From: Mariprofundus ferrinatatus
Lineage (GTDB): Bacteria > Pseudomonadota > Zetaproteobacteria > Mariprofundales > Mariprofundaceae
Direction of reading: 5' to 3'
Length of the DNA stretch: 64,000 nt
Assembly: GCF_002795825.1 (NCBI RefSeq)
Contig: NZ_CP018800.1
Coordinates: forward strand, 2,044,001-2,108,000
Shown here piece after piece: positions 1-64,000 of the stretch (the first letter of the stretch is position 1; the number at the start of each line of letters is the position of its first letter). The position numbers and the translations under genes were made by a program. Below the pieces are notes generated by a model. The model was not told the DNA's origin and searched no databases. It worked only from the letters and a program-made list of their open reading frames with translations.

Positions 1-1259
1 ATCAGAGGCAGCATAATATGGTAGTCGGCAGTCATTTCGAAAACGATCAGCATTACCGTCAACGGTGCCTGCAGGGCGGCTGCAGTCAGGGCGCCGCATG
101 CCACCAGCGCATAGGCTCCGTAGCTCTCCGAATAGGATGGTGAAAGGCTGTGGGCGATATCGCCGAAGAGGGCACCAACCGTGGCCCCCAGAAACAGCGC
201 CGGGCCGAACAGCCCCCCCGGAAAACCGCCGGCTGAACTCAGTACTACGGCCACCATCTTGCCGATCAGGACAATTGCCAGAAACAGGGTGAGTGGCAGC
301 GCAACGCCAAGCAACTCGGGATGGATACGCTCCAGCATCATATCTTCCACAAAGCCGTAACCGATCGACATCACCTGCGGAATGGCCAACCCTATCAGGC
401 CGATGCTAAAACCAACCGCAGCAGGCCTTAGCCGGCGGTTCGGCACAACTCTGGCCAACCAGGCGCGGGTTGGTGCCATCGACTTGATAAAACCGCTTGC
501 CACTATGCCGCAAAGTACCCCCATGATCATATAGGCAGGAATCTCCCATACACTGATCAGATGATACTCCGGCACGGTAAAGGCCGGGAAATTGCCCACC
601 TCGGAGCGGGCGATCGCCGTAGCCAGAACCGATGCGATAACGATCGGGCTGAATGTGGCGATGGCATAGTCAGCGAGAATCACCTCAAGAGCGAACAGAA
701 CACCGGCAATCGGCGTGTTGAATGAGGCCGCAATGGCTGCCGCCACACCGCAGCCGATCAGGATACGCAACTGCTGTTCGGAGAGCCCCGCGCGCTGACC
801 GATTTCGGAGGAGATCAGAGCACCCAGCGCTACCGTCGGCCCCTCTCGGCCGAGACTTGCGCCGCTGCCGATAGCAATGGCTGAACCGAAGGTTTCGGTG
901 GCCATCTGGTGGCGGTGTACGCGCGCCTTATGCTCCACCATGTCGGCCAGCACTCCCGATACGCCGCGCAGTTCGCCGCCCGGCAGATAACGCACGGTAA
1001 TCCAGCCTACCAGCAGGCCGCCAACGGTCGGGGCAACCAGATAGATATACCACGGGAGCGAGTGCGCCGCCTCTGTCCAGGTGCGCTCGCCCGTCCAGAA
1101 CAGGCTGACCCACTCAATGGCAAAGCGGAGTAGCAGCGAGGCGTAACCGGAAACAACACCCACCACCACAGCCAGCAGGACAAGGAAAAGCGTCTCCTTT
1201 TCACGCAGCAGGCCGCGTGCCAGGAAGTCCCTGATATCCAATTTATCCTTCAAAGCCAT
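1..1259 (-). CDS. CLC-family chloride channel (partial, C-terminus outside window)
   Basis: Multi-pass membrane protein that moves chloride across the inner membrane. From the ATG at 1259 the translation shows the CLC signatures: GSGASLGREGPT around residues 131-142 with the gating Glu139, then SFNTPIAGVLFALE, and GGFPGGLFGPAL further on, matching the family GxFxP selectivity motif. The gene runs off the left edge, so the C-terminal end, including any CBS domains, is not seen. Where the E. coli exchanger has the internal proton glutamate (IIEE), this protein reads ALEV, as CLC channels do, so it may be an uncoupled channel. That last point is inference; the family call is firm. Confidence 0.93.
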   Translation of the reverse strand, partial: MALKDKLDIRDFLARGLLREKETLFLVLLAVVVGVVSGYASLLLRFAIEWVSLFWTGERTWTEAAHSLPWYIYLVAPTVGGLLVGWITVRYLPGGELRGVSGVLADMVEHKARVHRHQMATETFGSAIAIGSGASLGREGPTVALGALISSEIGQRAGLSEQQLRILIGCGVAAAIAASFNTPIAGVLFALEVILADYAIATFSPIVIASVLATAIARSEVGNFPAFTVPEYHLISVWEIPAYMIMGVLCGIVASGFIKSMAPTRAWLARVVPNRRLRPAAVGFSIGLIGLAIPQVMSIGYGFVEDMMLERIHPELLGVALPLTLFLAIVLIGKMVAVVLSSAGGFPGGLFGPALFLGATVGALFGDIAHSLSPSYSESYGAYALVACGALTAAALQAPLTVMLIVFEMTADYHIMLPL

Positions 1260-1331
1260 GCGTTTCCATTACCTTTGCCGTCTGATTGCCCCAACAGTAA
1301 CAGAAACAGCAGCCCGCCCGATAGCATGCGT

Positions 1332-1931
1332 TTATCCGCGGGAGAGTTGAACCGCCATGCTGCTCAGCGACTCATAGATCGGATAGATGAGCATCGAGCC
1401 AAGCGAAATATCAATCAGCGGTGTGGCGACCAGTAGCGCCAGAACAATCCATGGCAGCGACTCCCCTTTTGGCAACCCGCGCAGCCAGGGGAGTTTTTCC
1501 GCCAGCTCCCCCATCAATAGTAGCGGCAGCGGCAACAGATGCAGTACAACCATACAGAGATTGAAAAACATCAACACCTTCGCCCACCAGTGGTGCAGCG
1601 GTGGAAGACCTGTTGGGGGCTGATGTGAAAGACTCCATGTGTAAAGGATAAAACCGACCAAACAGAGCGCACCATGCGCAAGCAGGCGGACGACTGCAGG
1701 CCTTATCCCCTTCGCCAGCGGCCGGGGAAGCGCAACGATAACACCGCGATGCAGGAAGATAGCTACCAGCAGTGGAATCCAGCTGCCTTTCCAGGAGATG
1801 GCGAAGAATGGATGGGGTGACTTGATGCCGGAGAGCCTCGCCTCGGCCAGGACAACCATCGTCAGGGAAACAAGCAGCGGAAGAGTGTAGAGAATGAGCT
1901 GGCGAACTACGATATTGAACCACTCATCCAT
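1332..1931 (-). CDS. unknown multi-pass membrane protein
   Basis: I do not recognise this protein. About 199 residues, mostly hydrophobic, with five or six likely membrane segments (for example LILYTLPLLVSLTMVVL near the start, a middle segment LLAHGALCLVGFILYTW, and a late segment WIVLALLVATPLI). I chose the ATG at 1931 over an in-frame GTG at 1943 because GGAG lies a few bases upstream of the ATG. It sits downstream of nothing obvious and next to the CLC gene on the same strand, with a gap of about 70 bases between them. Function cannot be inferred. Confidence 0.65.
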   Translation of the reverse strand: MDEWFNIVVRQLILYTLPLLVSLTMVVLAEARLSGIKSPHPFFAISWKGSWIPLLVAIFLHRGVIVALPRPLAKGIRPAVVRLLAHGALCLVGFILYTWSLSHQPPTGLPPLHHWWAKVLMFFNLCMVVLHLLPLPLLLMGELAEKLPWLRGLPKGESLPWIVLALLVATPLIDISLGSMLIYPIYESLSSMAVQLSRG

Positions 1932-2079
1932 ACCTGGCTCCACTCAACCGGCACACTGCTGGGATTGTTTCATCTGCGCTCATGGACTTGAAATGTGGCC
2001 GAGCCGGCACGGATGCGCAAGCAGCAGGCCGATACAGTTCCGGCGGTGATTTTATTTTCTCCTGCGATAGGCTTCGCAC

Positions 2080-2475
2080 ATGGACGCCTACCTTCATTCA
2101 CTTATCGCTTATGCCATTGCTGCAAATCTCGTTGCCCTGCCGCTTATTCTTATTGGCAGAAAGTTCGACCTCCGGTGCCATCCGATCGAGTATCTCGCCC
2201 TCTACTTCAACTGGGCCGTATTCGTGCTGCTGGTCGGCTCCGTATTCGATGACCTGAACCATGCCATGCTGGAGCTTGAGGTGAGTGATGCCGAGCTTAA
2301 TACCGTGTTCGGCGTGGCCGGCTTCTTTGCCGGACTTTCACTGCTTCCTAAAATCTTTTTTGCCAAGAAAAAGGCCAACACCATCCTTATCACCTCTCTG
2401 ACAGCGATCTTCATCTCTGTGATCTACGCCAAATTTGCCGTGCTGGCATTCCTGTTTACGGTTGAGGGTGTTTAA
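2080..2475 (+). CDS. unknown small membrane protein
   Basis: A 131-residue protein with about four hydrophobic segments: one near residues 8-25, a second around LALYFNWAVFVLLVGSVF, a third around VFGVAGFFAGLSLL, and a C-terminal pair of short segments. Acidic residues lie in the loop between the second and third segments. It precedes the MFS transporter by 45 bases on the same strand and may be cotranscribed. No ribosome binding site is clear. I do not recognise the family. Confidence 0.6.
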   Translation: MDAYLHSLIAYAIAANLVALPLILIGRKFDLRCHPIEYLALYFNWAVFVLLVGSVFDDLNHAMLELEVSDAELNTVFGVAGFFAGLSLLPKIFFAKKKANTILITSLTAIFISVIYAKFAVLAFLFTVEGV

Positions 2476-2520
2476 GGCCGCACCTTTTCACGGCCAACCC
2501 TGGCCTGAACGGCGGCGCTG

Positions 2521-3690
2521 ATGGTTACCGAATCATCCCTGAATCGAATCCGCATCTTCTATGCGGCCTATTTTGCCGCCATGGGGCTGGTGCTACCTTT
2601 CTTTCCGATCTATCTCGACGGACGCGGTCTCGATGCCGTGATGATCGGCTTTATGACCGGCCTGCTTGCTCTGGCCAAGGTGGTGGCGCCACCCTGGATC
2701 GGCCACCTGCTGGACCGGCGTCCGCAGGAGCAGGCGCAGCAGTTTATTGTTCTGGCTTCATGGATGGCCGCCTTTGCCGCACTCCTCATCGCCTTCGCTC
2801 TCAACCTCTACCTGCTTGCTGCGATCGTGCTGCTGTTCGGCATCTTCTGGGCCGCAGTACTACCGCTTACCGATGGCCTCTCTGTATCGGTTTCAGAGTC
2901 TGAGCGGGCCGATTACGGGCGTCTGCGTGCCTGGGGCTCCGTCGGCTTCGTGATCACCTCGCTGGCTGGCGGTGCCTGGCTGGCTGGTGAAAACATCACC
3001 ACTTTCCCCTTCCTGCTCGCCGGACTGATGATCGTGCTGGCCTTTGCCGCACAGGGGTTTCCGCAGGTTGAACGAATCGAGATCGAGGCAGATGCAAGAA
3101 TCCCGTTCTCCCGTGCCTTTTACCTGCTTCTGTCGGTTGCCTTCATTATGCAGATTTCACACGGTGCCTATTATGGCTTCTTCAGCCTCTACCTTGCCGA
3201 TGCGGGCTTCAGTGGCTGGCAGATCGGCCTCTACTGGGTGATCGGCGTAGTTGCCGAAATCATCCTGATGTGGCGCTGGTCCAGAACAGTGCAACGGCTT
3301 GCCCCGGCCCTTATTTTTTCCGTCTGCCTGCTGCTTGCCGCACTACGCTGGATGGGCACTGGCCTTACAACGGACTATCTGATGCTGGCGATACTGCAGC
3401 TGCTACACGCAGCAAGCTTTGCCGCCTTTCATGTCGCCGCCATCGCGTGGGTCAAGCGCATTGCTCCGGACAGCCGCCATGCCGCAGCCCAGGGACTCTT
3501 TTCAGCAGCCGGCTTCGGACTGGGCAGCACCATCGGGATTATGGGTTGCGGTGTAATCGCCGGAAGCCTCGGTTATGCGATGGCATTCTATATCTGCGCT
3601 GCAGTGGCGCTGGCCGGCATTCCGCTGGCGCTGATGCTGCCGAAAATGGGGCTTAATGATTCCTCTGGGGGCGATCTGATTCGGGAGTAA
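2521..3690 (+). CDS. MFS transporter, HcaT/LacY-like (MFS_1-like)
   Basis: 389 residues, about twelve membrane segments, typical length for the major facilitator superfamily. The N-terminal segment [19 protein letters not shown] followed by [12 protein letters not shown] and a basic loop LLDRRPQ is typical of the MFS_1-like / 3-phenylpropionate (HcaT) group. [12 protein letters not shown] motif lies after the fourth segment. Substrate cannot be read from the sequence. Its last 38 bases overlap the 3' end of the convergent copper ATPase gene, so the two transcripts run into each other without a terminator between them. Confidence 0.85.
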
Positions 3691-5902
3691 ACAGGCGCAG
3701 ACGGTTGGCGTTACTCACCACGGTAAACGAGGAGAGCGCCATGGCGGCTCCGGCGATCATCGGATTGAGCAGCAACCCCATGAATGGAAACAGAACACCT
3801 GCTGCAACCGGAATCCCAAGCATGTTATAGATAAATGCTCCAACCAGATTCTGGCGGATATTTGCCATGGTGGCGCGCGATATCTCAATCGCAGTAATCA
3901 CACTGAGCGGCGTGGAGCGCATCAGCGTCACATCGGCACTCTCCATGGCGATATCCGTGCCGGCCCCAATGGCAAATCCGACATCGGCCCGCGCCAGCGC
4001 TGCCGCATCATTGATGCCATCACCCACCATGCCGACAACCTCTCCACCCCGCTGCAGATCGGCAATTTTGCTATCCTTGTCTGCGGGCATCACCTCGCTG
4101 ATGACATCATCCACACCCAGCTCTTCGGCTATCGCGTTGGCAGTTTCACGGCTATCGCCGGTCAGCATCACAACGCGCAGCCCTTTTTCCTTCAGGCGCC
4201 TTACCGCCTCCCTGCTGTCGCTGCGAACCGGGTCGGCGACAGCCAGCAGCCCCAGTAGCTTTCCGTTCTCTGCAAGCAGCACCGGCGTGCGTGCTTTTTC
4301 CGCCAGCCCTGCAAGCTGCTGCCTGATCTCAACCTCCGCCTCTATGCCCTGCTCCTCCATCAGCCGCAAGCTTCCCAGTAACAGCCTGCGGCCATCAACA
4401 ACGCCTTCCACTCCAAGGCCCGGAATCGCCTTAAAGCCGCCGACATTGCCGGATTCAACCCCCTCCTCTGCCGCGGCCGCGAGAATGGCTGCAGCCAGGG
4501 GATGTTCGCTGCCGGATTCAAGGCTTGCAGCCAGGTAGAGCAGCTCCTTGCGACTGCCGTGCAGGGCAATGCAGTCGGTAACCACCGGTTTGCCGATGGT
4601 CAGCGTACCCGTTTTGTCGAGAACGATGGTGGTCAGCCTGCCGGCCTGTTCCAGCGCCTCGCCATTCCTGATAAGAATCCCGTGTTCGGCCGCCTTGCCG
4701 ACACCAACCATGATCGACATCGGCGTTGCCAGTCCCAGCGCACAGGGGCAGGCGATAATGAGCACAGTCATGGCCGTGACCAGCGCATAGCTGATCTGCG
4801 GCTCGGGCCCCGCATAGAACCAGATCAGGAACGTGATTGCTGCGATCACCAGTACGGTCGGCACAAACACTGCCGCCACCCGATCCACGACCCTGCCGAT
4901 GCCCGGCTTGGAGCTCTGCGCCTGCTGCACCATCGCCACGATCTGTGCCAGTACCGTATCCGCACCCACACGCGTAGCCCGGAACAGAAAACTTCCGTGC
5001 CCGTTGATGGTGCCGCCAACCACCTCATCTCCTGCTTCTTTCATCACCGGCATCGGCTCACCGGTCAGCATCGATTCATCGACAAGCGAGTGCCCATCAG
5101 CAACCACACCATCCACTGAAATCCTTTCGCCGGGTCGTACACGCAGCATATCCCCGATTTGCACCATTTCGATGGCAACATCGATCTCTTCACCATCACG
5201 CACGATGCGCGCTGTTTTTGGGGTCAGACCGATCAGTCGCCTGATCGCTTCCGAGGTCTTGCCGCGCGCCCGCATCTCCAGCGCCTGACCGAGATTAATC
5301 AGTGCGATAATGATCAGCGCAGCCTCAAAATAGATGTGCCTTCCCATCTCGGGAACAGATGCCGGCCAGAGTGAAATGATCATTGAATAGAGCCAGGCGG
5401 CTCCCGTTCCCGTGGCAATCAGGGTATCCATGTCGAACTGCAGGCGCCGGAAACCTCTTGCCGCGCCAATATAGTAGTGGCGACCCGAATAGAGCATGAC
5501 AGCGAGCGTGAGCAGCCCGAGGATAAACCAGAATGTATTGAAGGATTCGCTGGCAAGCTGTGGCAGCCAGCCACTCATGCCGGCCACAAACAGTGGTGCA
5601 CCGACAGCTGCTGCAACAACGAACTGTCTGATCAGCTGCTTGAAACGCAACTGTTCAGCCGCCTCACGTGCCGTTTCATCTGCAGCCGTTCTGATCTCGC
5701 TCGCAGTGCGGCCGGTCGCCTCTACTGCCGCGATCAGATCGGATGCGTGTGCTGTCCCCTCAACCAGTGCCGTTCGCTGGGCAAGGTTGACGCTGGCATG
5801 CGTCACTCCGGCCACGCTGTTCAGTGCAGCCTCCACCTTGGCCACGCAACCGGCACAGTGCATGCCATCGATGGCTAAACGAATGATTTTCGCATCACGC
5901 AT
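3653..5902 (-). CDS. copA: Cu(+)-exporting P1B-type ATPase
   Basis: 749-residue heavy-metal ATPase that pumps Cu(+) out of the cytoplasm. One N-terminal heavy-metal-associated domain carries GMHCAGC (Cys16, Cys19). The membrane metal site is CPC at 385-387, the phosphorylated Asp is in DKTGTLT (Asp429), TGEP marks the actuator domain, SEHP the nucleotide domain, and [10 protein letters not shown] the hinge. The CPC site and length fit CopA rather than the zinc/cadmium branch, which usually carries different residues in the last helices. No CueR-type regulator or chaperone gene is next to it. The start at 5902 gives the HMA domain its usual N-terminal position. Confidence 0.93.
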
Positions 5903-5944
5903 CTTGCCATGCTAAGCAGGATCAGAAGTTAGGGAAGCCCGGAG

Positions 5945-7918
5945 TTAATCTGCAGCAAGCAGCTCATGGATGGTTTTACTGGCAACGGCAATTGCCCACG
6001 GCTTGCTGATAATCTTCTCATTCTTCTCGGACAGATGTGCCACCATCTCCTGATTCAGGTCGTAACCGGTAGAGAAAAGCACCTTCTGCCCGGGATTGAT
6101 CTGACGGATCGCATTGGCCGCATCCACACCTCCCATCACCGGCATCACCACATCGAGGATAACAAGGTCTATCGTATCCCCCTTCTCCTTGTAGATGCTC
6201 AGCGCCTCACTGCCATTGCGAGCTGTTATCACCCTGTAGCCCAGAGCATCAAGAATGTCGGCGTATGCGAGCAGCAGCACATCATCATCATCGGCCAGCA
6301 GGATCGTCCTGTCTCCACTTGAGCTGACCTCTTCACCATCGCCTTCCAGGTTCTCAATCGCCGCCTTCTCCTGAGGCAGAAATATCTGGAAGGTGGAGCC
6401 CTCTCCAATCCTGCTCTCCACATTGATCACACCGCCGTGATCCTTGACCGTTCCGTAAACCATGGCCAGACCGAGGCCGGTACCCTTGCCCGCCTCCTTG
6501 GTGGTATAGAATGGCTCGAACATCTTATCGATATCCTGCCCGGCAATGCCGCAGCCGTTATCCTTCACCTCGATCAGCGCAAACTCCCGCGCTTTTATCT
6601 CAGGGTGCCATAAACTGAATGCCTGATCGGCCGCATAGGGCTTCAGGCTCATGGTGATCTCGGGATGCTCACAATCGCTTACGGCATCCCGGGCATTATT
6701 CACCAGATTCATCAGCACCTGCTGCAGCTGGGCAGGGCTCCCCATCACCACCATGTCCGATTCATCGTGGCTGGATTTGAAGCTGATACTTTCCGGCACG
6801 CCGGGCTCAATGAGCTTGCACGCCTCCTTGAACATCGACTTGATCGGTACGGGCGACTTTTCCACAACACCATGGCGCGCGAATGTAAGCAGATGTTTGA
6901 TCATATCTGCTGCCCTGCTGCCAAGCGTTTCGGCGGTCGCGATCTTCTCCCTCGCCTGCTCCGGCTCCTTTTCGATTCTCCGCCGCGCGATATAGAGCGA
7001 TCCCATGATGCCCGCCAGAAGGTTATTGAAATCGTGTGCCATGCCACCGACCAGTGTACCGAGCGCCTCCATCTTCTGTGCCTGCAGGAACTGCTGCTGC
7101 AGCCCCTTCTTGTCGGTGATGTCGTGGGCGATTCCCTCAATGGAAACCACCTTTCCGGCCTCATCGGTTACGGGCGATTCGTTGATCTCAAGCCAGTGGC
7201 GGGAGCCATCCTTGGCAAATATCTCCAGCTCATAGGAGGGCTGCTGTTTGCCGGCAATGGCCAGCCGGGTCTTTTCTTCCACCTTTTGATTGATCGGATT
7301 GTCAGTAAGGTGTTCTGCATAGTGGGTCTTGAACTCATCCTGCGAATAACCCAGCAGGTTGGTGATGGAGGGGCTGACGTAGGTAAACAACCCTTCAGTA
7401 TCATGTTCGTAGAGAAAATATTCGTTGCGAAGGTTCTCAACCAGTCGCCGGAATCTCAGCTGGCTCTCCTCAAGGGCAGCCGTGCGATCTTCGATCAATC
7501 GCTCCATCTGGCTGCGCAGCTGAAACAGTTCGAGATGGGTGCGTACCCGCGCCAGCAGCTCCTGACGCTGGAACGGCTTGGTAACAAAATCGACCGCGCC
7601 CAGATCGAAGCCCTTGAGGTGGCTCTCAAGCTCAACAGATGCGCTCAGGAAAATCACCGGCACATCGCGGGTGACCTCACTGGCTTTCAGCTTCTGGATC
7701 ACCTCGAATCCGTCCATGCCGGGCATGCGGATATCGAGCAGAATCAGTTGTGGCGGCTTGGCGGTTGCAGAACCAAGTGCCAATTCACCACTGTTGGCGG
7801 GGCGTACCTGATACCCCTCACCACGCAGCGTCTCGGTAATCAGCTTCAGGCTGGCCGGGGTATCGTCTACGACGAGAATCTCGGACATGCCATTCGATAT
7901 CGTTTCGTTCTCTACCAT
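5945..7918 (-). CDS. cytosolic hybrid histidine kinase: REC-PAS-HisKA-HATPase-REC
   Basis: 657 residues with no membrane segment. Order: receiver (ILVVDDTP start, phospho-acceptor Asp62 in LLDIRMPGMDG, conserved Lys in TKPF), PAS with PAC (about 155-270), HisKA with GGMAHDFNNLL (His295), HATPase with N box and GTGLGLAMVYG, and a C-terminal receiver with ILDVVMPVMGG. It is the last gene of the eight-gene minus-strand operon and starts two bases after the upstream kinase stops, so the two are probably translated together. It may take phosphate from the membrane kinase through its N-terminal receiver. No DNA-binding output domain exists anywhere in the operon. Confidence 0.9.
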   Translation of the reverse strand: MVENETISNGMSEILVVDDTPASLKLITETLRGEGYQVRPANSGELALGSATAKPPQLILLDIRMPGMDGFEVIQKLKASEVTRDVPVIFLSASVELESHLKGFDLGAVDFVTKPFQRQELLARVRTHLELFQLRSQMERLIEDRTAALEESQLRFRRLVENLRNEYFLYEHDTEGLFTYVSPSITNLLGYSQDEFKTHYAEHLTDNPINQKVEEKTRLAIAGKQQPSYELEIFAKDGSRHWLEINESPVTDEAGKVVSIEGIAHDITDKKGLQQQFLQAQKMEALGTLVGGMAHDFNNLLAGIMGSLYIARRRIEKEPEQAREKIATAETLGSRAADMIKHLLTFARHGVVEKSPVPIKSMFKEACKLIEPGVPESISFKSSHDESDMVVMGSPAQLQQVLMNLVNNARDAVSDCEHPEITMSLKPYAADQAFSLWHPEIKAREFALIEVKDNGCGIAGQDIDKMFEPFYTTKEAGKGTGLGLAMVYGTVKDHGGVINVESRIGEGSTFQIFLPQEKAAIENLEGDGEEVSSSGDRTILLADDDDVLLLAYADILDALGYRVITARNGSEALSIYKEKGDTIDLVILDVVMPVMGGVDAANAIRQINPGQKVLFSTGYDLNQEMVAHLSEKNEKIISKPWAIAVASKTIHELLAAD

Positions 7919-7920
7919 CG

Positions 7921-10311
7921 TTAATCTTCCTGCACCAGTTTAAGTATAGCAGAATAATCGAGCTGCCGGTGCATGGCACGCAGGCTTTCGGCCAGTTCCG
8001 GATTGACCTTGTCCAGTTCAGCAAGGGCCTCTTCCATGCCATCCATATCCAGCTCCAGTGCACTCCTGTGAACCTGATCAAGCAGCTGCGCCGGAAGCGC
8101 TTTCAGCGCATCGGAAACCTTGCTCTTGTCGAGCGCCTTAACACCGGTTTCGCCCTGGCTTTCACCTTCACCCGGCTCGGGATATACAAACTCGATCTTC
8201 AGATTCCGTTCTATAACCTGGAATATCTCTTCAAAGGTGTAGGGCTTTTTCACCAGATCGTCACACCCGGCATCAAGCATCTGCTGCCGCTCTTCACTGA
8301 AGGCCACAGCAGTCACTGCTATAATGACAACATCCTTGCCACCCGGCTCCTGGCGGATATGGCGCACTGCCTCCAGTCCATCCATAACCGGCATGCGGCG
8401 ATCCATACAGATCAGGTCCGGCTTCCAGGCCCTGAACTGCGCAACTGCCTGCTCGCCATTTTGAACCGCCAGTGTCTGCAATCCCGCCTTGCGCAGGACA
8501 TTTTCGAGGATGATGCCGCTGGCCGTGTCATCCTCGGCGATAAGCACCTTCACCGCCTTCACTCCTTCTGCCAGGCCGACCGGCACGCCTCTCGCCTCAT
8601 GAACCTGCTCAGGAATCTCAGCAGCGGAGGCCTCCTTCACGGTGATGGTGAAGCTGAAGGTGGAGCCCAGCCCGAACTCACTCTGCACCTCGACATGGCC
8701 ATCCATCATCTCGATGAACTGCTTGCAGAGAGCAAGACCAAGCCCTGTTCCTTTCTGGTCAATCTTCTCTTCGCCCTTGCCGACAATCTGTTCGAACGGC
8801 GCAAACACCTTATCGATATCTTCCGCTTTAATCCCGATACCTGTATCACTCACCGATCCGTTGAGCCTGAAATACCCCTTCGCATCCGGAGCTTCCGAGC
8901 TGAACTTGACCACGATGCGTCCCTCTTCGGTAAACTTGATCGCATTGCTGAGCAGGTTGATCAGGATCTGGCGGATCTTCGCCGCATCACCATGGATAAA
9001 CTTCGGATAAACCGATTCACTGTCGAGCTGCAGCTCCACGCCTTTGCTGCTGGCGCGCACCAGCATCATATCGATCGCCTCATGCACCAGCTCATCGAAA
9101 TTGAAGCTGTCGTTCTGCAGCTCCACTTTGCCCGCCTCGATCTTGGACATATCGAGCACATCATTGATCAGGGTCAGCAGATGGGAGCCCGAACGGTTGA
9201 TCGTCTGCAGGTTTATCCTGCTCTCTTCGGAGATATTCGGATCCATCTGCATCAGCTGCGAGAATCCAAGGATGGCATTGAGCGGCGTTCTCAGCTCATG
9301 GCTCATGTTGGCCAGAAAGATACTTTTTGAACGGCTCGCCTCCTCTGCGCCCGCCTTGGCCTGCCTGAGCATCGCCTCGCTCCTTCGCAGCTCGCTCTCT
9401 TTCGCTTTTCGGATCTTGATCTCGCCCTCAAGCTCGGCATTCGCCTTCTCCAGCGCCTCTTTCGCCTCCTCGGTCTGATGGCGCTGAATATTGATATCCT
9501 CCATCACACTGATCGCTGCCAGCCGGGATTTCTGCAGCGCATCGGTGCGCTCCTTGACCATCCCCTCCAGACGATCACGCGATGCCATCGATTCGCTCAA
9601 TTTGGCCGCCATACTGTTGAGGCTTTTGGCGATACTGCCAAGCTCATCCTTCGATCTCATCGTTATTCGGCTGCTCAGCTTTCCTTGTGAGAACACCTCA
9701 ATCCCCTCCTGCAGCAGGGACAATCCGCCGATCATACGTATCATCATCACGCTGCCGGCCAGAATCAGGATGGCCACCGCCGCCAGCGTCACATAGAGGG
9801 TGATGGCGCGGATCTCATGCAGCTCCTTGAGGTAACCTTCAGTGAGAATATTGCGTACAGTGGATGCATTGGAGACAATGCTCTGCGCCACCAGCAGGGT
9901 TGCCTGCAGCTCCCTGCTCAGACGCTCCTGGAAATAGGCCGCCTCCGGCCCACTGCCTGCCGCCTCAATCATGCGACTTATCTGCGCCTGCATCTCACCC
10001 ATCACCCTGCGCAGTTGAGCAATTGCTGCCCCAGCCCTTTTTGACTGAATGCGTGGGTCCCTGAGCAGCTCTTCGAGTTGCTCAAACTTCGCCCGCCACT
10101 GCTGCTGCGGACGCACTTCAGCTGGTTTCGAGGCTATTTCTGCTGTCAGCGTGGTGATCTGGAAGGCGGTGCGTTCGATCTCATCCACGACATGTTCGGT
10201 TTCCACCGCCCTCTCCGTGGTCAGATGCACCCACTCCTGCAGCCCGAGCAGGCCAATGCCTGTCGTGATAAACAGCACGATCAAAAGCTGAAGTTGGAGT
10301 CTGATGCCCAC
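7921..10311 (-). CDS. membrane hybrid histidine kinase: sensor-HAMP-HisKA-HATPase-REC
   Basis: 796 residues. First membrane helix about 6-25, a helical periplasmic region about 26-168, second helix about 170-195, then HAMP, a long coiled coil, HisKA with ANMSHELRTPLNAILGF (His338), HATPase with GTGLGLALCKQF, and a receiver with LICMDRRMPVMDG. The C-terminal 80 residues are helical (LPAQLLDQVHRSALELD) and match tails often seen after receivers in such kinases; I cannot confirm a true Hpt domain. It follows the solute-binding lipoprotein by 17 bases, so the lipoprotein could be the periplasmic sensor subunit for this kinase. That pairing is inference from order and location. Confidence 0.9.
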   Translation of the reverse strand: MGIRLQLQLLIVLFITTGIGLLGLQEWVHLTTERAVETEHVVDEIERTAFQITTLTAEIASKPAEVRPQQQWRAKFEQLEELLRDPRIQSKRAGAAIAQLRRVMGEMQAQISRMIEAAGSGPEAAYFQERLSRELQATLLVAQSIVSNASTVRNILTEGYLKELHEIRAITLYVTLAAVAILILAGSVMMIRMIGGLSLLQEGIEVFSQGKLSSRITMRSKDELGSIAKSLNSMAAKLSESMASRDRLEGMVKERTDALQKSRLAAISVMEDINIQRHQTEEAKEALEKANAELEGEIKIRKAKESELRRSEAMLRQAKAGAEEASRSKSIFLANMSHELRTPLNAILGFSQLMQMDPNISEESRINLQTINRSGSHLLTLINDVLDMSKIEAGKVELQNDSFNFDELVHEAIDMMLVRASSKGVELQLDSESVYPKFIHGDAAKIRQILINLLSNAIKFTEEGRIVVKFSSEAPDAKGYFRLNGSVSDTGIGIKAEDIDKVFAPFEQIVGKGEEKIDQKGTGLGLALCKQFIEMMDGHVEVQSEFGLGSTFSFTITVKEASAAEIPEQVHEARGVPVGLAEGVKAVKVLIAEDDTASGIILENVLRKAGLQTLAVQNGEQAVAQFRAWKPDLICMDRRMPVMDGLEAVRHIRQEPGGKDVVIIAVTAVAFSEERQQMLDAGCDDLVKKPYTFEEIFQVIERNLKIEFVYPEPGEGESQGETGVKALDKSKVSDALKALPAQLLDQVHRSALELDMDGMEEALAELDKVNPELAESLRAMHRQLDYSAILKLVQED

Positions 10312-10328
10312 GGGTTATCCTTTCGGCG

Positions 10329-11336
10329 CTATCTGAACACGGTGATGCCCTGAGGCTTGGTCTTCTCCAGCCCCTCGAAGGCCATCATCTCAAGGAAATT
10401 GGGGATGGCCTGCTCGTCACTCCTCATCCAGCGGGCGATATCCTCGAGAAGGAGAAGAAGCGGCTGCCCCATGCCGAGCTGGAACTGGTAATCGCCCCAC
10501 CCCGCCGCAACGGTTTCTGGCACCACACCGAACTTATAAGCCACAATGATCTGTGCCTCTTTCGGATGCTGTTCAATATACTCTTCGGCCATCTGCAGGG
10601 CGCGCAGGAACTTCTCGATCACCCTCGACCGCTGCTTTTGAAGCTCGGGCGACACAACAACAATATCGAACTGTTTATAGGCTCCGGGCGCAGCAAAAAT
10701 CACATGATTGTTCGGCAGCCGCACGGCTGCCTCGCTGATATAGGGCTCACGCATTGAGAAGGCATCGATGGTTCCCCACTCCAGTGACGCCGGCAGCTCC
10801 TCGGCCTTGGTGAATGAGAGCCTGATATCGGATTCGGCAAGGCCATGCTCAAGCAGGAAGAGGTGCAGGAAATAGTGCACCGCTGAATGTTTCTGGGTCG
10901 CCACCCGTTTGCCTGCAATATCCTCCGGCTTCTCGATACCCGCATCCTTGCGGGCGATCACACGGTTAACGTTACTGGCTGTGAATGTGGAGGCGACCAG
11001 CTTCATTTTCGTGCCTTGCAGCGCAGCTTCAGCAATCGGAACCTCGGTTGAAACGGCAATATCGACATTGCCGGGCAGCAGCCCCTCGATCAATGCCCGC
11101 TTGCCGCTGGGGTACTCCAATACCTCGGCATCCAGTCCGCTCTGGCTGAAGTAGCCTTTCTCGGCTGCAACCAGCACCAGGGCGCTTGAGGGCTGCAGCG
11201 CCAGCCCAATCCGAACCTTGTCGATGATCATCGGCTCCTTCTCCGCGGAACAGGCCGTAAGCAGCGCCAGTGCCATCAGCACTGTTGGCAGCCAGTTACG
11301 GTTTGTGGATAGGATATCACGTCTCCTGTAGCGCAT
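10329..11336 (-). CDS. solute-binding lipoprotein, NMT1/SsuA/ThiY-like, without ABC transporter partners
   Basis: About 335 residues. Signal sequence ends in a lipobox LLTAC, so the mature protein should be lipid-anchored outside the inner membrane. The body looks like the NMT1/thiamine-precursor/sulfonate binding family: VRIGLALQPSSALVLVAAEKGYF at the front half, then LLPGNVDIAVSTEVPIAEA and a hinge containing VATQKHSAVHYFL. The ATG at 11336 has a strong ribosome site (AAGGAGGT) a few bases upstream; an in-frame ATG at 11369 does not. No permease or ATPase gene is near. It sits between a kinase-less sensor and a membrane hybrid kinase, so a sensing role is more likely than transport. Confidence 0.82.
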   Translation of the reverse strand: MRYRRRDILSTNRNWLPTVLMALALLTACSAEKEPMIIDKVRIGLALQPSSALVLVAAEKGYFSQSGLDAEVLEYPSGKRALIEGLLPGNVDIAVSTEVPIAEAALQGTKMKLVASTFTASNVNRVIARKDAGIEKPEDIAGKRVATQKHSAVHYFLHLFLLEHGLAESDIRLSFTKAEELPASLEWGTIDAFSMREPYISEAAVRLPNNHVIFAAPGAYKQFDIVVVSPELQKQRSRVIEKFLRALQMAEEYIEQHPKEAQIIVAYKFGVVPETVAAGWGDYQFQLGMGQPLLLLLEDIARWMRSDEQAIPNFLEMMAFEGLEKTKPQGITVFR

Positions 11337-13530
11337 TCCATACCTCCTTGTAGGGGGGATCGCGGCCAAGTTCCCGGCTCAGCAGGTTCACCTCCTGTTT
11401 GATCTCGACAACCCGCATTTCACGTTCAGCCATGATTTCGTTAAAGCCCTCAAGCCGCTTGTTGGTTTCGTTCAGCTTCGCGGTGCGCTCCTCGACCAGC
11501 TGCTCCAGCTCGGCATTGAAACGCCTGATCTCCTCTTCGGCCTCGCGGCTGGCGGTCACATCAAGCCCGAATGAGCAATCCACCTGGCCTGAAGAGAAGA
11601 ATCCCCAGACAATCCGCTTCGTTGATCCATCCTTGCAGGCGACCGTGGTCTCCATCGGCTCGATATCGGCACTGTTCTCAATCGCAGTCTGAACCCGCTT
11701 CTCCCAATCTTCCGCCACCTGCTTGCGGTAGGCCTCATCAGGATAGGCGAGCGGCCACCACTCGCCCACGCTCGGCACATCCTCGATGGTGTAGCCGAAC
11801 AGTTCGGTAAATGTCGGGTTGATATATTCGCCTCGCTGCTCGATACCGCCGCTCGACATGTAGATGGCCAGTGGCGATGAGTCCGTCATCGCCTTGAAGC
11901 GGGTACTCATCTCCTCCACCTGCTCTTCGGCACGGCTCTTTTCGACGATATCCCAGACCAGATCGGCGAGGAAGGAGGCCGCATTCACATCCGCATCGCT
12001 GTAGTCGCTCTGTTTGTTGCCGATGCCAAGAATGGCCACCACTTTTTCGCCACGCATCACCGGCACCACCAGCTCACGCTTCACCTCGGCATGCCCTTCA
12101 GGCATCCCCTTTTTGTACGGCAGCGCGGCGTAGTCGTTATGGATCAGCGGCGCCCTGTTGCGCAGCGCATCGGCCCATACACCCGCCGCTGAAACAGCAT
12201 AGTGTTCACCCTTGCCCTCCGCCCTGCAGAACTCCGCCTTGGTGCGTGTCGACCAGTTCTGAAGCCAGAGCGTCTCCTGATCCTCCTCGACAAAGTGGAA
12301 AAAAGCGATCTGGCTTCCCGTCAGCTCCTCAGCCTCGTTGAGCGACTGCTCCATCAGTTCATCCATGCTTCGGGTTTGCGACAGTTCAAAGATGCGCAGG
12401 CGGGCACGTTCGATTTTTTCTACCTGACGCCGGGCGGTAACATCGATAAAGGTGACCACCACCTCCAGTATCTCATCATCATTTCCTTTAATCGGATTGG
12501 CGTGCACAAGCACCCAGACCTGGTCGCTGCTGACCGGGCGGTTGATGCCGAGAATGAGATCGCGCACCGCCCGCTTTTCAGCAATGGCACGGTTGACCGG
12601 ATACTGCGCGACATCGAGCGGATCGCCATGCTCATCCATGAAGTTCCATGCCGGATCGAAGGCCGTTTTTCCCTCCATCTGATCAGGGCTCAAACCAAGA
12701 AGTTCGCAGGCAAGTTCGTTGTATATGCGGATGGAGGTGTCAAAATTGTGCACCACCACCGCCACCTGCAGCTCATGAATCAGCGCGTAGTACTCTTTTT
12801 CGCTCTTTGCCAGCTTCTCCATGTACGCCTTGCGCTCTTCAAGCTCCCTGGAAAGCTGCTCGTTCGTGGCCTTCAGCTCGGCAGTGCGCTCGGACACGGT
12901 CTTCTCAAGCCCCGACTTCGCCTCACGCAGCTCTATCTCCCGCTGCTTACGTACAGCGACCTCATCCTGTAACTCCCTGTTCATCGCCTGCAACCGGGAC
13001 TGGCCGAGAATCTCGTTTTTCAGCACCAGTGCTGCAAAGTTGAAAAACGCCGGCAGCTGTTCGTAAAGCAGCCGCATATCGAGATGCAGGTTCTCCATGC
13101 GGAAAACGGCAATCACCTCATTGCCGACCTTAAGCGGATAGATCCAGGTATAGGCCTTGGTGAATTCACTTGTGGTCAGGTGAGTATCCTGAAAGTCCCC
13201 CTCGATCTCCTCCTCCCAGCCGGTTGCAAAAACACGGGGGATGACCTCGTCGGGGAAACCATCCAGTTCATGCTGATTCCCCATCGCATCGGCGTAGTGG
13301 AGCTGCTCGTCGATTTTATAGTAGAGCTGCAGGTTGCTGCCGCCGAGAATCTGCATGGTGTTGATGAGCAGGCTGTTGATCACATTGGCAAGGCCAGGTG
13401 TTTCGCTGATGCGGGTGATCATCTGCATCACCAGCTGGAAATAGGACTTCTCCAAAGCCAGCTTCTTCGCCCGCTCCTGCAGCTGTTCGATCTCCTGCTC
13501 GCTCAGCTGCCTCTTCTTCTGATCACTCAT
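11317..13530 (-). CDS. GAF-PAS-GAF-PAS sensor protein lacking a kinase domain
   Basis: 737 residues, soluble. An N-terminal coiled coil leads to a GAF-like domain (about 30-175), a long coiled coil ending in SERTAELKATNEQL, a PAS domain (about 245-365), a second GAF domain (about 375-535, with RAPLIHNDY), a PAS domain (about 540-665) and a C-terminal coiled coil that stops at ELGRDPPYKEVWNALQET. In related proteins this type of linker usually leads into a histidine kinase, yet no HisKA, HATPase, GGDEF or EAL domain follows. It overlaps the DUF1638 gene by 8 bases and the lipoprotein gene by 20. It may act as a sensor subunit for the two kinases downstream. Confidence 0.85.
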   Translation of the reverse strand: MSDQKKRQLSEQEIEQLQERAKKLALEKSYFQLVMQMITRISETPGLANVINSLLINTMQILGGSNLQLYYKIDEQLHYADAMGNQHELDGFPDEVIPRVFATGWEEEIEGDFQDTHLTTSEFTKAYTWIYPLKVGNEVIAVFRMENLHLDMRLLYEQLPAFFNFAALVLKNEILGQSRLQAMNRELQDEVAVRKQREIELREAKSGLEKTVSERTAELKATNEQLSRELEERKAYMEKLAKSEKEYYALIHELQVAVVVHNFDTSIRIYNELACELLGLSPDQMEGKTAFDPAWNFMDEHGDPLDVAQYPVNRAIAEKRAVRDLILGINRPVSSDQVWVLVHANPIKGNDDEILEVVVTFIDVTARRQVEKIERARLRIFELSQTRSMDELMEQSLNEAEELTGSQIAFFHFVEEDQETLWLQNWSTRTKAEFCRAEGKGEHYAVSAAGVWADALRNRAPLIHNDYAALPYKKGMPEGHAEVKRELVVPVMRGEKVVAILGIGNKQSDYSDADVNAASFLADLVWDIVEKSRAEEQVEEMSTRFKAMTDSSPLAIYMSSGGIEQRGEYINPTFTELFGYTIEDVPSVGEWWPLAYPDEAYRKQVAEDWEKRVQTAIENSADIEPMETTVACKDGSTKRIVWGFFSSGQVDCSFGLDVTASREAEEEIRRFNAELEQLVEERTAKLNETNKRLEGFNEIMAEREMRVVEIKQEVNLLSRELGRDPPYKEVWNALQET

Positions 13531-14143
13531 GGCGCCCCTTCAGTTTCCGCTGCATGGTCTCCTGCAGCACCGCTTCAAGATGCTCCAGCCCCGTATCCAT
13601 CCAGACCAGCGGCAGGCCGACAATGCGACTTACAGCTTCCGCCTCATCGCTGAAGTCTTCGGAACATGGCGTGCGTATGGCCAGAATATACTTGTGCGCC
13701 TCCTGAAACACACCGCGAATCACGCTCGGGTGATCTCCGAACACCTCTTCGGTAATCGGCTGCCAGCGATGCGCCCACTCCTCGAGCAGGAAAAATGCCC
13801 CCTGCTCAAGCTCGCGGTCGAACTGTTCACGCCCGAGCAGGATATCGACACAGTTCTGACCCGGCGTGCGAACAGCGTTTCCCGCCGCGACAATATGATC
13901 CATATCGGGGTGGCAGCAGCCGTAAAAAACGATGGTTTCACGATCCGAGCGCTTGCTCAGCGACCCTCTTAACCCCTTCTCCAGCTTGCCGATGTTGTTG
14001 TGCAGGGCGGAGCGCATGAAAGAGGTGTCCAGCGGCCAGCTGTTTTTTTCGATCAGGTAGCGGATCTCCTTCTGCAGGATGCCGCAGCCGATCAGCAGCA
14101 GATTCTCATGCGCTGCCGAACCTTCAGTAGCTGCCATATTCAT
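13523..14143 (-). CDS. DUF1638 family protein
   Basis: 206 residues resembling the DUF1638 family, whose members often sit in corrinoid methyltransferase gene clusters and have no established function. Visible features are an N-terminal beta strand LLLIGCGILQKEI, a VFYGCCHPDMDHI stretch with two adjacent Cys and nearby His residues, and a late acidic stretch SEDFSDEAE. The CC and His cluster could bind a metal or thiol ligand; that is inference. The gene overlaps the methyltransferase gene upstream by 20 bases and the sensor gene downstream by 8, which supports coexpression. Confidence 0.75.
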   Translation of the reverse strand: MNMAATEGSAAHENLLLIGCGILQKEIRYLIEKNSWPLDTSFMRSALHNNIGKLEKGLRGSLSKRSDRETIVFYGCCHPDMDHIVAAGNAVRTPGQNCVDILLGREQFDRELEQGAFFLLEEWAHRWQPITEEVFGDHPSVIRGVFQEAHKYILAIRTPCSEDFSDEAEAVSRIVGLPLVWMDTGLEHLEAVLQETMQRKLKGRHE

Positions 14144-15155
14144 AGGCTGCTTCCAGCATCGTCCTGATATTCTGCTCCGGAATATCGTATGGCATCACCA
14201 GCGTGCCGAAGAGGAATTTTCCGCCCGGCATGCCGGCATCACACATCCGCTTCACCTCGGCCCTGATCTCCTCCCTGCTCCAGCTAACCAGCTTGATATC
14301 GTTGATGACGCCGCAGGTGAGGCCGCGGCCGTTGATGATCTTCTTCGCCTCGGCAATATCATCCTTCGGGCTCAGGTAGAATACGCCGATGCCCAGCTCC
14401 TCGATGACGCGGTCGATCACCTTGTTAAAACGGGAGCTGCCGCAGTAGTAGACCAGCCCGCCGACGCCGCCCGGTTCGATGTCCCGTTTCATCCACGGCA
14501 TCGAGAGCGCTTCAAACTGCTTGAGCGACACGAAATCGGTCGAGCCGAAGGGATTGGAGTAGACGCAGACATCAGCTCCGTTATCCCTGAATGCCTTGAT
14601 CTCCTTGCGGAAGAAATCCGAACACTTCTCCAGCAGCAGGTCGCGGATATCGGCGGGCCCCATCAGCAGCAGCTCCAGCCACTTGTCCATCCCCATCAGG
14701 ATTGCCGGCAGCGTCATGCCCGCTGTGATATAGGCGCAGATCGGATATTTGCCGCCCACCTCACGCTTGAGAATCTTCAGGCACTTGAGATTCTCCTCAA
14801 AGCCTGGATGGGTGGAGATATCGTCCGGTATTTCGAGATTGACGATATCGTCATAGCTCTTGATGACAAAGTCCTCGACATTGGGCGGCCCGCTCTTCGA
14901 GAAGATGATCTTCTCGCAACCGAGCAGTTCGGCCTCCTTGCCGACATAGAAGAGGCTCCAGACATTGTCATGGCCATACTTCTCGCGCATTCTCAGCTGC
15001 GCTTCGGCCACATGCTCGCCGTTGGCGTAGTACTCCTCGAGTGAGTCGATGCCGAGTTCGGCGGCACCCTGGTCGAGCAGGTTGCAGAAGACCGGAATGC
15101 GATCCGATTTTTCACCGTTGATGGCTGCGACCAGCCTGTCCATACCTGTAATCAT
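14124..15155 (-). CDS. UroD-like corrinoid:acceptor methyltransferase (MtaA/CmuA family), atypical zinc site
   Basis: 343 residues of the uroporphyrinogen decarboxylase/MtaA/CmuA superfamily: start MDRLVAAINGEKSDRIPV, central ITAGMTLPAILMG, end IPEQNIRTMLEAAYEYG. The family methyl-transfers between a corrinoid protein and a thiol or other acceptor, usually with a zinc bound by HxC and a later Cys. Here the HxC position reads YYC (Tyr236, Cys238) and the late Cys in the ILAPGC-like motif is FGT (Thr318), so two of three zinc ligands seem missing. It overlaps the corrinoid protein gene in an ATGA junction. Methyl acceptor unknown; role in methyl transfer is inferred from family and neighbours. 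Confidence 0.8.
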   Translation of the reverse strand: MITGMDRLVAAINGEKSDRIPVFCNLLDQGAAELGIDSLEEYYANGEHVAEAQLRMREKYGHDNVWSLFYVGKEAELLGCEKIIFSKSGPPNVEDFVIKSYDDIVNLEIPDDISTHPGFEENLKCLKILKREVGGKYPICAYITAGMTLPAILMGMDKWLELLLMGPADIRDLLLEKCSDFFRKEIKAFRDNGADVCVYSNPFGSTDFVSLKQFEALSMPWMKRDIEPGGVGGLVYYCGSSRFNKVIDRVIEELGIGVFYLSPKDDIAEAKKIINGRGLTCGVINDIKLVSWSREEIRAEVKRMCDAGMPGGKFLFGTLVMPYDIPEQNIRTMLEAAYEYGSY

Positions 15156-15817
15156 GACCTGGCCTCCATAACGATTTTCTTGATCACCTCGCCAGCCGTG
15201 ATGCCGTTTTCGGCCCAGGCATCGGCGCCGACGGTTTTATAGAGTTCATTATCCCAGCGGTAGGGGGCACCTCCGACAACAATCTTGATCTTATCCTCAA
15301 GGCCGCGCTCCCTGAGCAGCTCGCGCACCCGCTTGCAGCCATTTTCGCTGGTGGCGGTGTGCATCATCATGGAGGAGATAGCGATGACTGGAGAGCCAAC
15401 CTCAACCGCCTTGTCGACAAAGAGTTCCGGTTTCACATTGACGCCCAGATCAACAACATTGACCATCATCGAGCGCAGGCAGCCGGAGACGATACGTTTG
15501 CCGAGTGTATGCATGTCACCGACCGAGGTGCCGATGACAATGGTTCCCAACGATTCGGGTGGTGTTTTAAAGCGGGCAATCATCGCCTCGGTCACTTCCG
15601 ATGCGATCTGGGCGGCCATGAAGTGCTGGGCGAGGTTGGCATCGAAATCCTTGCTGATCGACTCCATCATCGACTCCATGGCCGGGATAATGACGTCGAA
15701 TACAATCTCTTCAGGGGTGATGCCGTGATCAATGGCCGTATTGATCACCTCAAGGGCTCTGTCGCGGTCGGTATCAAACACCGCCTCGTTATACTTGCCG
15801 ATAATCTCTCTCTGCAT
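15152..15817 (-). CDS. methyltransferase cognate corrinoid protein
   Basis: About 221 residues from the ATG at 15817; an in-frame GTG lies 12 bases upstream. An N-terminal helical bundle (B12-binding-2 type) is followed by a Rossmann-like cobalamin domain with the DxHxxG motif read as DMHTLG, whose His103 would be the lower cobalt ligand, then an SSMMM stretch at the SxL site and VVGGAPY for the GG site. Corrinoid proteins of this type (MtaC, MtbC, MttC) shuttle methyl groups between a substrate-specific methyltransferase and a UroD-like one. The substrate methyltransferase (MtaB or MttB type) is not in the operon. Confidence 0.92.
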   Translation of the reverse strand: MQREIIGKYNEAVFDTDRDRALEVINTAIDHGITPEEIVFDVIIPAMESMMESISKDFDANLAQHFMAAQIASEVTEAMIARFKTPPESLGTIVIGTSVGDMHTLGKRIVSGCLRSMMVNVVDLGVNVKPELFVDKAVEVGSPVIAISSMMMHTATSENGCKRVRELLRERGLEDKIKIVVGGAPYRWDNELYKTVGADAWAENGITAGEVIKKIVMEARS

Positions 15818-15860
15818 AACGACCCCCACTGCAGGTTCGAATCTGCTTCTTCTGACTCTG

Positions 15861-17471
15861 TTATTCTAGCACAGAACCGGCCTGAATGCCGCTTTTCGGA
15901 AGCGGCCTGAGAAACAGACTGTCGACGAAAAGCATATCGAACTCCGGCGCCATCGACATGTTGATCAGCCTCGCCTGCTCACGCAGCAATTCAAGCCTGC
16001 GACCCTGCTCGTGAGAGAGCAGCAGCGCTTCACAGCCGGAGAGCGCACTGTCGTAGTGGAGCTCAATCGTATCGGGAGATATATCCGGTATCAGGCCGAT
16101 CTCAGAGGCGTGCCGGCAATCAAGATTGCTGCCGAATGCGCCTGTGATGCAGACCCTTTTCAACGCCTCCTGTTTCAGGCCTGCCTGCTCAAGCAGGTAG
16201 AGGGTGGCCGCAGCCGTTGCACCCTTGGCCCGCTGGAACAGGTCGACATCCCGGTTGTTGATACGGATGTTTCCCGCTTCATCCAGCGGGAATCCCCCCT
16301 TCACAAAGGGCTCGGCAAGACGCCCTACCCGATTGAGCACCTTGCGACGCAGCAGATGGGCGATGGCATCCACCAGACCCGAACCACACACTCCTCTGGC
16401 AGTCCCGCCACCAATCACATCGAGTTCAAAGGGAGCATCTGATCCGGCAGCGCTTATCCTTTGTATCGCCCCCGCCATGATCGGCATGCCGCAGCTCAGG
16501 CCACTGCCCTCAAAGGCCGGCCCTCCCGGCACCGATGTCACCCACAACCGCCTGCCATCCCAGAGGGCAACCTCGGAGTTGGTGCCAAAATCGATCAGCA
16601 GAGCCGCATCTCCGGATTCGATCAGTCCGAATGCAAGCACAGCGGCCAGCAGATCAGAGCCGACAAATCCTGCCAGCGGCTGAACCAGTACGATATCTGC
16701 ATCGCTGGCAACTCCCCACGCCTTTCGCCAGGGATCAAGCGTGGCGGGTTGACAATCCACCGGCTTCTGCCACTGCTCGATCTCAAGCAGGTGCTCGTAA
16801 TTCCTGCCTGCAAGCAGCGCCAGCATGGCTGTGTTGGCAACAACCGTAACCCTGACTACCAGAGCGCTGGCCACATCATGACGCGCCGTAAGTATCTGAA
16901 TGGCTTCAGCGATAGCACTTTCGGCAAGCCGGGAAAGCCTGGCTGCATCCGCATTCGACGCTTTGGCAGCGGAAAGGCGGTTCAACACATCGGCACCAAA
17001 CACAGCCTGCGGGTTGAGTGATGTAATGCCATCCATGCGTTCACCGCTGTCGAGATTCCACAGCGTGGCCCTGATCTGCGTGGTGCCAAGATCGATGGCC
17101 ACACCAAGCCTGTCTGATTCGGAAGCCGTCGCGCCTGACTTGCCGGTTTCGAGGTCGGACCAGATAGCCGGGTGACTCGTCTGGTGAATCGCCAATGTGA
17201 CATCGCCAAGTGGTCTGGCCTGGCAAGCCAGCCTGCAGCCCTGGCCAATCTCATCGGCGCTGAGTGTACCCTGTTCGGAGAGGGTGAGCTGCGTACACTC
17301 TCCTTCATCGATATGGACAAGACAGAGGCCGCATTTACCGACACCGCCGCAATCACTGGGCAGGACGATACCGTGATGATCGAGAATATCCTTAAGAGAG
17401 TCGCCCTCCTCTTCATCAACAACATGTAGGTGAAGATCGTGATGGTCGATTCTCACCTTCAGTTCAGGCAT
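15861..17471 (-). CDS. RACo-like reductive activator of corrinoid proteins (ferredoxin + ASKHA, DUF4445)
   Basis: 536 residues, first gene of the eight-gene operon. N-terminal 2Fe-2S ferredoxin domain with Cys41, Cys47, Cys50 in DCGGVGKCGLC and a late Cys (79 or 83), then a linker, then an ASKHA-fold ATPase (DUF4445) with GVAIDLGTTQIRATL and ALLIDFGTNSEVALW, and GGGTARGVCGSGLVDAIAHLL. Such proteins use ATP to reduce inactive Co(II) corrinoid to Co(I). Its presence beside the corrinoid protein shows that the module is meant to run as an active methyl carrier. No strong ribosome site is seen before the ATG. The promoter was not identified. Confidence 0.9.
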   Translation of the reverse strand: MPELKVRIDHHDLHLHVVDEEEGDSLKDILDHHGIVLPSDCGGVGKCGLCLVHIDEGECTQLTLSEQGTLSADEIGQGCRLACQARPLGDVTLAIHQTSHPAIWSDLETGKSGATASESDRLGVAIDLGTTQIRATLWNLDSGERMDGITSLNPQAVFGADVLNRLSAAKASNADAARLSRLAESAIAEAIQILTARHDVASALVVRVTVVANTAMLALLAGRNYEHLLEIEQWQKPVDCQPATLDPWRKAWGVASDADIVLVQPLAGFVGSDLLAAVLAFGLIESGDAALLIDFGTNSEVALWDGRRLWVTSVPGGPAFEGSGLSCGMPIMAGAIQRISAAGSDAPFELDVIGGGTARGVCGSGLVDAIAHLLRRKVLNRVGRLAEPFVKGGFPLDEAGNIRINNRDVDLFQRAKGATAAATLYLLEQAGLKQEALKRVCITGAFGSNLDCRHASEIGLIPDISPDTIELHYDSALSGCEALLLSHEQGRRLELLREQARLINMSMAPEFDMLFVDSLFLRPLPKSGIQAGSVLE

Positions 17472-17612
17472 GGCAGGGTTCGCTCAGCGGAGAGTAATTC
17501 ATGGAAGATTGTAAACATATGCAGCTTCATCTGTCGACTTCTCTCGGAGAGATCGTGAAGCCGTTGGATTTTTAAGCAGGAAGCCAGTATCGTGCGCCGG
17601 CAATTCTTTGAT

Positions 17613-17689
<77 letters not shown>

Positions 17690-17849
17690 TCTTCTATTTC
17701 ACACAACCTCTCATGAAGCCTGCTGATGTATCCATAGTGGCACTTTTGGACCAATGAACAGCCAGGAATGGTGGCTGAACCAGAAAGCTCTAATGAAGGA
17801 ATATGCAGAAAGAAGATGCGCTTATGAAAGGTAAAACAATCACAAATGA

Positions 17850-17936
17850 TGGTACCGGGAACGGGAGTCGAACCCGTACAGCATTTCTGCCGAGGGATTT
17901 TAAGTCCCTTGTGTCTACCAATTCCACCATCCCGGC
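17850..17936 (-). tRNA. tRNA-Leu (anticodon TAA)
   Basis: 87 nt class II tRNA on the minus strand with encoded CCA. Acceptor GCCGGGA pairs with TCCCGGT, the anticodon loop CTTAAAA gives anticodon TAA, a long variable arm CGGCAGAAATGCTG follows, and the T arm carries GGTTCGACTCC. It converges with the Arg tRNA gene, with 160 bases between them that hold no other feature I can see. Confidence 0.96.
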
Positions 17937-18274
17937 ATTGCATTGGAAAGCGGTCGGGAATCATGCCAAAGCAGAGAGAATGCGCAAGAAGGCAAAGGCC
18001 AGAGATCCTTATTCTCCAGCGTGCTTCGGCTATCACATGCAGCAACCCCCTGTTGTTATCCCTCGCGATCAATCCAATCAGGCCGTAGCGTCAAAATGTA
18101 TGGCAGTTTCCTGACGCGCATACCACAACCCTGCCGGAAAGGCTGTTGGCCCCTCCGCAGCGGGCCGCTCCTGAAATGAGCTCCACCATGCTGCATACCA
18201 ACCATATCTTATTAATCATCGACGCTTCAGGAGTGATTCTTATACCCGGTTTCTCACTATGGCTTTTCTAACCC
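17937..18274. other. non-coding stretch before the chemotaxis promoter
   Basis: Between the Leu tRNA gene and the sigma-28 promoter I see no convincing coding frame. A short GGCCC/GGGCC inverted repeat lies near 18150-18170. Nothing else can be supported. Confidence 0.5.
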
Positions 18275-18301
18275 TAAAGTATCAACAGATTACTCCGATA
18301 T
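18275..18301 (+). promoter_or_regulatory. sigma-28 (FliA) promoter of the chemotaxis operon
   Basis: TAAAGTAT at 18275-18282, an 11-base spacer, TCCGATAT at 18294-18301; consensus is TAAAGTTT-N11-GCCGATAA, so 13 of 16 positions match with exact spacing. It lies about 200 bases before cheA with no other gene between them. Confidence 0.8.
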
Positions 18302-18502
18302 AGTCTTAATGTGCCTAGCGGCCTGAGGGGGATGGTCCATCAAAATATTGGCTCTATTGCCAAAAGCTGGATGCCAAATCTGTGACGGTTTTTCCGAAAT
18401 AGCGAAATCTCCCCATCTCAGGGTTGGAATGAAAATTGCTCCACTCAATCCTATTGCAGAAATGAAGAGCGACAGGCCAACGATCAGAGAGGTAGTGCGA
18501 TT

Positions 18503-20947
18503 GTGAGTGAAATGGACGAAATGGATGAAATGTATGAGGTAATCCAGGAGTTTATTGTTGAGAGCAATGAGAACCTGGACAATCTTGATAATGATCTGGT
18601 AGCCCTCGAAGAGGATCCAACGAATGCGGATATCATGGGCAGCATCTTCCGCACCATTCATACAATCAAAGGAACCTGCGGCTTCCTCGGTTTTGGAAAA
18701 CTTGAGAAGGTTTCGCATGTTGGGGAAAACCTGCTAAGCAAGCTGCGCGAAGGTGAGCTTCCACTTACCCAGCCACGCACGACTGCACTCCTGCAGATGG
18801 TGGATGCCATTCGCCAGATGCTTGCCTGTATTGAAGAGAGCCAAAACGACGGTGATGAAGAGTATCTTGAACTGATCGAGAATCTGGCCGCACTGCAGAT
18901 TGCTGACGGTGAAGGCGAAGTCGACAGTGCAGCAGCGCAGGATGATGCGGCTGCCGAATCCGCTCCAGCCGTTGAAGATGATGAGCCTGAGGAAGAAGAG
19001 CGCGTTAAGCCCATTGGAGCCATACTTGTCGAGTCTGGCGACGTAAGTTCCGACGATCTGGCAGCTGCCATCCAGCAACAGCTGGACGGCGACAAGACTG
19101 CCGTCGGTGAAATCCTTGTTAACAAGGGTGTGGTTAAGAAAGAAGCTGTTGACAAGGCGGTGAGCAAACAAAGCGAGGCGCAGACACGCGCATCCACTGC
19201 CTCACCGAGTTCGATTCGAGTTGATGTCAATCTGCTGGATCAGTTGATGAATCTGGTTGGTGAGTTGGTATTAATCCGCAACCAGGTGCTGCAGTTTGGT
19301 GAATCATTCGACAACCCTGTTTTTTCCACGACATCCCAGCACTTGAGCCAGGTAACATCAGAGCTGCAGGAGCAGGTGATGCAGACCCGCATGCAGCCTA
19401 TTGGCGGCGTCTGGAGCAAATTCCCGCGCGTGGTCAGGGACCTTTCACAAGGGTGCGGCAAACAGATTCGTCTTGAGATGGAGGGCAAGGAGACCGATCT
19501 CGACAAATCATTGATTGAAGCGATCAAGGATCCGCTGACCCACCTTATACGCAACTCTGTCGACCATGGCATTGAAATGCCGGAAGTACGAACCGCAAAC
19601 GGCAAAGCCGCTGAAGGTGTGATAACACTGCGTGCATACCATGAAGGCGGTCAGGTAAATATTGAAATTTGCGATGACGGTGGCGGCATTGACCCGGAAA
19701 AGCTGAAGAGCAAGGCGCTGGAGAAGAAGCTGATCAGCGAAGATCAGGCCAAGAACATGGGTGAAAAAGATGCCCTGAACCTGATCTTCAAGGCCGGCTT
19801 TTCAACGGCTGCAGCGGTCACCAATATTTCCGGTCGCGGCGTCGGCATGGATGTAGTTAAAACCAATATCGAAAACCTCGGTGGCGTTGTCGACATCTCC
19901 AGCAAACTTGGCGAAGGCACTACCATGCGGATCAAGATTCCGCTGACCCTGGCGATTATCCCCGCACTCACTGTCACCTGTGCAGGTGACCGCTACGCCA
20001 TCCCTCAGATCAATCTGATGGAGCTTTTGATGCTTGAAGGGGAAGACGCCGTATCCGGCATTGAGCAGCTACATGGCGTACCTGTCTACAGGTTGCGCGG
20101 CAAGCTGCTGCCACTGCTCTATCTCAACAAGGAGTTGTGGGGGGAAGATTCTGCTGAAAATGCAGCAACCAACAGCAACATCAACATCGTTGTCCTAAAA
20201 GCCGGTGAGCTGCAGTTCGGGCTGGTAGTGGATGATGTTAATGACACGCAAGAGGTGGTTGTGAAACCGCTTGGCAAACAGTTGAAAGGCATTAACAGCC
20301 TGGCTGGTGCAACCATTATGGGCGATGGCCGCGTGGCGATTATCCTGGATGTGTTTGGCCTCGCGGAGAACGCAAAACTGCTCTCCGAGACGGCTCAACA
20401 GGGTGCAGGCATCCATGATGAACAGCTGGCGACTGAAGAGAAAGAGAAGGTATCTCTGGTTCTGATGCGCAACCCGGATGGAGGCCGCATGACAGTGCCT
20501 CTTTCAGAGGTGACGCGCCTTGAGGAGATCCAGAAGAACGACATTGAAAGCGTGGGTAACGATGAGGTTGTTCGCTACAGGGGACAGATCATGACACTTA
20601 TCAATGTCTTTTCCCTGCTGCCAGAGCGCCGCAGCAGTGAGCGACTCATCGCTGACGGGGAAAAAGAGATGGAAAGCAGCGGCACACAGCAGAGCGCCGA
20701 TAGCAGCGGTGTCGTTCAGGTTATTGTCTGCACAAAAGGTGATAAAGCCATCGGACTCGTAGTGGATCAGGTGCTTGATGTAACTGAAGAGGTTGTGGAG
20801 ATCTCAGGAGAGTCCAGCCGCAGGGGCGTCTCCGCTACAGCGGTCATTCAGGACAGGGTGACCGAGTTCCTGGACATTGATGAGGTGATCGCCATGAGCA
20901 GCGGCAAAAGCAAACGCCGCAGTAGTCATTCAGGCGCGGAGGCCTAA
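18503..20947 (+). CDS. cheA: chemotaxis histidine kinase CheA with two CheW-like domains
   Basis: 814 residues. Order: Hpt domain (His53 in FRTIHTIKGTCGFLGF), an acidic linker, a segment of two LGEIL-type repeats (PIGAILVESGDVSSDDL and VGEILVNKGVVKKEAV, about 170-228) where the P2 CheY-binding domain is expected, dimerisation domain (about 235-300), HATPase (RNSVDHGIE; GRGVGMDVV), a CheW domain (about 480-620) and a second CheW-like domain (about 650-795). The GTG at 18503 has GAGAGG about 11 bases upstream; ATG at 18512 is an alternative. It autophosphorylates under receptor control and passes phosphate to CheY and CheB encoded downstream. Confidence 0.95.
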   Translation: MSEMDEMDEMYEVIQEFIVESNENLDNLDNDLVALEEDPTNADIMGSIFRTIHTIKGTCGFLGFGKLEKVSHVGENLLSKLREGELPLTQPRTTALLQMVDAIRQMLACIEESQNDGDEEYLELIENLAALQIADGEGEVDSAAAQDDAAAESAPAVEDDEPEEEERVKPIGAILVESGDVSSDDLAAAIQQQLDGDKTAVGEILVNKGVVKKEAVDKAVSKQSEAQTRASTASPSSIRVDVNLLDQLMNLVGELVLIRNQVLQFGESFDNPVFSTTSQHLSQVTSELQEQVMQTRMQPIGGVWSKFPRVVRDLSQGCGKQIRLEMEGKETDLDKSLIEAIKDPLTHLIRNSVDHGIEMPEVRTANGKAAEGVITLRAYHEGGQVNIEICDDGGGIDPEKLKSKALEKKLISEDQAKNMGEKDALNLIFKAGFSTAAAVTNISGRGVGMDVVKTNIENLGGVVDISSKLGEGTTMRIKIPLTLAIIPALTVTCAGDRYAIPQINLMELLMLEGEDAVSGIEQLHGVPVYRLRGKLLPLLYLNKELWGEDSAENAATNSNINIVVLKAGELQFGLVVDDVNDTQEVVVKPLGKQLKGINSLAGATIMGDGRVAIILDVFGLAENAKLLSETAQQGAGIHDEQLATEEKEKVSLVLMRNPDGGRMTVPLSEVTRLEEIQKNDIESVGNDEVVRYRGQIMTLINVFSLLPERRSSERLIADGEKEMESSGTQQSADSSGVVQVIVCTKGDKAIGLVVDQVLDVTEEVVEISGESSRRGVSATAVIQDRVTEFLDIDEVIAMSSGKSKRRSSHSGAEA

Positions 20948-20949
20948 CC

Positions 20950-21369
20950 ATGCAACTGTGTACATTTAAACTCGGGGATTACTTCTTTGGTGTGGATGTG
21001 GAAAAGGTTCAGGAGGTCATCCGCCATCAGGAGATGACGCGAATCCCTCTTGCCAAAAAGGAGATCCGTGGACTGATCAATCTGCGTGGCCAAATTGTCA
21101 CCGCAGTGGACCTGCGACTGTTACTGGGCCTGAGCAAGTTCTCGGACTCTGATGAGCCGATGAACATCATTATCTGTGATGATGACGGCGCAGTCAGCTT
21201 TCAGGTTGATGAGATCGGCGATGTTCTCGATGTCGATGAATCCAGCTTTGAATATCCCCCCGAAACGCTCAAGGGCATTGCCCGTGAGTTGATCCAGGGG
21301 GCATACAAGCTCACGGACCGCCTTCTGCTTGTGCTCGATGCAGACAAGGCCGTGGAAGTAACCGCATAA
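20950..21369 (+). CDS. cheW: chemotaxis coupling protein CheW
   Basis: 139 residues, a single CheW domain: [20 protein letters not shown] at the N-terminus, then [16 protein letters not shown], and IVDEIGDV-like [13 protein letters not shown]. It couples receptors to CheA at the membrane array. It starts two bases after the cheA stop. Confidence 0.95.
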
Positions 21370-21421
21370 AGTCAAAAAACAAGGGAATCAATTTTGTTTG
21401 ACACCGGGGAGAGGAAATAGA

Positions 21422-23020
21422 ATGAAAGTGGCTGAAAAAGTATTTATGGGAAGTGAAAACCTCTCCTTAAAAATCAAGCTCAACGTAGCAGTTTCTATCA
21501 TATTCATGATCGTCATGGGGGTAGACAGAACCTACTCGCTGATCGAGGAAGATCATCGCGTCATCGCCATGACTGAAGAGAGCGTCGCCAAAGACTCCAA
21601 CAATTACTTCGACAGCCTTAACATGCTGATGCTTGCAGCAGACATGGATGAGCGCGATGTACTGCGTAAAAAGGTTCTGGACAGCGACAAGAACATTATT
21701 GAAGCACGTGTATTGCGTGGAGAAGCGGTGAAACAGCAGTACGGGCCGGGAAGCGCTGACGAACAGCCACGTGACGACCTGGATCGCAGCGCCCTGCAGG
21801 GTGAAGAGATCTCAGTCATTGAGGATGGTAAGAATGGCCGGGTCCTGACAGTCATCACGCCGTTTCGTGCGACCGAGAATACGCGCGGCGTCAACTGCCT
21901 TAGCTGCCACGATGTATCTTCCGGCAGTGTTAATGGTGCGGTTCGCATCTCCTACTCACTGCAGGAAATTGACAGTGAGCTGAACGAGGCCATGTGGATG
22001 GGCATTGGTATCAGCCTTGGGCTGCTGCTGCTGGGGCTTACCGGCCTGAATGTGATCTTGAACCATATCGTGGTCAACCCGGTCGTCAGCCTGAGCAACC
22101 GCCTGAAGGATATTGCCGAGGGCGAGGGCGACCTGACCCAGCGTGTTGAGGTCTCAGGCAATGATGAGATCGGGCGGCTCGGGGCATCATTCAACACCTT
22201 CACCGCCAAGATTCAGGAGACCATCAGCGCCATATCATCCAACTCCCACACCTTGAGTGGTGCCGCTGAAGAGCTGACATCGGTCAGCCAGCAGATGGGC
22301 GCCAATGCCGAGGAGACATCGGCGCAGGCAGGTGTAGTTGCAGGCGCCTCCGAGACGATCAGCAACAACGTACAGACCGTTGCCAGCGGCATCGAGGAGT
22401 TGAGCGCCACTACGCGTGAAATTGCCGGCAATGCCTCAGAGGCGGCCAAGGTTGCACTCTCTGCCGTAGAGACTGCCGATGCAGCCAATGCCACCGTCAG
22501 CAAGCTCAATGTGAGCAGCACCGAGATCGGTGAGATCATCAACGCCATCAACTCCATTGCGCAGCAGACAAAACTGCTGGCACTCAATGCCACCATTGAG
22601 GCGGCCCGTGCCGGCGAGGCAGGCAAAGGCTTCGCGGTGGTGGCCAACGAGGTGAAGGATCTGGCCATGGAGACTGGCAAGGCTTCCGACGATATCGCCA
22701 GGAAGATCGAGATCATCCAGTCGGATACCACAGAGGCTGTGGCGGCGATCAGCAAGATCAATGAGGTGATTGCGCAGATCAATGAGTTCCAGAGCACCAT
22801 TGCCAGTGCTGTGGAGGAGCAGAGTGCGACGGCCGGCGAGATATCCAGGAATGTCGCCGATGTGGCGCAAGGAAGCAGTGAGATCACCCAGAACATCGCT
22901 GGCGTGGCCGAGGCTGCACAGAGCACCTCAACGGGTGCCAACGACACCCTGCAGGCCTCTGCCGAGCTCTCCCGCATGGCAGCTGAACTGCAGCAGCATG
23001 TGGCCAAGTTCAAGTTTTAA
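21422..23020 (+). CDS. methyl-accepting chemotaxis protein with periplasmic c-type haem motif
   Basis: 532 residues from the ATG at 21422, which follows GAGAGGAAA; an in-frame upstream start at 21398 lacks such a site. Membrane helix about 18-35, periplasmic domain about 36-192 with CLSCH (Cys159, Cys162, His163) in VNCLSCHDV, second helix about 193-218, HAMP, then the MCP signalling domain with the hairpin tip around [22 protein letters not shown] single covalently bound haem is likely, as in the haem-PAS receptors of Geobacter. It probably senses redox state or a haem ligand. No C-terminal CheR-binding pentapeptide. The signalling part is nearly identical in DNA to the next receptor and to the one at 45256-46851. 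Confidence 0.93.
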
Positions 23021-23029
23021 CTGACACCC

Positions 23030-23065
23030 GATACATAAGCCGGCGCAACTTCCGGCTTATGTATC
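23030..23065 (+). terminator. hairpin between two receptor genes
   Basis: Perfect 14-base arms GATACATAAGCCGG and CCGGCTTATGTATC around an 8-base loop, ten bases after the receptor stop codon. No T tract follows, so it may limit read-through or protect the upstream mRNA end rather than stop transcription fully. Confidence 0.5.
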
Positions 23066-23143
23066 AGGCCAGGGTGGCAACGAGACCTCTGGTACCTTCC
23101 GTAACGCCGAACATAAAAAACCAAACAGAAAAGGAACATCAGC

Positions 23144-25132
23144 ATGAAATTCGTCACAACTTTTATCGGCAATCTGGGGATCAATACAAAACTCAGCATG
23201 CTGCTCGGGTTACCGATGCTCGGCATACTGATTCTGGCTATCATGATGGCCAGCTCGAAATGGGATGAGGTAGAGCGCCTGCATCTGCTTGAGAGTTCAT
23301 CTATTCTGAATGTGAAAGTTGGCAACCTGATGCATGAGATGCAGAAGGAGCGCAGTGCCAGCGCAGGTTTTCTCGCTTCCAAGGGTGCCAAATTCAGTAC
23401 CATCTTACGCAGCCAGCGTACAGAGACCGACCGAGCCCTCAATGAACTCAGGGAGTACACAGAGATTCTCGATCATGCTGCCCTGACTGCTGATGGGGAT
23501 GCCGCGCTCAAGAGCTACATGAGTAATCTAGGAAACCTGAGCAGCAAACGCTCCCAGGTGGATGGCTTCCATATTACTGCAGAGGAACAGAGAGCGTGGT
23601 ATAAAAAGACCAACAGTGATGGATTACACCTGGTTGCCATGGCTGTGCAGTCCGCCTATGACCCTGACCTGACGATCAGCGCCGCCCTCTCCATGATGAG
23701 TGCCGGCTACCTCACCTTCCTCTCTCTGAAAGAGCTTGCGGCAAGTGAGAGGGATACCTTAATCTCAGTCTTTTCTGCTGATGTCATCGAACAGAAAGAG
23801 CATGATGAACTGGTTACCTTGATCGGCGAGCAGCACGTTTATGAGAAGCTGTTCACCGAAATTGGCGAAGTTGCCTTTGCTGAGACACTCCACAACAACA
23901 TGAGAGGGGCATCCGTCGCTGCTGCCGCCGCAGAGGTTGAGAAGCTTCATGAAATGGCACGCAGTAAGCACAGCCATTTTGGTGTGGATCCGGAACAGTG
24001 GTACCGGGTTATGAGCCAAAAGATCGCCGGCCTGTATGAGACGGAGTCATACATCGGCAAGGACCTTGTTGAGGAAGCGGAGGTGATGGCATCTGAATCA
24101 TCAGGGCAGCTATGGAGGATTGTCATCCTCGTTGCCTTCCTGATGGTCTTCAATCTTGTTCAGGGCGTGATTACGAGCAGGGGCATTATCCGCTCGCTCA
24201 GAGAGACCATGGATGTGCTGCACGCCATGGCTGACGGTGATTTAACCCGGCGTGTCAAAGAGAAGTCCAGGGATGAAGTCGGCCAGATGAATGAATACCT
24301 TGCCAATGCACTCGATGGTCTTCAGGCAACCATCGCTGCGATATCCAGCAACTCCCAGACCTTGAGCGGTGCCGCCGAAGAGCTGACATCGGTCAGTCAG
24401 CAGATGGGCGCCAATGCCGAGGAGACTTCGGCGCAGGCCGGTGTGGTTGCAGGCGCCTCCGAGACGATCAGCAACAACGTGCAGACCGTTGCCAGCGGCA
24501 TCGAGGAGTTGAGCGCCACTACGCGTGAAATTGCCGGCAATGCCTCAGAGGCGGCCAAGGTTGCACTCTCTGCCGTAGAGACTGCCGATGCAGCCAATGC
24601 CACCGTGAGCAAGCTCAATGTGAGCAGTACCGAGATCGGTGAGATCATCAACGCCATCAACTCCATTGCGCAGCAGACAAAACTGCTGGCCCTCAATGCC
24701 ACCATTGAGGCGGCCCGTGCCGGCGAGGCAGGCAAAGGCTTCGCGGTGGTAGCCAACGAGGTGAAGGATCTGGCCATGGAGACAGGCAAGGCTTCCGACG
24801 ATATCGCCAGGAAGATCGAGATCATCCAGTCGGACACCACAGAGGCTGTGGCGGCGATCAGCAAGATCAATGAGGTGATTGCGCAGATCAATGAGTTCCA
24901 GAGCACCATTGCCAGTGCTGTGGAGGAGCAGAGTGCGACGGCCGGCGAGATATCCAGGAATGTCGCCGATGTGGCGCAGGGAAGCAGTGAGATCACCCAG
25001 AACATCGCTGGCGTGGCCGAGGCTGCACAGAGTACTTCAACAGGTGCCAACGACACCCTGCAGGCCTCTGCCGAGCTCTCCCGCATGGCGGCTGAACTGC
25101 AGCAGCATGTGACCAGGTTTAAATTGGCATAA
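23144..25132 (+). CDS. methyl-accepting chemotaxis protein with NIT sensor domain
   Basis: 662 residues. First membrane helix about 17-38, long periplasmic region about 40-320 matching the NIT (nitrate/nitrite-sensing) type: [16 protein letters not shown] and the helical repeats after it, second helix about 325-345 ([17 protein letters not shown]), HAMP, then the same MCP signalling domain as the receptor before it. The ligand is not known; NIT domains are associated with nitrate and nitrite. The ATG at 23144 follows AAGGAAC. Confidence 0.9.
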
Positions 25133-25141
25133 GTAATGCTA

Positions 25142-25163
25142 AAGCCGGAATACACCCCGGCTT
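25142..25163 (+). terminator. weak hairpin after the NIT receptor gene
   Basis: AAGCCGG and CCGGCTT arms with an 8-base loop just after the receptor stop. It resembles the hairpin core after the previous receptor gene. No T tract follows. Confidence 0.35.
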
Positions 25164-25248
25164 CAGAGAAAACCCAGTGTGCGCGAAGAGGGGACAGTTC
25201 ATTTGCCTTCGCTGGAAACGGAAAAATAAATAAGTTTGGGGTAAAAAT

Positions 25249-25614
25249 ATGCGAGCTCTGATAGTTGATGATTCAAAAGCGATGAGAATGATTATCGGCC
25301 GAACCGTGAAAGCCCTGGGCTTTGAGATCATCGAGGCCTGTCATGGCCGGGAAGCATTGGAGCGCCTGCAGGACAGTGGCACCTTTGACGTTGCCCTGGT
25401 GGACTGGAACATGCCTGAAATGAACGGATATGAATTTATTTGCGCCGTTCGAGCCGATGCAGCCTATAACGACATGAAGATTGTAATGGTGACCACCGAG
25501 GCTGAAATGTCGCAGGTGATCAAGGCACTGGAAGCAGGGGCGAATGAGTACATCATGAAGCCATTCACCAAAGAGATGATCCAGGAAAAACTTCAACTTC
25601 TCGGTTTGAACTGA
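25249..25614 (+). CDS. cheY: single-domain response regulator CheY (first copy)
   Basis: 121-residue receiver: ALIVDDSKAMR acidic start, phospho-acceptor Asp in LVDWNMPEMNG (about residue 52), Thr in VMVTTEAE, Lys in MKPFTKE. Binds the flagellar switch protein FliM when phosphorylated by CheA. It is followed by cheB after two bases. Confidence 0.93.
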   Translation: MRALIVDDSKAMRMIIGRTVKALGFEIIEACHGREALERLQDSGTFDVALVDWNMPEMNGYEFICAVRADAAYNDMKIVMVTTEAEMSQVIKALEAGANEYIMKPFTKEMIQEKLQLLGLN

Positions 25615-25616
25615 AG

Positions 25617-26723
25617 ATGAGCGATATGATCAGAGTTCTTGTTGTCGATGACTCGGTGGTAATCCGGAAAATGGTCAGCGATGTGCTGGCCAGTGATCCG
25701 GCCATTGAGGTTATCGGTGTTGCCGCCAATGGCAGCATTGCCCTGGATAAAATTGACAAGCTCAAGCCTGATCTGATCACTCTGGATATTGAGATGCCGG
25801 TAATGGATGGGCTGGAGACCCTGAAAGAGCTTCGGAAACTCCACCCCAGACTGAAAGTCATTATGTTCAGCACACTGACTGAACGCGGCGCCAGAGCGAG
25901 CCTTGATGCCCTCTCCCTTGGCGCCAACGATTATGTAACCAAGCCGGCCAATGTCGGCAGCGTGGCTGCTGCACAGCAATGCCTTCGTGACGAACTGATA
26001 CCGAAGATCAAAGGCTTCTTCCACCGTGGCCCGGCACTGCCTGCAAAGGCTCCTGTGCCCGCTCCGGCCAAGCAGCCTGTTGCCTCTCCAGTAGTCAGCC
26101 CTGCGGCCAGCGTCCGCCCTGGGCTACGGCAGAGGGTGGATATTGTAGCCATAGGCATCTCAACAGGCGGACCCAATGCGCTTATGGAGATGGTGCCAAC
26201 GTTGCCGAAGAATTTTCCGGTACCCATCGTGATTGTTCAGCATATGCCGGAAATGTTTACCAAGCTGCTGGCTGACCGGCTTGACCAGAAGTCCGACATA
26301 CAGGTCAGAGAGGCAGCCGCCGGAGACAAACTGGCGCCGGGTCTGGCACTGATTGCGCCGGGTGGTTTTCACATGACCCTGGTACGCAAAGGTGCGGTGG
26401 TGGAAACCGCCCTGAATCAGGACGCGCCGGAAAATTCCTGCCGCCCTGCTGTGGATGTTCTGTTCCGTTCCGTTTCCGATCTCTATGGCGCCAATGTATT
26501 GGCGGTAATCATGACCGGAATGGGGCAGGACGGCATGCTCGGCTGCCAGAAAATCAAGGCGGCAGGTGGCCAGGTTATTGCCCAGGACAAAGAGAGCTCC
26601 GTGGTCTGGGGAATGCCCGGCGCGGTTGCCGGCGCCGGCCTGTCGGAAGAGTTGATTCCCCTGAATCGGCTGGGAAGTGAAATTACCCGCAGAGTTCAGG
26701 CTGCACGTTTTGGGAGTAAATAA
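25617..26723 (+). CDS. cheB: chemoreceptor glutamate methylesterase CheB
   Basis: 368 residues: receiver (LVVDDSVVIRK; Asp in LDIEMPVMDG; KP in VTKPANVG), a Pro/Ala-rich linker (about 145-170), and the methylesterase domain with the catalytic Ser in GISTGGPNAL, His in VQHMPEMF and Asp in ITGMGQDG-like MTGMGQDGM. Removes methyl groups from receptors for adaptation. A second ATG lies at 25626. Confidence 0.95.
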   Translation: MSDMIRVLVVDDSVVIRKMVSDVLASDPAIEVIGVAANGSIALDKIDKLKPDLITLDIEMPVMDGLETLKELRKLHPRLKVIMFSTLTERGARASLDALSLGANDYVTKPANVGSVAAAQQCLRDELIPKIKGFFHRGPALPAKAPVPAPAKQPVASPVVSPAASVRPGLRQRVDIVAIGISTGGPNALMEMVPTLPKNFPVPIVIVQHMPEMFTKLLADRLDQKSDIQVREAAAGDKLAPGLALIAPGGFHMTLVRKGAVVETALNQDAPENSCRPAVDVLFRSVSDLYGANVLAVIMTGMGQDGMLGCQKIKAAGGQVIAQDKESSVVWGMPGAVAGAGLSEELIPLNRLGSEITRRVQAARFGSK

Positions 26724-26728
26724 TAGCC

Positions 26729-27547
26729 ATGGTCAACGAACACGATTTCGCCTATATCCGCAAGTTGGTCTATGACAACTCTGCCATTGTGCTAGAAACG
26801 GGAAAGGAGTACCTGGTTGACTCCAGAATCAATCCGCTCGCCAAGGCGAAGGGATTTGCCTCCCTTTCTGAATTTGTCAAAAAACTTCAGCAAACCCCAT
26901 ATGGCCCGCTCCATTACGATGTCATTGAGGCCATGACAACCAATGAAACAAGCTTCTTTCGTGATGCCCATCCGTTTGAGGCGATGAAAACAACCGTTCT
27001 GCCTGAAATGGCAGAGAAACTGGCGCTTAAAAAGCGCCTGAACATCTGGTCCGCAGCCTGTTCCAGCGGCCAGGAGCCCTACTCCCTGGCCATGCTCGCC
27101 AACGAGTTTTTTAACTCACAGCCGAGCTGGAAAGTGAGCATCACGGCCAGCGACATCTCGGAAGAGATGTTGAGTTACACGAAAAAAGGGCACTACACAC
27201 AGCTGGAAATCAACCGCGGCCTTCCGGTGACCATGATGGTCAAATATTTTGAGAATCATGGCTCAGTATGGAAGGCAAAAGACAACATCAGGAATATGCT
27301 TGATTTCCGCAAACTGAATCTGTCTGCGCCATGGCCGATGATGCCGAAGATGGACATTATATTTCTGCGCAATGTGCTGATTTATTTCGATCAGGAAACC
27401 AAAAGGGGCATTCTGAACAAGGTGCGCAATCAACTGCATCCCGATGGTTATCTGTTTCTTGGTTCGGCAGAGACCACGTTTAACCTGGATGACTCATTTG
27501 AGAGAAAATTAATTGGCCGTGCAGTTTGCTATCAGCTGCGCAAATAA
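26729..27547 (+). CDS. cheR: chemoreceptor methyltransferase CheR
   Basis: 272 residues with the CheR N-terminal helical domain, NETSFFRD, the SAM-binding WSAACSSGQEPYSLAM, and FLRNVLIYFD. Adds methyl groups to receptor glutamates. Follows cheB by five bases. Confidence 0.95.
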   Translation: MVNEHDFAYIRKLVYDNSAIVLETGKEYLVDSRINPLAKAKGFASLSEFVKKLQQTPYGPLHYDVIEAMTTNETSFFRDAHPFEAMKTTVLPEMAEKLALKKRLNIWSAACSSGQEPYSLAMLANEFFNSQPSWKVSITASDISEEMLSYTKKGHYTQLEINRGLPVTMMVKYFENHGSVWKAKDNIRNMLDFRKLNLSAPWPMMPKMDIIFLRNVLIYFDQETKRGILNKVRNQLHPDGYLFLGSAETTFNLDDSFERKLIGRAVCYQLRK

Positions 27548-27558
27548 AGGAGAGGGCT

Positions 27559-28008
27559 ATGCATTTTAATGAAGAGGATGTAAACAGGATTGTCACCGAT
27601 ATCTGGACCACCATATTGGATCTGGAAATTGAACAGGTTCAGGATGTTGTTGCGCTTCCACCGGGACAGCGGTCCATGGTCGGCTGCATTCAGATTGCCG
27701 GTGAATGGCAGGGGGCGGTAACGCTGTTCTGCCCTGATTCTCTAGTTCGGAAATCTGCAGCCTCCATGTTTGGCATGAGTGAGGACGAGGTTTCGGAAGA
27801 GGAGATGCAGGATACCCTGGGTGAACTCACCAATATGACAGCCGGCAACATCAATACCCTGCTGCCTCAGGGGTGCACTATTTCATTGCCATCGGTAGCT
27901 GAGGGAATCGATTACAAAATCACGATTCCGGGTGGAAGAATAACCACCCAGCTCGGCTTTATGTGCGAAGGCGAGCCGATGATTGCGGCCATTATGGAAC
28001 GGGTTTAA
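27559..28008 (+). CDS. CheX-like CheY-P phosphatase
   Basis: 149 residues from the ATG at 27559, which follows AAGGAGAGG; an in-frame start at 27526 would overlap cheR. The CheX/CheC core motif E-x2-N is present in LGELTNMTAGNI, after an acidic MSEDEVSEEEM stretch. CheX dephosphorylates CheY-P and so ends the signal; no cheZ gene is present in the operon, which supports this role. C-terminal LGFMCEGEPMIAAIM closes the domain. Confidence 0.82.
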   Translation: MHFNEEDVNRIVTDIWTTILDLEIEQVQDVVALPPGQRSMVGCIQIAGEWQGAVTLFCPDSLVRKSAASMFGMSEDEVSEEEMQDTLGELTNMTAGNINTLLPQGCTISLPSVAEGIDYKITIPGGRITTQLGFMCEGEPMIAAIMERV

Positions 28009-28064
28009 CACTCCCGCCCGAGAAAATTGAAAACTCAAATAAAACAGAAGAAACGGAGAGAAAT

Positions 28065-28430
28065 ATGAAAATTCTGGTAGTAGATGACAGTAAAGCCATG
28101 CGTATGATTGTGTTGCGTACATTGCGCCAGGCTGGATTTGGAGATCACGAAACCAAAGAGGCAGCCGATGGCAAGGAAGGGCTCGACCTTGTTCATCAGT
28201 GGGCCCCGGATGTAATTATTTCAGACTGGAATATGCCGAACATGAACGGACTGGAGTTTCTGCAGGCGTTAAAGGGCGAAGGCTTCGCTGGCCTGTTCGG
28301 GTTTGTAACCACGGAGGGTTCACCAAAAATGCGTGATACCGCCATGGAGGAAGGTGCCAGTTTCCTGATCACCAAACCTTTCACAGCCCAGTCATTCCAG
28401 ACTGAATTGGGTCCGACCCTGAATGGCTGA
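28065..28430 (+). CDS. single-domain response regulator CheY (second copy)
   Basis: 121-residue receiver with ILVVDDSKAMRMI, phospho-acceptor Asp in ISDWNMPNMNG, Thr in GFVTTEGS and Lys in ITKPFTAQ. It is only moderately similar to the first CheY and is coupled to the PilZ gene by an 8-base overlap. Having two CheY proteins suggests that one acts at the motor and the other as a phosphate sink or on the PilZ branch; this is inference. Confidence 0.9.
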   Translation: MKILVVDDSKAMRMIVLRTLRQAGFGDHETKEAADGKEGLDLVHQWAPDVIISDWNMPNMNGLEFLQALKGEGFAGLFGFVTTEGSPKMRDTAMEEGASFLITKPFTAQSFQTELGPTLNG

Positions 28431-28812
28431 CACTGGTAACAGACGCGACTTTTCCCGTGTCGAGACCCACATTGATGCCGAGGTCATTTGTGCGGATAAG
28501 GTTCTCAGTGGCCGGCTTGTCGATGTCAGCATGCGCGGAGTACGGATACTGTGCGATGAAACGTTGCCGCAGCAGAGCAAATGCGAAGTAAAATGTTTTC
28601 TTGGCGAATCCAGGGAGAGTCCGCTCTGCATCAAAGCCAACGGGAAGGTGATTCGCTCTACTGAGGATGGCATCAGTATTGAGATCTCTGAAATTGATCT
28701 GGACAGCTTTGGACATCTGCGCAATCTGGTGCTCATGAATGCCAGAGATGGCTCACAGGTCGAAGATGAACTCAAATCCCATTTGGGGCTGAAAAAGCCT
28801 TCGTCCACATAA
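28423..28812 (+). CDS. PilZ domain protein (c-di-GMP binding)
   Basis: 129 residues. The c-di-GMP signatures are both visible: RRDFSRV near residue 7 (the RxxxR motif) and DVSMRGV near 35 (the D/NxSxxG motif). Probably changes motility in response to c-di-GMP. It ends the chemotaxis operon just before a strong hairpin. Confidence 0.85.
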   Translation: MADTGNRRDFSRVETHIDAEVICADKVLSGRLVDVSMRGVRILCDETLPQQSKCEVKCFLGESRESPLCIKANGKVIRSTEDGISIEISEIDLDSFGHLRNLVLMNARDGSQVEDELKSHLGLKKPSST

Positions 28813-28840
28813 TTGCCCTGAGCAACCATCTAAACGAACC

Positions 28841-28890
28841 AAAGCAGGCCGGCTGAAGAGCCAATCTCCCCTTCTCAGCCGGCCTGCTTT
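28841..28890 (+). terminator. terminator after the chemotaxis operon
   Basis: Perfect 16-base arms AAAGCAGGCCGGCTGA and TCAGCCGGCCTGCTTT with an 18-base loop, flanked by A and T runs, 29 bases after the PilZ stop. The A/T flanks could make it work in both directions. Confidence 0.7.
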
Positions 28891-28963
28891 ACCTCTGCAA
28901 GCTTTCCCCTCTCTCACCCCGATCTTCCCGCCTGTCCACGCTTGTGCAGCACAGATGAAGTAA

Positions 28964-28979
28964 TGGCATTAAATTTGCT
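28964..28979 (+). promoter_or_regulatory. sigma-54 promoter before the pentapeptide-repeat gene
   Basis: TGGCATT-AAAT-TTGCT: GG and GC are separated by exactly ten bases, as required for sigma-54 RNA polymerase. Expected start of transcription is near 28990, about 27 bases before the ATG. Confidence 0.8.
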
Positions 28980-29012
28980 CAACCTGTTCTTATCTCAGTA
29001 AGAACAAGGTTG
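28980..29012 (+). repeat. inverted repeat in the 5' leader of the pentapeptide gene
   Basis: CAACC-T-GTTCTTA and TAAGAAC-AA-GGTTG flank a 6-base loop. It spans the expected transcription start and ends four bases before the ATG, so it could be an operator or an mRNA hairpin that hides the ribosome site. Confidence 0.5.
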
Positions 29013-29016
29013 AAGC

Positions 29017-29361
29017 ATGGAAGATGTCACTGATAACCCGTTAAAGAAGAAGATATGCAGATTGCTGCAGGATGGCATGGTTGAAGAGGTCAATACCCTA
29101 CTGGCAGGCAGGGATGTTTTTTCTCTGGCCGGCGCAAACCTTCGTTCCGCGAATTTGCAGGGGCTTCATGCCAATGGCATAGACTTCTCAAATGCCTATT
29201 TTCGCTCTGCTAACCTGAAAGGCCTGGATATGCGCAGCTGCACCCTAGAAGGAGCCAGCCTGCATGGTGCAAAAATAGCAGGCACATATTTCCCGGAAGA
29301 GCTGATGCCGGATGAGATTCTGCTGTCGGTATCGCACGGAACTCGCCTGCGCTACAGGTGA
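29017..29361 (+). CDS. pentapeptide-repeat protein
   Basis: 114 residues. After a helical start (LLQDGMVEEVNTLLAG) come about ten pentapeptide A(D/N)Lxx-type units: LAGANLRSANLQGLHANGIDF and NAYFRSANLKGLDMRSCTLEGASLHGAKIAG in two runs, which fold as a small right-handed beta helix. Role unknown. It lies first behind a sigma-54 promoter in the flagellar region, suggesting a link to motility. Confidence 0.8.
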   Translation: MEDVTDNPLKKKICRLLQDGMVEEVNTLLAGRDVFSLAGANLRSANLQGLHANGIDFSNAYFRSANLKGLDMRSCTLEGASLHGAKIAGTYFPEELMPDEILLSVSHGTRLRYR

Positions 29362-29488
29362 TCTGGCAGCGCAACTCCCGAAACAGCCACTTACTAAACA
29401 GTTAATGGCGCTGAAAATTTAAACATGCCTGTCAGGCCCGTGCGTTCATTGGTCTGCATAATGCCGGAACAACAAGATTGGAGGATTC

Positions 29489-30550
29489 ATGACAGATAAC
29501 GGAAAAGATGATGGTCACGCCTTCGATGGGGATGCACTGAAACAGGCCCTGAGTGAGCCTCTCTATGAAAAATCCAAAGCAACCGAAGAGATCCTTGAGC
29601 ACCTTAAAAGGCATGAAGAATTCAACACTCAGGATCCGGATACGGACATGGAGCCGAGAGATATGGCCGATGATGCTGCCATGGAAAGCACGACTGCCGA
29701 TGATACGCCCATAATCCCGAACAAAGAGGATGTAATGAACTTCTCAACTGCTGCCAAAACGACATCTTCCAGCCCTCTTGAAAACAGAGGCAATATCGGG
29801 ATTTCGAGGGTTGTCATGGCTGTCATCATCCTGGCAGCTACCGGCTTCACCGCATCGATCTGGATGACAAATCAGAAAATTGATGATTTAAAGAGCCGGG
29901 TCGGGCAGATGGAGGCCCGCATGAACAACAGCCTTGCTATCGACCCGAATCAGGCGGCAAATGGCCTGCCGGATCAGGAGAGTGAGGACATACTCATGCA
30001 ACTGGCATCGCAAATCATGGAAAACAGAGAGGCGATCAATGCTCTGAAACAGCCTGTGAGTGAAGAACCTGCACAGAACAGCATAGATTCAGAAAAAACG
30101 ACAGCTGTTTCCGCAATCAGCACAGACAAGACACCCCCCCAACAGGAAGTCGTGAGCACTGCAAATGCTGAAACTGCGGACGCGCCTGCAGAGAAGACCA
30201 CAAAACCTGAGAGCAAAACCCCTGTGGCAAAGAGTTCCCCTTCTACATCTAAATCGGCCAGTAGAGCGGCAGGCAACAGCAAGCAGGGCTGGGGGGTCGT
30301 TATCACCTCATTAAAGAATGAGGCCATGGCTGACAAAGAGCTGGCAGTATTACTAGAGCGTGGCCTTCAGGCTGAGAAACATACTGTGAAGGTGCGTGGC
30401 GAAACCTTCCATCAACTGCGCGTTGGCTGGTTTGAGCAGAAAGAAGATGCCGCGGCGCACCTGAATAGTGTCGTCCATGGTCTTGGCTACAAGGATGCCT
30501 GGATCACACCCACACAGCAGCCACGCACTGCCATCAAACAGGTTCAGTAA
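29489..30550 (+). CDS. SPOR-domain membrane protein
   Basis: 353 residues: acidic N-terminal cytoplasmic part (1-108), one membrane helix about 108-128 (VVMAVIILAATGFTASIW), a periplasmic linker rich in Ser, Thr and Lys, and a C-terminal SPOR domain (about 268-345, WGVVITSLKNEAMADKEL to GYKDAWITP) that binds glycan strands lacking stem peptides. A weak sigma-54-like GG-N10-GC pair lies at 29451-29464. GGAGG precedes the ATG. Location within the flagellar region suggests a cell-wall anchoring role, which is inference. Confidence 0.85.
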   Translation: MTDNGKDDGHAFDGDALKQALSEPLYEKSKATEEILEHLKRHEEFNTQDPDTDMEPRDMADDAAMESTTADDTPIIPNKEDVMNFSTAAKTTSSSPLENRGNIGISRVVMAVIILAATGFTASIWMTNQKIDDLKSRVGQMEARMNNSLAIDPNQAANGLPDQESEDILMQLASQIMENREAINALKQPVSEEPAQNSIDSEKTTAVSAISTDKTPPQQEVVSTANAETADAPAEKTTKPESKTPVAKSSPSTSKSASRAAGNSKQGWGVVITSLKNEAMADKELAVLLERGLQAEKHTVKVRGETFHQLRVGWFEQKEDAAAHLNSVVHGLGYKDAWITPTQQPRTAIKQVQ

Positions 30551-30578
30551 TCAACCGGTGGAATTAACCATGTCACTT

Positions 30579-30594
30579 TGGCCTGATTATTGCG
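30579..30594 (+). promoter_or_regulatory. sigma-54 promoter before the 24-residue frame and the 124-residue gene
   Basis: TGGCCTG-ATTA-TTGCG with GG and GC ten bases apart. The -12 GC is followed 13 bases later by an ATG (30606). Confidence 0.7.
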
Positions 30595-30605
30595 TAAGGA
30601 AGCGT

Positions 30606-30680
30606 ATGAACAGATCCCCACTCTGGCTATCCGAAGATGCGCTGCAGCTGCTTCTGATAAATCGATTCCAGCACGCATAA
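30606..30680 (+). other. possible 24-residue small ORF at a sigma-54 start site
   Basis: ATG at the expected transcription start of the sigma-54 promoter at 30579-30594, coding 24 residues (MNRSPLWLSEDALQ and on) with a hydrophobic middle LLLI, and ending 10 bases before the next gene. The AAGGAAG before the ATG lies inside the promoter zone and may not be transcribed. It could be a leaderless leader peptide; coding is not proven. Confidence 0.3.
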
Positions 30681-30690
30681 AGGAGTTGTA

Positions 30691-31065
30691 ATGAAAATTC
30701 ACGGTACTAATCCCGGAAGAGTCAACGCCGCCAAGGTGAAGAAGTCAGATCTGAAAGGCAGCAGGTTTCAGGATGTCTTGCATACCACAATCGATGGAAT
30801 CCACCCTGAGACTGGCGGCAGCCATCCCGATGAACAGACAAAAGACAGCAGTAACACGCTACACCTGATTGAAGATGCAGCCCTTATCCTGGATCAAGCC
30901 CTGGAACAGATCCAGAGCAGCGGGCAGCCATCTGAAGAAATTGCCAACTCCCTCAACCTTCTGCGCGATCGCCTGAAGCAGGGGCTGCCAGACTCTGACA
31001 GCCTGAGGGATGCTGATGCCATTATTGCTGTTGAAACCAGCAGACTGCAGTCCTGGAAACTCTAA
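30691..31065 (+). CDS. unknown small protein, possibly FliX-like
   Basis: 124 residues. Start MKIHGTN and a C-terminal helical region (ALILDQALEQI, LRDRLKQGL, AIIAVETSRLQSWKL) faintly resemble the class II flagellar assembly regulator FliX in length, layout and charge, but similarity by eye is too weak to name it. The ATG follows AAAGGAG. Its position between the SPOR gene and fliK suggests a flagellar assembly role. No signal peptide or membrane segment. Confidence 0.6.
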   Translation: MKIHGTNPGRVNAAKVKKSDLKGSRFQDVLHTTIDGIHPETGGSHPDEQTKDSSNTLHLIEDAALILDQALEQIQSSGQPSEEIANSLNLLRDRLKQGLPDSDSLRDADAIIAVETSRLQSWKL

Positions 31066-31360
31066 TACACTCCCCTCTTTCCTTTCTGCGCTATTAATAA
31101 GCCAACACTTCCAACCCCACGCCAGACCACGCCAAGAGATACCCCCCTCTTTTCCAGATTCCGTTCACCCACGTTTAAATAGAACCCTGCAGGCAAAAGT
31201 GCCCAGGGAGTGATTGCGTATGTACGCCTCATGGTACGAACAACATCAGAGGCAATATATTCACCCCGCTTGAGGAAAAAGTTGCCGTACAGAGGCATTT
31301 ATTGCCTGATCAGATCGCCCCGCATACATGTAAGTTGTTGTTTTATATGATAAAATAATA
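31066..31360. other. non-coding stretch before fliK
   Basis: No coding frame supported. It is AT-rich near the end (TATATGATAAAATAATATGG) just upstream of a sigma-54 promoter, as expected where an activator or IHF could bend the DNA. A short AGGCA/TGCCT repeat lies near 31290-31306. Confidence 0.4.
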
Positions 31361-31376
31361 TGGCACACCGCATGCT
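31361..31376 (+). promoter_or_regulatory. sigma-54 promoter of the fliK operon
   Basis: TGGCACA-CCGC-ATGCT, GG and GC ten bases apart. The predicted start coincides with the fliK ATG (13 bases after the -12 GC), which would leave the fliK mRNA leaderless. Confidence 0.8.
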
Positions 31377-31387
31377 CTTAAGATGGC

Positions 31388-33484
31388 ATGGATCAGAAAA
31401 TCACAGCACCCGTCTCTTCGCAAACAGCTTCAACAGCACTGCAGCCTGCCAGTGGTCTGGCCAAATCTGGCGGCAAAGGTGTTTTTGCCAAACTGATTGC
31501 ACTCATTGAAAGCAAATCCAATGCGGACCATGACGCCGGCACAGAAAAGCTGTTCAAGCCAGCGGCTAACACCAAGGAGATCACCGCTGATGCATCAGTA
31601 TCCGACAGCTCCGGTGTTCATTCGGCAGCTGCAGGAAAAGCGGTAGCAAAAAAGAACACCCCTGAGCAGAAAGAGTCTTCAGATCTTATTACAGCAGAAG
31701 CCGGTATTGAAATCCGAAACAGCAACAACGCTGAAACCAGGCTGATTGCTTCCAATCGCAACCTCGGGAGTGAAGTGGCCGAAGAAAAAGTTTCCGCCAC
31801 ACTCAAGATAGGTGACAAGCAGGCAGAAAAGATCGCCGACAAAACAGATACAACAGCGTGGTCAGCGGCCACTGGCACCACCGAAGCAAAAGCTTCCGCT
31901 CCAGCCAAGGCGGATATCAATCTGTCTGCGAAGGGCGGTGCCAAGGGTGATGCAGCAGAAGGCTCTGCAACCCGCCCTGCAGATATGGCAAAGGCTGCCG
32001 CGTCAGCGAAGGCGAACATGGAGCAGTCTGCAGCGAACAGCGCCAAGGTTGACGCAGCAGAAGGCTCTGCAACCCGCCCTGCAGATATGGCAAAGGCTGC
32101 CGCGTCAGCGAAGGCGAACATGGAGCAGTCTGCAGCGAACAGCGCCAAGGTTGACGCAGCGGATGCGTCTGCATCCCGCACTGCAGATGCGGCAAAGGCT
32201 GCCGCGTCAGCGAAGGCAAACATGGAGCAGTCTGCAGCGAACGGCGCCATGGGTGACGCAGCGGATGTGTCTGCAACCCGCACTGCAGATATGGCAAAGA
32301 CTGCCGCGTCAGCGAAGGCAAACATGGAGCAGTCTGCAGCGAACAGCGCCAAGGTTGACGCAGCGGATGTGTCTGCAACCCGCACTGCAGATATGGCAAA
32401 GGCGGCCGCGTCAGCGAAGGCGAACATGGAGCAGCCTGCAAAGATTGCAGTTCATTCAGAAACGGCAGCCACCCCTGCGACACATGGCGATGATACGGAT
32501 GAGGTTGCAGCCAGCAGCAAGGTGGAAGCAGCCCGGCCTGCCAGGAGCAGGACCAGGGGTGAAAGCGTGCATGTCGCAGCGACCCATGTCGAAGAGAGGC
32601 AAGCCGCCGCCACACCCGGAAGGAAGTCGAACCCGAGCGCTGCAACAAAAGCAGAGAAGCCTGCAAATGAGCCGCTCGTTGCGAGCACCAGGGCAGCGAT
32701 GCAGCAGATGAGCAACAGCATGCAGCCAGAAAAGGGCATGCCCGCTCAAACAGAAGCGATCGCTATGGCAAACCTGCCTGAGCAACAGCGCGCCTCTACA
32801 AACAGCTTTGTGAAGATTCGTAAAATCAACCTGGAACATGCGTCCAGAGCCAAAACATCGCCATCGCAGGCCAATGCCAGCCAGATCAGGCAGCCAGCCG
32901 TAGCGCCATCCGAATCCTTCACCACCAGCATGAAAGAAATTGTGGTTCAGGGTGAAGGCTTTTCCAGACCAGCCCATCACGCAATTGACACCGGCAACAG
33001 CCAGATGTTTCAGATTGGCGGCCAGGAAGCGACATCGTCATTGACGCGCTCTTTTTATCAGCCAAATCAACAGCTCATGGGCTCCACCCCTGTAACAGTT
33101 GCAGCAGCCATGCAGCAAGTTGGCCAAGCGGCAGGTCAGGGGAAATTCCAACTGGAACTGACACTGACTCCGGAGCACCTTGGCAAGGTACAGGTGTTCC
33201 TGGACAGCGATGTAAACAAGCAGATTCAGGTTCACTTTGTGGTTGAGCAATCCACATCCAGACAGTCCATAGAGCAGCACCTGCCCGCATTGCGTCAGGC
33301 TTTGGCCGATCAGGGACTCAATATGGACAGCTTTTCGATGGAGTCTTCCGAACAGCATCAAGATAACCGGCAAGCCGGACATAGACGAAACCCGGACCAC
33401 GGAACCATGACAGCCGGGCAGCCCGGAAGTAATGAAAACCGTCCTGAAGCAGCAGCAAATGGCCGCTTAAGTATTCGAATTTAG
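31388..33484 (+). CDS. fliK: flagellar hook-length control protein FliK with tandem 34-residue repeats
   Basis: 698 residues, long for FliK. Residues 188-355 are five tandem copies of an Ala-rich 34-residue unit (around ADMAKAAASAKANMEQSAAN). The C-terminal hook-length domain is at about 575-650 (FQLELTLTPEHLGKVQVFL, then VEQSTSRQSIEQHLPALRQAL). It acts as a ruler that ends hook growth and switches the export gate. It is followed by flgD and flgE. No ribosome binding site lies before the ATG. Confidence 0.88.
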   Translation: MDQKITAPVSSQTASTALQPASGLAKSGGKGVFAKLIALIESKSNADHDAGTEKLFKPAANTKEITADASVSDSSGVHSAAAGKAVAKKNTPEQKESSDLITAEAGIEIRNSNNAETRLIASNRNLGSEVAEEKVSATLKIGDKQAEKIADKTDTTAWSAATGTTEAKASAPAKADINLSAKGGAKGDAAEGSATRPADMAKAAASAKANMEQSAANSAKVDAAEGSATRPADMAKAAASAKANMEQSAANSAKVDAADASASRTADAAKAAASAKANMEQSAANGAMGDAADVSATRTADMAKTAASAKANMEQSAANSAKVDAADVSATRTADMAKAAASAKANMEQPAKIAVHSETAATPATHGDDTDEVAASSKVEAARPARSRTRGESVHVAATHVEERQAAATPGRKSNPSAATKAEKPANEPLVASTRAAMQQMSNSMQPEKGMPAQTEAIAMANLPEQQRASTNSFVKIRKINLEHASRAKTSPSQANASQIRQPAVAPSESFTTSMKEIVVQGEGFSRPAHHAIDTGNSQMFQIGGQEATSSLTRSFYQPNQQLMGSTPVTVAAAMQQVGQAAGQGKFQLELTLTPEHLGKVQVFLDSDVNKQIQVHFVVEQSTSRQSIEQHLPALRQALADQGLNMDSFSMESSEQHQDNRQAGHRRNPDHGTMTAGQPGSNENRPEAAANGRLSIRI
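31949..32458 (+). repeat. five tandem 102-bp repeats within fliK
   Basis: Units start at 31949, 32051, 32153, 32255 and 32357 and each encode 34 residues. The first two are almost identical; the fifth diverges after its MEQ. Exact multiples of three keep the frame. The pattern shows expansion by recombination or slippage inside the central ruler region. Confidence 0.9.
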
Positions 33485-33501
33485 AGATAGAACAGGAGAG
33501 A

Positions 33502-34164
33502 ATGATGCAGGTAAGTGCCGCACAAAACAGTCAAGTAACAGCCGCAGGAAGTTCGTCACGCAATGACCTGGGACAAAAGGACATATTCCTCAAGATTCTC
33601 GTTGCACAGATGCAGAATCAGGATCCCCTGAAGCCTCAGGATGCTGCGCAACAGTCAACTCAACTGGCACAGTTCAATATGGTTGAGCAGCAGATCAGCA
33701 CGAACAAATTACTGGAATCGATGCTGGCCAATTCACAGTCTGGCAACTCGGAAATGGCTACCGCCTCTTCCTATCTGGGACATAAGGTCTTAGCTGACTC
33801 AAGCGCATTTACATTTGATGGCAGCACACCTGTGCAGTTCTCGGCTGACCTGCAGAGCGGTGCCGCAGCAGCCGATGTCCAGATTGTCGACAGTGTCGGC
33901 AGAACTGTGCGCACCATGCACAGCAGCGCCCTGCCTGCAGGAATCAACAACCTTACATGGGATGGCAAGACCGACGCGGGCTCTACCGCCAGACCCGACA
34001 ACTACATTGTTAAAATCGCAGCTACGGATAGCACAGGCCAGCCCGTTCCTGCCAACACCAGCATTAGGGGACAGGTTACAGCCGTCCGCCTCACACCTGA
34101 GGGTGTAAATATTATGGTCGGTGATACACCGGTCAGCATGGCCAGCATCAGAGAAATCCAATAA
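33502..34164 (+). CDS. flgD: flagellar hook scaffolding protein FlgD
   Basis: 220 residues. N-terminal FLKILVAQMQNQDPLKPQD is the FlgD signature; the C-terminal half is a FlgD Ig-like and Tudor-like part (ITLTWDGKTDAGS-like NNLTWDGKTDAGS). It caps the growing hook. It follows fliK by 17 bases. The second ATG at 33505 is an equally good start. Confidence 0.93.
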   Translation: MMQVSAAQNSQVTAAGSSSRNDLGQKDIFLKILVAQMQNQDPLKPQDAAQQSTQLAQFNMVEQQISTNKLLESMLANSQSGNSEMATASSYLGHKVLADSSAFTFDGSTPVQFSADLQSGAAAADVQIVDSVGRTVRTMHSSALPAGINNLTWDGKTDAGSTARPDNYIVKIAATDSTGQPVPANTSIRGQVTAVRLTPEGVNIMVGDTPVSMASIREIQ

Positions 34165-34202
34165 CCAGACAATATATAATCAATTACTAAAGGAGAAATA
34201 AC

Positions 34203-35591
34203 ATGGGTATTTATAACGCACTATTCACTGGAGCAAGCGGACTTACAGCATTTGGAGAAGGCGTCCGCGTAATCGGCGATAATATTGCCAACGTCAACAC
34301 ACTTGGTTTCAAATCACAGAATGTGAACTTTGCCGATGTACTGGGGCAGACGGTTAACGTCTCCCGTTCCAATATCGCCAACCAGGTTGGCAACGGCGTG
34401 CGCATCGGCGCTATCACGCGGGATCAGGCACAGGGAAGTGTTCAGAGTACTACCAGTGCCACAGATATGGCCATTAATGGCTCGGGCATGTTCGTGCTGA
34501 AGGATCCTGCCAGCGGCCAGACACAGTACTCCCGTGCCGGAGCATTCATTATCGATTCCGACATGAACCTGATTAACGGCCAGGGCTTCCGGGTACAGGG
34601 CTGGGCTCTGGATGCAGCGGGCAACCCTCAGGGTAACGTAACAAACATTACCGCAGCCAACGTCTCTGCCAATGCAAGTCCAACAACGAAGGTGGATGTG
34701 GGCGTCAATCTCGATGCCACTGCTGGCTCCATCGCCCCGGCGGCATTCGACCCCACCAATCCGGGCACATATAACTCTAAAGCAGATGTAGCCGTGTATG
34801 ATTCACTGGGCAGCCTTCACAACCTGAGCCTCTACTTTGTTAAAACAGGTGTGGAAGCGGTGACAGGCAATGCTGTCTGGGATTGGCATGTCACTGTAGA
34901 TGGCGGAGATGTGACGGGTGGCACCGCCGGAGTCCCGTTCGAGCTTGGTGGTGGTGCCGGTTCAATCTCCACCATTACTGCCGGGCCACCAGCAACTTCT
35001 GCTCCTGGCACGCAGTCGCTGGTATTTGACCCTGCAAATGGTGCAATGGTCAACGAATTTGCCCCTGCCATTACCGCTGCATGGAAATCTGCTGCAGCTG
35101 GCAATATCGCACTCAACTTTGGTTCCGCGACAACCGTAGATGCCTCCGGATTCACCGGCACGGGCCTTGACGGCGCACTGCAGCTGGCTGGCCAAAGTGC
35201 TACCCGCTTCATGAATGCCGATGGTTATGCCGCTGGTTTCCTTGATCATATGGAGACTGATAGCACCGGCCGAATCAATGGTATCTTCACCAATGGCGAG
35301 CGCCGCCCTCTGTTCCAGGTGGCCCTGGCTAAATTCCCCAATGAGGCGGTACTCAGCAAACTGGGCAACAACATGATGGGAGCAACCATTGCCTCCGGAA
35401 AACCTGTGCTGGAAAAACCCGGTAATGGCGGCATGGGCAGCATTTCACCTTTCGCGCTTGAGCAGTCAAATGTCGACCTTGGCAACGAGTTTGTAAAACT
35501 CATCGTCATCCAGCGTGGCTATGAAGCAAACTCTAAAACCATCCTTACCACAGACCAGATGCTCAGCTCATTGATGACACTGAAACGGTAA
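34203..35591 (+). CDS. flgE: flagellar hook protein FlgE
   Basis: 462 residues. N-terminal rod-hook signature ALFTGASGLTAFGEGVRVIGDNIANVNTLGFKS and C-terminal EFVKLIVIQRGYEANSKTILTTDQML are intact, with a variable middle domain. AAAGGAG precedes the ATG. Confidence 0.95.
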   Translation: MGIYNALFTGASGLTAFGEGVRVIGDNIANVNTLGFKSQNVNFADVLGQTVNVSRSNIANQVGNGVRIGAITRDQAQGSVQSTTSATDMAINGSGMFVLKDPASGQTQYSRAGAFIIDSDMNLINGQGFRVQGWALDAAGNPQGNVTNITAANVSANASPTTKVDVGVNLDATAGSIAPAAFDPTNPGTYNSKADVAVYDSLGSLHNLSLYFVKTGVEAVTGNAVWDWHVTVDGGDVTGGTAGVPFELGGGAGSISTITAGPPATSAPGTQSLVFDPANGAMVNEFAPAITAAWKSAAAGNIALNFGSATTVDASGFTGTGLDGALQLAGQSATRFMNADGYAAGFLDHMETDSTGRINGIFTNGERRPLFQVALAKFPNEAVLSKLGNNMMGATIASGKPVLEKPGNGGMGSISPFALEQSNVDLGNEFVKLIVIQRGYEANSKTILTTDQMLSSLMTLKR

Positions 35592-35599
35592 TTAATGCC

Positions 35600-35633
35600 A
35601 TAGCGGAGTGAGGCTAAAGCCTCACTCCGCTAT
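35600..35633 (+). terminator. terminator after flgE
   Basis: Perfect 16-base arms ATAGCGGAGTGAGGCT and AGCCTCACTCCGCTAT with a two-base loop, then an AT-rich tail GCATATTTTAT. It starts eight bases after the flgE stop and ends the fliK-flgD-flgE transcript. Confidence 0.8.
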
Positions 35634-35646
35634 GCATATTTTATAT

Positions 35647-35662
35647 GTGCACGCTTCTTGCT
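35647..35662 (+). promoter_or_regulatory. weak sigma-54 promoter before motA
   Basis: GTGCACG-CTTC-TTGCT. The -12 half is perfect but the -24 GG reads TG, so this is a lower-quality match. It lies 54 bases before motA and right after the flgE terminator, where a promoter is needed. Confidence 0.5.
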
Positions 35663-35715
35663 AGGGATGTAACATACGTAGTAGCCGGATAATCTCTTCC
35701 CAGTAAGGAGCAGAA

Positions 35716-36480
35716 ATGGATATCGCAACTATTATAGGCCTGGTCACTGCAATTGGCCTAGTTATTACAGCTATCCAGATGGGTGGTTCACTTGCATCGT
35801 TTGTCGATGTTGTGTCAATGCTGATCGTAGTTGGAGGTACCATAGGGGCCACACTGATCAACTACCCGCTAAAAGAGGTGATTGGAGCCGTTGCCGTCGG
35901 CCTGAAAACATTCATATCAAAAGTACATGATCCGAAGTCAACTATTGCTCAACTCATCGAGCTTTCCCAGGTCGTTCGCAAGGACGGGATTCTTGGCATG
36001 GAAGGGCAAGTTGACCAACTCGACAACGAGTTCATGAAAAAAGCCGTACAGATGACCATAGACGGGCAGGAGCCCCATGTGATTGATGACATCCTGTATG
36101 GTGAAACGGAAAAAATCTCTGACCGCCATGCTCTGGGCGCAGAAATATTTATGGCACTGGCCGGTTTTGCCCCGGCCTTCGGCATGATAGGCACACTGGT
36201 GGGGCTGGTTCTCATGCTGCAGAACATGGATGATCCATCAACCATTGGACCGTCCATGTCCGTGGCGCTGCTGACCACATTTTATGGCGCCCTGATGGCC
36301 AATATTCTTTTCCTCCCGATGGCTGGAAAACTGAAAACCCTGAGTAAAAAAGAGGTGCTGGTAAATGAGATTATCATGGCCGGCATCCAGTCGCTGGCTG
36401 CCGGAGAGAATCCGCGCATCATGGAACGACGCCTGATGGGCTTCTTATCTCCAAAAGATCGCACCTCCAGTTTCGACTAA
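35716..36480 (+). CDS. motA: flagellar stator protein MotA (first set)
   Basis: 254 residues with four membrane helices: two near the N-terminus (6-26, 33-50) and two after residue 145 (FMALAGFAPAFGMIGTLVGLVLML and MSVALLTTFYGALMANILFLPMA). The cytoplasmic loop carries the charged residues that act on FliG. It is followed by two motB-like genes, fliL and fliM. Confidence 0.93.
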   Translation: MDIATIIGLVTAIGLVITAIQMGGSLASFVDVVSMLIVVGGTIGATLINYPLKEVIGAVAVGLKTFISKVHDPKSTIAQLIELSQVVRKDGILGMEGQVDQLDNEFMKKAVQMTIDGQEPHVIDDILYGETEKISDRHALGAEIFMALAGFAPAFGMIGTLVGLVLMLQNMDDPSTIGPSMSVALLTTFYGALMANILFLPMAGKLKTLSKKEVLVNEIIMAGIQSLAAGENPRIMERRLMGFLSPKDRTSSFD

Positions 36481-36486
36481 TAGACC

Positions 36487-37263
36487 ATGGCCCGCAAAAG
36501 CAAAAAAGAGAGTGAGGATCCGAAGAGCAATTTCGATATGCTCTTTCTGCAATTGATGATGATTATGATGGCCTTCTTCATCCTGCTCTCGGCTCTGTCG
36601 GTCATTATTGATGAGAAGAGGCTGAAAGCCCTGAACTCTATTGCAGGGGCCTTTAATCTCATGCCGGCTGGTGCCAACCTGAGCCAGAAACATGATGCCT
36701 CCATGCCAAGCAGGGAGCTGGGTGCCAATAATACCGCCACCAAAAGAACCGCCAAAAAACTGACGAATGTCGCCAAACTGTTGGGGGCTGGTGACGCTGT
36801 TCACGTTCTTCCTCTTGATAAGAGCACTGTCAGGGTTCGCATGCAGGAGCAGATTCTTTTCAAACCGGGGCAAATCAGACTGACCGAAAGCAGCCGCACG
36901 TTTATCGCTGCGATGGCGAAGGTACTCATACAGCCAGAAATACAGGACATCACGATTGAGGGACACACGGACAAGACACCGTTAAGGGGCAAAGGCGCCA
37001 TGGGCAACTGGGAGCTCTCTGCAGCCAGAGCGATGCAGGTCTTCCATGAACTGGCGAACTACAATCTCTCCAAGAGCAAGTTGTTTGTTGCAGGAATGGG
37101 GGACGCCAGACCGCTGCCTCACTCCGAAACAGACGGCAATGAAGCCCTTAACCGGCGTGTAGAGCTGATCATTCGCTTCCGCCCCACCACCACCCAGGAA
37201 TCGCGGCCAGTCGCGCTTGAGAGCAGCTCACCTGCGGCAGAAGTTCCACCCGGGGAGCATTGA
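36487..37263 (+). CDS. MotB-like protein with Gln in place of the ion-binding Asp
   Basis: 258 residues: one membrane helix (about 19-38, LFLQLMMIMMAFFILLSAL) and a C-terminal OmpA/MotB peptidoglycan-binding domain (about 120-240, ITIEGHTDKTPL and NRRVELIIRF). Aligning the helix on its MAFF motif with MotB (ADFMTLLLAFF), the essential Asp is Gln22; Asp17 is five residues out of register. It is encoded between motA and a normal motB, so it may form a mixed dimer with it. It is complete, so not a pseudogene. Confidence 0.85.
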   Translation: MARKSKKESEDPKSNFDMLFLQLMMIMMAFFILLSALSVIIDEKRLKALNSIAGAFNLMPAGANLSQKHDASMPSRELGANNTATKRTAKKLTNVAKLLGAGDAVHVLPLDKSTVRVRMQEQILFKPGQIRLTESSRTFIAAMAKVLIQPEIQDITIEGHTDKTPLRGKGAMGNWELSAARAMQVFHELANYNLSKSKLFVAGMGDARPLPHSETDGNEALNRRVELIIRFRPTTTQESRPVALESSSPAAEVPPGEH

Positions 37264-37267
37264 CCAG

Positions 37268-38008
37268 ATGGCGCGCAAAAGGGAAAAGAAGAAGCCAGAG
37301 AAGGTTGATACCGAAGGCTGGGTAATGACCTTTGGGGACCTGATCAGCCTCATGCTCACCTTCTTTGTTCTCATCGTATCCATGTCCACCATGGATGATT
37401 TAACACTTAAAGAGATCAGCGATCAGGCGGCTGTTGGCGCATCCGTATTCGATCAGGGAAGCAGTACCGATCTGGACATCGTTCCAGCGGTCGACATAGA
37501 CAAGAAAGTAAGCATGCAGGAGATGATGCTGGCAGCCCGCCAGAAGGCGAACCGGATGCTCTCCAACAGCGTATGGAAGAGCAAGGTTAGTGCACGCATA
37601 GTCAAGGACAAGTTCATGTTCAGTCTGCCCAGTTCAGTCCTGTTCAGCGAAGGCGGCGCCAGCCTGAAAGAAGAGGATATTGTCATGCTGCGACGACTTG
37701 CACGGCTGCTTGCCTCCACCCCGGGACATATTCGCGTTGAGGGGCACACCAGTTCTGACGCCATCCCTTCCGGAAGCATTTATCCGGATGCATGGAGCCT
37801 CTCTCTGGCGCGGGCGGCATCAGTCTTGCATGTGCTTGAAGCAGAAGGTGTTAGCCACACCAGACTGTCACTTGTTGGATATGGCCCATCGAAGCCGGTT
37901 TCCGTACTTAACAGTGTGTTCAGTCGAGCTAAAAACCGGCGTGTCGACATTGTACTTTACGAACCGCCGGCCAAGAAGCACCAAAAAAACCGGAAGAGTG
38001 ATTGGTAA
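37268..38008 (+). CDS. motB: flagellar stator protein MotB (first set)
   Basis: 246 residues from the ATG at 37268, four bases after the previous stop; an in-frame ATG at 37217 would overlap the upstream gene. Helix WVMTFGDLISLMLTFFVLIVSM carries the ion-binding Asp in register with the FF motif. C-terminal OmpA domain contains IRVEGHTSSDAI and KNRRVDIVL. It anchors the stator to peptidoglycan and conducts the driving ion with MotA. Confidence 0.9.
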   Translation: MARKREKKKPEKVDTEGWVMTFGDLISLMLTFFVLIVSMSTMDDLTLKEISDQAAVGASVFDQGSSTDLDIVPAVDIDKKVSMQEMMLAARQKANRMLSNSVWKSKVSARIVKDKFMFSLPSSVLFSEGGASLKEEDIVMLRRLARLLASTPGHIRVEGHTSSDAIPSGSIYPDAWSLSLARAASVLHVLEAEGVSHTRLSLVGYGPSKPVSVLNSVFSRAKNRRVDIVLYEPPAKKHQKNRKSDW

Positions 38009-38041
38009 TGACACGATCAGAAGCTGACAAGGAGACTGCAC

Positions 38042-38560
38042 ATGGCGGATAAAGAAATGGAGAAAGATGACAGCCAGCCCCAGAAAGAGAAGAAAAAGTC
38101 ATCTATCTCGCTTGTTCAGATCATCATCATCGTCCTTTTGCTTGCTGTACTGGGGGTCGGCGGCTTCATTGCCTGGAAACTGGTGAATCTGGAGATTCCC
38201 GTTGCCCAGAATGCGCAACAGCCCGCTGAAGAAGAGGCGCCAAATACAGGACCCGGCATCATGGTCGAGATGGACAATATTACAGTCAATATCTATGGCG
38301 ATGATCAGGACCGCTTCCTGCGCGGAAAAATCATACTGGAAGTGGCAGATGAGGAAGCCAGGATGAAGATTGAGCAATACAAGGTCAGGATCAGAGATAC
38401 TGTTCTCGGTACACTCTCCAGCAAGAGATATGAAGATCTCCGCAGTGAGCGTGGGCAGGGGGTATATGAACTCAAGGAAGAACTGGCATATCGCATCAAC
38501 TTGATTGTGGGCGAGGAAGCAGTAAAACACATCTACTTCAATGATTTGATTGCCCAATGA
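38042..38560 (+). CDS. fliL: flagellar basal body protein FliL
   Basis: 172 residues: a charged N-terminal stretch, one membrane helix (about 25-45, IIIIVLLLAVLGVGGFIAWKL) and a periplasmic FliL domain (FLRGKIILEVADEEA to VKHIYFNDLI). It supports stators around the motor. Its end overlaps fliM by 4 bases. Confidence 0.92.
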   Translation: MADKEMEKDDSQPQKEKKKSSISLVQIIIIVLLLAVLGVGGFIAWKLVNLEIPVAQNAQQPAEEEAPNTGPGIMVEMDNITVNIYGDDQDRFLRGKIILEVADEEARMKIEQYKVRIRDTVLGTLSSKRYEDLRSERGQGVYELKEELAYRINLIVGEEAVKHIYFNDLIAQ

Positions 38561-39561
38561 ACGAGCCGGTTCTTAACAAAAGCGAGATTCAGGCACTTCT
38601 GGGTGCTATCGGACCAGATGAGGAGGCGAGTGCGCTTATAGCCAGCTTCCCTGAGATGCCTCAGCCCGAGAACGTTGACAGCTTTGAGTTCCGCGAAGAA
38701 GAGAAGAGCGGACTCAATGACTACCCCAGGTTTTCCCAGATGCATGACAGGTTCACTGAGGCACTGCTGGCAAGCTGGAGAATGAATTTCACCAACGCCA
38801 TTGCGGTCTTTTTCAAGGAGACTACCGAGAGCAGTTATTTTGAAGTGCTGGACAGTGATGAGCCCCGTGTCTATTTCACCATGGAGTCTCCCGGAGCTGG
38901 CAGCATGCTTGTCGTGCTTGATAAGGCCCTGGTTGTCTCCTATATCGATGCCCTGCTCTCCGGAAGCGGAGAAGTGATTCCGGATGAAGAGACCGCGTTG
39001 ACGCCGCTGGAGCTTAAACTGGCTGGAAGAATCGCCTCCACAACAGCCTCCATGCTGGCGGATCTGTGGAGCCCTATCATTAAACTGGATTTCGAGCTTA
39101 AACAGATCGACCTGGACCCAATGAATCTGCTCATGACCGCCGAAGATGAGTTATGCTTTACGGTCACCAATGTAATCGTACTTGGCGAAGCAGTGCGCGG
39201 CGAGATATCTCTCTGCTATCCATTCTCATTTCTTGAGCCCATGCTGATCACCATGCGTTCTCAGGCACGCGAACAAACGGCCAGTATTGACGAAGAGTGG
39301 ATCAGCCAATTGAAAAGCAGCATTCTCAGTTCACCGATTGAATTAAGGCTTGAACTTGGGCGCTGTACGATTCGGATACAGGACTTTTTGAATTATAAAA
39401 CCGGTGATTTTCTCCCCTTAAAAATTCCGGAGCGAGAGCCCGCCAAGCTGTGGATTGATAAATATCCATCGTTCCTCGCCAACCCCGGACAGCAGGATGG
39501 GATGCTTGCCGCCGAAGTGTTAAACACGATTAAACTTGAACCGGAGAAAGATTATGACTGA
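38557..39561 (+). CDS. fliM: flagellar motor switch protein FliM
   Basis: 334 residues. The N-terminal CheY-binding helix is LNKSEIQALL, the middle CheC-like domain is about 55-235, and the C-terminal FliN-like domain is about 260-330 (SSPIELRLELGRCTIRIQDF). It receives CheY-P and sets rotation direction. Overlaps fliN by 8 bases. Confidence 0.94.
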   Translation: MNEPVLNKSEIQALLGAIGPDEEASALIASFPEMPQPENVDSFEFREEEKSGLNDYPRFSQMHDRFTEALLASWRMNFTNAIAVFFKETTESSYFEVLDSDEPRVYFTMESPGAGSMLVVLDKALVVSYIDALLSGSGEVIPDEETALTPLELKLAGRIASTTASMLADLWSPIIKLDFELKQIDLDPMNLLMTAEDELCFTVTNVIVLGEAVRGEISLCYPFSFLEPMLITMRSQAREQTASIDEEWISQLKSSILSSPIELRLELGRCTIRIQDFLNYKTGDFLPLKIPEREPAKLWIDKYPSFLANPGQQDGMLAAEVLNTIKLEPEKDYD

Positions 39562-39883
39562 CAAAGCTAAAGAGGTTGAACAGCAGAGCAGTGAAAACCA
39601 GATTGCAGCTAAAGAGCACAGCCCATCCAACCTGGAATCACTCATGCACATTCCACTGGAGGTAAGCGTAGAACTGGGCCGGGTCAAGCTGCCGCTGCAT
39701 TCGGTTGTACGCATAGCCCGAGGCACAGTCCTCCAGATGGGTAAGGAGGCCGACTCACAGGTGGATATCATGGCCAACGGAAGCATTTTTGCGCGTGGCG
39801 AGGTCGTCAAGGCAAACGGTAAACTCGGGGTACGCATTACCAATATCGTCACGCCAGAAGAGCGTGTTCGCGCACTCTCATGA
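39554..39883 (+). CDS. fliN: flagellar motor switch protein FliN
   Basis: 109 residues from the ATG at 39554, which follows GGAGAAAG; a longer in-frame start at 39536 sits further inside fliM. SpoA domain IPLEVSVELGRVKLPLHSVVRIARG-type, then DIMANGSIFARGEVV and VRITNIVTPEERV. C-ring subunit. Confidence 0.93.
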   Translation: MTDKAKEVEQQSSENQIAAKEHSPSNLESLMHIPLEVSVELGRVKLPLHSVVRIARGTVLQMGKEADSQVDIMANGSIFARGEVVKANGKLGVRITNIVTPEERVRALS

Positions 39884-39921
39884 CTTTCGGACAGCAATTT
39901 AGCTGTTTACGGACATAATCC

Positions 39922-40218
39922 ATGGACGAACCCTTCCTGATGGCGATTGTTCAGTCAGTGGCAGCACTGGCCGTTGTCCTGGCTGTTTTTGCCGGACTGG
40001 TGTGGCTGTTGCGCCGTCTTCAGACATCCACGCAAAAGCAGCACGGCGAAAACATGAAGGTACTCAGACGCCTGCCGCTGGACGCAAAACATAGCCTTGT
40101 GGAGGTATTCTATGACGGCAGACACTATCTCATTGGTCTCTCTCCAACCGGCATGACATCCATCTCCCGACACATCGACAAACAAACCGTAAGCGCAACT
40201 GAAAGCGAGTCCTCATGA
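39922..40218 (+). CDS. fliO: flagellar biosynthesis protein FliO
   Basis: 98 residues: one N-terminal membrane helix (about 10-30, VAALAVVLAVFAGLVWLL), then a short cytoplasmic part with KVLRRLPLDAKHSLVEVFYDGRHYLIGLS, the FliO pattern. It helps assemble FliP. Overlaps fliP by 4 bases. Confidence 0.9.
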   Translation: MDEPFLMAIVQSVAALAVVLAVFAGLVWLLRRLQTSTQKQHGENMKVLRRLPLDAKHSLVEVFYDGRHYLIGLSPTGMTSISRHIDKQTVSATESESS

Positions 40219-40967
40219 TGGCAGCCTCACGCCTGACATCCCTGATTCTCATGGGATTGATCATATTCCCGTCACTCGCCGAAGCTGCTGATATCCCTAC
40301 GCTCTCGATGAGTCTTGGCAACTCCGCCGACCCGGATGACTGGTTTACCGGTCTGAAGATTGTCGCGGCAATGACCGTTCTGGCCCTTGCCCCCTCAATA
40401 CTGGTGATGATGACATCATTTACACGAATCCTTATCGTGTTTGGATTCCTTCGCCAGGCAATGGGCACCCAGCAGGCCCCTCCGAATCAGATCCTTATCG
40501 GCCTTGCGCTGTTCATGACCGTTTTTATCATGATGCCCGTATGGCAGAAAATTGACACTCAAGCTCTGACACCCTATCTGAATGAAGAGATATCTCAGGC
40601 TGACGCCTTTGAGAAAGCCAAATCTCCCCTTCGAAGTTTTATGCTGGCGCAAACCCGCGAAGAGGATCTGATCCTTTTTCTTGAGGCCGCCAAGGTGGAG
40701 ACACCAGACAATCCTGAGGCCACCCCGATGCATGCACTGATTCCGGCCTTTGTGATCAGTGAGTTGCGAACAGCTTTCCAGATTGGTTTCTTGATCTATA
40801 TCCCATTCGTCGTCCTTGATCTCGTGGTCGCCTCTGTGCTGATGAGTATGGGTATGATGATGCTGCCTCCCGTGATGATCTCATTACCCCTTAAGATCAT
40901 CCTGTTTGTGCTCGTGGATGGGTGGCACCTGATCACCGCCTCACTGCTGCAAAGCTTCAAGTTATAG
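40215..40967 (+). CDS. fliP: flagellar type III export protein FliP
   Basis: 250 residues. Cleavable signal peptide ending at SLAEAA, then the FliP core: ILVMMTSFTRILIVFGFLRQAMGTQQAPPNQ, and PFVVLDLVVASVLMSMGMMML near the end. Forms the export gate with FliQ and FliR, which in this genome are encoded 22.5 kb away at the right edge of the window. No terminator is obvious after it. Confidence 0.94.
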   Translation: MMAASRLTSLILMGLIIFPSLAEAADIPTLSMSLGNSADPDDWFTGLKIVAAMTVLALAPSILVMMTSFTRILIVFGFLRQAMGTQQAPPNQILIGLALFMTVFIMMPVWQKIDTQALTPYLNEEISQADAFEKAKSPLRSFMLAQTREEDLILFLEAAKVETPDNPEATPMHALIPAFVISELRTAFQIGFLIYIPFVVLDLVVASVLMSMGMMMLPPVMISLPLKIILFVLVDGWHLITASLLQSFKL

Positions 40968-41055
40968 CACGCGTTCCAAGGCATATATAGCTCAAAAGCC
41001 GGCTTGCCAGAACGGACATACATACAGAACAGAAAGACAGAGCATTGTCTGACAG
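40968..41055. other. short spacer after fliP
   Basis: No coding frame supported; a small AAGCCGGCTT palindrome lies near 40995-41005. Confidence 0.3.
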
Positions 41056-41071
41056 TGGCTTGTTTCTTGCT
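41056..41071 (+). promoter_or_regulatory. sigma-54 promoter of the YbgF-like lipoprotein gene
   Basis: TGGCTTG-TTTC-TTGCT with GG and GC ten bases apart. An ATG (41082) that opens an 11-codon frame lies 12 bases after the -12 GC. Confidence 0.75.
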
Positions 41072-41131
41072 CTTTTCTTACATGAACAAGCCACAACGGT
41101 CGAAGCATACCGCTTAATTTCAGGAGATATC

Positions 41132-41935
41132 ATGGACCGCATAACAAGATTATCGCTCTTATGCAGCCTGCCAATGTTGCTGAATGCATGTGCGAGCATT
41201 CCAGGCTTCCAGGCATCGCAGAGCAGTGAAGATAAAGAGATTCTCTGGAAAGAGCAGGTAGAGCAACGGCTTGATGCGGTTGCGGATCATAATGCGGAGA
41301 TAGCCAAACTTCGGGCAAGAGTCTCCCTGCTGGAGACCGAAAACAGGCGTGAATTCACGCATGCCCAAAATGAGTTTGCAGCCATCAACAGCCAGATGGA
41401 GCTCCTTAAAAAGGAGCTGGAGGCCCTGCAGTCAAGCCGTTCAAAAGCGAAAGCCAAAGCGGCAAAAAACACGCAGAAGAATACTGCAGCCAAGGCATTT
41501 GAGACCAATGCAGAGAGTAAACCTCTGCCAGAACCGGTTGCCACGCAACCCGCCCCGCAGCAGAATGAAAGAGCCAAAGCAGCCTATTACGATGCATTTT
41601 TTGCGATGAAAAATGGCGACTACTTTGAGGCCAGCCTGGCCTTCAGAAACTTTCTCCGCGATTTTCCCGATGACAAACTGGCTGGCGAAGCCAAATACTG
41701 GTACGCAGAATCCTTGCTGGCACAAGGTGAACCGATGAAGGCATTGGCGGTATTCCAGGAGATCAATAAAGGGAAACCATTCACGCCAAAACATGCAGCA
41801 GCTTTGCTGCAAGCCGGTCTGATACATGAACAGCAGCAACAGCATGAGGAGGCGGCCACGCTCTATAGCCAGTTAATCAGGCAGCACCCCTCCAGTTCAG
41901 AGGCTGAAACAGCCCGCAGCAAGCTTAAGCAGTAA
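41132..41935 (+). CDS. YbgF/CpoB-like coiled-coil TPR lipoprotein
   Basis: 267 residues from the ATG at 41132 after CAGGAGATAT. Signal peptide with lipobox LLNAC, a coiled coil (about 45-105), a Lys/Ala-rich linker, and a C-terminal TPR domain (about 148-265: AYYDAFFAMKNGDYFEASLAFRNFL onward). This layout is that of CpoB/YbgF, which links the Tol system to cell-wall synthesis, but no tol or pal gene is nearby and its promoter is sigma-54 type. A flagellar or envelope-motor role is therefore as likely as a Tol role. Confidence 0.75.
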   Translation: MDRITRLSLLCSLPMLLNACASIPGFQASQSSEDKEILWKEQVEQRLDAVADHNAEIAKLRARVSLLETENRREFTHAQNEFAAINSQMELLKKELEALQSSRSKAKAKAAKNTQKNTAAKAFETNAESKPLPEPVATQPAPQQNERAKAAYYDAFFAMKNGDYFEASLAFRNFLRDFPDDKLAGEAKYWYAESLLAQGEPMKALAVFQEINKGKPFTPKHAAALLQAGLIHEQQQQHEEAATLYSQLIRQHPSSSEAETARSKLKQ

Positions 41936-41985
41936 AACGGACATAGCCAGCATGAATAAATGCAATCATCCCTTATGATAACAGC

Positions 41986-42029
41986 ATATAAATTAAAGGC
42001 CGCCCAAAAGGGCGGCCTTTAATTTATAT
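41986..42029. terminator. bidirectional terminator between convergent genes
   Basis: Perfect 20-base arms around an AAAA loop: ATATAAATTAAAGGCCGCCC and its complement. The GC-rich core is flanked by T-rich sequence on both strands, and genes converge on it from both sides. Confidence 0.9.
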
Positions 42030-42075
42030 GCATGTCTGAGAATTACTTCAGAAACCGTTTCCCTTCTTTCAACTC

Positions 42076-42690
42076 TTAAATGCCGGGCAGCAGCTCTTCT
42101 TTATTTGGACTAGTCAATTCTTTGGCACGAAGCCTTTCCCGCTGACGCTTGAAAAGATATTTGATGAGCATGTCCTCTTCGAGATCTGAGCGCTGCAGAA
42201 ATGCAACGCCGACCCACACCTCACTTAGATTCTCTTTGTTGGCTTTAACGCTAACCACCTTGCCAATCAACTCCAGCTCTATGGGTGGGAACAGAGGCAG
42301 CTTCATCGTTATTTTCAGACGATCATCTTTCTTGAACTTTCTCGCCGGTGCAGAAAAACCGATGCCGGTAGCACTCAGGTTCACAAACTGCTGGGTAAAC
42401 TTGCTGTCTTTAGATCTACTGTTATCCATATGCAGAGAAATGAGATAATTCAGCTTTTGATCCAGCGCCTCGAGAGCCCCCGCTATTTCAGGACTCAAGC
42501 CGCTGCCATAGCGATCGGAACCACTCTCATGGCTGATGAACTCCTGCATCATGCGGGTGTGATGCGAAACAACGCCGCTCTTGTTCATCTCCACTCTGAA
42601 CTGATCAAATGTCAAAAGTTCGATGTTTATGGCGAGCACTTCATCCTGGCGGAATGTCTCCCGTAGTTTGCGCCCTTCATCTTTGGACAT
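42076..42690 (-). CDS. PilZ-like domain protein
   Basis: 204 residues. The C-terminal half has the PilZ-type NLSATGIGFSAP motif and the strand IELELIGKVVSV; no clear RxxxR motif is seen before it, so c-di-GMP binding is uncertain. The N-terminal 95 residues are helical, containing ALEALDQKLNYLISL. An AAAGGAG ribosome site precedes the ATG. It is the last gene of a minus-strand group that also encodes a c-di-GMP phosphodiesterase. Confidence 0.7.
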   Translation of the reverse strand: MSKDEGRKLRETFRQDEVLAINIELLTFDQFRVEMNKSGVVSHHTRMMQEFISHESGSDRYGSGLSPEIAGALEALDQKLNYLISLHMDNSRSKDSKFTQQFVNLSATGIGFSAPARKFKKDDRLKITMKLPLFPPIELELIGKVVSVKANKENLSEVWVGVAFLQRSDLEEDMLIKYLFKRQRERLRAKELTSPNKEELLPGI

Positions 42691-42728
42691 GTGGTTCTCC
42701 TTTAACAGGCCTTAGTGAGGGCAGCCAC

Positions 42729-44303
42729 TCAGATACTTACTTTCTCCATTTGATGCGTGGCCTGAGTGTGAATCAGACCCTCCTCAATGGCTTCAATGGC
42801 GACCTCTACTACTGCACTATCAAATTGCGTGCCAGATGCACGTTGGAGTTGTTCAACACAGAAAGAGAGCGGCTGTGCCTTTCTGTATACCCGATGTGAG
42901 GTCATGGCATCGATAGCATCCGCCACGCAGACGATTCTCGCTTCAAGCGGAATCTCGTCGCCCTTGAGCTGGTCAGGGTATCCGGTGCCATCGATGCGCT
43001 CATGATGATGGCGCACGACCTGGCGCTCTCTGCCAAGACCATCAAGGTTTTTCAGCACTGCATCGCCAATTGCCGGATGTGCTTTCATGCGTGCAAATTC
43101 CTGGTCGGTAAACCTGCCCTCTTTAAGCAGGATACTGTCAGGGATTCCCACCTTGCCGAGATCATGTAACAGACCACCCATCCGGACAAGTTCGATCGTC
43201 TCCTGGTCCAGGCCCATTTTCGTGGCAAATATAACACTCATCTGGCTTACTCTGGACGAATGGTCCTTGGTGTATCGGTCCCGGGCCTCCAGCAGGCTTG
43301 CCAGCGTGATCAGGGTCTCTTTCATACTGTCCTGCAGGGCAGCGTGGACTGCCCTGTTATCAAGCAGTGTGTCCAGGTGGGCCACAAGCAGCCCCAGCGT
43401 ATTCTTATGCTGTTCGCTCAGGGATGCTTCACGATAATCCATCAGGCAGATAACACCCATGGCCCTCTGTTCAAGTCGGATTGGAATCGCGATGTAACTA
43501 TGCGCCGAGAGTCCCGGCCAGCAACTGTATGAGGTTCCTGTTTCCACTACTGACTGGATATAATCTTCACGCCCCTCCAGCAATGGTTCAAACGGGGTGG
43601 CATCCAGGCCACAGCTGTTTACCAGGTTTTTCGGCAGATCATCAGTATCCAGCCCATTATGCGTGGCAAGAACAAGCTTCTTTTTACCGCGGTCATACAG
43701 CGCCAACAGGCCGCTGTGTGCGCGCACAATATCCATCGCAAGCGTCAGCGAACTGCTGCATATCTTGGCCACTTCTTTGTGCTTGGGAATATCATTTAAC
43801 AGGCGAAACAGAAGGCCAAGGTGTCGATCCATGGCAAACAGATCAGGCAACAGGTGGCCATGCATGAGATGCGGCGCTTCCTCTGTTTCCTCATGAGGGG
43901 ATGATTTGGGCGCGGCAGGATGTGGTGAAACAGCGCCTGAGCTGAGAAATGCCTTGTCCATGCAATCAAGCAGTGCGGCAGGATGAAAGGGCTTGTGCAG
44001 GATATGCCCGATGCCAAGTTTTCCTGCCTCCTGCAGCTTCTCAGGTGATAGAAATCCGCTGGCAAGAATGATCGGGATATCAACGTCCCGTTCCCGCAAT
44101 TCTGATATCAACTCCAGCGACTCTCCATCGCCAAGCGTCAGATCCGCGATCATCCCATCCCAGTACTGATGTTCAAATAGCTCGCGGGCTGCTTTGACGC
44201 TATCGGCACATGTAATCTGGATTCGGTCTGATAGTTCACTGGCAGTTTCAACGATAACGTTGCGAACCATGGCCTGATCTTCGAGCAGTACAATATTCTG
44301 CAT
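42729..44303 (-). CDS. response regulator with GAF and HD-GYP c-di-GMP phosphodiesterase domains
   Basis: 524 residues: receiver (NIVLLEDQAMV; Asp in MIADLTLGDG; Lys in LHKPFH), GAF domain (about 165-310), and an intact HD-GYP domain (about 335-500) with HDLGKVGIPD, HHERIDGTGYP and the AIDAMTSHRVYRKA tail. Degrades c-di-GMP. Ten bases downstream of a receiver gene on the same strand; together with the PilZ gene after it, it makes a c-di-GMP control group. Confidence 0.93.
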   Translation of the reverse strand: MQNIVLLEDQAMVRNVIVETASELSDRIQITCADSVKAARELFEHQYWDGMIADLTLGDGESLELISELRERDVDIPIILASGFLSPEKLQEAGKLGIGHILHKPFHPAALLDCMDKAFLSSGAVSPHPAAPKSSPHEETEEAPHLMHGHLLPDLFAMDRHLGLLFRLLNDIPKHKEVAKICSSSLTLAMDIVRAHSGLLALYDRGKKKLVLATHNGLDTDDLPKNLVNSCGLDATPFEPLLEGREDYIQSVVETGTSYSCWPGLSAHSYIAIPIRLEQRAMGVICLMDYREASLSEQHKNTLGLLVAHLDTLLDNRAVHAALQDSMKETLITLASLLEARDRYTKDHSSRVSQMSVIFATKMGLDQETIELVRMGGLLHDLGKVGIPDSILLKEGRFTDQEFARMKAHPAIGDAVLKNLDGLGRERQVVRHHHERIDGTGYPDQLKGDEIPLEARIVCVADAIDAMTSHRVYRKAQPLSFCVEQLQRASGTQFDSAVVEVAIEAIEEGLIHTQATHQMEKVSI

Positions 44304-44312
44304 CTCTAACCC

Positions 44313-44801
44313 CTACCGCCCGCCAGCTTGCAGTGAGCGGTAAATCTTCGCAGCTCGCTGCTCCGCTTTCTGGTTGGCTTGGTCGAAGTTTTTTTCACCC
44401 TGCACTTTTCTTAACAGTGCCTGATAGTTGGCAGCATTATCGAGCCGAATCTTCATTTCAGGTAACTGAAAGGGTTTGCTGACAAAATCATAGGCACCCT
44501 GCTTGACGGCAGACAGCGCATCTTCGATCCCTGAATAGCCGGTCATCAGGACAACAATGGTTCGGACAAAATCCCCGCCCACTGCCTTCAAAACGGTCAT
44601 GCCGTTGGCGCCTGGCAGCATGATATCGCTTAACACCATATCAAAGTGCTGGCGGGACAACAGTTCGATTGCCGCTTCCCCGTTATTAATCACCTGAATA
44701 TCATAATCGAAGGCGCTTAAATACTCTTCAAGCAAAGCAGCCAGGGCTGTATCATCTTCAATGATCAGCAAGTGACATTTATTACTCTTTTTAGGCACCA
44801 C
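44313..44801 (-). CDS. response regulator with C-terminal coiled coil
   Basis: 162 residues: a complete receiver (LLIIEDDTALA; Asp in VLSDIMLPGANG; Thr in VLMTGYSG; Lys in VSKPFQLPE) followed by a 40-residue coiled coil (about 125-162) and no output domain. Likely a protein-interaction regulator. The last 11 bases of the small 77-residue gene overlap its start. Confidence 0.88.
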   Translation of the reverse strand: MVPKKSNKCHLLIIEDDTALAALLEEYLSAFDYDIQVINNGEAAIELLSRQHFDMVLSDIMLPGANGMTVLKAVGGDFVRTIVVLMTGYSGIEDALSAVKQGAYDFVSKPFQLPEMKIRLDNAANYQALLRKVQGEKNFDQANQKAEQRAAKIYRSLQAGGR

Positions 44802-45024
44802 GCGGTCCGTAGAGTTCTAACAGGTTTGGTTTAAATTTGGATGCTGAAGTACCGGATGCTGATTCACTGCCAGCGGCCTCTCTGGCCCTGTCGGAAATTG
44901 TAACCTTCTCTGACGGACCGGCGGCGCCTCCCTGCTGCGAGGAGGTTCTCTGGTTCAAGGAGCTTCCCTGCTGCTGCAACAAACGATGAATCAGCGCATC
45001 TGCGGGATGAAAGTTGATAGCCAT
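44791..45024 (-). CDS. unknown 77-residue protein
   Basis: I do not recognise it. First gene behind a near-perfect sigma-28 promoter. It is low in complexity (Ser, Gln and Gly rich) with a central EKVTISDRAREAA motif of a kind seen in small flagella-linked proteins; the FlgM sigma-binding C-terminus is not visible. A GAAGGAGGTTT ribosome site lies just before its ATG. It overlaps the following receiver gene by 11 bases. Confidence 0.65.
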   Translation of the reverse strand: MAINFHPADALIHRLLQQQGSSLNQRTSSQQGGAAGPSEKVTISDRAREAAGSESASGTSASKFKPNLLELYGPRGA

Positions 45025-45065
45025 GATAAACCTCCTTCAGCAAAAGAGTCTTCTGCGTTTATAGA

Positions 45066-45092
45066 CTATCGGCAGCAGATCAACAAACTTTA
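45066..45092 (-). promoter_or_regulatory. sigma-28 promoter of the 77-residue gene group
   Basis: On the minus strand TAAAGTTT-N11-GCCGATAG (-35 at 45085-45092, -10 at 45066-45073): 15 of 16 consensus positions with exact spacing. It lies 41 bases before the ATG at 45024. Confidence 0.93.
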
Positions 45093-45199
45093 GGAAGAAT
45101 ATCATAAAACTATAAAATATTTTTTTGTACGCCCGTTTCAGGAAAACCGATGAGAGGATTCTTCTGGAAAGAGGGTATGGCCGGTAACAGAGAGCAGGC

Positions 45200-45231
45200 A
45201 AGGAGGAAGGCATTTCATCTGCCACCTCCTT
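45200..45231 (-). terminator. possible terminator after the third receptor gene
   Basis: AAGGAGG and CCTCCTT arms with an 18-base loop, 25 bases past the receptor stop codon. The stem is short and no T tract follows. Confidence 0.35.
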
Positions 45232-45255
45232 CCAGCCAACCCATATCAATCCGCT

Positions 45256-46851
45256 CTATTCAAATTTGAACTTGGCCACGTGCTGCTGCAGTTCAGCCGC
45301 CATGCGGGAGAGCTCGGCAGAGGCCTGCAGGGTGTCGTTGGCACCCGTTGAGGTGCTCTGTGCAGCCTCGGCCACACCAGCGATATTCTGGGTGATCTGA
45401 CCGCTTCCCTGCGCCACATCGGCGACATTCCTGGATATCTCGCCGGCCGTCGCACTCTGCTCCTCCACAGCACTGGCAATGGTGCTCTGGAACTCATTTA
45501 CCAGCGCAATCACCTCATTGATCTTGCTGATCGCCGCCACAGCCTCTGTGGTATCCGACTGGATAATCTCGATCTTCCTGGCGATATCGTCGGAAGCCTT
45601 GCCTGTCTCCATGGCCAGATCCTTCACCTCGTTGGCGACCACCGCGAAGCCTTTGCCTGCCTCGCCGGCACGGGCCGCCTCAATGGTGGCATTGAGTGCC
45701 AGCAGTTTTGTCTGCTGCGCAATGGAGTTGATGGCGTTGATGATCTCACCGATCTCGGTGCTGCTCACATTGAGCTTGCTGACGGTGGCATTGGCAACAT
45801 CAGCAGTCTCTACGGCAGAGAGTGCAACCTTGGCCGCCTCTGAGGCATTGCCGGCAATTTCACGTGTAGTGGCGCTCAACTCCTCGATGCCGCTGGCAAC
45901 GGTCTGCACGTTGCTGCTGATCGTCTCGGAAGCGCCTGCAACCACACCGGCCTGCGCCGATGTCTCCTCGGCATTGGCGCCCATCTGCTGGCTGACCGAT
46001 GTCAGCTCTTCAGCGGCACCGCTCAAGGTCTGGGAGTTGCTGGATATGGCCCGGATAGAGTCACTGATTTCCGCTGCAAAACTGTTGAGTGAAACGCCAA
46101 GCTGACCGATTTCATCCTTACTGGTGACATCCACACGCTGGGTCAGATCGCCTCCGGCAATTTCAGCCAAGCGACCTTTAAATCTGTTGATCGGGGCAAT
46201 GATGATACGATTCAATATGAGATTAATAAGGATCAACCCCAGCGCCAACAGCGTGAGGCTGGTACCAATCGCTTTCCACATATTATTCTCTATGTGGTTG
46301 TCGTTATCTGCCAGAGAGTAGGAAATTCGAACAGCCCCGAGTGTCGTGCCGGATGCGACATCATGACAGCTCAGGCAATTGACACCCCGTGTATTTTCAG
46401 TGGCAATAAAGGGTGAAACAACCGTTAACACACGGCCCTTATCTCCCCCATCAACAATCTGAGAGACAGTCTCTCCTTTCAGAGCCTGGCGAGCCAGGTC
46501 ATCGTGAGCATTTTCAGCATCCAGCCCCCCCTCGTACTGCCTGTTGACCGCCTCTCCGCGAATCACTTGGGCATCCAGTACATGAGGCAAGTTGCGCACC
46601 TTCCCTTGCAGGGTGCCACGCTCATCCATGCCGCCGGTTAACATCAACAGATTAAGGCTGTCAAAATAGGAGGCAGCCATATTTGAGACGTTCTCCTCAA
46701 CCTGGGCAATGGCCTGCTCTTTTTCAGCCGAAATGGTGAGGCTTATCTCCACACTGATATTGACCAGCAGAATAATCGCGATGGTTGCATTGATCTTCGC
46801 TCTGATGGAAAGATTATTGCCAGCCTGCAACAGGTTATCAAAGAAACTCAT
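45256..46851 (-). CDS. methyl-accepting chemotaxis protein with periplasmic c-type haem motif
   Basis: 531 residues: membrane helix about 20-40, periplasmic domain with VNCLSCHDV (Cys159, Cys162, His163, the same numbering as in the receptor at 21422-23020), second helix about 195-215, HAMP, signalling domain ending KFKFE. Sensor region shares the plan but has clearly diverged from the first haem receptor, while the signalling half is almost identical in DNA. It has its own sigma-28 promoter at 46945-46971. Confidence 0.93.
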
Positions 46852-46944
46852 AAAATACCCCCCATCCCCTCTGCTTGAAGCTTTCCATGCATGGATACCG
46901 GTTTTCCACAGGATTCATACACCACCTTGGACATTAACAGGTCT

Positions 46945-46971
46945 CTATCGGCAGTGCCGGCCAAAACTTTA
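46945..46971 (-). promoter_or_regulatory. sigma-28 promoter of the third receptor
   Basis: Minus-strand TAAAGTTT-N11-GCCGATAG, with -35 at 46964-46971 and -10 at 46945-46952; 15 of 16 consensus positions. The leader to the ATG at 46851 is about 85 bases. Confidence 0.93.
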
Positions 46972-47007
46972 GGGAAATAAACAGCCAGCTTCATGCATCG
47001 GAGGTTA

Positions 47008-47679
47008 TTAAAGCTCATTCGACTGCCGAGTTAATGCCTGCGTAATAGCGACTGCCTTTTCCGGCTCAATGAACGAGAGGATCTTGCCCACCTTTTTATC
47101 ATCCATGCGGGCAAACATTTTCACGACAGTCCCGAGCTCCATCCTGGTGACGACCTCGGCAGCCTTTTCCGGCTTCATGCTTGAATAAACTGCCGCCAGC
47201 TTTTTGATCTTCTTGCTCTTCAGCCCCTGTTCCTGCTGTAACTGGTCCTGCATTTTCGCCACCAGGCTCTCAAGCTCTTTGATCCGCGCAGCCATCCCCT
47301 CCTCAGCCTGCTCTATCGAATGCTGACGTTCATCGAGCGCCTTGGCGCGCAGATCGAGATTCTCCTTCATGGTACGCAGGTTCAGGAGCACCTCGGCCTC
47401 TTCCTGACTGACACTCCCGGTTATCGAGCCGGAAAATACAGATGCCTCAGCTGTCGGGATAATATCTGAACCATCCTGTTCAGGCTCAGCCCTTTCGCCC
47501 GCACTGGAGTGAGCGGCTGCTTGAGATACCTCTGCCGCCTGCGCTACCGGTGTCGAAGATATATCACTGATAGCCGCCGAATAGCGTCCTGTATCCGGCC
47601 ACCATGTCATGCTGATATTTACCAGTGTAAAAACAGTCAGCAAAACGAGAAAGATTAATACATTGTAGCGTTTCATCAT
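47008..47679 (-). CDS. MotE-like protein with MgtE_N-type domain
   Basis: 223 residues: one N-terminal membrane helix (about 6-26), a low-complexity Ala/Ser region, a coiled coil (about 98-160) and a C-terminal MgtE N-domain-like region (about 160-220: VYSSMKPEKAAEVVTRMELGTVVKMFARM). This layout matches MotE, a stator chaperone known in Sinorhizobium, and similar proteins found after fliJ in many genomes. It overlaps fliJ by one base. Confidence 0.8.
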   Translation of the reverse strand: MMKRYNVLIFLVLLTVFTLVNISMTWWPDTGRYSAAISDISSTPVAQAAEVSQAAAHSSAGERAEPEQDGSDIIPTAEASVFSGSITGSVSQEEAEVLLNLRTMKENLDLRAKALDERQHSIEQAEEGMAARIKELESLVAKMQDQLQQEQGLKSKKIKKLAAVYSSMKPEKAAEVVTRMELGTVVKMFARMDDKKVGKILSFIEPEKAVAITQALTRQSNEL

Positions 47680-48122
47680 TATTTCTCCCGTATGCGGCGA
47701 TGCGCCATCAGGTCATCAATAGATTGCTGCTCGACTTTCGCAACATGCTTTTTCTGCGCTTTTTCTTCATTCTCAATCAGTTTTGTATAGGCCTTTGATT
47801 TGTTCATGCTGGTAAACATATCCGCCCTGATTGCCTTCTCCTCGACAGGAATAGCGACCAGTTCTGCCAGCAACATTTTTTTTCGCCCAAGCTCTTCCTG
47901 ACGCACAACTTCCAGGGTGGAGAGCTCTAATGCGGTCGTCGTTTCCTGAATAAGCCGCTCCCGCTGTTTTCCGAGATCTGCCAGGCGCATATCTACTGCT
48001 TCAACCTCATGCTTAAGCATCTCTCGCTTTCGGTTCAGATCCGCAAGCCTGAGCGTTAATTCGCTGCACTTTTGATCCTCAAGCTGTGATAACACTTTTT
48101 GTGGCTGCAATGTGTTACTCAT
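47679..48122 (-). CDS. fliJ: flagellar export chaperone FliJ
   Basis: 147 residues, almost wholly coiled coil (LNRKREMLKHEVEAVDMRLADLGKQRE), length and position directly after fliI as in other genomes. Acts as the central stalk of the export ATPase. Overlaps fliI by four bases. Confidence 0.85.
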   Translation of the reverse strand: MSNTLQPQKVLSQLEDQKCSELTLRLADLNRKREMLKHEVEAVDMRLADLGKQRERLIQETTTALELSTLEVVRQEELGRKKMLLAELVAIPVEEKAIRADMFTSMNKSKAYTKLIENEEKAQKKHVAKVEQQSIDDLMAHRRIREK

Positions 48123-49462
48123 GGATTCATCAACTCGAGCAGAGCATCTTGAGCATCTTGCAGAGCCTCAGATTCATCTTCATGCTGACGTCGGAACTTT
48201 ACGATCTCAGGCAGGCGCTGGATTACCCTGTCGAGGTTTGGGTTACTTCCCTTTTCATATGCGCCCATATTCACCATGTCCTCCATGCGTTCAAACAATG
48301 CAAGGTCTTCTCGCAAGGAGCGTGCCGCATTTTGCACAGCTTGTGCAGTCAACTTATTGGCAAGGCGACTGACGCTGCCGAGAATATTGATCGCCGGATA
48401 GAGTCCTTTCTCAGCAAGCCTTCTGTCCAGGAGGATATGACCGTCGAGCATGGATATCGCCGCATCTGCAACCGGATCTGAGAGATCATCCCCCTCCACA
48501 AGCACCGTATATAACGCACTGATGCTGCCCCTTCCATCAATGCCTGGCCCTGCTCTCTCAAGCAACTCTGCAAGCATGGAGAAACAGGATGGCGTGTAAC
48601 CTTTGCTGGTTGGTGGCTCCCCCAGCATCAGCCCGATCTCCCTCTGTGCCTGCAAAAAGCGCGTCAGACTATCCGTCAGCAACAGAACACGCTTACCCTG
48701 ATCCCGAAACACCTCGGCAATCGTTGTTGCTGTCAGGGCTGCACGCACACGCAGCAGCGGCGGGGCATCCGATGTTTCCACCACAACAACGCATTTCGAC
48801 AGCGCTTCCGGTCCCAGTGCATTGTCCAGAAACTCCCTGAGTTCCCGGCCTCGCTCACCTACCAGGGCGATAACAATAACATCCGCATCAGAATCCTTGG
48901 CGAGCATAGCGAGCAAGGTGCTTTTTCCGACGCCCGCTCCGGCAAACAACCCCATGCGCTGCCCCCATCCCATGGTCATGCAGGCATCAATGACACGCAC
49001 ACCGAGCTGCATCGGCGTGTCAATAATATGACGTAGCATTGGGTTGGGAGGCCTGCGATGGATGGGGAAGCTTGTCTTGATTTCCGGCAGCAGCCTGCCA
49101 TCCAGTGGCTGACCCCTGGAGTCCAGAACCCGCCCAAGCAGTGCATCTGAAACCGGAATGGAGGGGGGCGTAGACAGCGGTTGAACCACGCTACCGGGCG
49201 CAATACCCCGCGTGGAACCCACCGGCATAATCAGGCTGCGGCCATCGCGAAAACCTACAATCTCAGCTTCAAGGCTGACATCACCGGCAGCCTGCACATA
49301 ACAGGCCCTTCCCACCTCCGCCTTAATACCACTGGCCTCGAGCATCGGCCCCATAACCTTCTGTACCAGCCCTCTGGGGGGAAATGAAGGTTCTCTCACA
49401 AGCTTTGACAGTGCGCTAAGCCTGGATTGTTTATCGCATAATTTAGGGGGTGCTGACATCAA
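48119..49462 (-). CDS. fliI: flagellum-specific export ATPase FliI
   Basis: 447 residues: Walker A GLFAGAGVGKSTLL, Walker B-type VLLLTDSLTRFL, and GEPPTSKGYTPSCFSML, all standard for FliI. Overlaps fliH by 20 bases. Confidence 0.95.
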   Translation of the reverse strand: MMSAPPKLCDKQSRLSALSKLVREPSFPPRGLVQKVMGPMLEASGIKAEVGRACYVQAAGDVSLEAEIVGFRDGRSLIMPVGSTRGIAPGSVVQPLSTPPSIPVSDALLGRVLDSRGQPLDGRLLPEIKTSFPIHRRPPNPMLRHIIDTPMQLGVRVIDACMTMGWGQRMGLFAGAGVGKSTLLAMLAKDSDADVIVIALVGERGRELREFLDNALGPEALSKCVVVVETSDAPPLLRVRAALTATTIAEVFRDQGKRVLLLTDSLTRFLQAQREIGLMLGEPPTSKGYTPSCFSMLAELLERAGPGIDGRGSISALYTVLVEGDDLSDPVADAAISMLDGHILLDRRLAEKGLYPAINILGSVSRLANKLTAQAVQNAARSLREDLALFERMEDMVNMGAYEKGSNPNLDRVIQRLPEIVKFRRQHEDESEALQDAQDALLELMNP

Positions 49463-50156
49463 TCTCTCCGGAGAGGAGATCTTTCTTCAGCTTCGCCACG
49501 GCATCCGCAACAGGCGCTCGCGGATCAATGAGAATATCCTGTGCGATGCTGGCAATGCGTATGCAGCCCGGCTTGATGGAGTTATCAGTCAGCAAATGGG
49601 GTTTGAACTCAGATTCAGAGATAAGCTTCTCAAACTGGGCGAACTCATCCTGATGAATATACATCATCAGGCGTTCCGTTTCAGGAAAGGTTCGCGCCGC
49701 CCTTTCAGCCATCTCCAGCAGGCGTCCCCGATCTTCGGCGGTAATTTCCCCAACCAGCCACTCTGCAAGCATGCCGCTGATGTCGATTACCGCTTCGCAC
49801 ATTGAATTTCTGATCTCATCAAGCTGCTGCTGCGCCTGTTTCTGAAGCTGCACCATCTTTTCCAATATCTGCTCGGCACGCTTTTCTCCCAGTGCCAGAC
49901 CGGCCTTCTCTCCCGACAGATAGGCTTTGTCGTAGGCATCACGCTCGATATTGGCATCAAAGGCGTGCTTTTCAGCCAGCATGGATTCCAGCTGCTGAAT
50001 TCTGGAGACCGCGGAGATTTCAGGCGCTTTTTCAGACGCTTTTTCAGGCGCTATTCCGGGTGGTTGCGGAGAAAAATCCTCGTATGGAAAAGCGGCTTTC
50101 TCTTCGATGCTGGAAATCAGCTTTAACTCCAGGGGTTCAAATGAACTGTTCTGCAT
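49443..50156 (-). CDS. fliH: flagellar assembly protein FliH
   Basis: 237 residues: Pro/Ala rich start, a coiled coil with Gly repeats (AYLSGEKAGLALGEKRAEQILEKM region) and a C-terminal FliH/HrpE domain (KPGCIRIASIAQDILIDPR). Regulates FliI. Starts one base after the fliG stop. Confidence 0.88.
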   Translation of the reverse strand: MQNSSFEPLELKLISSIEEKAAFPYEDFSPQPPGIAPEKASEKAPEISAVSRIQQLESMLAEKHAFDANIERDAYDKAYLSGEKAGLALGEKRAEQILEKMVQLQKQAQQQLDEIRNSMCEAVIDISGMLAEWLVGEITAEDRGRLLEMAERAARTFPETERLMMYIHQDEFAQFEKLISESEFKPHLLTDNSIKPGCIRIASIAQDILIDPRAPVADAVAKLKKDLLSGEIDVSTP

Positions 50157-50157
50157 C

Positions 50158-51195
50158 TTAATAGACCATATCTTCCTGAGTACCGAGACTGATCACACCC
50201 TCGCTATCAAGGGTTCTGGCCACATCCAGGATCGCGCGCTGAGCCTTTTCAACATCTGATACCTTCAGCCCACCCATCGCATCAATATCCTCGCGCATGA
50301 TATCGGCTGCACGACTGGACATGTTGGAGAAGAAGTGTTCACGAAGCTCATCAGAGGCTCCTTTAAGGGCGCGCATCAGATCCTCCGACTGGACATTCTT
50401 CAGAATGGCCTGAATGTCGCGGCCATCCAGATCGGTAAAGTCTTCAAACATGAGCAACTGGCTATCCACCTGCTCATACAGACCCTGGTCGTGCTCCTTC
50501 AGGTTATCGAGGATGAACTTGGAGCTTTTTCCATCAAGGGTTTTCAGAATTTCGACGACCTGATCCATGCCGTTCATGGCAAGGCCTGAGCCACCGCCCT
50601 GGTGCCGATTGACCTGTTCATCCAGAGCAGCTTCGATATCCCTGGTCACATCACCCTTGATTCTTTCAATTCTGGCCATGCGAATGACCACTGCCATCTG
50701 CTTATCCTGCGGAAACAGCTGAATAACGGCGCTTGCCTTTTCTGACTCAAGGCGCCCTAAAATTACCGCCGTCGTTTGTGCGCTCTCATCCTTGATCAGG
50801 TTGAAAATGGTCCCTGGATCCATGCGGGCGAGCTTCTCCCACACCGGCATCCGGATAGGACCGCCATCCTCCAGGCTCTCCATTATCCTCTGCAGCCTTT
50901 CAGGCTCCACCACATCCCTCAACAGTTCGTGAATATCCAGCGCAGAAGATGGAACAAATGCATCTCCTGAGCGGTGCATCTGAATAAATTCAGTGTAGAT
51001 CTCCTCGATTGTTTGCGCTGAAACCTCTTTTATTTGCGGCATACGCTTGGCGAGTTCTACCAGCCCCTGGTCATCAATATGCCGCAACACACCGGCAGCC
51101 ACCTCAGGCCCCACGGAAAGTAGAAAAATTGCGGCCCTGTCCAGCCCTGAGATTACCCTGTTATTCGCGCCTTTACTCATGACTGCCTCGTCCAC
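50158..51195 (-). CDS. fliG: flagellar motor switch protein FliG
   Basis: 345 residues: N-terminal domain binding FliF (AAIFLLSVGPEVAAGVLRH), middle domain (ESAQTTAVILGRLESEKASAVI), and C-terminal torque domain (FEDFTDLDGRDIQAILKNV to FFSNMSSRAADIM). Overlaps fliF by 19 bases. Confidence 0.95.
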   Translation of the reverse strand: MDEAVMSKGANNRVISGLDRAAIFLLSVGPEVAAGVLRHIDDQGLVELAKRMPQIKEVSAQTIEEIYTEFIQMHRSGDAFVPSSALDIHELLRDVVEPERLQRIMESLEDGGPIRMPVWEKLARMDPGTIFNLIKDESAQTTAVILGRLESEKASAVIQLFPQDKQMAVVIRMARIERIKGDVTRDIEAALDEQVNRHQGGGSGLAMNGMDQVVEILKTLDGKSSKFILDNLKEHDQGLYEQVDSQLLMFEDFTDLDGRDIQAILKNVQSEDLMRALKGASDELREHFFSNMSSRAADIMREDIDAMGGLKVSDVEKAQRAILDVARTLDSEGVISLGTQEDMVY

Positions 51196-52856
51196 TGCTG
51201 GATGATTCGTGCCGCCATCTGGGTGTCCTTGCCAATCATCTCTTTTGCGGCCACTTGCAGTGCCTTGTGCTCCAAATTCTCTGACCCGATAGATAGCTGC
51301 ATAGCTTCTATGGCGGCCTCAACCGAATCGGAAGGCTGGCCACTTAGAGCCGGCTGCTCGTCATTCACATTTCCAGCATCTGAATCCTGTACTAAAACCC
51401 GCTTGCCCAGAGGGCGCAGGACAAACCAGGCCAGCAGCAGCAGCGCAAGCCCGGCTACTCCATAACGTGCCAGTTCCAGGTAGTAGGCTTTTGCCTCCAT
51501 ATCCTGCATGGCAGCCGCATCTTCGTTGCTGGATATATCAACCAGAGACATGCTCTGCACTTCCAGGGAGTCTCCGCGATCTTCATTGTATCCCATGGCT
51601 TTCTCAACCAGCCCCCGTATAGACTTCAGCTCATCCTGGCTTCTGGGGGTCATCGTGGAGCTGCCATCCTCTTGCGTGGCAACATTGCCTCCAACCAGAA
51701 CTGCAACGGATAACTTCTCCACCTCTCCGAATGGAATAATACGTTTTTCTGTCGTGGAGCTTATTTCAAAACTACTGATGTGCTCCTTGCGGCCGGCCTC
51801 TTCCTGTGGCTGCGAAGCATCGGCCTGCTGCGCACCCGGGGTGTTGGAGGCAACACCCGGAATGCCGGATGCCCTGCGATCAGATGCCCTCCTGCTCTCC
51901 TCAATCACGCTCTCGCTGCGCAGCACCGCCTCATCAGGATTGAAAATCTGGTTGCTCTGCTCCACATGTTCCCGGTTGATCTCCGCCGAAACCCTGACAA
52001 CTGCCTGCCCGGCACCGACAATCTGTTCCAGCATCCGCGTCAGGCGCTCTTCCATTCTCCTTTCAAAACTCATCTGGTATTCCTGATAGGTCTGCACAGC
52101 GCTGGTCGGAGAATTTGATTCGCCCTTTGTGGTCAGCAGATTACCTGCCGAATCAACCACAGTAACGTCATCCCGCTCTAGCTCCGGTACACCGGCAGCG
52201 ATCAGATTCTGAATCGCCAGGATAGACTGCTTGGAAAGCCGGCTTGAGCCGGCGAGCTGCAGCATCACTGATGCGGATGCCTTTCTCTTTCGCTTAATAA
52301 AGGCAGACTCTTTAGGCAGAACCAGATGAACCCTGGCTGCTGAGACCTGAGGAAGAATCTCTATCGTGCGTGCCAACTCACCCTGCAGAGCCCGCTGAAG
52401 GTTCACATTCTGAACAAAATCACTGATACCGAGCTGATTACCATTATCAAACAGCTCATAACCTGTTTTATTGCCCGGCAACATATCCTGCCCTGCCAAC
52501 TTCAGTCTCAATGCATACACCTGATCGGATGGCACCAGCACTGTTCCGCCCCCTTCAAGACGATAAGGCACCTTCTCTTTCTGGAGCAGTTCAATAATTG
52601 AAGCGGCTTCTTTTTCATCAATATTTGAAAACAGCGGCCTGTAGGGAGCATCTGCAGTCCAGAAAAGCAGGCTGATAAAACCTGCCAGCATCAGAATACT
52701 GGCAATCAGCAGCAACAGGCGGCGATTCTTTAACAGCATGCCCTGAATATTGGAGACACTGGCCTGAAACGACTGCTCACCCCGCGAAAAAGAAGCGGAC
52801 GCTGATGGGTTGGCGGCAACGGCCTGCGTTTGTGAAGGAGCGATTTCATTGGCCAT
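51177..52856 (-). CDS. fliF: flagellar MS-ring protein FliF
   Basis: 559 residues: first membrane helix about 47-68, ring domains with PYRLEGGGTVLVP and ARVHLVLPKESAF, second helix about 460-482, and a C-terminal FliG-binding tail. Base of the flagellum and platform for export. Confidence 0.95.
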   Translation of the reverse strand: MANEIAPSQTQAVAANPSASASFSRGEQSFQASVSNIQGMLLKNRRLLLLIASILMLAGFISLLFWTADAPYRPLFSNIDEKEAASIIELLQKEKVPYRLEGGGTVLVPSDQVYALRLKLAGQDMLPGNKTGYELFDNGNQLGISDFVQNVNLQRALQGELARTIEILPQVSAARVHLVLPKESAFIKRKRKASASVMLQLAGSSRLSKQSILAIQNLIAAGVPELERDDVTVVDSAGNLLTTKGESNSPTSAVQTYQEYQMSFERRMEERLTRMLEQIVGAGQAVVRVSAEINREHVEQSNQIFNPDEAVLRSESVIEESRRASDRRASGIPGVASNTPGAQQADASQPQEEAGRKEHISSFEISSTTEKRIIPFGEVEKLSVAVLVGGNVATQEDGSSTMTPRSQDELKSIRGLVEKAMGYNEDRGDSLEVQSMSLVDISSNEDAAAMQDMEAKAYYLELARYGVAGLALLLLAWFVLRPLGKRVLVQDSDAGNVNDEQPALSGQPSDSVEAAIEAMQLSIGSENLEHKALQVAAKEMIGKDTQMAARIIQQWTRQS

Positions 52857-52991
52857 GGTTCAATTCCTTGTCGGGAGTAATAGTTAATCTTCTTTGCTGC
52901 AAAAACATCCGGATCTCCGTTTCATACTGCGTCTCTCTGAGCCTGATCGGAGACAACCTTCTCCAGAGAACAGAATGATTCTCTAGGCTTT

Positions 52992-53279
52992 TTACACCTG
53001 CATGCGCATCACTTCACGATATGCATCCACCAGTTTGTTCCGGACACCCACCATCAACTGGAACGAGAGGTCTGCCTTTTGCATGGCAAGCAGGGTTTCA
53101 GAAACATTGTTACTCTTACCCATAGCAAGCTCCACGCCTGCTGCGTTTGCAGCCTTGGTCTCCTGATTGGCCTGCACCACATATTGCTGCATAAGCGCCG
53201 CAAAATTATCCGGTTTTTTGGCCACCGGCTGAGGTGATGGAACCTGCGTATTGATGCTTCCTACTGAGTTGATATTCAT
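52992..53279 (-). CDS. fliE: flagellar hook-basal body complex protein FliE
   Basis: 95 residues with FAALMQQYVVQANQETKAANAA, GKSNNVSETLLAMQKADLSFQLMVGVRNKLVDAYREVMRM, the classic FliE C-terminus in two helices. Links MS ring to rod. The 135 bases between it and fliF hold no gene and no promoter I can identify. Confidence 0.94.
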   Translation of the reverse strand: MNINSVGSINTQVPSPQPVAKKPDNFAALMQQYVVQANQETKAANAAGVELAMGKSNNVSETLLAMQKADLSFQLMVGVRNKLVDAYREVMRMQV

Positions 53280-53353
53280 CTTTGACCTCTTGACCTACAC
53301 TTATTATTTATCACAGCGTTGAAAAATTGACACCTTCTGGTTTCCGGCAGCCG

Positions 53354-53800
53354 CTATCTCAATAGTTCTATTGTTTTCAGGAACATCCGTTTTGATGCCT
53401 GCATCACAGTGACATTGGATTCAAAACCCCTGGATGCAGAGTTCAGATCCACCATCTCTTCAACAGTATTTACGTTGGGGAACTTCACCATGCCATTGCT
53501 GTCCGCATCCGGATGGGACGGGTCAAACAACTCCTGGGGCGGGCGACTATCCTTTACCACATCCGCCACCTTTACTGTTTGATGCTGGTTGCTTTTCAGC
53601 GATGATGAAAAGACATTGCTGAAGCTTCCCTGAGGAGCAACGGTTTCAAAAATGACCTGGCGCCGCTGATAGGGGCCACCATCCTCTGTACGGGTGGATT
53701 CCGCATTGGCAATATTCTCTGCCACAACATCCATACGTGAGCGCTGTGCGGACATGCCGGCAGCACTGATATGCATTGAGTTTAAAAGCGAATCTGCCAT
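53354..53800 (-). CDS. flgC: flagellar proximal rod protein FlgC
   Basis: 148 residues: MHISAAGMSAQRSRMDVVAENIANAEST at the N-terminus and NTVEEMVDLNSASRGFESNVTVM then the C-terminal MFLKTIELL. Overlaps flgB by one base. Confidence 0.95.
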   Translation of the reverse strand: MADSLLNSMHISAAGMSAQRSRMDVVAENIANAESTRTEDGGPYQRRQVIFETVAPQGSFSNVFSSSLKSNQHQTVKVADVVKDSRPPQELFDPSHPDADSNGMVKFPNVNTVEEMVDLNSASRGFESNVTVMQASKRMFLKTIELLR

Positions 53801-54189
53801 TACCTACCTTCCTTGATGGCATTGGCCAGACTGCTGATCTTGCCTTTGATCATTCGCATTGTAAGTTCATGCATCAACTGATTTTCAGCCATGCGAGCCA
53901 TCTCTTTTTGTGTGTCTACGTTGTTCCCATCAAGACGAAGGGAGGCATCGGCCGAATCAGCGCCGGAACCATTAAAAATGGTGCTGTTTGATTTTGAGAA
54001 CAGACCCTGATCAAGCCGGTTCCGCTTGGCCTGCTCTGCCGAAAAGATATCGTCAAAGGTGCGCCTGTCCGCCCGGTAGTTGGGGGTGTCGGCATTTGCG
54101 ATATTGGATGCATGGGTGGTCTGCAGCTTCTCTCGTGCAACCAATGCTGTCTCAAGCTTGAGGAATCCACTGCTAAACAAACCACTCAT
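53800..54189 (-). CDS. flgB: flagellar basal body rod protein FlgB
   Basis: 129 residues with the rod motif THASNIANADTPNYRADRRTFDDIF near residues 25-50. First gene of the flgB-flgC-fliEFGHIJ group, driven by a sigma-54 promoter inside the upstream regulator gene. Confidence 0.94.
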   Translation of the reverse strand: MSGLFSSGFLKLETALVAREKLQTTHASNIANADTPNYRADRRTFDDIFSAEQAKRNRLDQGLFSKSNSTIFNGSGADSADASLRLDGNNVDTQKEMARMAENQLMHELTMRMIKGKISSLANAIKEGR

Positions 54190-54229
54190 GACATACCTCT
54201 CTCAATCAGTTTATCTGCACTGAAAAGCG

Positions 54230-55591
54230 TCAGGCAGATGACACCATGTCTTGAGCAAGCGGCATGCCAGTATCCATATCCCGGAGCTTGTTTCTTAATG
54301 TACGAATGCTAATACCAAGCAGTTTTGCCGCTTCGGTACGATTTCCCTTCACATGTTTGATCGTCTGCTTTATCAGCGCCTGCTCCATATCCCGGATGCT
54401 TACGCCAGCCTTGATCGCATGCTCTTCGGAGCGCTCGGAAGGGAGCAGCTTTGATGCAGCCTCCAGATTCAGGTACTCAACCTGAAGCTGATCTCCCGCA
54501 CAGATCAGGAAGGCACGGTGCATGCAATTCTCGATCTCGCGGGCATTGCCAGGCCAGTTGTAGTGCTGCAGATATTCAACACAGGCCTCACTGATAGCCG
54601 GTGCAGGCTTACCATACATCTCACTAAAACGCTGGAGAAAATGCTCGGCCAGCGGGATGATATCGTCAGGGCGATTTCGGAGCGGGGGAAGCGAAACCGT
54701 CACCACATTCAGGCGATAATAGAGATCCTGGCGAAACACCCCTTCATTGATTGCCTCCTCGATATTGCGGTTGCTGGTGGCGATGAGGCGCACATCCACC
54801 TTGATAGGGCTTCTGCCACCCAGGCGGTCAACCTCCCCTTCCTGGATCACGCGGAGTAACTTCGCCTGCATATGCATCGGCATCTCAGTGATTTCATCCA
54901 GCAGCAGCGTGCCGCCATGTGCAAGTTCGAACTTGCCGGGCCGGGAGCCTGTAGCACCGGTAAACGCCCCCTTTTCATAACCGAACAACTCCGCCTCAAT
55001 CATCCCCTCGGGAATAGCTGCGCAGTTGACCGCAACAAAGGTGCAGTCGTGTCGATTCGAACACTGGTGGACATACTGGGAAAGCCGCTCCTTGCCAGTT
55101 CCCGATTCGCCAAGCACGAGAATGGAAGCGCGGCTGGGCGCAACAAGGGCCACCTGATCCAGCAAGCGCCTGGTCTCGATATCACGGGTAACAAATATGT
55201 TGGTGCCTTTACGCTGCTTGCTGGCCTGTGAAGAGAGATCCGCCTGATGTTGCGCTTTACGTATATAAATACTGAGAATCTCATCCGCGCACGGCAGGGC
55301 ACGGTAATCTGTAGCGCCGGCACTCATGAGTTGCGATGCGCGATCTGCGTTCATCTGATCTGCCAGCACAACCAGAGTGGCCATCGGTGCATGTTGAAAA
55401 ACCTGTTTCGCCTGCATATTGGCAAGATGCGAGTCCATCAGGAAAAATAGCGTCTCTGAATCAGCCTGCAGCTGTTCGACCTGAAACTGTTCCTGCGACT
55501 CCACAGGTAGATCGGAGGCCACCCGCCCAAGCTGAACGCTTAACTCCGCTGCAACAGCCTCAGGAAAGCCCAACAAATATATCTTTTTCAT
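54230..55591 (-). CDS. FleQ-like sigma-54 activator with degenerate receiver
   Basis: 453 residues: N-terminal receiver-like domain (1-125) without the usual acidic pair (IYLLGFPEA) and without the conserved Lys, AAA+ domain (about 145-380) with GESGTGKE, GYEKGAFTGAT and an intact arginine region, and a Fis-type HTH (LLGISIRTLRNKLRDM). The loss of receiver residues is as in FleQ, a master flagellar activator. It starts at the stop of the TPR gene (TAATG). It may activate the sigma-54 promoters of this window. Confidence 0.85.
   Translation of the reverse strand: MKKIYLLGFPEAVAAELSVQLGRVASDLPVESQEQFQVEQLQADSETLFFLMDSHLANMQAKQVFQHAPMATLVVLADQMNADRASQLMSAGATDYRALPCADEILSIYIRKAQHQADLSSQASKQRKGTNIFVTRDIETRRLLDQVALVAPSRASILVLGESGTGKERLSQYVHQCSNRHDCTFVAVNCAAIPEGMIEAELFGYEKGAFTGATGSRPGKFELAHGGTLLLDEITEMPMHMQAKLLRVIQEGEVDRLGGRSPIKVDVRLIATSNRNIEEAINEGVFRQDLYYRLNVVTVSLPPLRNRPDDIIPLAEHFLQRFSEMYGKPAPAISEACVEYLQHYNWPGNAREIENCMHRAFLICAGDQLQVEYLNLEAASKLLPSERSEEHAIKAGVSIRDMEQALIKQTIKHVKGNRTEAAKLLGISIRTLRNKLRDMDTGMPLAQDMVSSA
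54254..54269 (-). promoter_or_regulatory. sigma-54 promoter of flgBC-fliEFGHIJ inside the regulator gene
   Basis: Minus strand TGGCATG-CCGC-TTGCT, GG and GC ten bases apart. It lies within the last codons of the FleQ-like gene, so the basal body operon is transcribed from inside its own activator gene; leader about 55 bases. Confidence 0.85.
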
Positions 55592-57555
55592 TAATGTTGC
55601 CTCTTCACTTGCTCTGCCTGCTCCTGGGCCAGCAGCATGCGAGCCCTCAGCTGGTAGTCAGGATCGGAATCCGGGCTACTCAACAGGGTAAGATGCTCCT
55701 TCGCCATATTCCAGCGCCCGGTATTTTGCGCGCATAGTGCCATCGCATAGTGCCATGCCGCCTTCTGCTCGGACTCAGGCACCTGAAGTAACGCCGTCTC
55801 AGCATCCAGATAACCCATACCCTGGATCAGGGCATCAGCCTGTTCTATGACATACTCCCATCGCTTATCCCCCTCGCTTACAGCTGCCAGCTGCTTCCAT
55901 GCCTCGGCGGCTGTATGCCAGCGTTTCAAATTCAGATTAATACGGGCTCTGGTAAGCCAGTAGGTTTTGCGCAGTTCGGGCGTTAAATCATTCGGATTGA
56001 TATTCGCCAGAGTCTGGCTGGCCGCTGAAGCCTCCCCCCGGGTATTCTGTATGCTTCCGACGATCAGCAGGAGATCCTGGCGATAAAGCGTCTTCTCATG
56101 TTTGGCTAGCCACTGCATGATCTTGATAACGCCGTCCTGATCCCTGCGCTCAGCCCAGAGGCGGGCTTTTTCCAGCATAATACGGTGAGACCAGACCGAA
56201 CCGCCCGCCTCAACATAGAGGCGATCCAGCATCTCCTCTGCATGCACAAAGTCCAATAAATGAATGTAAGCCTGTGCTACTCCGAAAGCCAGCTGCTGCG
56301 ACCTTTCTGGCCTGATCTGCGGATAGCGCTTCCATAACACGACAGCCTGAAGCCACTGCTCCTTCTCCAGCATATTAAGAATATGTCTGCCCAGCAGCTC
56401 TTTTCCCTCACTGCGCGCTGCATCCGCAAAACGGGACGGAGACTCATAGGATGCCGCAATTGCATAGGATGCCGTGGCTCTGGTCATGTATTCCGCATCA
56501 CCCTCTCCCAGTCTCGCCAGAATACGCGCCTGATAGAGCGTTGCCTCAGTCTCAACTTCAGAAAGCTGGTTACTCGCCACCAGCCGGGAGAATTTTTGCA
56601 GGGCCACCTTCAGTTTTGCAGTGTCACTGATGCCTTTGCTCTGCAGCATTAATTGGCGCATATAGGCCTTCTTGCCGACAGCACTCTCCCCATGTCGACT
56701 TGCCAGAATGCCATACATTGTCTCCGCACCCTTGGCATCACCCTGCTCCACCAGAATATCCGCCTGCAACAGGCGTACGGACAAGGCCTCTGGGCTTGAG
56801 ACGTATCTCTTCAGAAAGCGCTTAACATGGACATATTGTACCTGGGTGGTTTCATAGAGGGATAAGAGGCGGATGTATACCTCATAAACATAAGCATCAC
56901 CCTCTATCACTTCAGGGTGATGGGTATAGGCATCCACCATGTTTTTATAGGCCAGTTCAGAATTGCCGTCAGCCTCTTCAATGATTGCCAACCAGACAAA
57001 CCCTTCTGTCTCCTCCAGATCAGAGATATCTGAACTCAGGCCGAAATATCTGAGAAGTACCGAGCGTGCATTCTGAAACTTGCTTCTCTGGATGAGATAG
57101 CGCGCATGCAAGAGCGCCGCTTTTTTTGCCTCCTGAGAGTAGGGGTAGTCGAGTAAAATCGTCTGCAGGGCAGAATTCGCCTGATCATACCTGCCCTGAT
57201 TCCAGCTTAGCCATGCCACCTTCCAGTGCATTTTTACAGCCTCGAACCTCTGGGGGTACTCTTTATGAAGATCCTGGTATGCGCGGATACTTACTTCTGC
57301 TTTGTTATACTTCCTTGCAGCAGCAAGCTTCTCCTCGGACTCAGCCAGAACAAGCAGCAGCTCAAAGCGCTGATCATCGTTCAGCTCAGTATCGGCCAGC
57401 AGCGTGCGGGTCAGGTTGATAGCGCGATGCACCTCTCCCTGCGTCAAAAAAGAACGGACATCATCAACACCCCGCTCATCCGCCGCATGGCAGATGCCCG
57501 TATTAAGGACAAATATAGCCAGAATAGTCGAAATAATTACTGAAGCTGAATGCAT
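55591..57555 (-). CDS. periplasmic TPR-repeat protein
   Basis: 654 residues from the ATG at 57555: signal peptide (IISTILAIFVLNTGICHAA) followed by about twelve TPR-like helical pairs along the whole length (LLDYPYSQEAKKAALLHARYLIQ, VVLWKRYPQIRPERSQQLAFGVA and others). I chose this start because earlier ones extend before the signal peptide. The start lies 15 bases after the -12 GC of a sigma-54 promoter. It is coupled to the FleQ-like gene (TAATG). No match to a named flagellar protein; a motor or export accessory role is likely. Confidence 0.75.
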   Translation of the reverse strand: MHSASVIISTILAIFVLNTGICHAADERGVDDVRSFLTQGEVHRAINLTRTLLADTELNDDQRFELLLVLAESEEKLAAARKYNKAEVSIRAYQDLHKEYPQRFEAVKMHWKVAWLSWNQGRYDQANSALQTILLDYPYSQEAKKAALLHARYLIQRSKFQNARSVLLRYFGLSSDISDLEETEGFVWLAIIEEADGNSELAYKNMVDAYTHHPEVIEGDAYVYEVYIRLLSLYETTQVQYVHVKRFLKRYVSSPEALSVRLLQADILVEQGDAKGAETMYGILASRHGESAVGKKAYMRQLMLQSKGISDTAKLKVALQKFSRLVASNQLSEVETEATLYQARILARLGEGDAEYMTRATASYAIAASYESPSRFADAARSEGKELLGRHILNMLEKEQWLQAVVLWKRYPQIRPERSQQLAFGVAQAYIHLLDFVHAEEMLDRLYVEAGGSVWSHRIMLEKARLWAERRDQDGVIKIMQWLAKHEKTLYRQDLLLIVGSIQNTRGEASAASQTLANINPNDLTPELRKTYWLTRARINLNLKRWHTAAEAWKQLAAVSEGDKRWEYVIEQADALIQGMGYLDAETALLQVPESEQKAAWHYAMALCAQNTGRWNMAKEHLTLLSSPDSDPDYQLRARMLLAQEQAEQVKRQH

Positions 57556-57568
57556 AGTAGTAAGGGTA

Positions 57569-57584
57569 AGCAAAACCCATGCCG
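57569..57584 (-). promoter_or_regulatory. sigma-54 promoter of the TPR-activator genes
   Basis: Minus strand CGGCATG-GGTT-TTGCT with GG and GC ten bases apart. A FleQ-like activator would thus be under sigma-54 control itself. Confidence 0.65.
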
Positions 57585-57732
57585 TATTCAGACAATGCAT
57601 ATGGCCGAAATCTGAATGGCGCCCCAACCGCCGCCGGGCTGCTTATCTGAGGCAAGAGCTGCTCCGCTGAATGAGCGCCCCTGACCAGGTGCTGTTTCTG
57701 ATTCAGTACCGACTCAAATCGTCAAAACAGCG

Positions 57733-58491
57733 CTAGTATTCCGGGCCAACCGGCGTCGGGTCTTTCGAGTCCAGCAACTCCACAGAAACTTCCACGTTTG
57801 CATTGATATAGCCCTGCGGATTGGTTTTTCCCATCAACAGAAAAGCCGGGGTCGAAACATCAACCTGCGCCCTCTGGCACTGCCTGCTTTTTATATTGTT
57901 CGAATGCTCTGCTGGACAAAAGTCTGTGATGTAAAGCACCACTGATTTCGCCACCTTTGGCCTTTTTCCGAGCGCCTGGGTCAGATCTTCAACTATACCC
58001 CCTGGCAAGTAATTATTGGTGGGAGGGTTGTTGTCGTTGATTTGTGCGATCAGAGACGGTTCGCCACTCTGCCCGCAAAATTCATCATCCAGGCATTTAA
58101 CCCGTACCTTTCTTCCACACAGGTTCCAGTTTTCAATACAGCTGGGCTCTGACTGGGAGTCTTTCGAACACTTTTTCATCCCCAGTAGCGCAGGTGAGTC
58201 GCTTGGTGCCACGAACCAATGACGGTAATCACCATGATGGAATCTCATATCACTTACGGTGTTGTCACACGCAAGCCCAAAGCGCTTGGTGGTCAAGGCC
58301 CCCATCGTTGAGCTCCACTTGCCATCCATAATAAATGTATTGTCGGTAGTGTTGATAACAGACATCGGGATAACTCCCCAGTCGGCCCCATCTCTTCCGG
58401 AAGCGGTATTTTGCAAATCTTTTGCCGGAGATGTGCCCGCACAGCAGGAAATCACCAGTGACAGCAGGACTATCAAAAGTGCTTTGATCAT
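57733..58491 (-). CDS. unknown lipoprotein, possibly double-psi beta-barrel (expansin-like)
   Basis: 252 residues from the ATG at 58491, after GGGGAAGG. Lipoprotein signal with VISCC before the mature end, about ten Cys, and a mid to late part with a CGRKVRVKC strand, IDFCP-like YITDFCPAEHS and VDVSTPAFLLMG. That order (CGxxVxV, DxCP, vDxSxxAF) is the double-psi beta-barrel of expansin and rare lipoprotein A types. The match is by eye, so the fold is a suggestion. It is transcribed after the cyclase-like gene. Confidence 0.55.
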   Translation of the reverse strand: MIKALLIVLLSLVISCCAGTSPAKDLQNTASGRDGADWGVIPMSVINTTDNTFIMDGKWSSTMGALTTKRFGLACDNTVSDMRFHHGDYRHWFVAPSDSPALLGMKKCSKDSQSEPSCIENWNLCGRKVRVKCLDDEFCGQSGEPSLIAQINDNNPPTNNYLPGGIVEDLTQALGKRPKVAKSVVLYITDFCPAEHSNNIKSRQCQRAQVDVSTPAFLLMGKTNPQGYINANVEVSVELLDSKDPTPVGPEY

Positions 58492-58716
58492 GCTTGTAAC
58501 CTTCCCCTTATTGTTGATCCAGATATTCCTTGTTTCACAACACTGACCTGTTCGTTTGTCAGACCTGTTTCCTGCTCCACCCACGATGTTTGGTGCACAT
58601 TTCCACCGGTTTCCAGATACTATTGAAAATTGCGATTCGCCGGAAGCAACCATCAGGGCTGACGACATCACCACTGGGATCCCGGACTGCAAGCAACGGA
58701 TCCTTTTGCGGCACTT
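58492..58716. other. non-coding gap between the lipoprotein and cyclase-like genes
   Basis: 225 bases with no supported coding frame, promoter or hairpin that I could see. Confidence 0.3.
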
Positions 58717-60117
58717 TCATTTGGACACTCCGGTCGCACCTTCGGTTTCCAAATGATGGATGGCAGTGGAGGCGGCTTTTTGCACCTCAGCAATCAGGCG
58801 CTCTGTTTTAGGGCTGATTTTTGCAACCTGCAAGCTTTCTCCTCCGGCGAGCGTCCGGTTTTCCACGCCGCTCTTCTCAAAGGCATATGCAAGCTGATGC
58901 AAAATCTCACCACCGGCAATGACATCATGTTCGCTGCCCAGCAAGGCCAGATGCTCTGCCAGTGACACAGCCGCACCGACAGCCCTGAACTCCCTGTGTC
59001 TGCCCGCCCCCAAGAAACCGGTAAGCACTTCTCCCTGAGCCAGACCGATTTTGAACGCGACAGTGCTTCCGTCGGATCGATGCAACGACAGCATTTTTGA
59101 CGCCTCAATGAGTTCAAGGGCGCACTTTGCCGCCCGATCCTGATAGTTCCTCAGATTAAACGGGTGATTAAACACCGCAACCATATGGCCGCCTGAAATT
59201 GCATCAAGATGCCCGCCGTTCTCCGATACGATGGCATGCAATATTCTGAAGAACCTGTTTAGTTCAGACAAGCCGCCAAGCTCACGGAGATCAGAGATAT
59301 AGCCTGCAAAATCAACCATCTCCACTGCCATGACAGCAACCGTCCTCGCCGGATGGTCTGTATTAACCAATGTTCTCTCGAAGCCATCGGAAACCTGTTG
59401 CGGGCTTTGGTAACGACCGAACACCTCATGCGTCATCTGGCGATGTGAAAGCCGGGAAACCATCTGATTAAAGTCGCCAACAGCCTCTCCGATTTCTCCG
59501 CTTCCATAACCGGGGATATGGACAGAGAAATCTCCACCCCCAACCTGCCTTGATGCCATGGAAATCCTTCGCATCAAGTCTGTAAGGGTGCCAGAGAAGC
59601 GGTACATCAAGGCTCCGGCCAGCATGGCAAGAAGCAGTGCGACCATGGCGATAAGCAACTTCTTTCCGCTGCTGTAAACATCCTCTTCAGGAGCCGGCAT
59701 ATGCAATGCAATCACACCCAGATCTGTTTTGTTGAGATTAACCCCCTGGGCATACCAGCGCTCCTGCCCCTCAACCGAGAGCAGTTGCAAATGATGGGAA
59801 GGGAGAGAACTTACCGCATCAGGGATTACCCCTTCCCCGAACTGCTCGCTCTCGCCATTGGCCCAGCGAAGATAAACTATCGATCCGGGCGATGTTGCAA
59901 CAAACTCCTCCATCAGTCGGTCAACTTCCGTCCTGCTGTCTGCCATCATCGGCATTCTCAGGGCACCTGACAGCATGGAGAGTGTATATCGCACATAATC
60001 ATCCCGCTCGACTCGCAACGCATCCCGCTCAACAGCAATAATACTCAGCGCCATGACAGCCGAACCGGCTAAAGTCAGAAATGCTGCAAATAAGCTCCAG
60101 GACCAACGTAAAGACAT
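58717..60117 (-). CDS. HAMP plus class III cyclase-like protein, catalytic residues lost
   Basis: 466 residues: membrane helix about 8-28, periplasmic domain about 29-150, second helix about 153-175, HAMP about 175-230, then an adenylate/guanylate cyclase homology domain (about 255-430). Metal-binding Asp residues are replaced: FADIRGF-like region reads AVEMVDF (Glu) and the GDAVMAVF motif reads GGHMVAVF (Gly). The transition-state Asn and Arg in VNLAARL read VSLAEHL. So it is probably inactive and regulatory. Its promoter is sigma-54 type and shared with motAB. Confidence 0.85.
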   Translation of the reverse strand: MSLRWSWSLFAAFLTLAGSAVMALSIIAVERDALRVERDDYVRYTLSMLSGALRMPMMADSRTEVDRLMEEFVATSPGSIVYLRWANGESEQFGEGVIPDAVSSLPSHHLQLLSVEGQERWYAQGVNLNKTDLGVIALHMPAPEEDVYSSGKKLLIAMVALLLAMLAGALMYRFSGTLTDLMRRISMASRQVGGGDFSVHIPGYGSGEIGEAVGDFNQMVSRLSHRQMTHEVFGRYQSPQQVSDGFERTLVNTDHPARTVAVMAVEMVDFAGYISDLRELGGLSELNRFFRILHAIVSENGGHLDAISGGHMVAVFNHPFNLRNYQDRAAKCALELIEASKMLSLHRSDGSTVAFKIGLAQGEVLTGFLGAGRHREFRAVGAAVSLAEHLALLGSEHDVIAGGEILHQLAYAFEKSGVENRTLAGGESLQVAKISPKTERLIAEVQKAASTAIHHLETEGATGVSK

Positions 60118-60118
60118 T

Positions 60119-60178
60119 CTACCATCTCCCCCAATACACTTCTGACAACTGGACAGCCATTTTTTGAACCCAGTTCAT
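60119..60178 (-). other. possible 19-residue upstream ORF before the cyclase-like gene
   Basis: ATG at 60178 reads MNWVQKMAVQLSEVYWGRW and stops with TAG one base before the cyclase ATG. It lies near the expected transcription start of the sigma-54 promoter. A coupling or leader role is possible; nothing shows that it is translated. Confidence 0.25.
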
Positions 60179-60185
60179 CGGCATA

Positions 60186-60201
60186 AGCAAAAGATCAGCC
60201 A
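60186..60201 (-). promoter_or_regulatory. sigma-54 promoter of the cyclase-like gene
   Basis: Minus strand TGGCTGA-TCTT-TTGCT, GG and GC ten bases apart. Its -24 element is 13 bases from the -24 element of the divergent motA promoter. Confidence 0.8.
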
Positions 60202-60214
60202 CCTTCATGGCTGT

Positions 60215-60230
60215 TGGCAGATAAATTGCT
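60215..60230 (+). promoter_or_regulatory. sigma-54 promoter of the second motAB pair
   Basis: TGGCAGA-TAAA-TTGCT with GG and GC ten bases apart; leader of about 50 bases to the motA ATG, which follows AAGGAGGGGG. Confidence 0.85.
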
Positions 60231-60292
60231 CGGTTCACCGCAAACATCGTATTCAATTCAACGCAACCGTTCTAAACAAGGAGGGGGTTTAA

Positions 60293-61141
60293 ATGGATTT
60301 CTCAACCATTGCCGGTATTCTGGCAGGATTCGGGCTGATCGTGCTCTCCATATTCCTCTCAGCCGTGGAACCGGGAATATACGTCAATCTGACTGGTTTG
60401 ATTATTGTTATCGGCGGCACCATGGCCGCCACGCTGGTCAGCTATCCAACCCACGAACTGAGGAAAATCAGCAAAGCGCTGGCCAATGTTTTCCATCGCA
60501 CCGAATACTCTATCCGTGATGACATTTACGAGATCGCCCAGGCCGCCCGCTTTCGCAGGCATGGAAATCTGGCCGGCATAGAAGAGCGCCTCGCAAAAAT
60601 CGAAAACCCTTTTTTGCGTACCTCCATCCAGCTGGTGGTTGATAACACGCCTGCCGATGAGATTGTGAACATGCTGCAATGGCGGATTAAACGTTTAAGA
60701 GAGAAGGAGCGGGCTGAGGCGCAGGTGTTTCACACCATGGCCGCCTATGCGCCCGCCTTTGGCATGTTCGGCACACTCGTAGGCATGGTCAACATGCTCT
60801 ATGGCGTGAATGGTCCCGACTCATTGAATATGGGACACAATATGGCTGTGGCACTGATGACAACACTCTACGGCGTACTGTTGGCCAATCTGATTTTTAA
60901 ACCCGTAGCAATCAAGCTTGAACGGCGAACAGAGAAACGCACCATGATCATGCGCATGATTGTCGAGGGTGCCATCATGCTCGCAAGTGACCGAGGCCCG
61001 ATATTTATCCGGGAAACACTGAAATCATTTTCAGCCCAATATGAGGATGAACTACGCGGCAGCAGCCACTCATCCGAAGATGAGCTTCGCGCATCAACCG
61101 GAAAACGTTCGCTTCGCGCCAGTCCGGATGACAACTTCTAA
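60293..61141 (+). CDS. motA: flagellar stator protein MotA (second set)
   Basis: 282 residues with the same plan as the first MotA: N-terminal helices (9-28, 35-52) and the pair after 150 (MAAYAPAFGMFGTLVGMVNML and MAVALMTTLYGVLLANLIFKPV). A longer C-terminal tail rich in Ser and acidic residues (about 245-282) is specific to this copy. It shares one base with motB (TAATG). Confidence 0.92.
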   Translation: MDFSTIAGILAGFGLIVLSIFLSAVEPGIYVNLTGLIIVIGGTMAATLVSYPTHELRKISKALANVFHRTEYSIRDDIYEIAQAARFRRHGNLAGIEERLAKIENPFLRTSIQLVVDNTPADEIVNMLQWRIKRLREKERAEAQVFHTMAAYAPAFGMFGTLVGMVNMLYGVNGPDSLNMGHNMAVALMTTLYGVLLANLIFKPVAIKLERRTEKRTMIMRMIVEGAIMLASDRGPIFIRETLKSFSAQYEDELRGSSHSSEDELRASTGKRSLRASPDDNF

Positions 61142-61899
61142 TGCAAGAGATACTGAACAAGGAACAGCCAGGTGATAGCCCTGCAGGCCTTTCACTGCTT
61201 CGAACCCACGCCCTGGATGAGCCGGAGCCAATCGATGACTCACCTGAGATAACGCAAGACACATGGATGGTCTCCTATCTGGATCTGGTCACCCTGCTGT
61301 TGAGCCTATTCATTGTAATGGGGACACTCAATGCACCAAAAGCGGGCATTCAGGTGCAGGAGACCTCTAACGGCATGAATGCCAAGAATCAGGAAACGCC
61401 TGTAAGCATGGATGCCACCATCAAACGACAGGGCCAGAAGCAGGGGCTGGAGGAGGAGCTCAACCGTATCATCGGCAGCAACTCACTGGGCGGCGTCATG
61501 GACGTCAAGGTATCCCCCGGCCAGATTCGCCTGCAGATGCACGCCAGCATGCTTTTTGGAGCAGGCGAGGCCAATCTCAACGACTCGGCAGGCACCCCGT
61601 TAAAGGATCTCGCAAGACTGTTACAGGGCTATCCGGGCAGGGTCGAAGTCGCAGGCCATAGTGACAATATTCCGGTCTCCGGAGGGCGCTACCGCTCGAA
61701 CTGGGAACTCTCATCGGCACGTGCCGCCTCCGTAGTTGAATCCCTTATAGAGATCGGCATTCCTGCCAGCAGATTACACGCGACTGGTTATGCCGACACG
61801 CGCCCTATCACCACCAATGCCACCCCCGAGGGCAGGGCAAAGAACCGCCGCGTTGAGTTTATCGTTGAAATGGGACCGGAGTTGATCCACAAACGCTGA
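61141..61899 (+). CDS. motB: flagellar stator protein MotB (second set)
   Basis: 252 residues. The membrane helix WMVSYLDLVTLLLSLFIVM has the ion-binding Asp in register. The OmpA/MotB domain contains VEVAGHSDNIPVSGGRYRSNWELSSARA and KNRRVEFIVEM. With the first stator, this genome can build at least two stators. Confidence 0.92.
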   Translation: MQEILNKEQPGDSPAGLSLLRTHALDEPEPIDDSPEITQDTWMVSYLDLVTLLLSLFIVMGTLNAPKAGIQVQETSNGMNAKNQETPVSMDATIKRQGQKQGLEEELNRIIGSNSLGGVMDVKVSPGQIRLQMHASMLFGAGEANLNDSAGTPLKDLARLLQGYPGRVEVAGHSDNIPVSGGRYRSNWELSSARAASVVESLIEIGIPASRLHATGYADTRPITTNATPEGRAKNRRVEFIVEMGPELIHKR

Positions 61900-61956
61900 C
61901 TGATCGAAGCCTGCAGGCAAGCAGATGAACCGATCAATCTACAAGCCCTCAGCAGT

Positions 61957-63351
61957 TCACTCCTGGGACTGGACGATGCCCTTCTTTTTGATTTTCTCAA
62001 CCAGCGTTGTCCGGTTCATTGAGAGAAAATTGGCAGCACGGTTCTTATTCCAGTCAAATCGCTCAAGGGCCGACTGAATAAGGTGGTTTTCAAACTCATC
62101 CACAGTGGCTTTCAGGTCAATATGGTCCACCTCGTTGATATCGATCTGGAAATTCTGCACCAGGCGTGCCTGTTCACTGATCATGCGTGAAGGCAAGTCA
62201 TCGATCTCGACCACCCCCTCCCGCTTAAGCGTACAGACGCGCTCGATAAGATTGCGCAGCTCGCGCACATTGCCCGGCCACACATAGGAGAGCAGCACCT
62301 GCTTGGCTTCACTGGAAAGACCTGTGACATTAGAACCCTTCTCGGTATTGAAATATCCCAGGAAATGGTTGGCCAGCAGCAGGATATCATCCCCCCGCTC
62401 CCGAAGTGGGGGAAGATGCAATGGAATAACGTTTAGCCTGTAGTAGAGATCTTCCCTGAATCGTCCGGCTTCAATCTCCTCCTCCAGGTTCCGATGCGTC
62501 GCTGCAATGACACGCACATCCACCTCGATGCTCTGCTGGCTGCCCACGGGTTCAAAGCAGCGCTCCTGCAAAACACGCAGCAGTTTCACCTGAAGTTTGG
62601 GGCTCATATCTCCGATTTCGTCAAGGAAGATTGCCCCCCCATTGGCCAGCTCAAAACGGCCGGGGCGCGACTTGATAGCGCCGGTAAAAGCCCCCTTCAC
62701 ATGACCAAACAGCTCAGACTCCAAAAGCTCCTCTGGAATAGCGCCGCAATTGATCGAAACCAGCGGCTTCTTTGAGCGCGAACCGCTGCTGTGCAGTGCC
62801 TTGGCCAGCACCTCCTTGCCACTGCCGGACTCGCCAGAGATCAGAATGGTACTGTCGGAGTTGGCCAGCAATTTCACCGTTTCCTGCAGGTGTCGCATAG
62901 CTGCGCAATGGCCTGTGAAACCGGTAAGGTTTTCTGCCGATCTAACCTGCTCCCGCAGTGTACGGTTATCCTTTTGCAGTTGCTGAGTTTTCAGGAACTC
63001 GCCAACACGCACCCCCAGCTCATCAAGGTCAAACGGCTTTTTAAGGAAATCATTTGCCCCCAGGCGAACCGCATCAATTGCCGTATCCACTTCGGCATAG
63101 CCGGTCATGATAATGATGCCCATTTCCGGATCAGAGCTGTGGAATTCACGCATCAACTCGATGCCATTACCATCTGGAAGGCGCACATCAAGAATACACA
63201 GATCAAATTTTCCGAGGTCGAGCGCCTCACGGGCCCGGGTTGCATTTGAGGCGCCAGTGACATGAAATCCTGATGCCTCCAGGTACTCCCTGAGGATTAG
63301 CCGAAACTCCTCATTATCTTCAACCAGTAATATAAACGCGGACTGCTCCAT
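61957..63351 (-). CDS. NtrC-type sigma-54 response regulator (FlgR/FleR-like)
   Basis: 464 residues: intact receiver (LLVEDNEEFR; Asp in CILDVRLPDGNG; Lys in LKKPFDL), AAA+ domain (about 145-380) with GESGSGKE and GHVKGAFTGAI, and a Fis HTH (NRAANFLSMNRTTLVEKI). Its position next to fliQ/fliR and motAB suggests control of late flagellar genes. No cognate FleS-type kinase lies beside it; the gene converges with motB and diverges from fliQ. Confidence 0.9.
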   Translation of the reverse strand: MEQSAFILLVEDNEEFRLILREYLEASGFHVTGASNATRAREALDLGKFDLCILDVRLPDGNGIELMREFHSSDPEMGIIIMTGYAEVDTAIDAVRLGANDFLKKPFDLDELGVRVGEFLKTQQLQKDNRTLREQVRSAENLTGFTGHCAAMRHLQETVKLLANSDSTILISGESGSGKEVLAKALHSSGSRSKKPLVSINCGAIPEELLESELFGHVKGAFTGAIKSRPGRFELANGGAIFLDEIGDMSPKLQVKLLRVLQERCFEPVGSQQSIEVDVRVIAATHRNLEEEIEAGRFREDLYYRLNVIPLHLPPLRERGDDILLLANHFLGYFNTEKGSNVTGLSSEAKQVLLSYVWPGNVRELRNLIERVCTLKREGVVEIDDLPSRMISEQARLVQNFQIDINEVDHIDLKATVDEFENHLIQSALERFDWNKNRAANFLSMNRTTLVEKIKKKGIVQSQE

Positions 63352-63374
63352 TGATAGGACTCCTCTGCAGGCTG

Positions 63375-63390
63375 AGGCACTTTATTTGCC
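63375..63390 (+). promoter_or_regulatory. sigma-54 promoter (distal) upstream of fliQ
   Basis: AGGCACT-TTAT-TTGCC with GG and GC ten bases apart. An ATG (63401) lies 12 bases after the -12 GC. Confidence 0.7.
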
Positions 63391-63400
63391 AGTCAAAATA

Positions 63401-63517
63401 ATGACGCCCAAAACCCAAAAGGCAAGCATATATGTGAATGAATGCTGTCAAACAGGCAAACGGCCCAGATCTGGCAGGCACAAATACCGGCTCACATACG
63501 TCAGAGATGGCCTGTAA
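63401..63517 (+). other. possible 38-residue small ORF before fliQ
   Basis: ATG exactly at the expected start of the distal sigma-54 promoter; reads MTPKTQKASIY and ends VRDGL inside the proximal promoter. Cys pair CC and many Arg and Lys residues. No homologue known to me; it may be chance. Confidence 0.25.
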
Positions 63518-63523
63518 TTTGCT
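63508..63523 (+). promoter_or_regulatory. sigma-54 promoter (proximal) of fliQ
   Basis: TGGCCTG-TAAT-TTGCT with GG and GC ten bases apart. The fliQ ATG begins 12 bases after the -12 GC, so this transcript would start on the start codon. Confidence 0.8.
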
Positions 63524-63533
63524 CATTGGCAGC

Positions 63534-63803
63534 ATGGGAATAGACGGCGTTATCAATCTGGGCACTGAAGCCCTATACATGGTTCTTCAACTTTCACTGC
63601 CAACATTGGCCGTAGCCCTGATCGTTGGTGTAGCCATCTCCCTGTTTCAAGCAGTCACACAAATTCAGGAGATGACACTGACCTTCGTGCCAAAGATTGT
63701 TGCCGTTTTCCTCTGCATCGCTCTAACTGCCCCCTGGCTGATTGAGATCATGGTGGACTATACCAAGCATATTTTTTCACTTATCCCAACCATCACCAAT
63801 TAA
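63534..63803 (+). CDS. fliQ: flagellar type III export protein FliQ
   Basis: 89 residues from the ATG at 63534, the usual FliQ length; in-frame ATGs at 63438 and 63507 would extend the N-terminus beyond any known FliQ. Two helices with ALIVGVAISLFQAVTQIQEMTLTFVPKIVAV, the FliQ signature. Forms the export gate with FliP and FliR. Confidence 0.92.
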   Translation: MGIDGVINLGTEALYMVLQLSLPTLAVALIVGVAISLFQAVTQIQEMTLTFVPKIVAVFLCIALTAPWLIEIMVDYTKHIFSLIPTITN

Positions 63804-63804
63804 C

Positions 63805-64000
63805 ATGGAGCTTCCCACCCTCAACATTGAAGATGTCATCGCTGCCATGCTTGTTCTGATAAGGGTTAGCTGCTTGTTGATTCTGATGCCCGTACTCGGG
63901 CACCGGCTGGTGCCTGCTCAGGTAAAAATCGGATTGAGCGCACTGCTTGCAATCCTGCTTTATCCTGCGGTGGCCAATTCCCTGCCCCAGATGCCCGCAA
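63805..64000 (+). CDS. fliR: flagellar type III export protein FliR (partial)
   Basis: Starts at ATG 63805, one base after the fliQ stop, and runs off the right edge. The first 65 residues (MELPTLNIEDVIAAMLVLIR, then PVLGHRLVPAQVKIGLSALLAILLYP) match the FliR N-terminus. Most of the gene is outside the window. Confidence 0.88.
   Translation, partial: MELPTLNIEDVIAAMLVLIRVSCLLILMPVLGHRLVPAQVKIGLSALLAILLYPAVANSLPQMPA

Follow-up and report, generated by a model that had tools for sequence, protein, structure and literature searches.

The window, by which we mean the whole stretch of 64,000 bases that was analysed, comes from the 2.30 Mb, single-contig genome of Mariprofundus ferrinatatus (class Zetaproteobacteria). 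It holds a flagellar locus in which flgE-like genes are followed by motA, by two motB-like genes that we call motB1 and motB2, and then by fliL, fliM and fliN. The features referred to below are these, with positions counted from the first base of the window:

35716 to 36480, plus strand: motA, 254 aa, PomA-like; T160, T187 and T188 correspond to the conserved PomA residues T158, T185 and T186
36487 to 37263, plus strand: motB1, 258 aa, MotB-type transmembrane (TM)/plug region and OmpA-like domain, ion site without Asp
36535 to 36537, plus strand: codon GAT for MotB1 Asp17, five residues ahead of the ion site, found in 5/55 orthologues
36550 to 36552, plus strand: codon CAA for MotB1 Gln22, in the ion-site column (Glu in 51/55 and Gln in 4/55 orthologues)
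36958 to 37029, plus strand: MotB1 peptidoglycan-binding motif EGHTD...NWELSAAR, complete (D162, N174, R181)
37268 to 38008, plus strand: motB2, 246 aa, ATG start, MotB-type with ion-site Asp
37337 to 37339, plus strand: codon GAC for MotB2 Asp24, aligned to PomB D24 (Asp in 55/55 orthologues)
37739 to 37813, plus strand: MotB2 eroded peptidoglycan motif EGHTS...DAWSLSLAR, with the Asp of HTD and the Asn lost and the Arg kept
38042 to 39883, plus strand: fliL, fliM and fliN, with FliM and FliN recognised by PF01052 and fliL named from position and sequence only
60293 to 61899, plus strand: a second stator set, motA2-motB3, with Asp in MotB3 (SYLD)

Both motB-like open reading frames are full-length and stand behind a single motA, as an earlier reading of the sequence alone had described, with 6 bases between motA and motB1 and 4 bases between motB1 and motB2. 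For motB2 the ATG at 37268 was preferred because it agrees with the starts of homologues, which makes the TTG at 37217 the less likely start. Both proteins exceed the curated Pfam cut-offs for the two domains expected of a MotB, MotB1 with 25.3 bits for MotB_plug (PF13677; cut-off 24) and 62.9 bits for OmpA (PF00691), and MotB2 with 52.6 and 52.7 bits, respectively.

Two further features of the window lie upstream. A 102-base tandem repeat (31940 to 32440; 4.9 copies, 93% match) sits inside a long open reading frame (31388 to 33484) at a FliK-like position. Two adjacent chemotaxis receptor-like open reading frames (21398 to 23020 and 23144 to 25132) are 96.4% identical over 800 bases in their 3' parts and unalignable in the remainder, a pattern that points to recent gene conversion or duplication.

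The ion-site residue was assigned by alignment to PomB, in which D24 faces Gln22 of MotB1 and Asp24 of MotB2, and by an alignment that combined both proteins with 57 control MotBs, in which the Glu/Gln column of MotB1 is the all-Asp column of the MotB2s and the controls. Among 55 orthologues of MotB1 the residue is Glu in 51, Gln in four (genomes G000, which holds the window, G011, G026 and G029) and Asp in none. MotB2 carries Asp in 55/55 orthologues, and the controls, which include tandem pairs, do so in 57/57. These controls came from MotB_plug loci of other Pseudomonadota (the 30 with the highest scores plus 20 picked by hand, mostly of lower score), and 56 of the Asp calls were read by pattern, with one (L107, FGDL) read by eye and alignment. 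The contrast between 0/55 and 57/57 gives a Fisher p of ~3e-33, a value that is overstated as it ignores the relatedness of the sequences. The sequence-only reading was therefore right that the first protein lacks the ion-binding Asp and that the second has it. It was also right that Gln22 is real, and we found that Asp never occurs there in MotB1. The Gln that it singled out is nevertheless a minority state, Glu being the rule, and Gln as a class-wide trait of MotB1 was ruled out.

The residue that might compete with Gln22 is Asp17, since in the Gln lineage it could in principle stand in for the ion-site residue, with MotB1 carrying ions from a shifted position. All four Gln-type sequences do contain Asp17. 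However, Asp17 occurs in no more than 5/55 orthologues, the helix aligns without gaps, no alignment gap brings Asp17 to the site, and a distance of five helix residues places it ~140 degrees off the site by geometry. Moreover, one of the five orthologues with Asp17 (from G061) has Glu at the ion site, which does not fit a simple replacement. Asp17 was thus ruled out as the aligned ion site of MotB1, and with it a result that the sequence-only reading had named as one that would refute its case; ion transport from a shifted Asp17 appears very improbable.

To place the pair in its class, 78 genomes of Zetaproteobacteria (this genome and 77 others) were surveyed. Of these, 54 have a MotB1, 55 a MotB2 and 53 FliM/FliN, and all three are absent from 22. 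The exceptions are few and include a match at a contig edge and incomplete assemblies: MotB2 occurs without MotB1 in one genome (G081, the contig-edge match), FliM/FliN without MotB1 in G069 and G081, and MotB1 without FliM/FliN in G061, G070 and G032. MotB1 and MotB2 therefore occur as a pair, and essentially only where FliM and FliN exist. The order motA-motB1-motB2 holds in 53/56 loci, that is, in all that could be read far enough, with the remainder ending at contig ends; in most loci the motB1 stop and the motB2 start overlap by one base. As the same arrangement recurs in more than 50 genomes, an assembly quirk was ruled out. Matches to MotB1 above 300 bits all fall within Zetaproteobacteria, and none outside the class exceeds 98 bits in a draw of 398 Pseudomonadota genomes; among the Pseudomonadota searched, a tandem motB whose first copy lacks Asp was seen only in Zetaproteobacteria.

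MotB1 evolves under purifying selection. Between G000 and G011, dN/dS is 0.080 for MotB1, 0.083 for MotB2 and 0.059 for MotA (for a more distant genome pair the values for MotB1 and MotB2 were saturated), and this ratio of 0.08 together with the full length of the gene rules out a pseudogene or decaying copy. Conservation is concentrated in the TM helix, where mean entropy is 0.25 bits in MotB1 and 0.21 bits in MotB2, versus 1.23 and 1.08 bits in the periplasmic parts. Helix positions L19, F20, L21, L23 to M25, M27 and A29 to I32 of MotB1 are invariant, and such tight conservation is expected of a helix packed in a MotA ring. The predicted structure of MotB1 (three-sequence alignment, mean pLDDT 64.9, of which only the overall fold was used) shows a single long helix at the N-terminus together with an OmpA-like domain that matches the periplasmic structures of MotB and PomB, so the modelled fold is MotB-like. 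A recent duplication as the source of the pair is not supported, as MotB1 and MotB2 each form one clade and their mutual placement is a fork that the tree leaves open.

The two proteins also differ in their peptidoglycan motif, whose Asp and Arg have counterparts in OmpA that bind diaminopimelate (PMC6572160). The Asp, Asn and Arg are retained in essentially all 56 MotB1 sequences, whereas MotB2 keeps the Arg in 54/54, the Asp of HTD in 28/54 (it is lost in this genome) and the Asn of NWELS in 0/54. A complete motif in MotB1 beside an eroded one in MotB2 fits a division of labour, though a strict division is weakened as an argument since the Asp of HTD is likewise missing from 19/57 control MotBs. 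The same pattern, taken together with an ion site without Asp, could also mean that MotB1 is a membrane-tethered periplasmic scaffold and not a ring subunit, fixing MotA-MotB2 stators to the cell wall in a role like that of accessory stator scaffold proteins. Yet a plain anchor would need no nearly invariant helix with the TM pattern of a MotB, and MotB2 itself retains the motif Arg and, in half of the species, the Asp, so we regard such a scaffold as improbable. Separately, several other Pseudomonadota MotB-like proteins (loci L117 and L123 to L134) combine a cysteine-bearing N-terminus of the form KCPxCKKG and an ion-site Asp with the absence of much of the peptidoglycan motif.

The four Gln-type genomes share a set of further residues: Asp17, Gln22 and Ile26 in MotB1, Gly in place of Ala directly before Asp24 in MotB2, and a two-residue insertion in MotA. 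G061 has Asp17 and the MotA insertion, yet Glu at the MotB1 ion site. In a tree of the three proteins, built after removal of the MotA insertion and of the MotB1 columns that hold the traits, Gln versus Glu is one change with a support of 97. The deepest Gln row, G029, is long-branched and uncertainly placed. As these linked changes all trace to a single branch of the operon tree they count as one event, and the Gln of MotB1 is a state, either derived or alternative, that belongs to one operon lineage. This lineage does not follow the species. The Gln genomes lie apart from one another in a tree of RecA, with G026 beside G093 and G011 beside G001, and the FliM of G000 (38557 to 39561 of the window) is 87% identical to that of G011 and 57% identical to that of G026, which belongs to another genus, versus 39% to those of most of its own genus, Glu-type members among them. 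This mismatch makes it probable that the flagellar locus of Gln type has passed between species of Zetaproteobacteria, while ancient duplication followed by loss may be an alternative history.

Whether the tandem genes are the working stator of the flagellum depends on what else a genome encodes. Here a second and complete stator is encoded by motA2-motB3, 22 kb downstream of the motB pair; it is also present in G011, and G000 and G011 were the only genomes with a second MotA among 11 checked. In other genomes, among them the Gln-type G026 and G029, in which motA2-motB3 was not detected, and the Glu-type G030, G074 and G024, a single MotA was detectable. The MotB_plug matches of these single-MotA genomes, whose assemblies are 93–100% complete, are MotB1 and MotB2 only, above the cut-off or nearly so, apart from one extra sub-threshold match in G026. 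With one detectable MotA each, MotA-MotB1-MotB2 is probably the sole flagellar stator of G026 and G029, and the matches point the same way for the other single-MotA genomes. As for the ion, MotA is closest to PomA and keeps the residues aligned with T158, T185 and T186, which suggests Na+ as the coupling ion.

The effect of the ion-site residue can be gauged from tested mutants. With Glu at the MotB site, Salmonella (PMC4030992) and Borrelia (PMC6663468) still move, though slowly; Asn abolishes motility in E. coli and Borrelia (PMC4030992, PMC6663468). For Gln we found no test in these Salmonella, Borrelia and E. coli studies; the nearest tested mutant, Asp to Asn, was non-motile (PMC6663468). 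A MotB1 homodimer in the Gln lineage would have none of the usual carboxylates.

We infer that MotB1 and MotB2 form a mixed dimer in one MotA ring, a best explanation to which we give a probability of roughly one in two. Under this explanation the two proteins would be obligate, co-adapted B subunits for one PomA-like MotA and would make up the main flagellar stator of Zetaproteobacteria. One MotB1-MotB2 dimer would sit within one MotA pentamer, with the ion-carrying Asp coming from MotB2, and with MotB1 in the second B position (Glu in most species, Gln in this operon lineage) as the anchoring partner that contributes the complete peptidoglycan-binding domain. The explanation is favoured by the constant gene order, by the co-occurrence of the pair with FliM/FliN, by the genomes with a single MotA, by purifying selection, TM conservation, the joint residue changes and the MotB-like fold of MotB1, and by the lack of a usual carboxylate in a Gln/Gln homodimer. 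Counting against it are the second complete stator in this genome, the one-branch co-variation of the Gln-lineage residues, and the alternation between the two essential Asp residues of a B homodimer by which stator models of MotAB and ExbBD hypothesise that the channel opens (PMC12215075) and which a one-Asp stator would break. The more exact version, a natural heterodimeric stator MotA5-MotB1-MotB2 with one Asp-bearing B subunit and, in the Gln lineage, a single ion site, is tentative. In that lineage, only one of the two ion sites would hold a standard carboxylate. The single ion path proposed by the sequence-only reading could therefore apply to the Gln lineage, and does not extend to the other species, as most orthologues carry Glu, a residue that can be protonated and works in part in Salmonella and Borrelia MotB (PMC4030992, PMC6663468). 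The mixed dimer and the structural anchor that the same reading suggested are at this stage hypotheses.

The tandem genes by themselves are no proof of a mixed dimer, because each Aquifex MotB works singly as a chimera in E. coli (PMC4525482). Alternatively, MotB1 and MotB2 could each pair with itself, so that one MotA would serve two stator populations. One would be a standard stator with Asp; the other, with Glu, would differ from it in speed, load or ion behaviour, and in the Gln lineage this MotB1 stator would be a non-conducting anchor or brake. The completeness of the plug/TM region and peptidoglycan domain of MotB1 and the function of Glu at reduced speed in Salmonella and Borrelia are in line with this, as is the Aquifex system, where one MotA serves two MotBs. 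Nevertheless, MotB1 and MotB2 are essentially always together, and MotB1 stays under strong purifying selection in the Gln lineage even though a homodimer with Gln ought to be non-conducting; separate homodimers thus seem rather unlikely, while ranking next after the mixed dimer.

The above analyses show that flagellated Zetaproteobacteria encode a pair of B subunits with at most one Asp, and that one lineage has swapped the other carboxylate for Gln. If the subunits share a ring, as in the mixed dimer, the flagellar motor would have B paralogues with specialised roles, and the pair would be a natural test of whether one ion site suffices; if it does, rotation would not depend on two Asp residues taking turns. 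We found no description of the two-MotB arrangement of Zetaproteobacteria and no paper joining Mariprofundus with motB in the open-access literature (most subscription papers lay outside this scope), and none of a MotB heterodimer among open-access titles and abstracts.

Tandem motB genes as such are not unusual, as three Pseudomonadota loci (L115, L116 and L117) have adjacent MotB genes with a MotA in the locus; unlike here, both of their copies carry Asp and their TMs are nearly the same. The Vibrio PomA/PomB Na+ stator (PDB 8bri, 8brd) offers the closest MotA, and the Asp24 of MotB2 corresponds to PomB D24, but PomB is one gene product acting as a homodimer, whereas the Zetaproteobacterial locus always encodes a second, Asp-free B subunit. 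Myxococcus AglR/AglQ/AglS (PMC9120999) likewise combines one MotA homologue with two MotB homologues, and a mixed two-subunit mechanism was suggested there; it is a gliding and not a flagellar motor, and the likeness is one of gene set and not of AglQ/AglS sequences. The precedent cited by the sequence-only reading, Aquifex aeolicus (PMC4525482), is a valid one, with an operon of one motA followed by two motB genes whose products differ strongly in their periplasmic parts, as they do here. However, the two Aquifex MotBs share 97% identity in their N-terminal and TM regions, and chimeras of either one function with MotA, whereas the TMs of the Zetaproteobacterial pair clearly differ (Gln22 versus Asp24) and the first copy never carries Asp.
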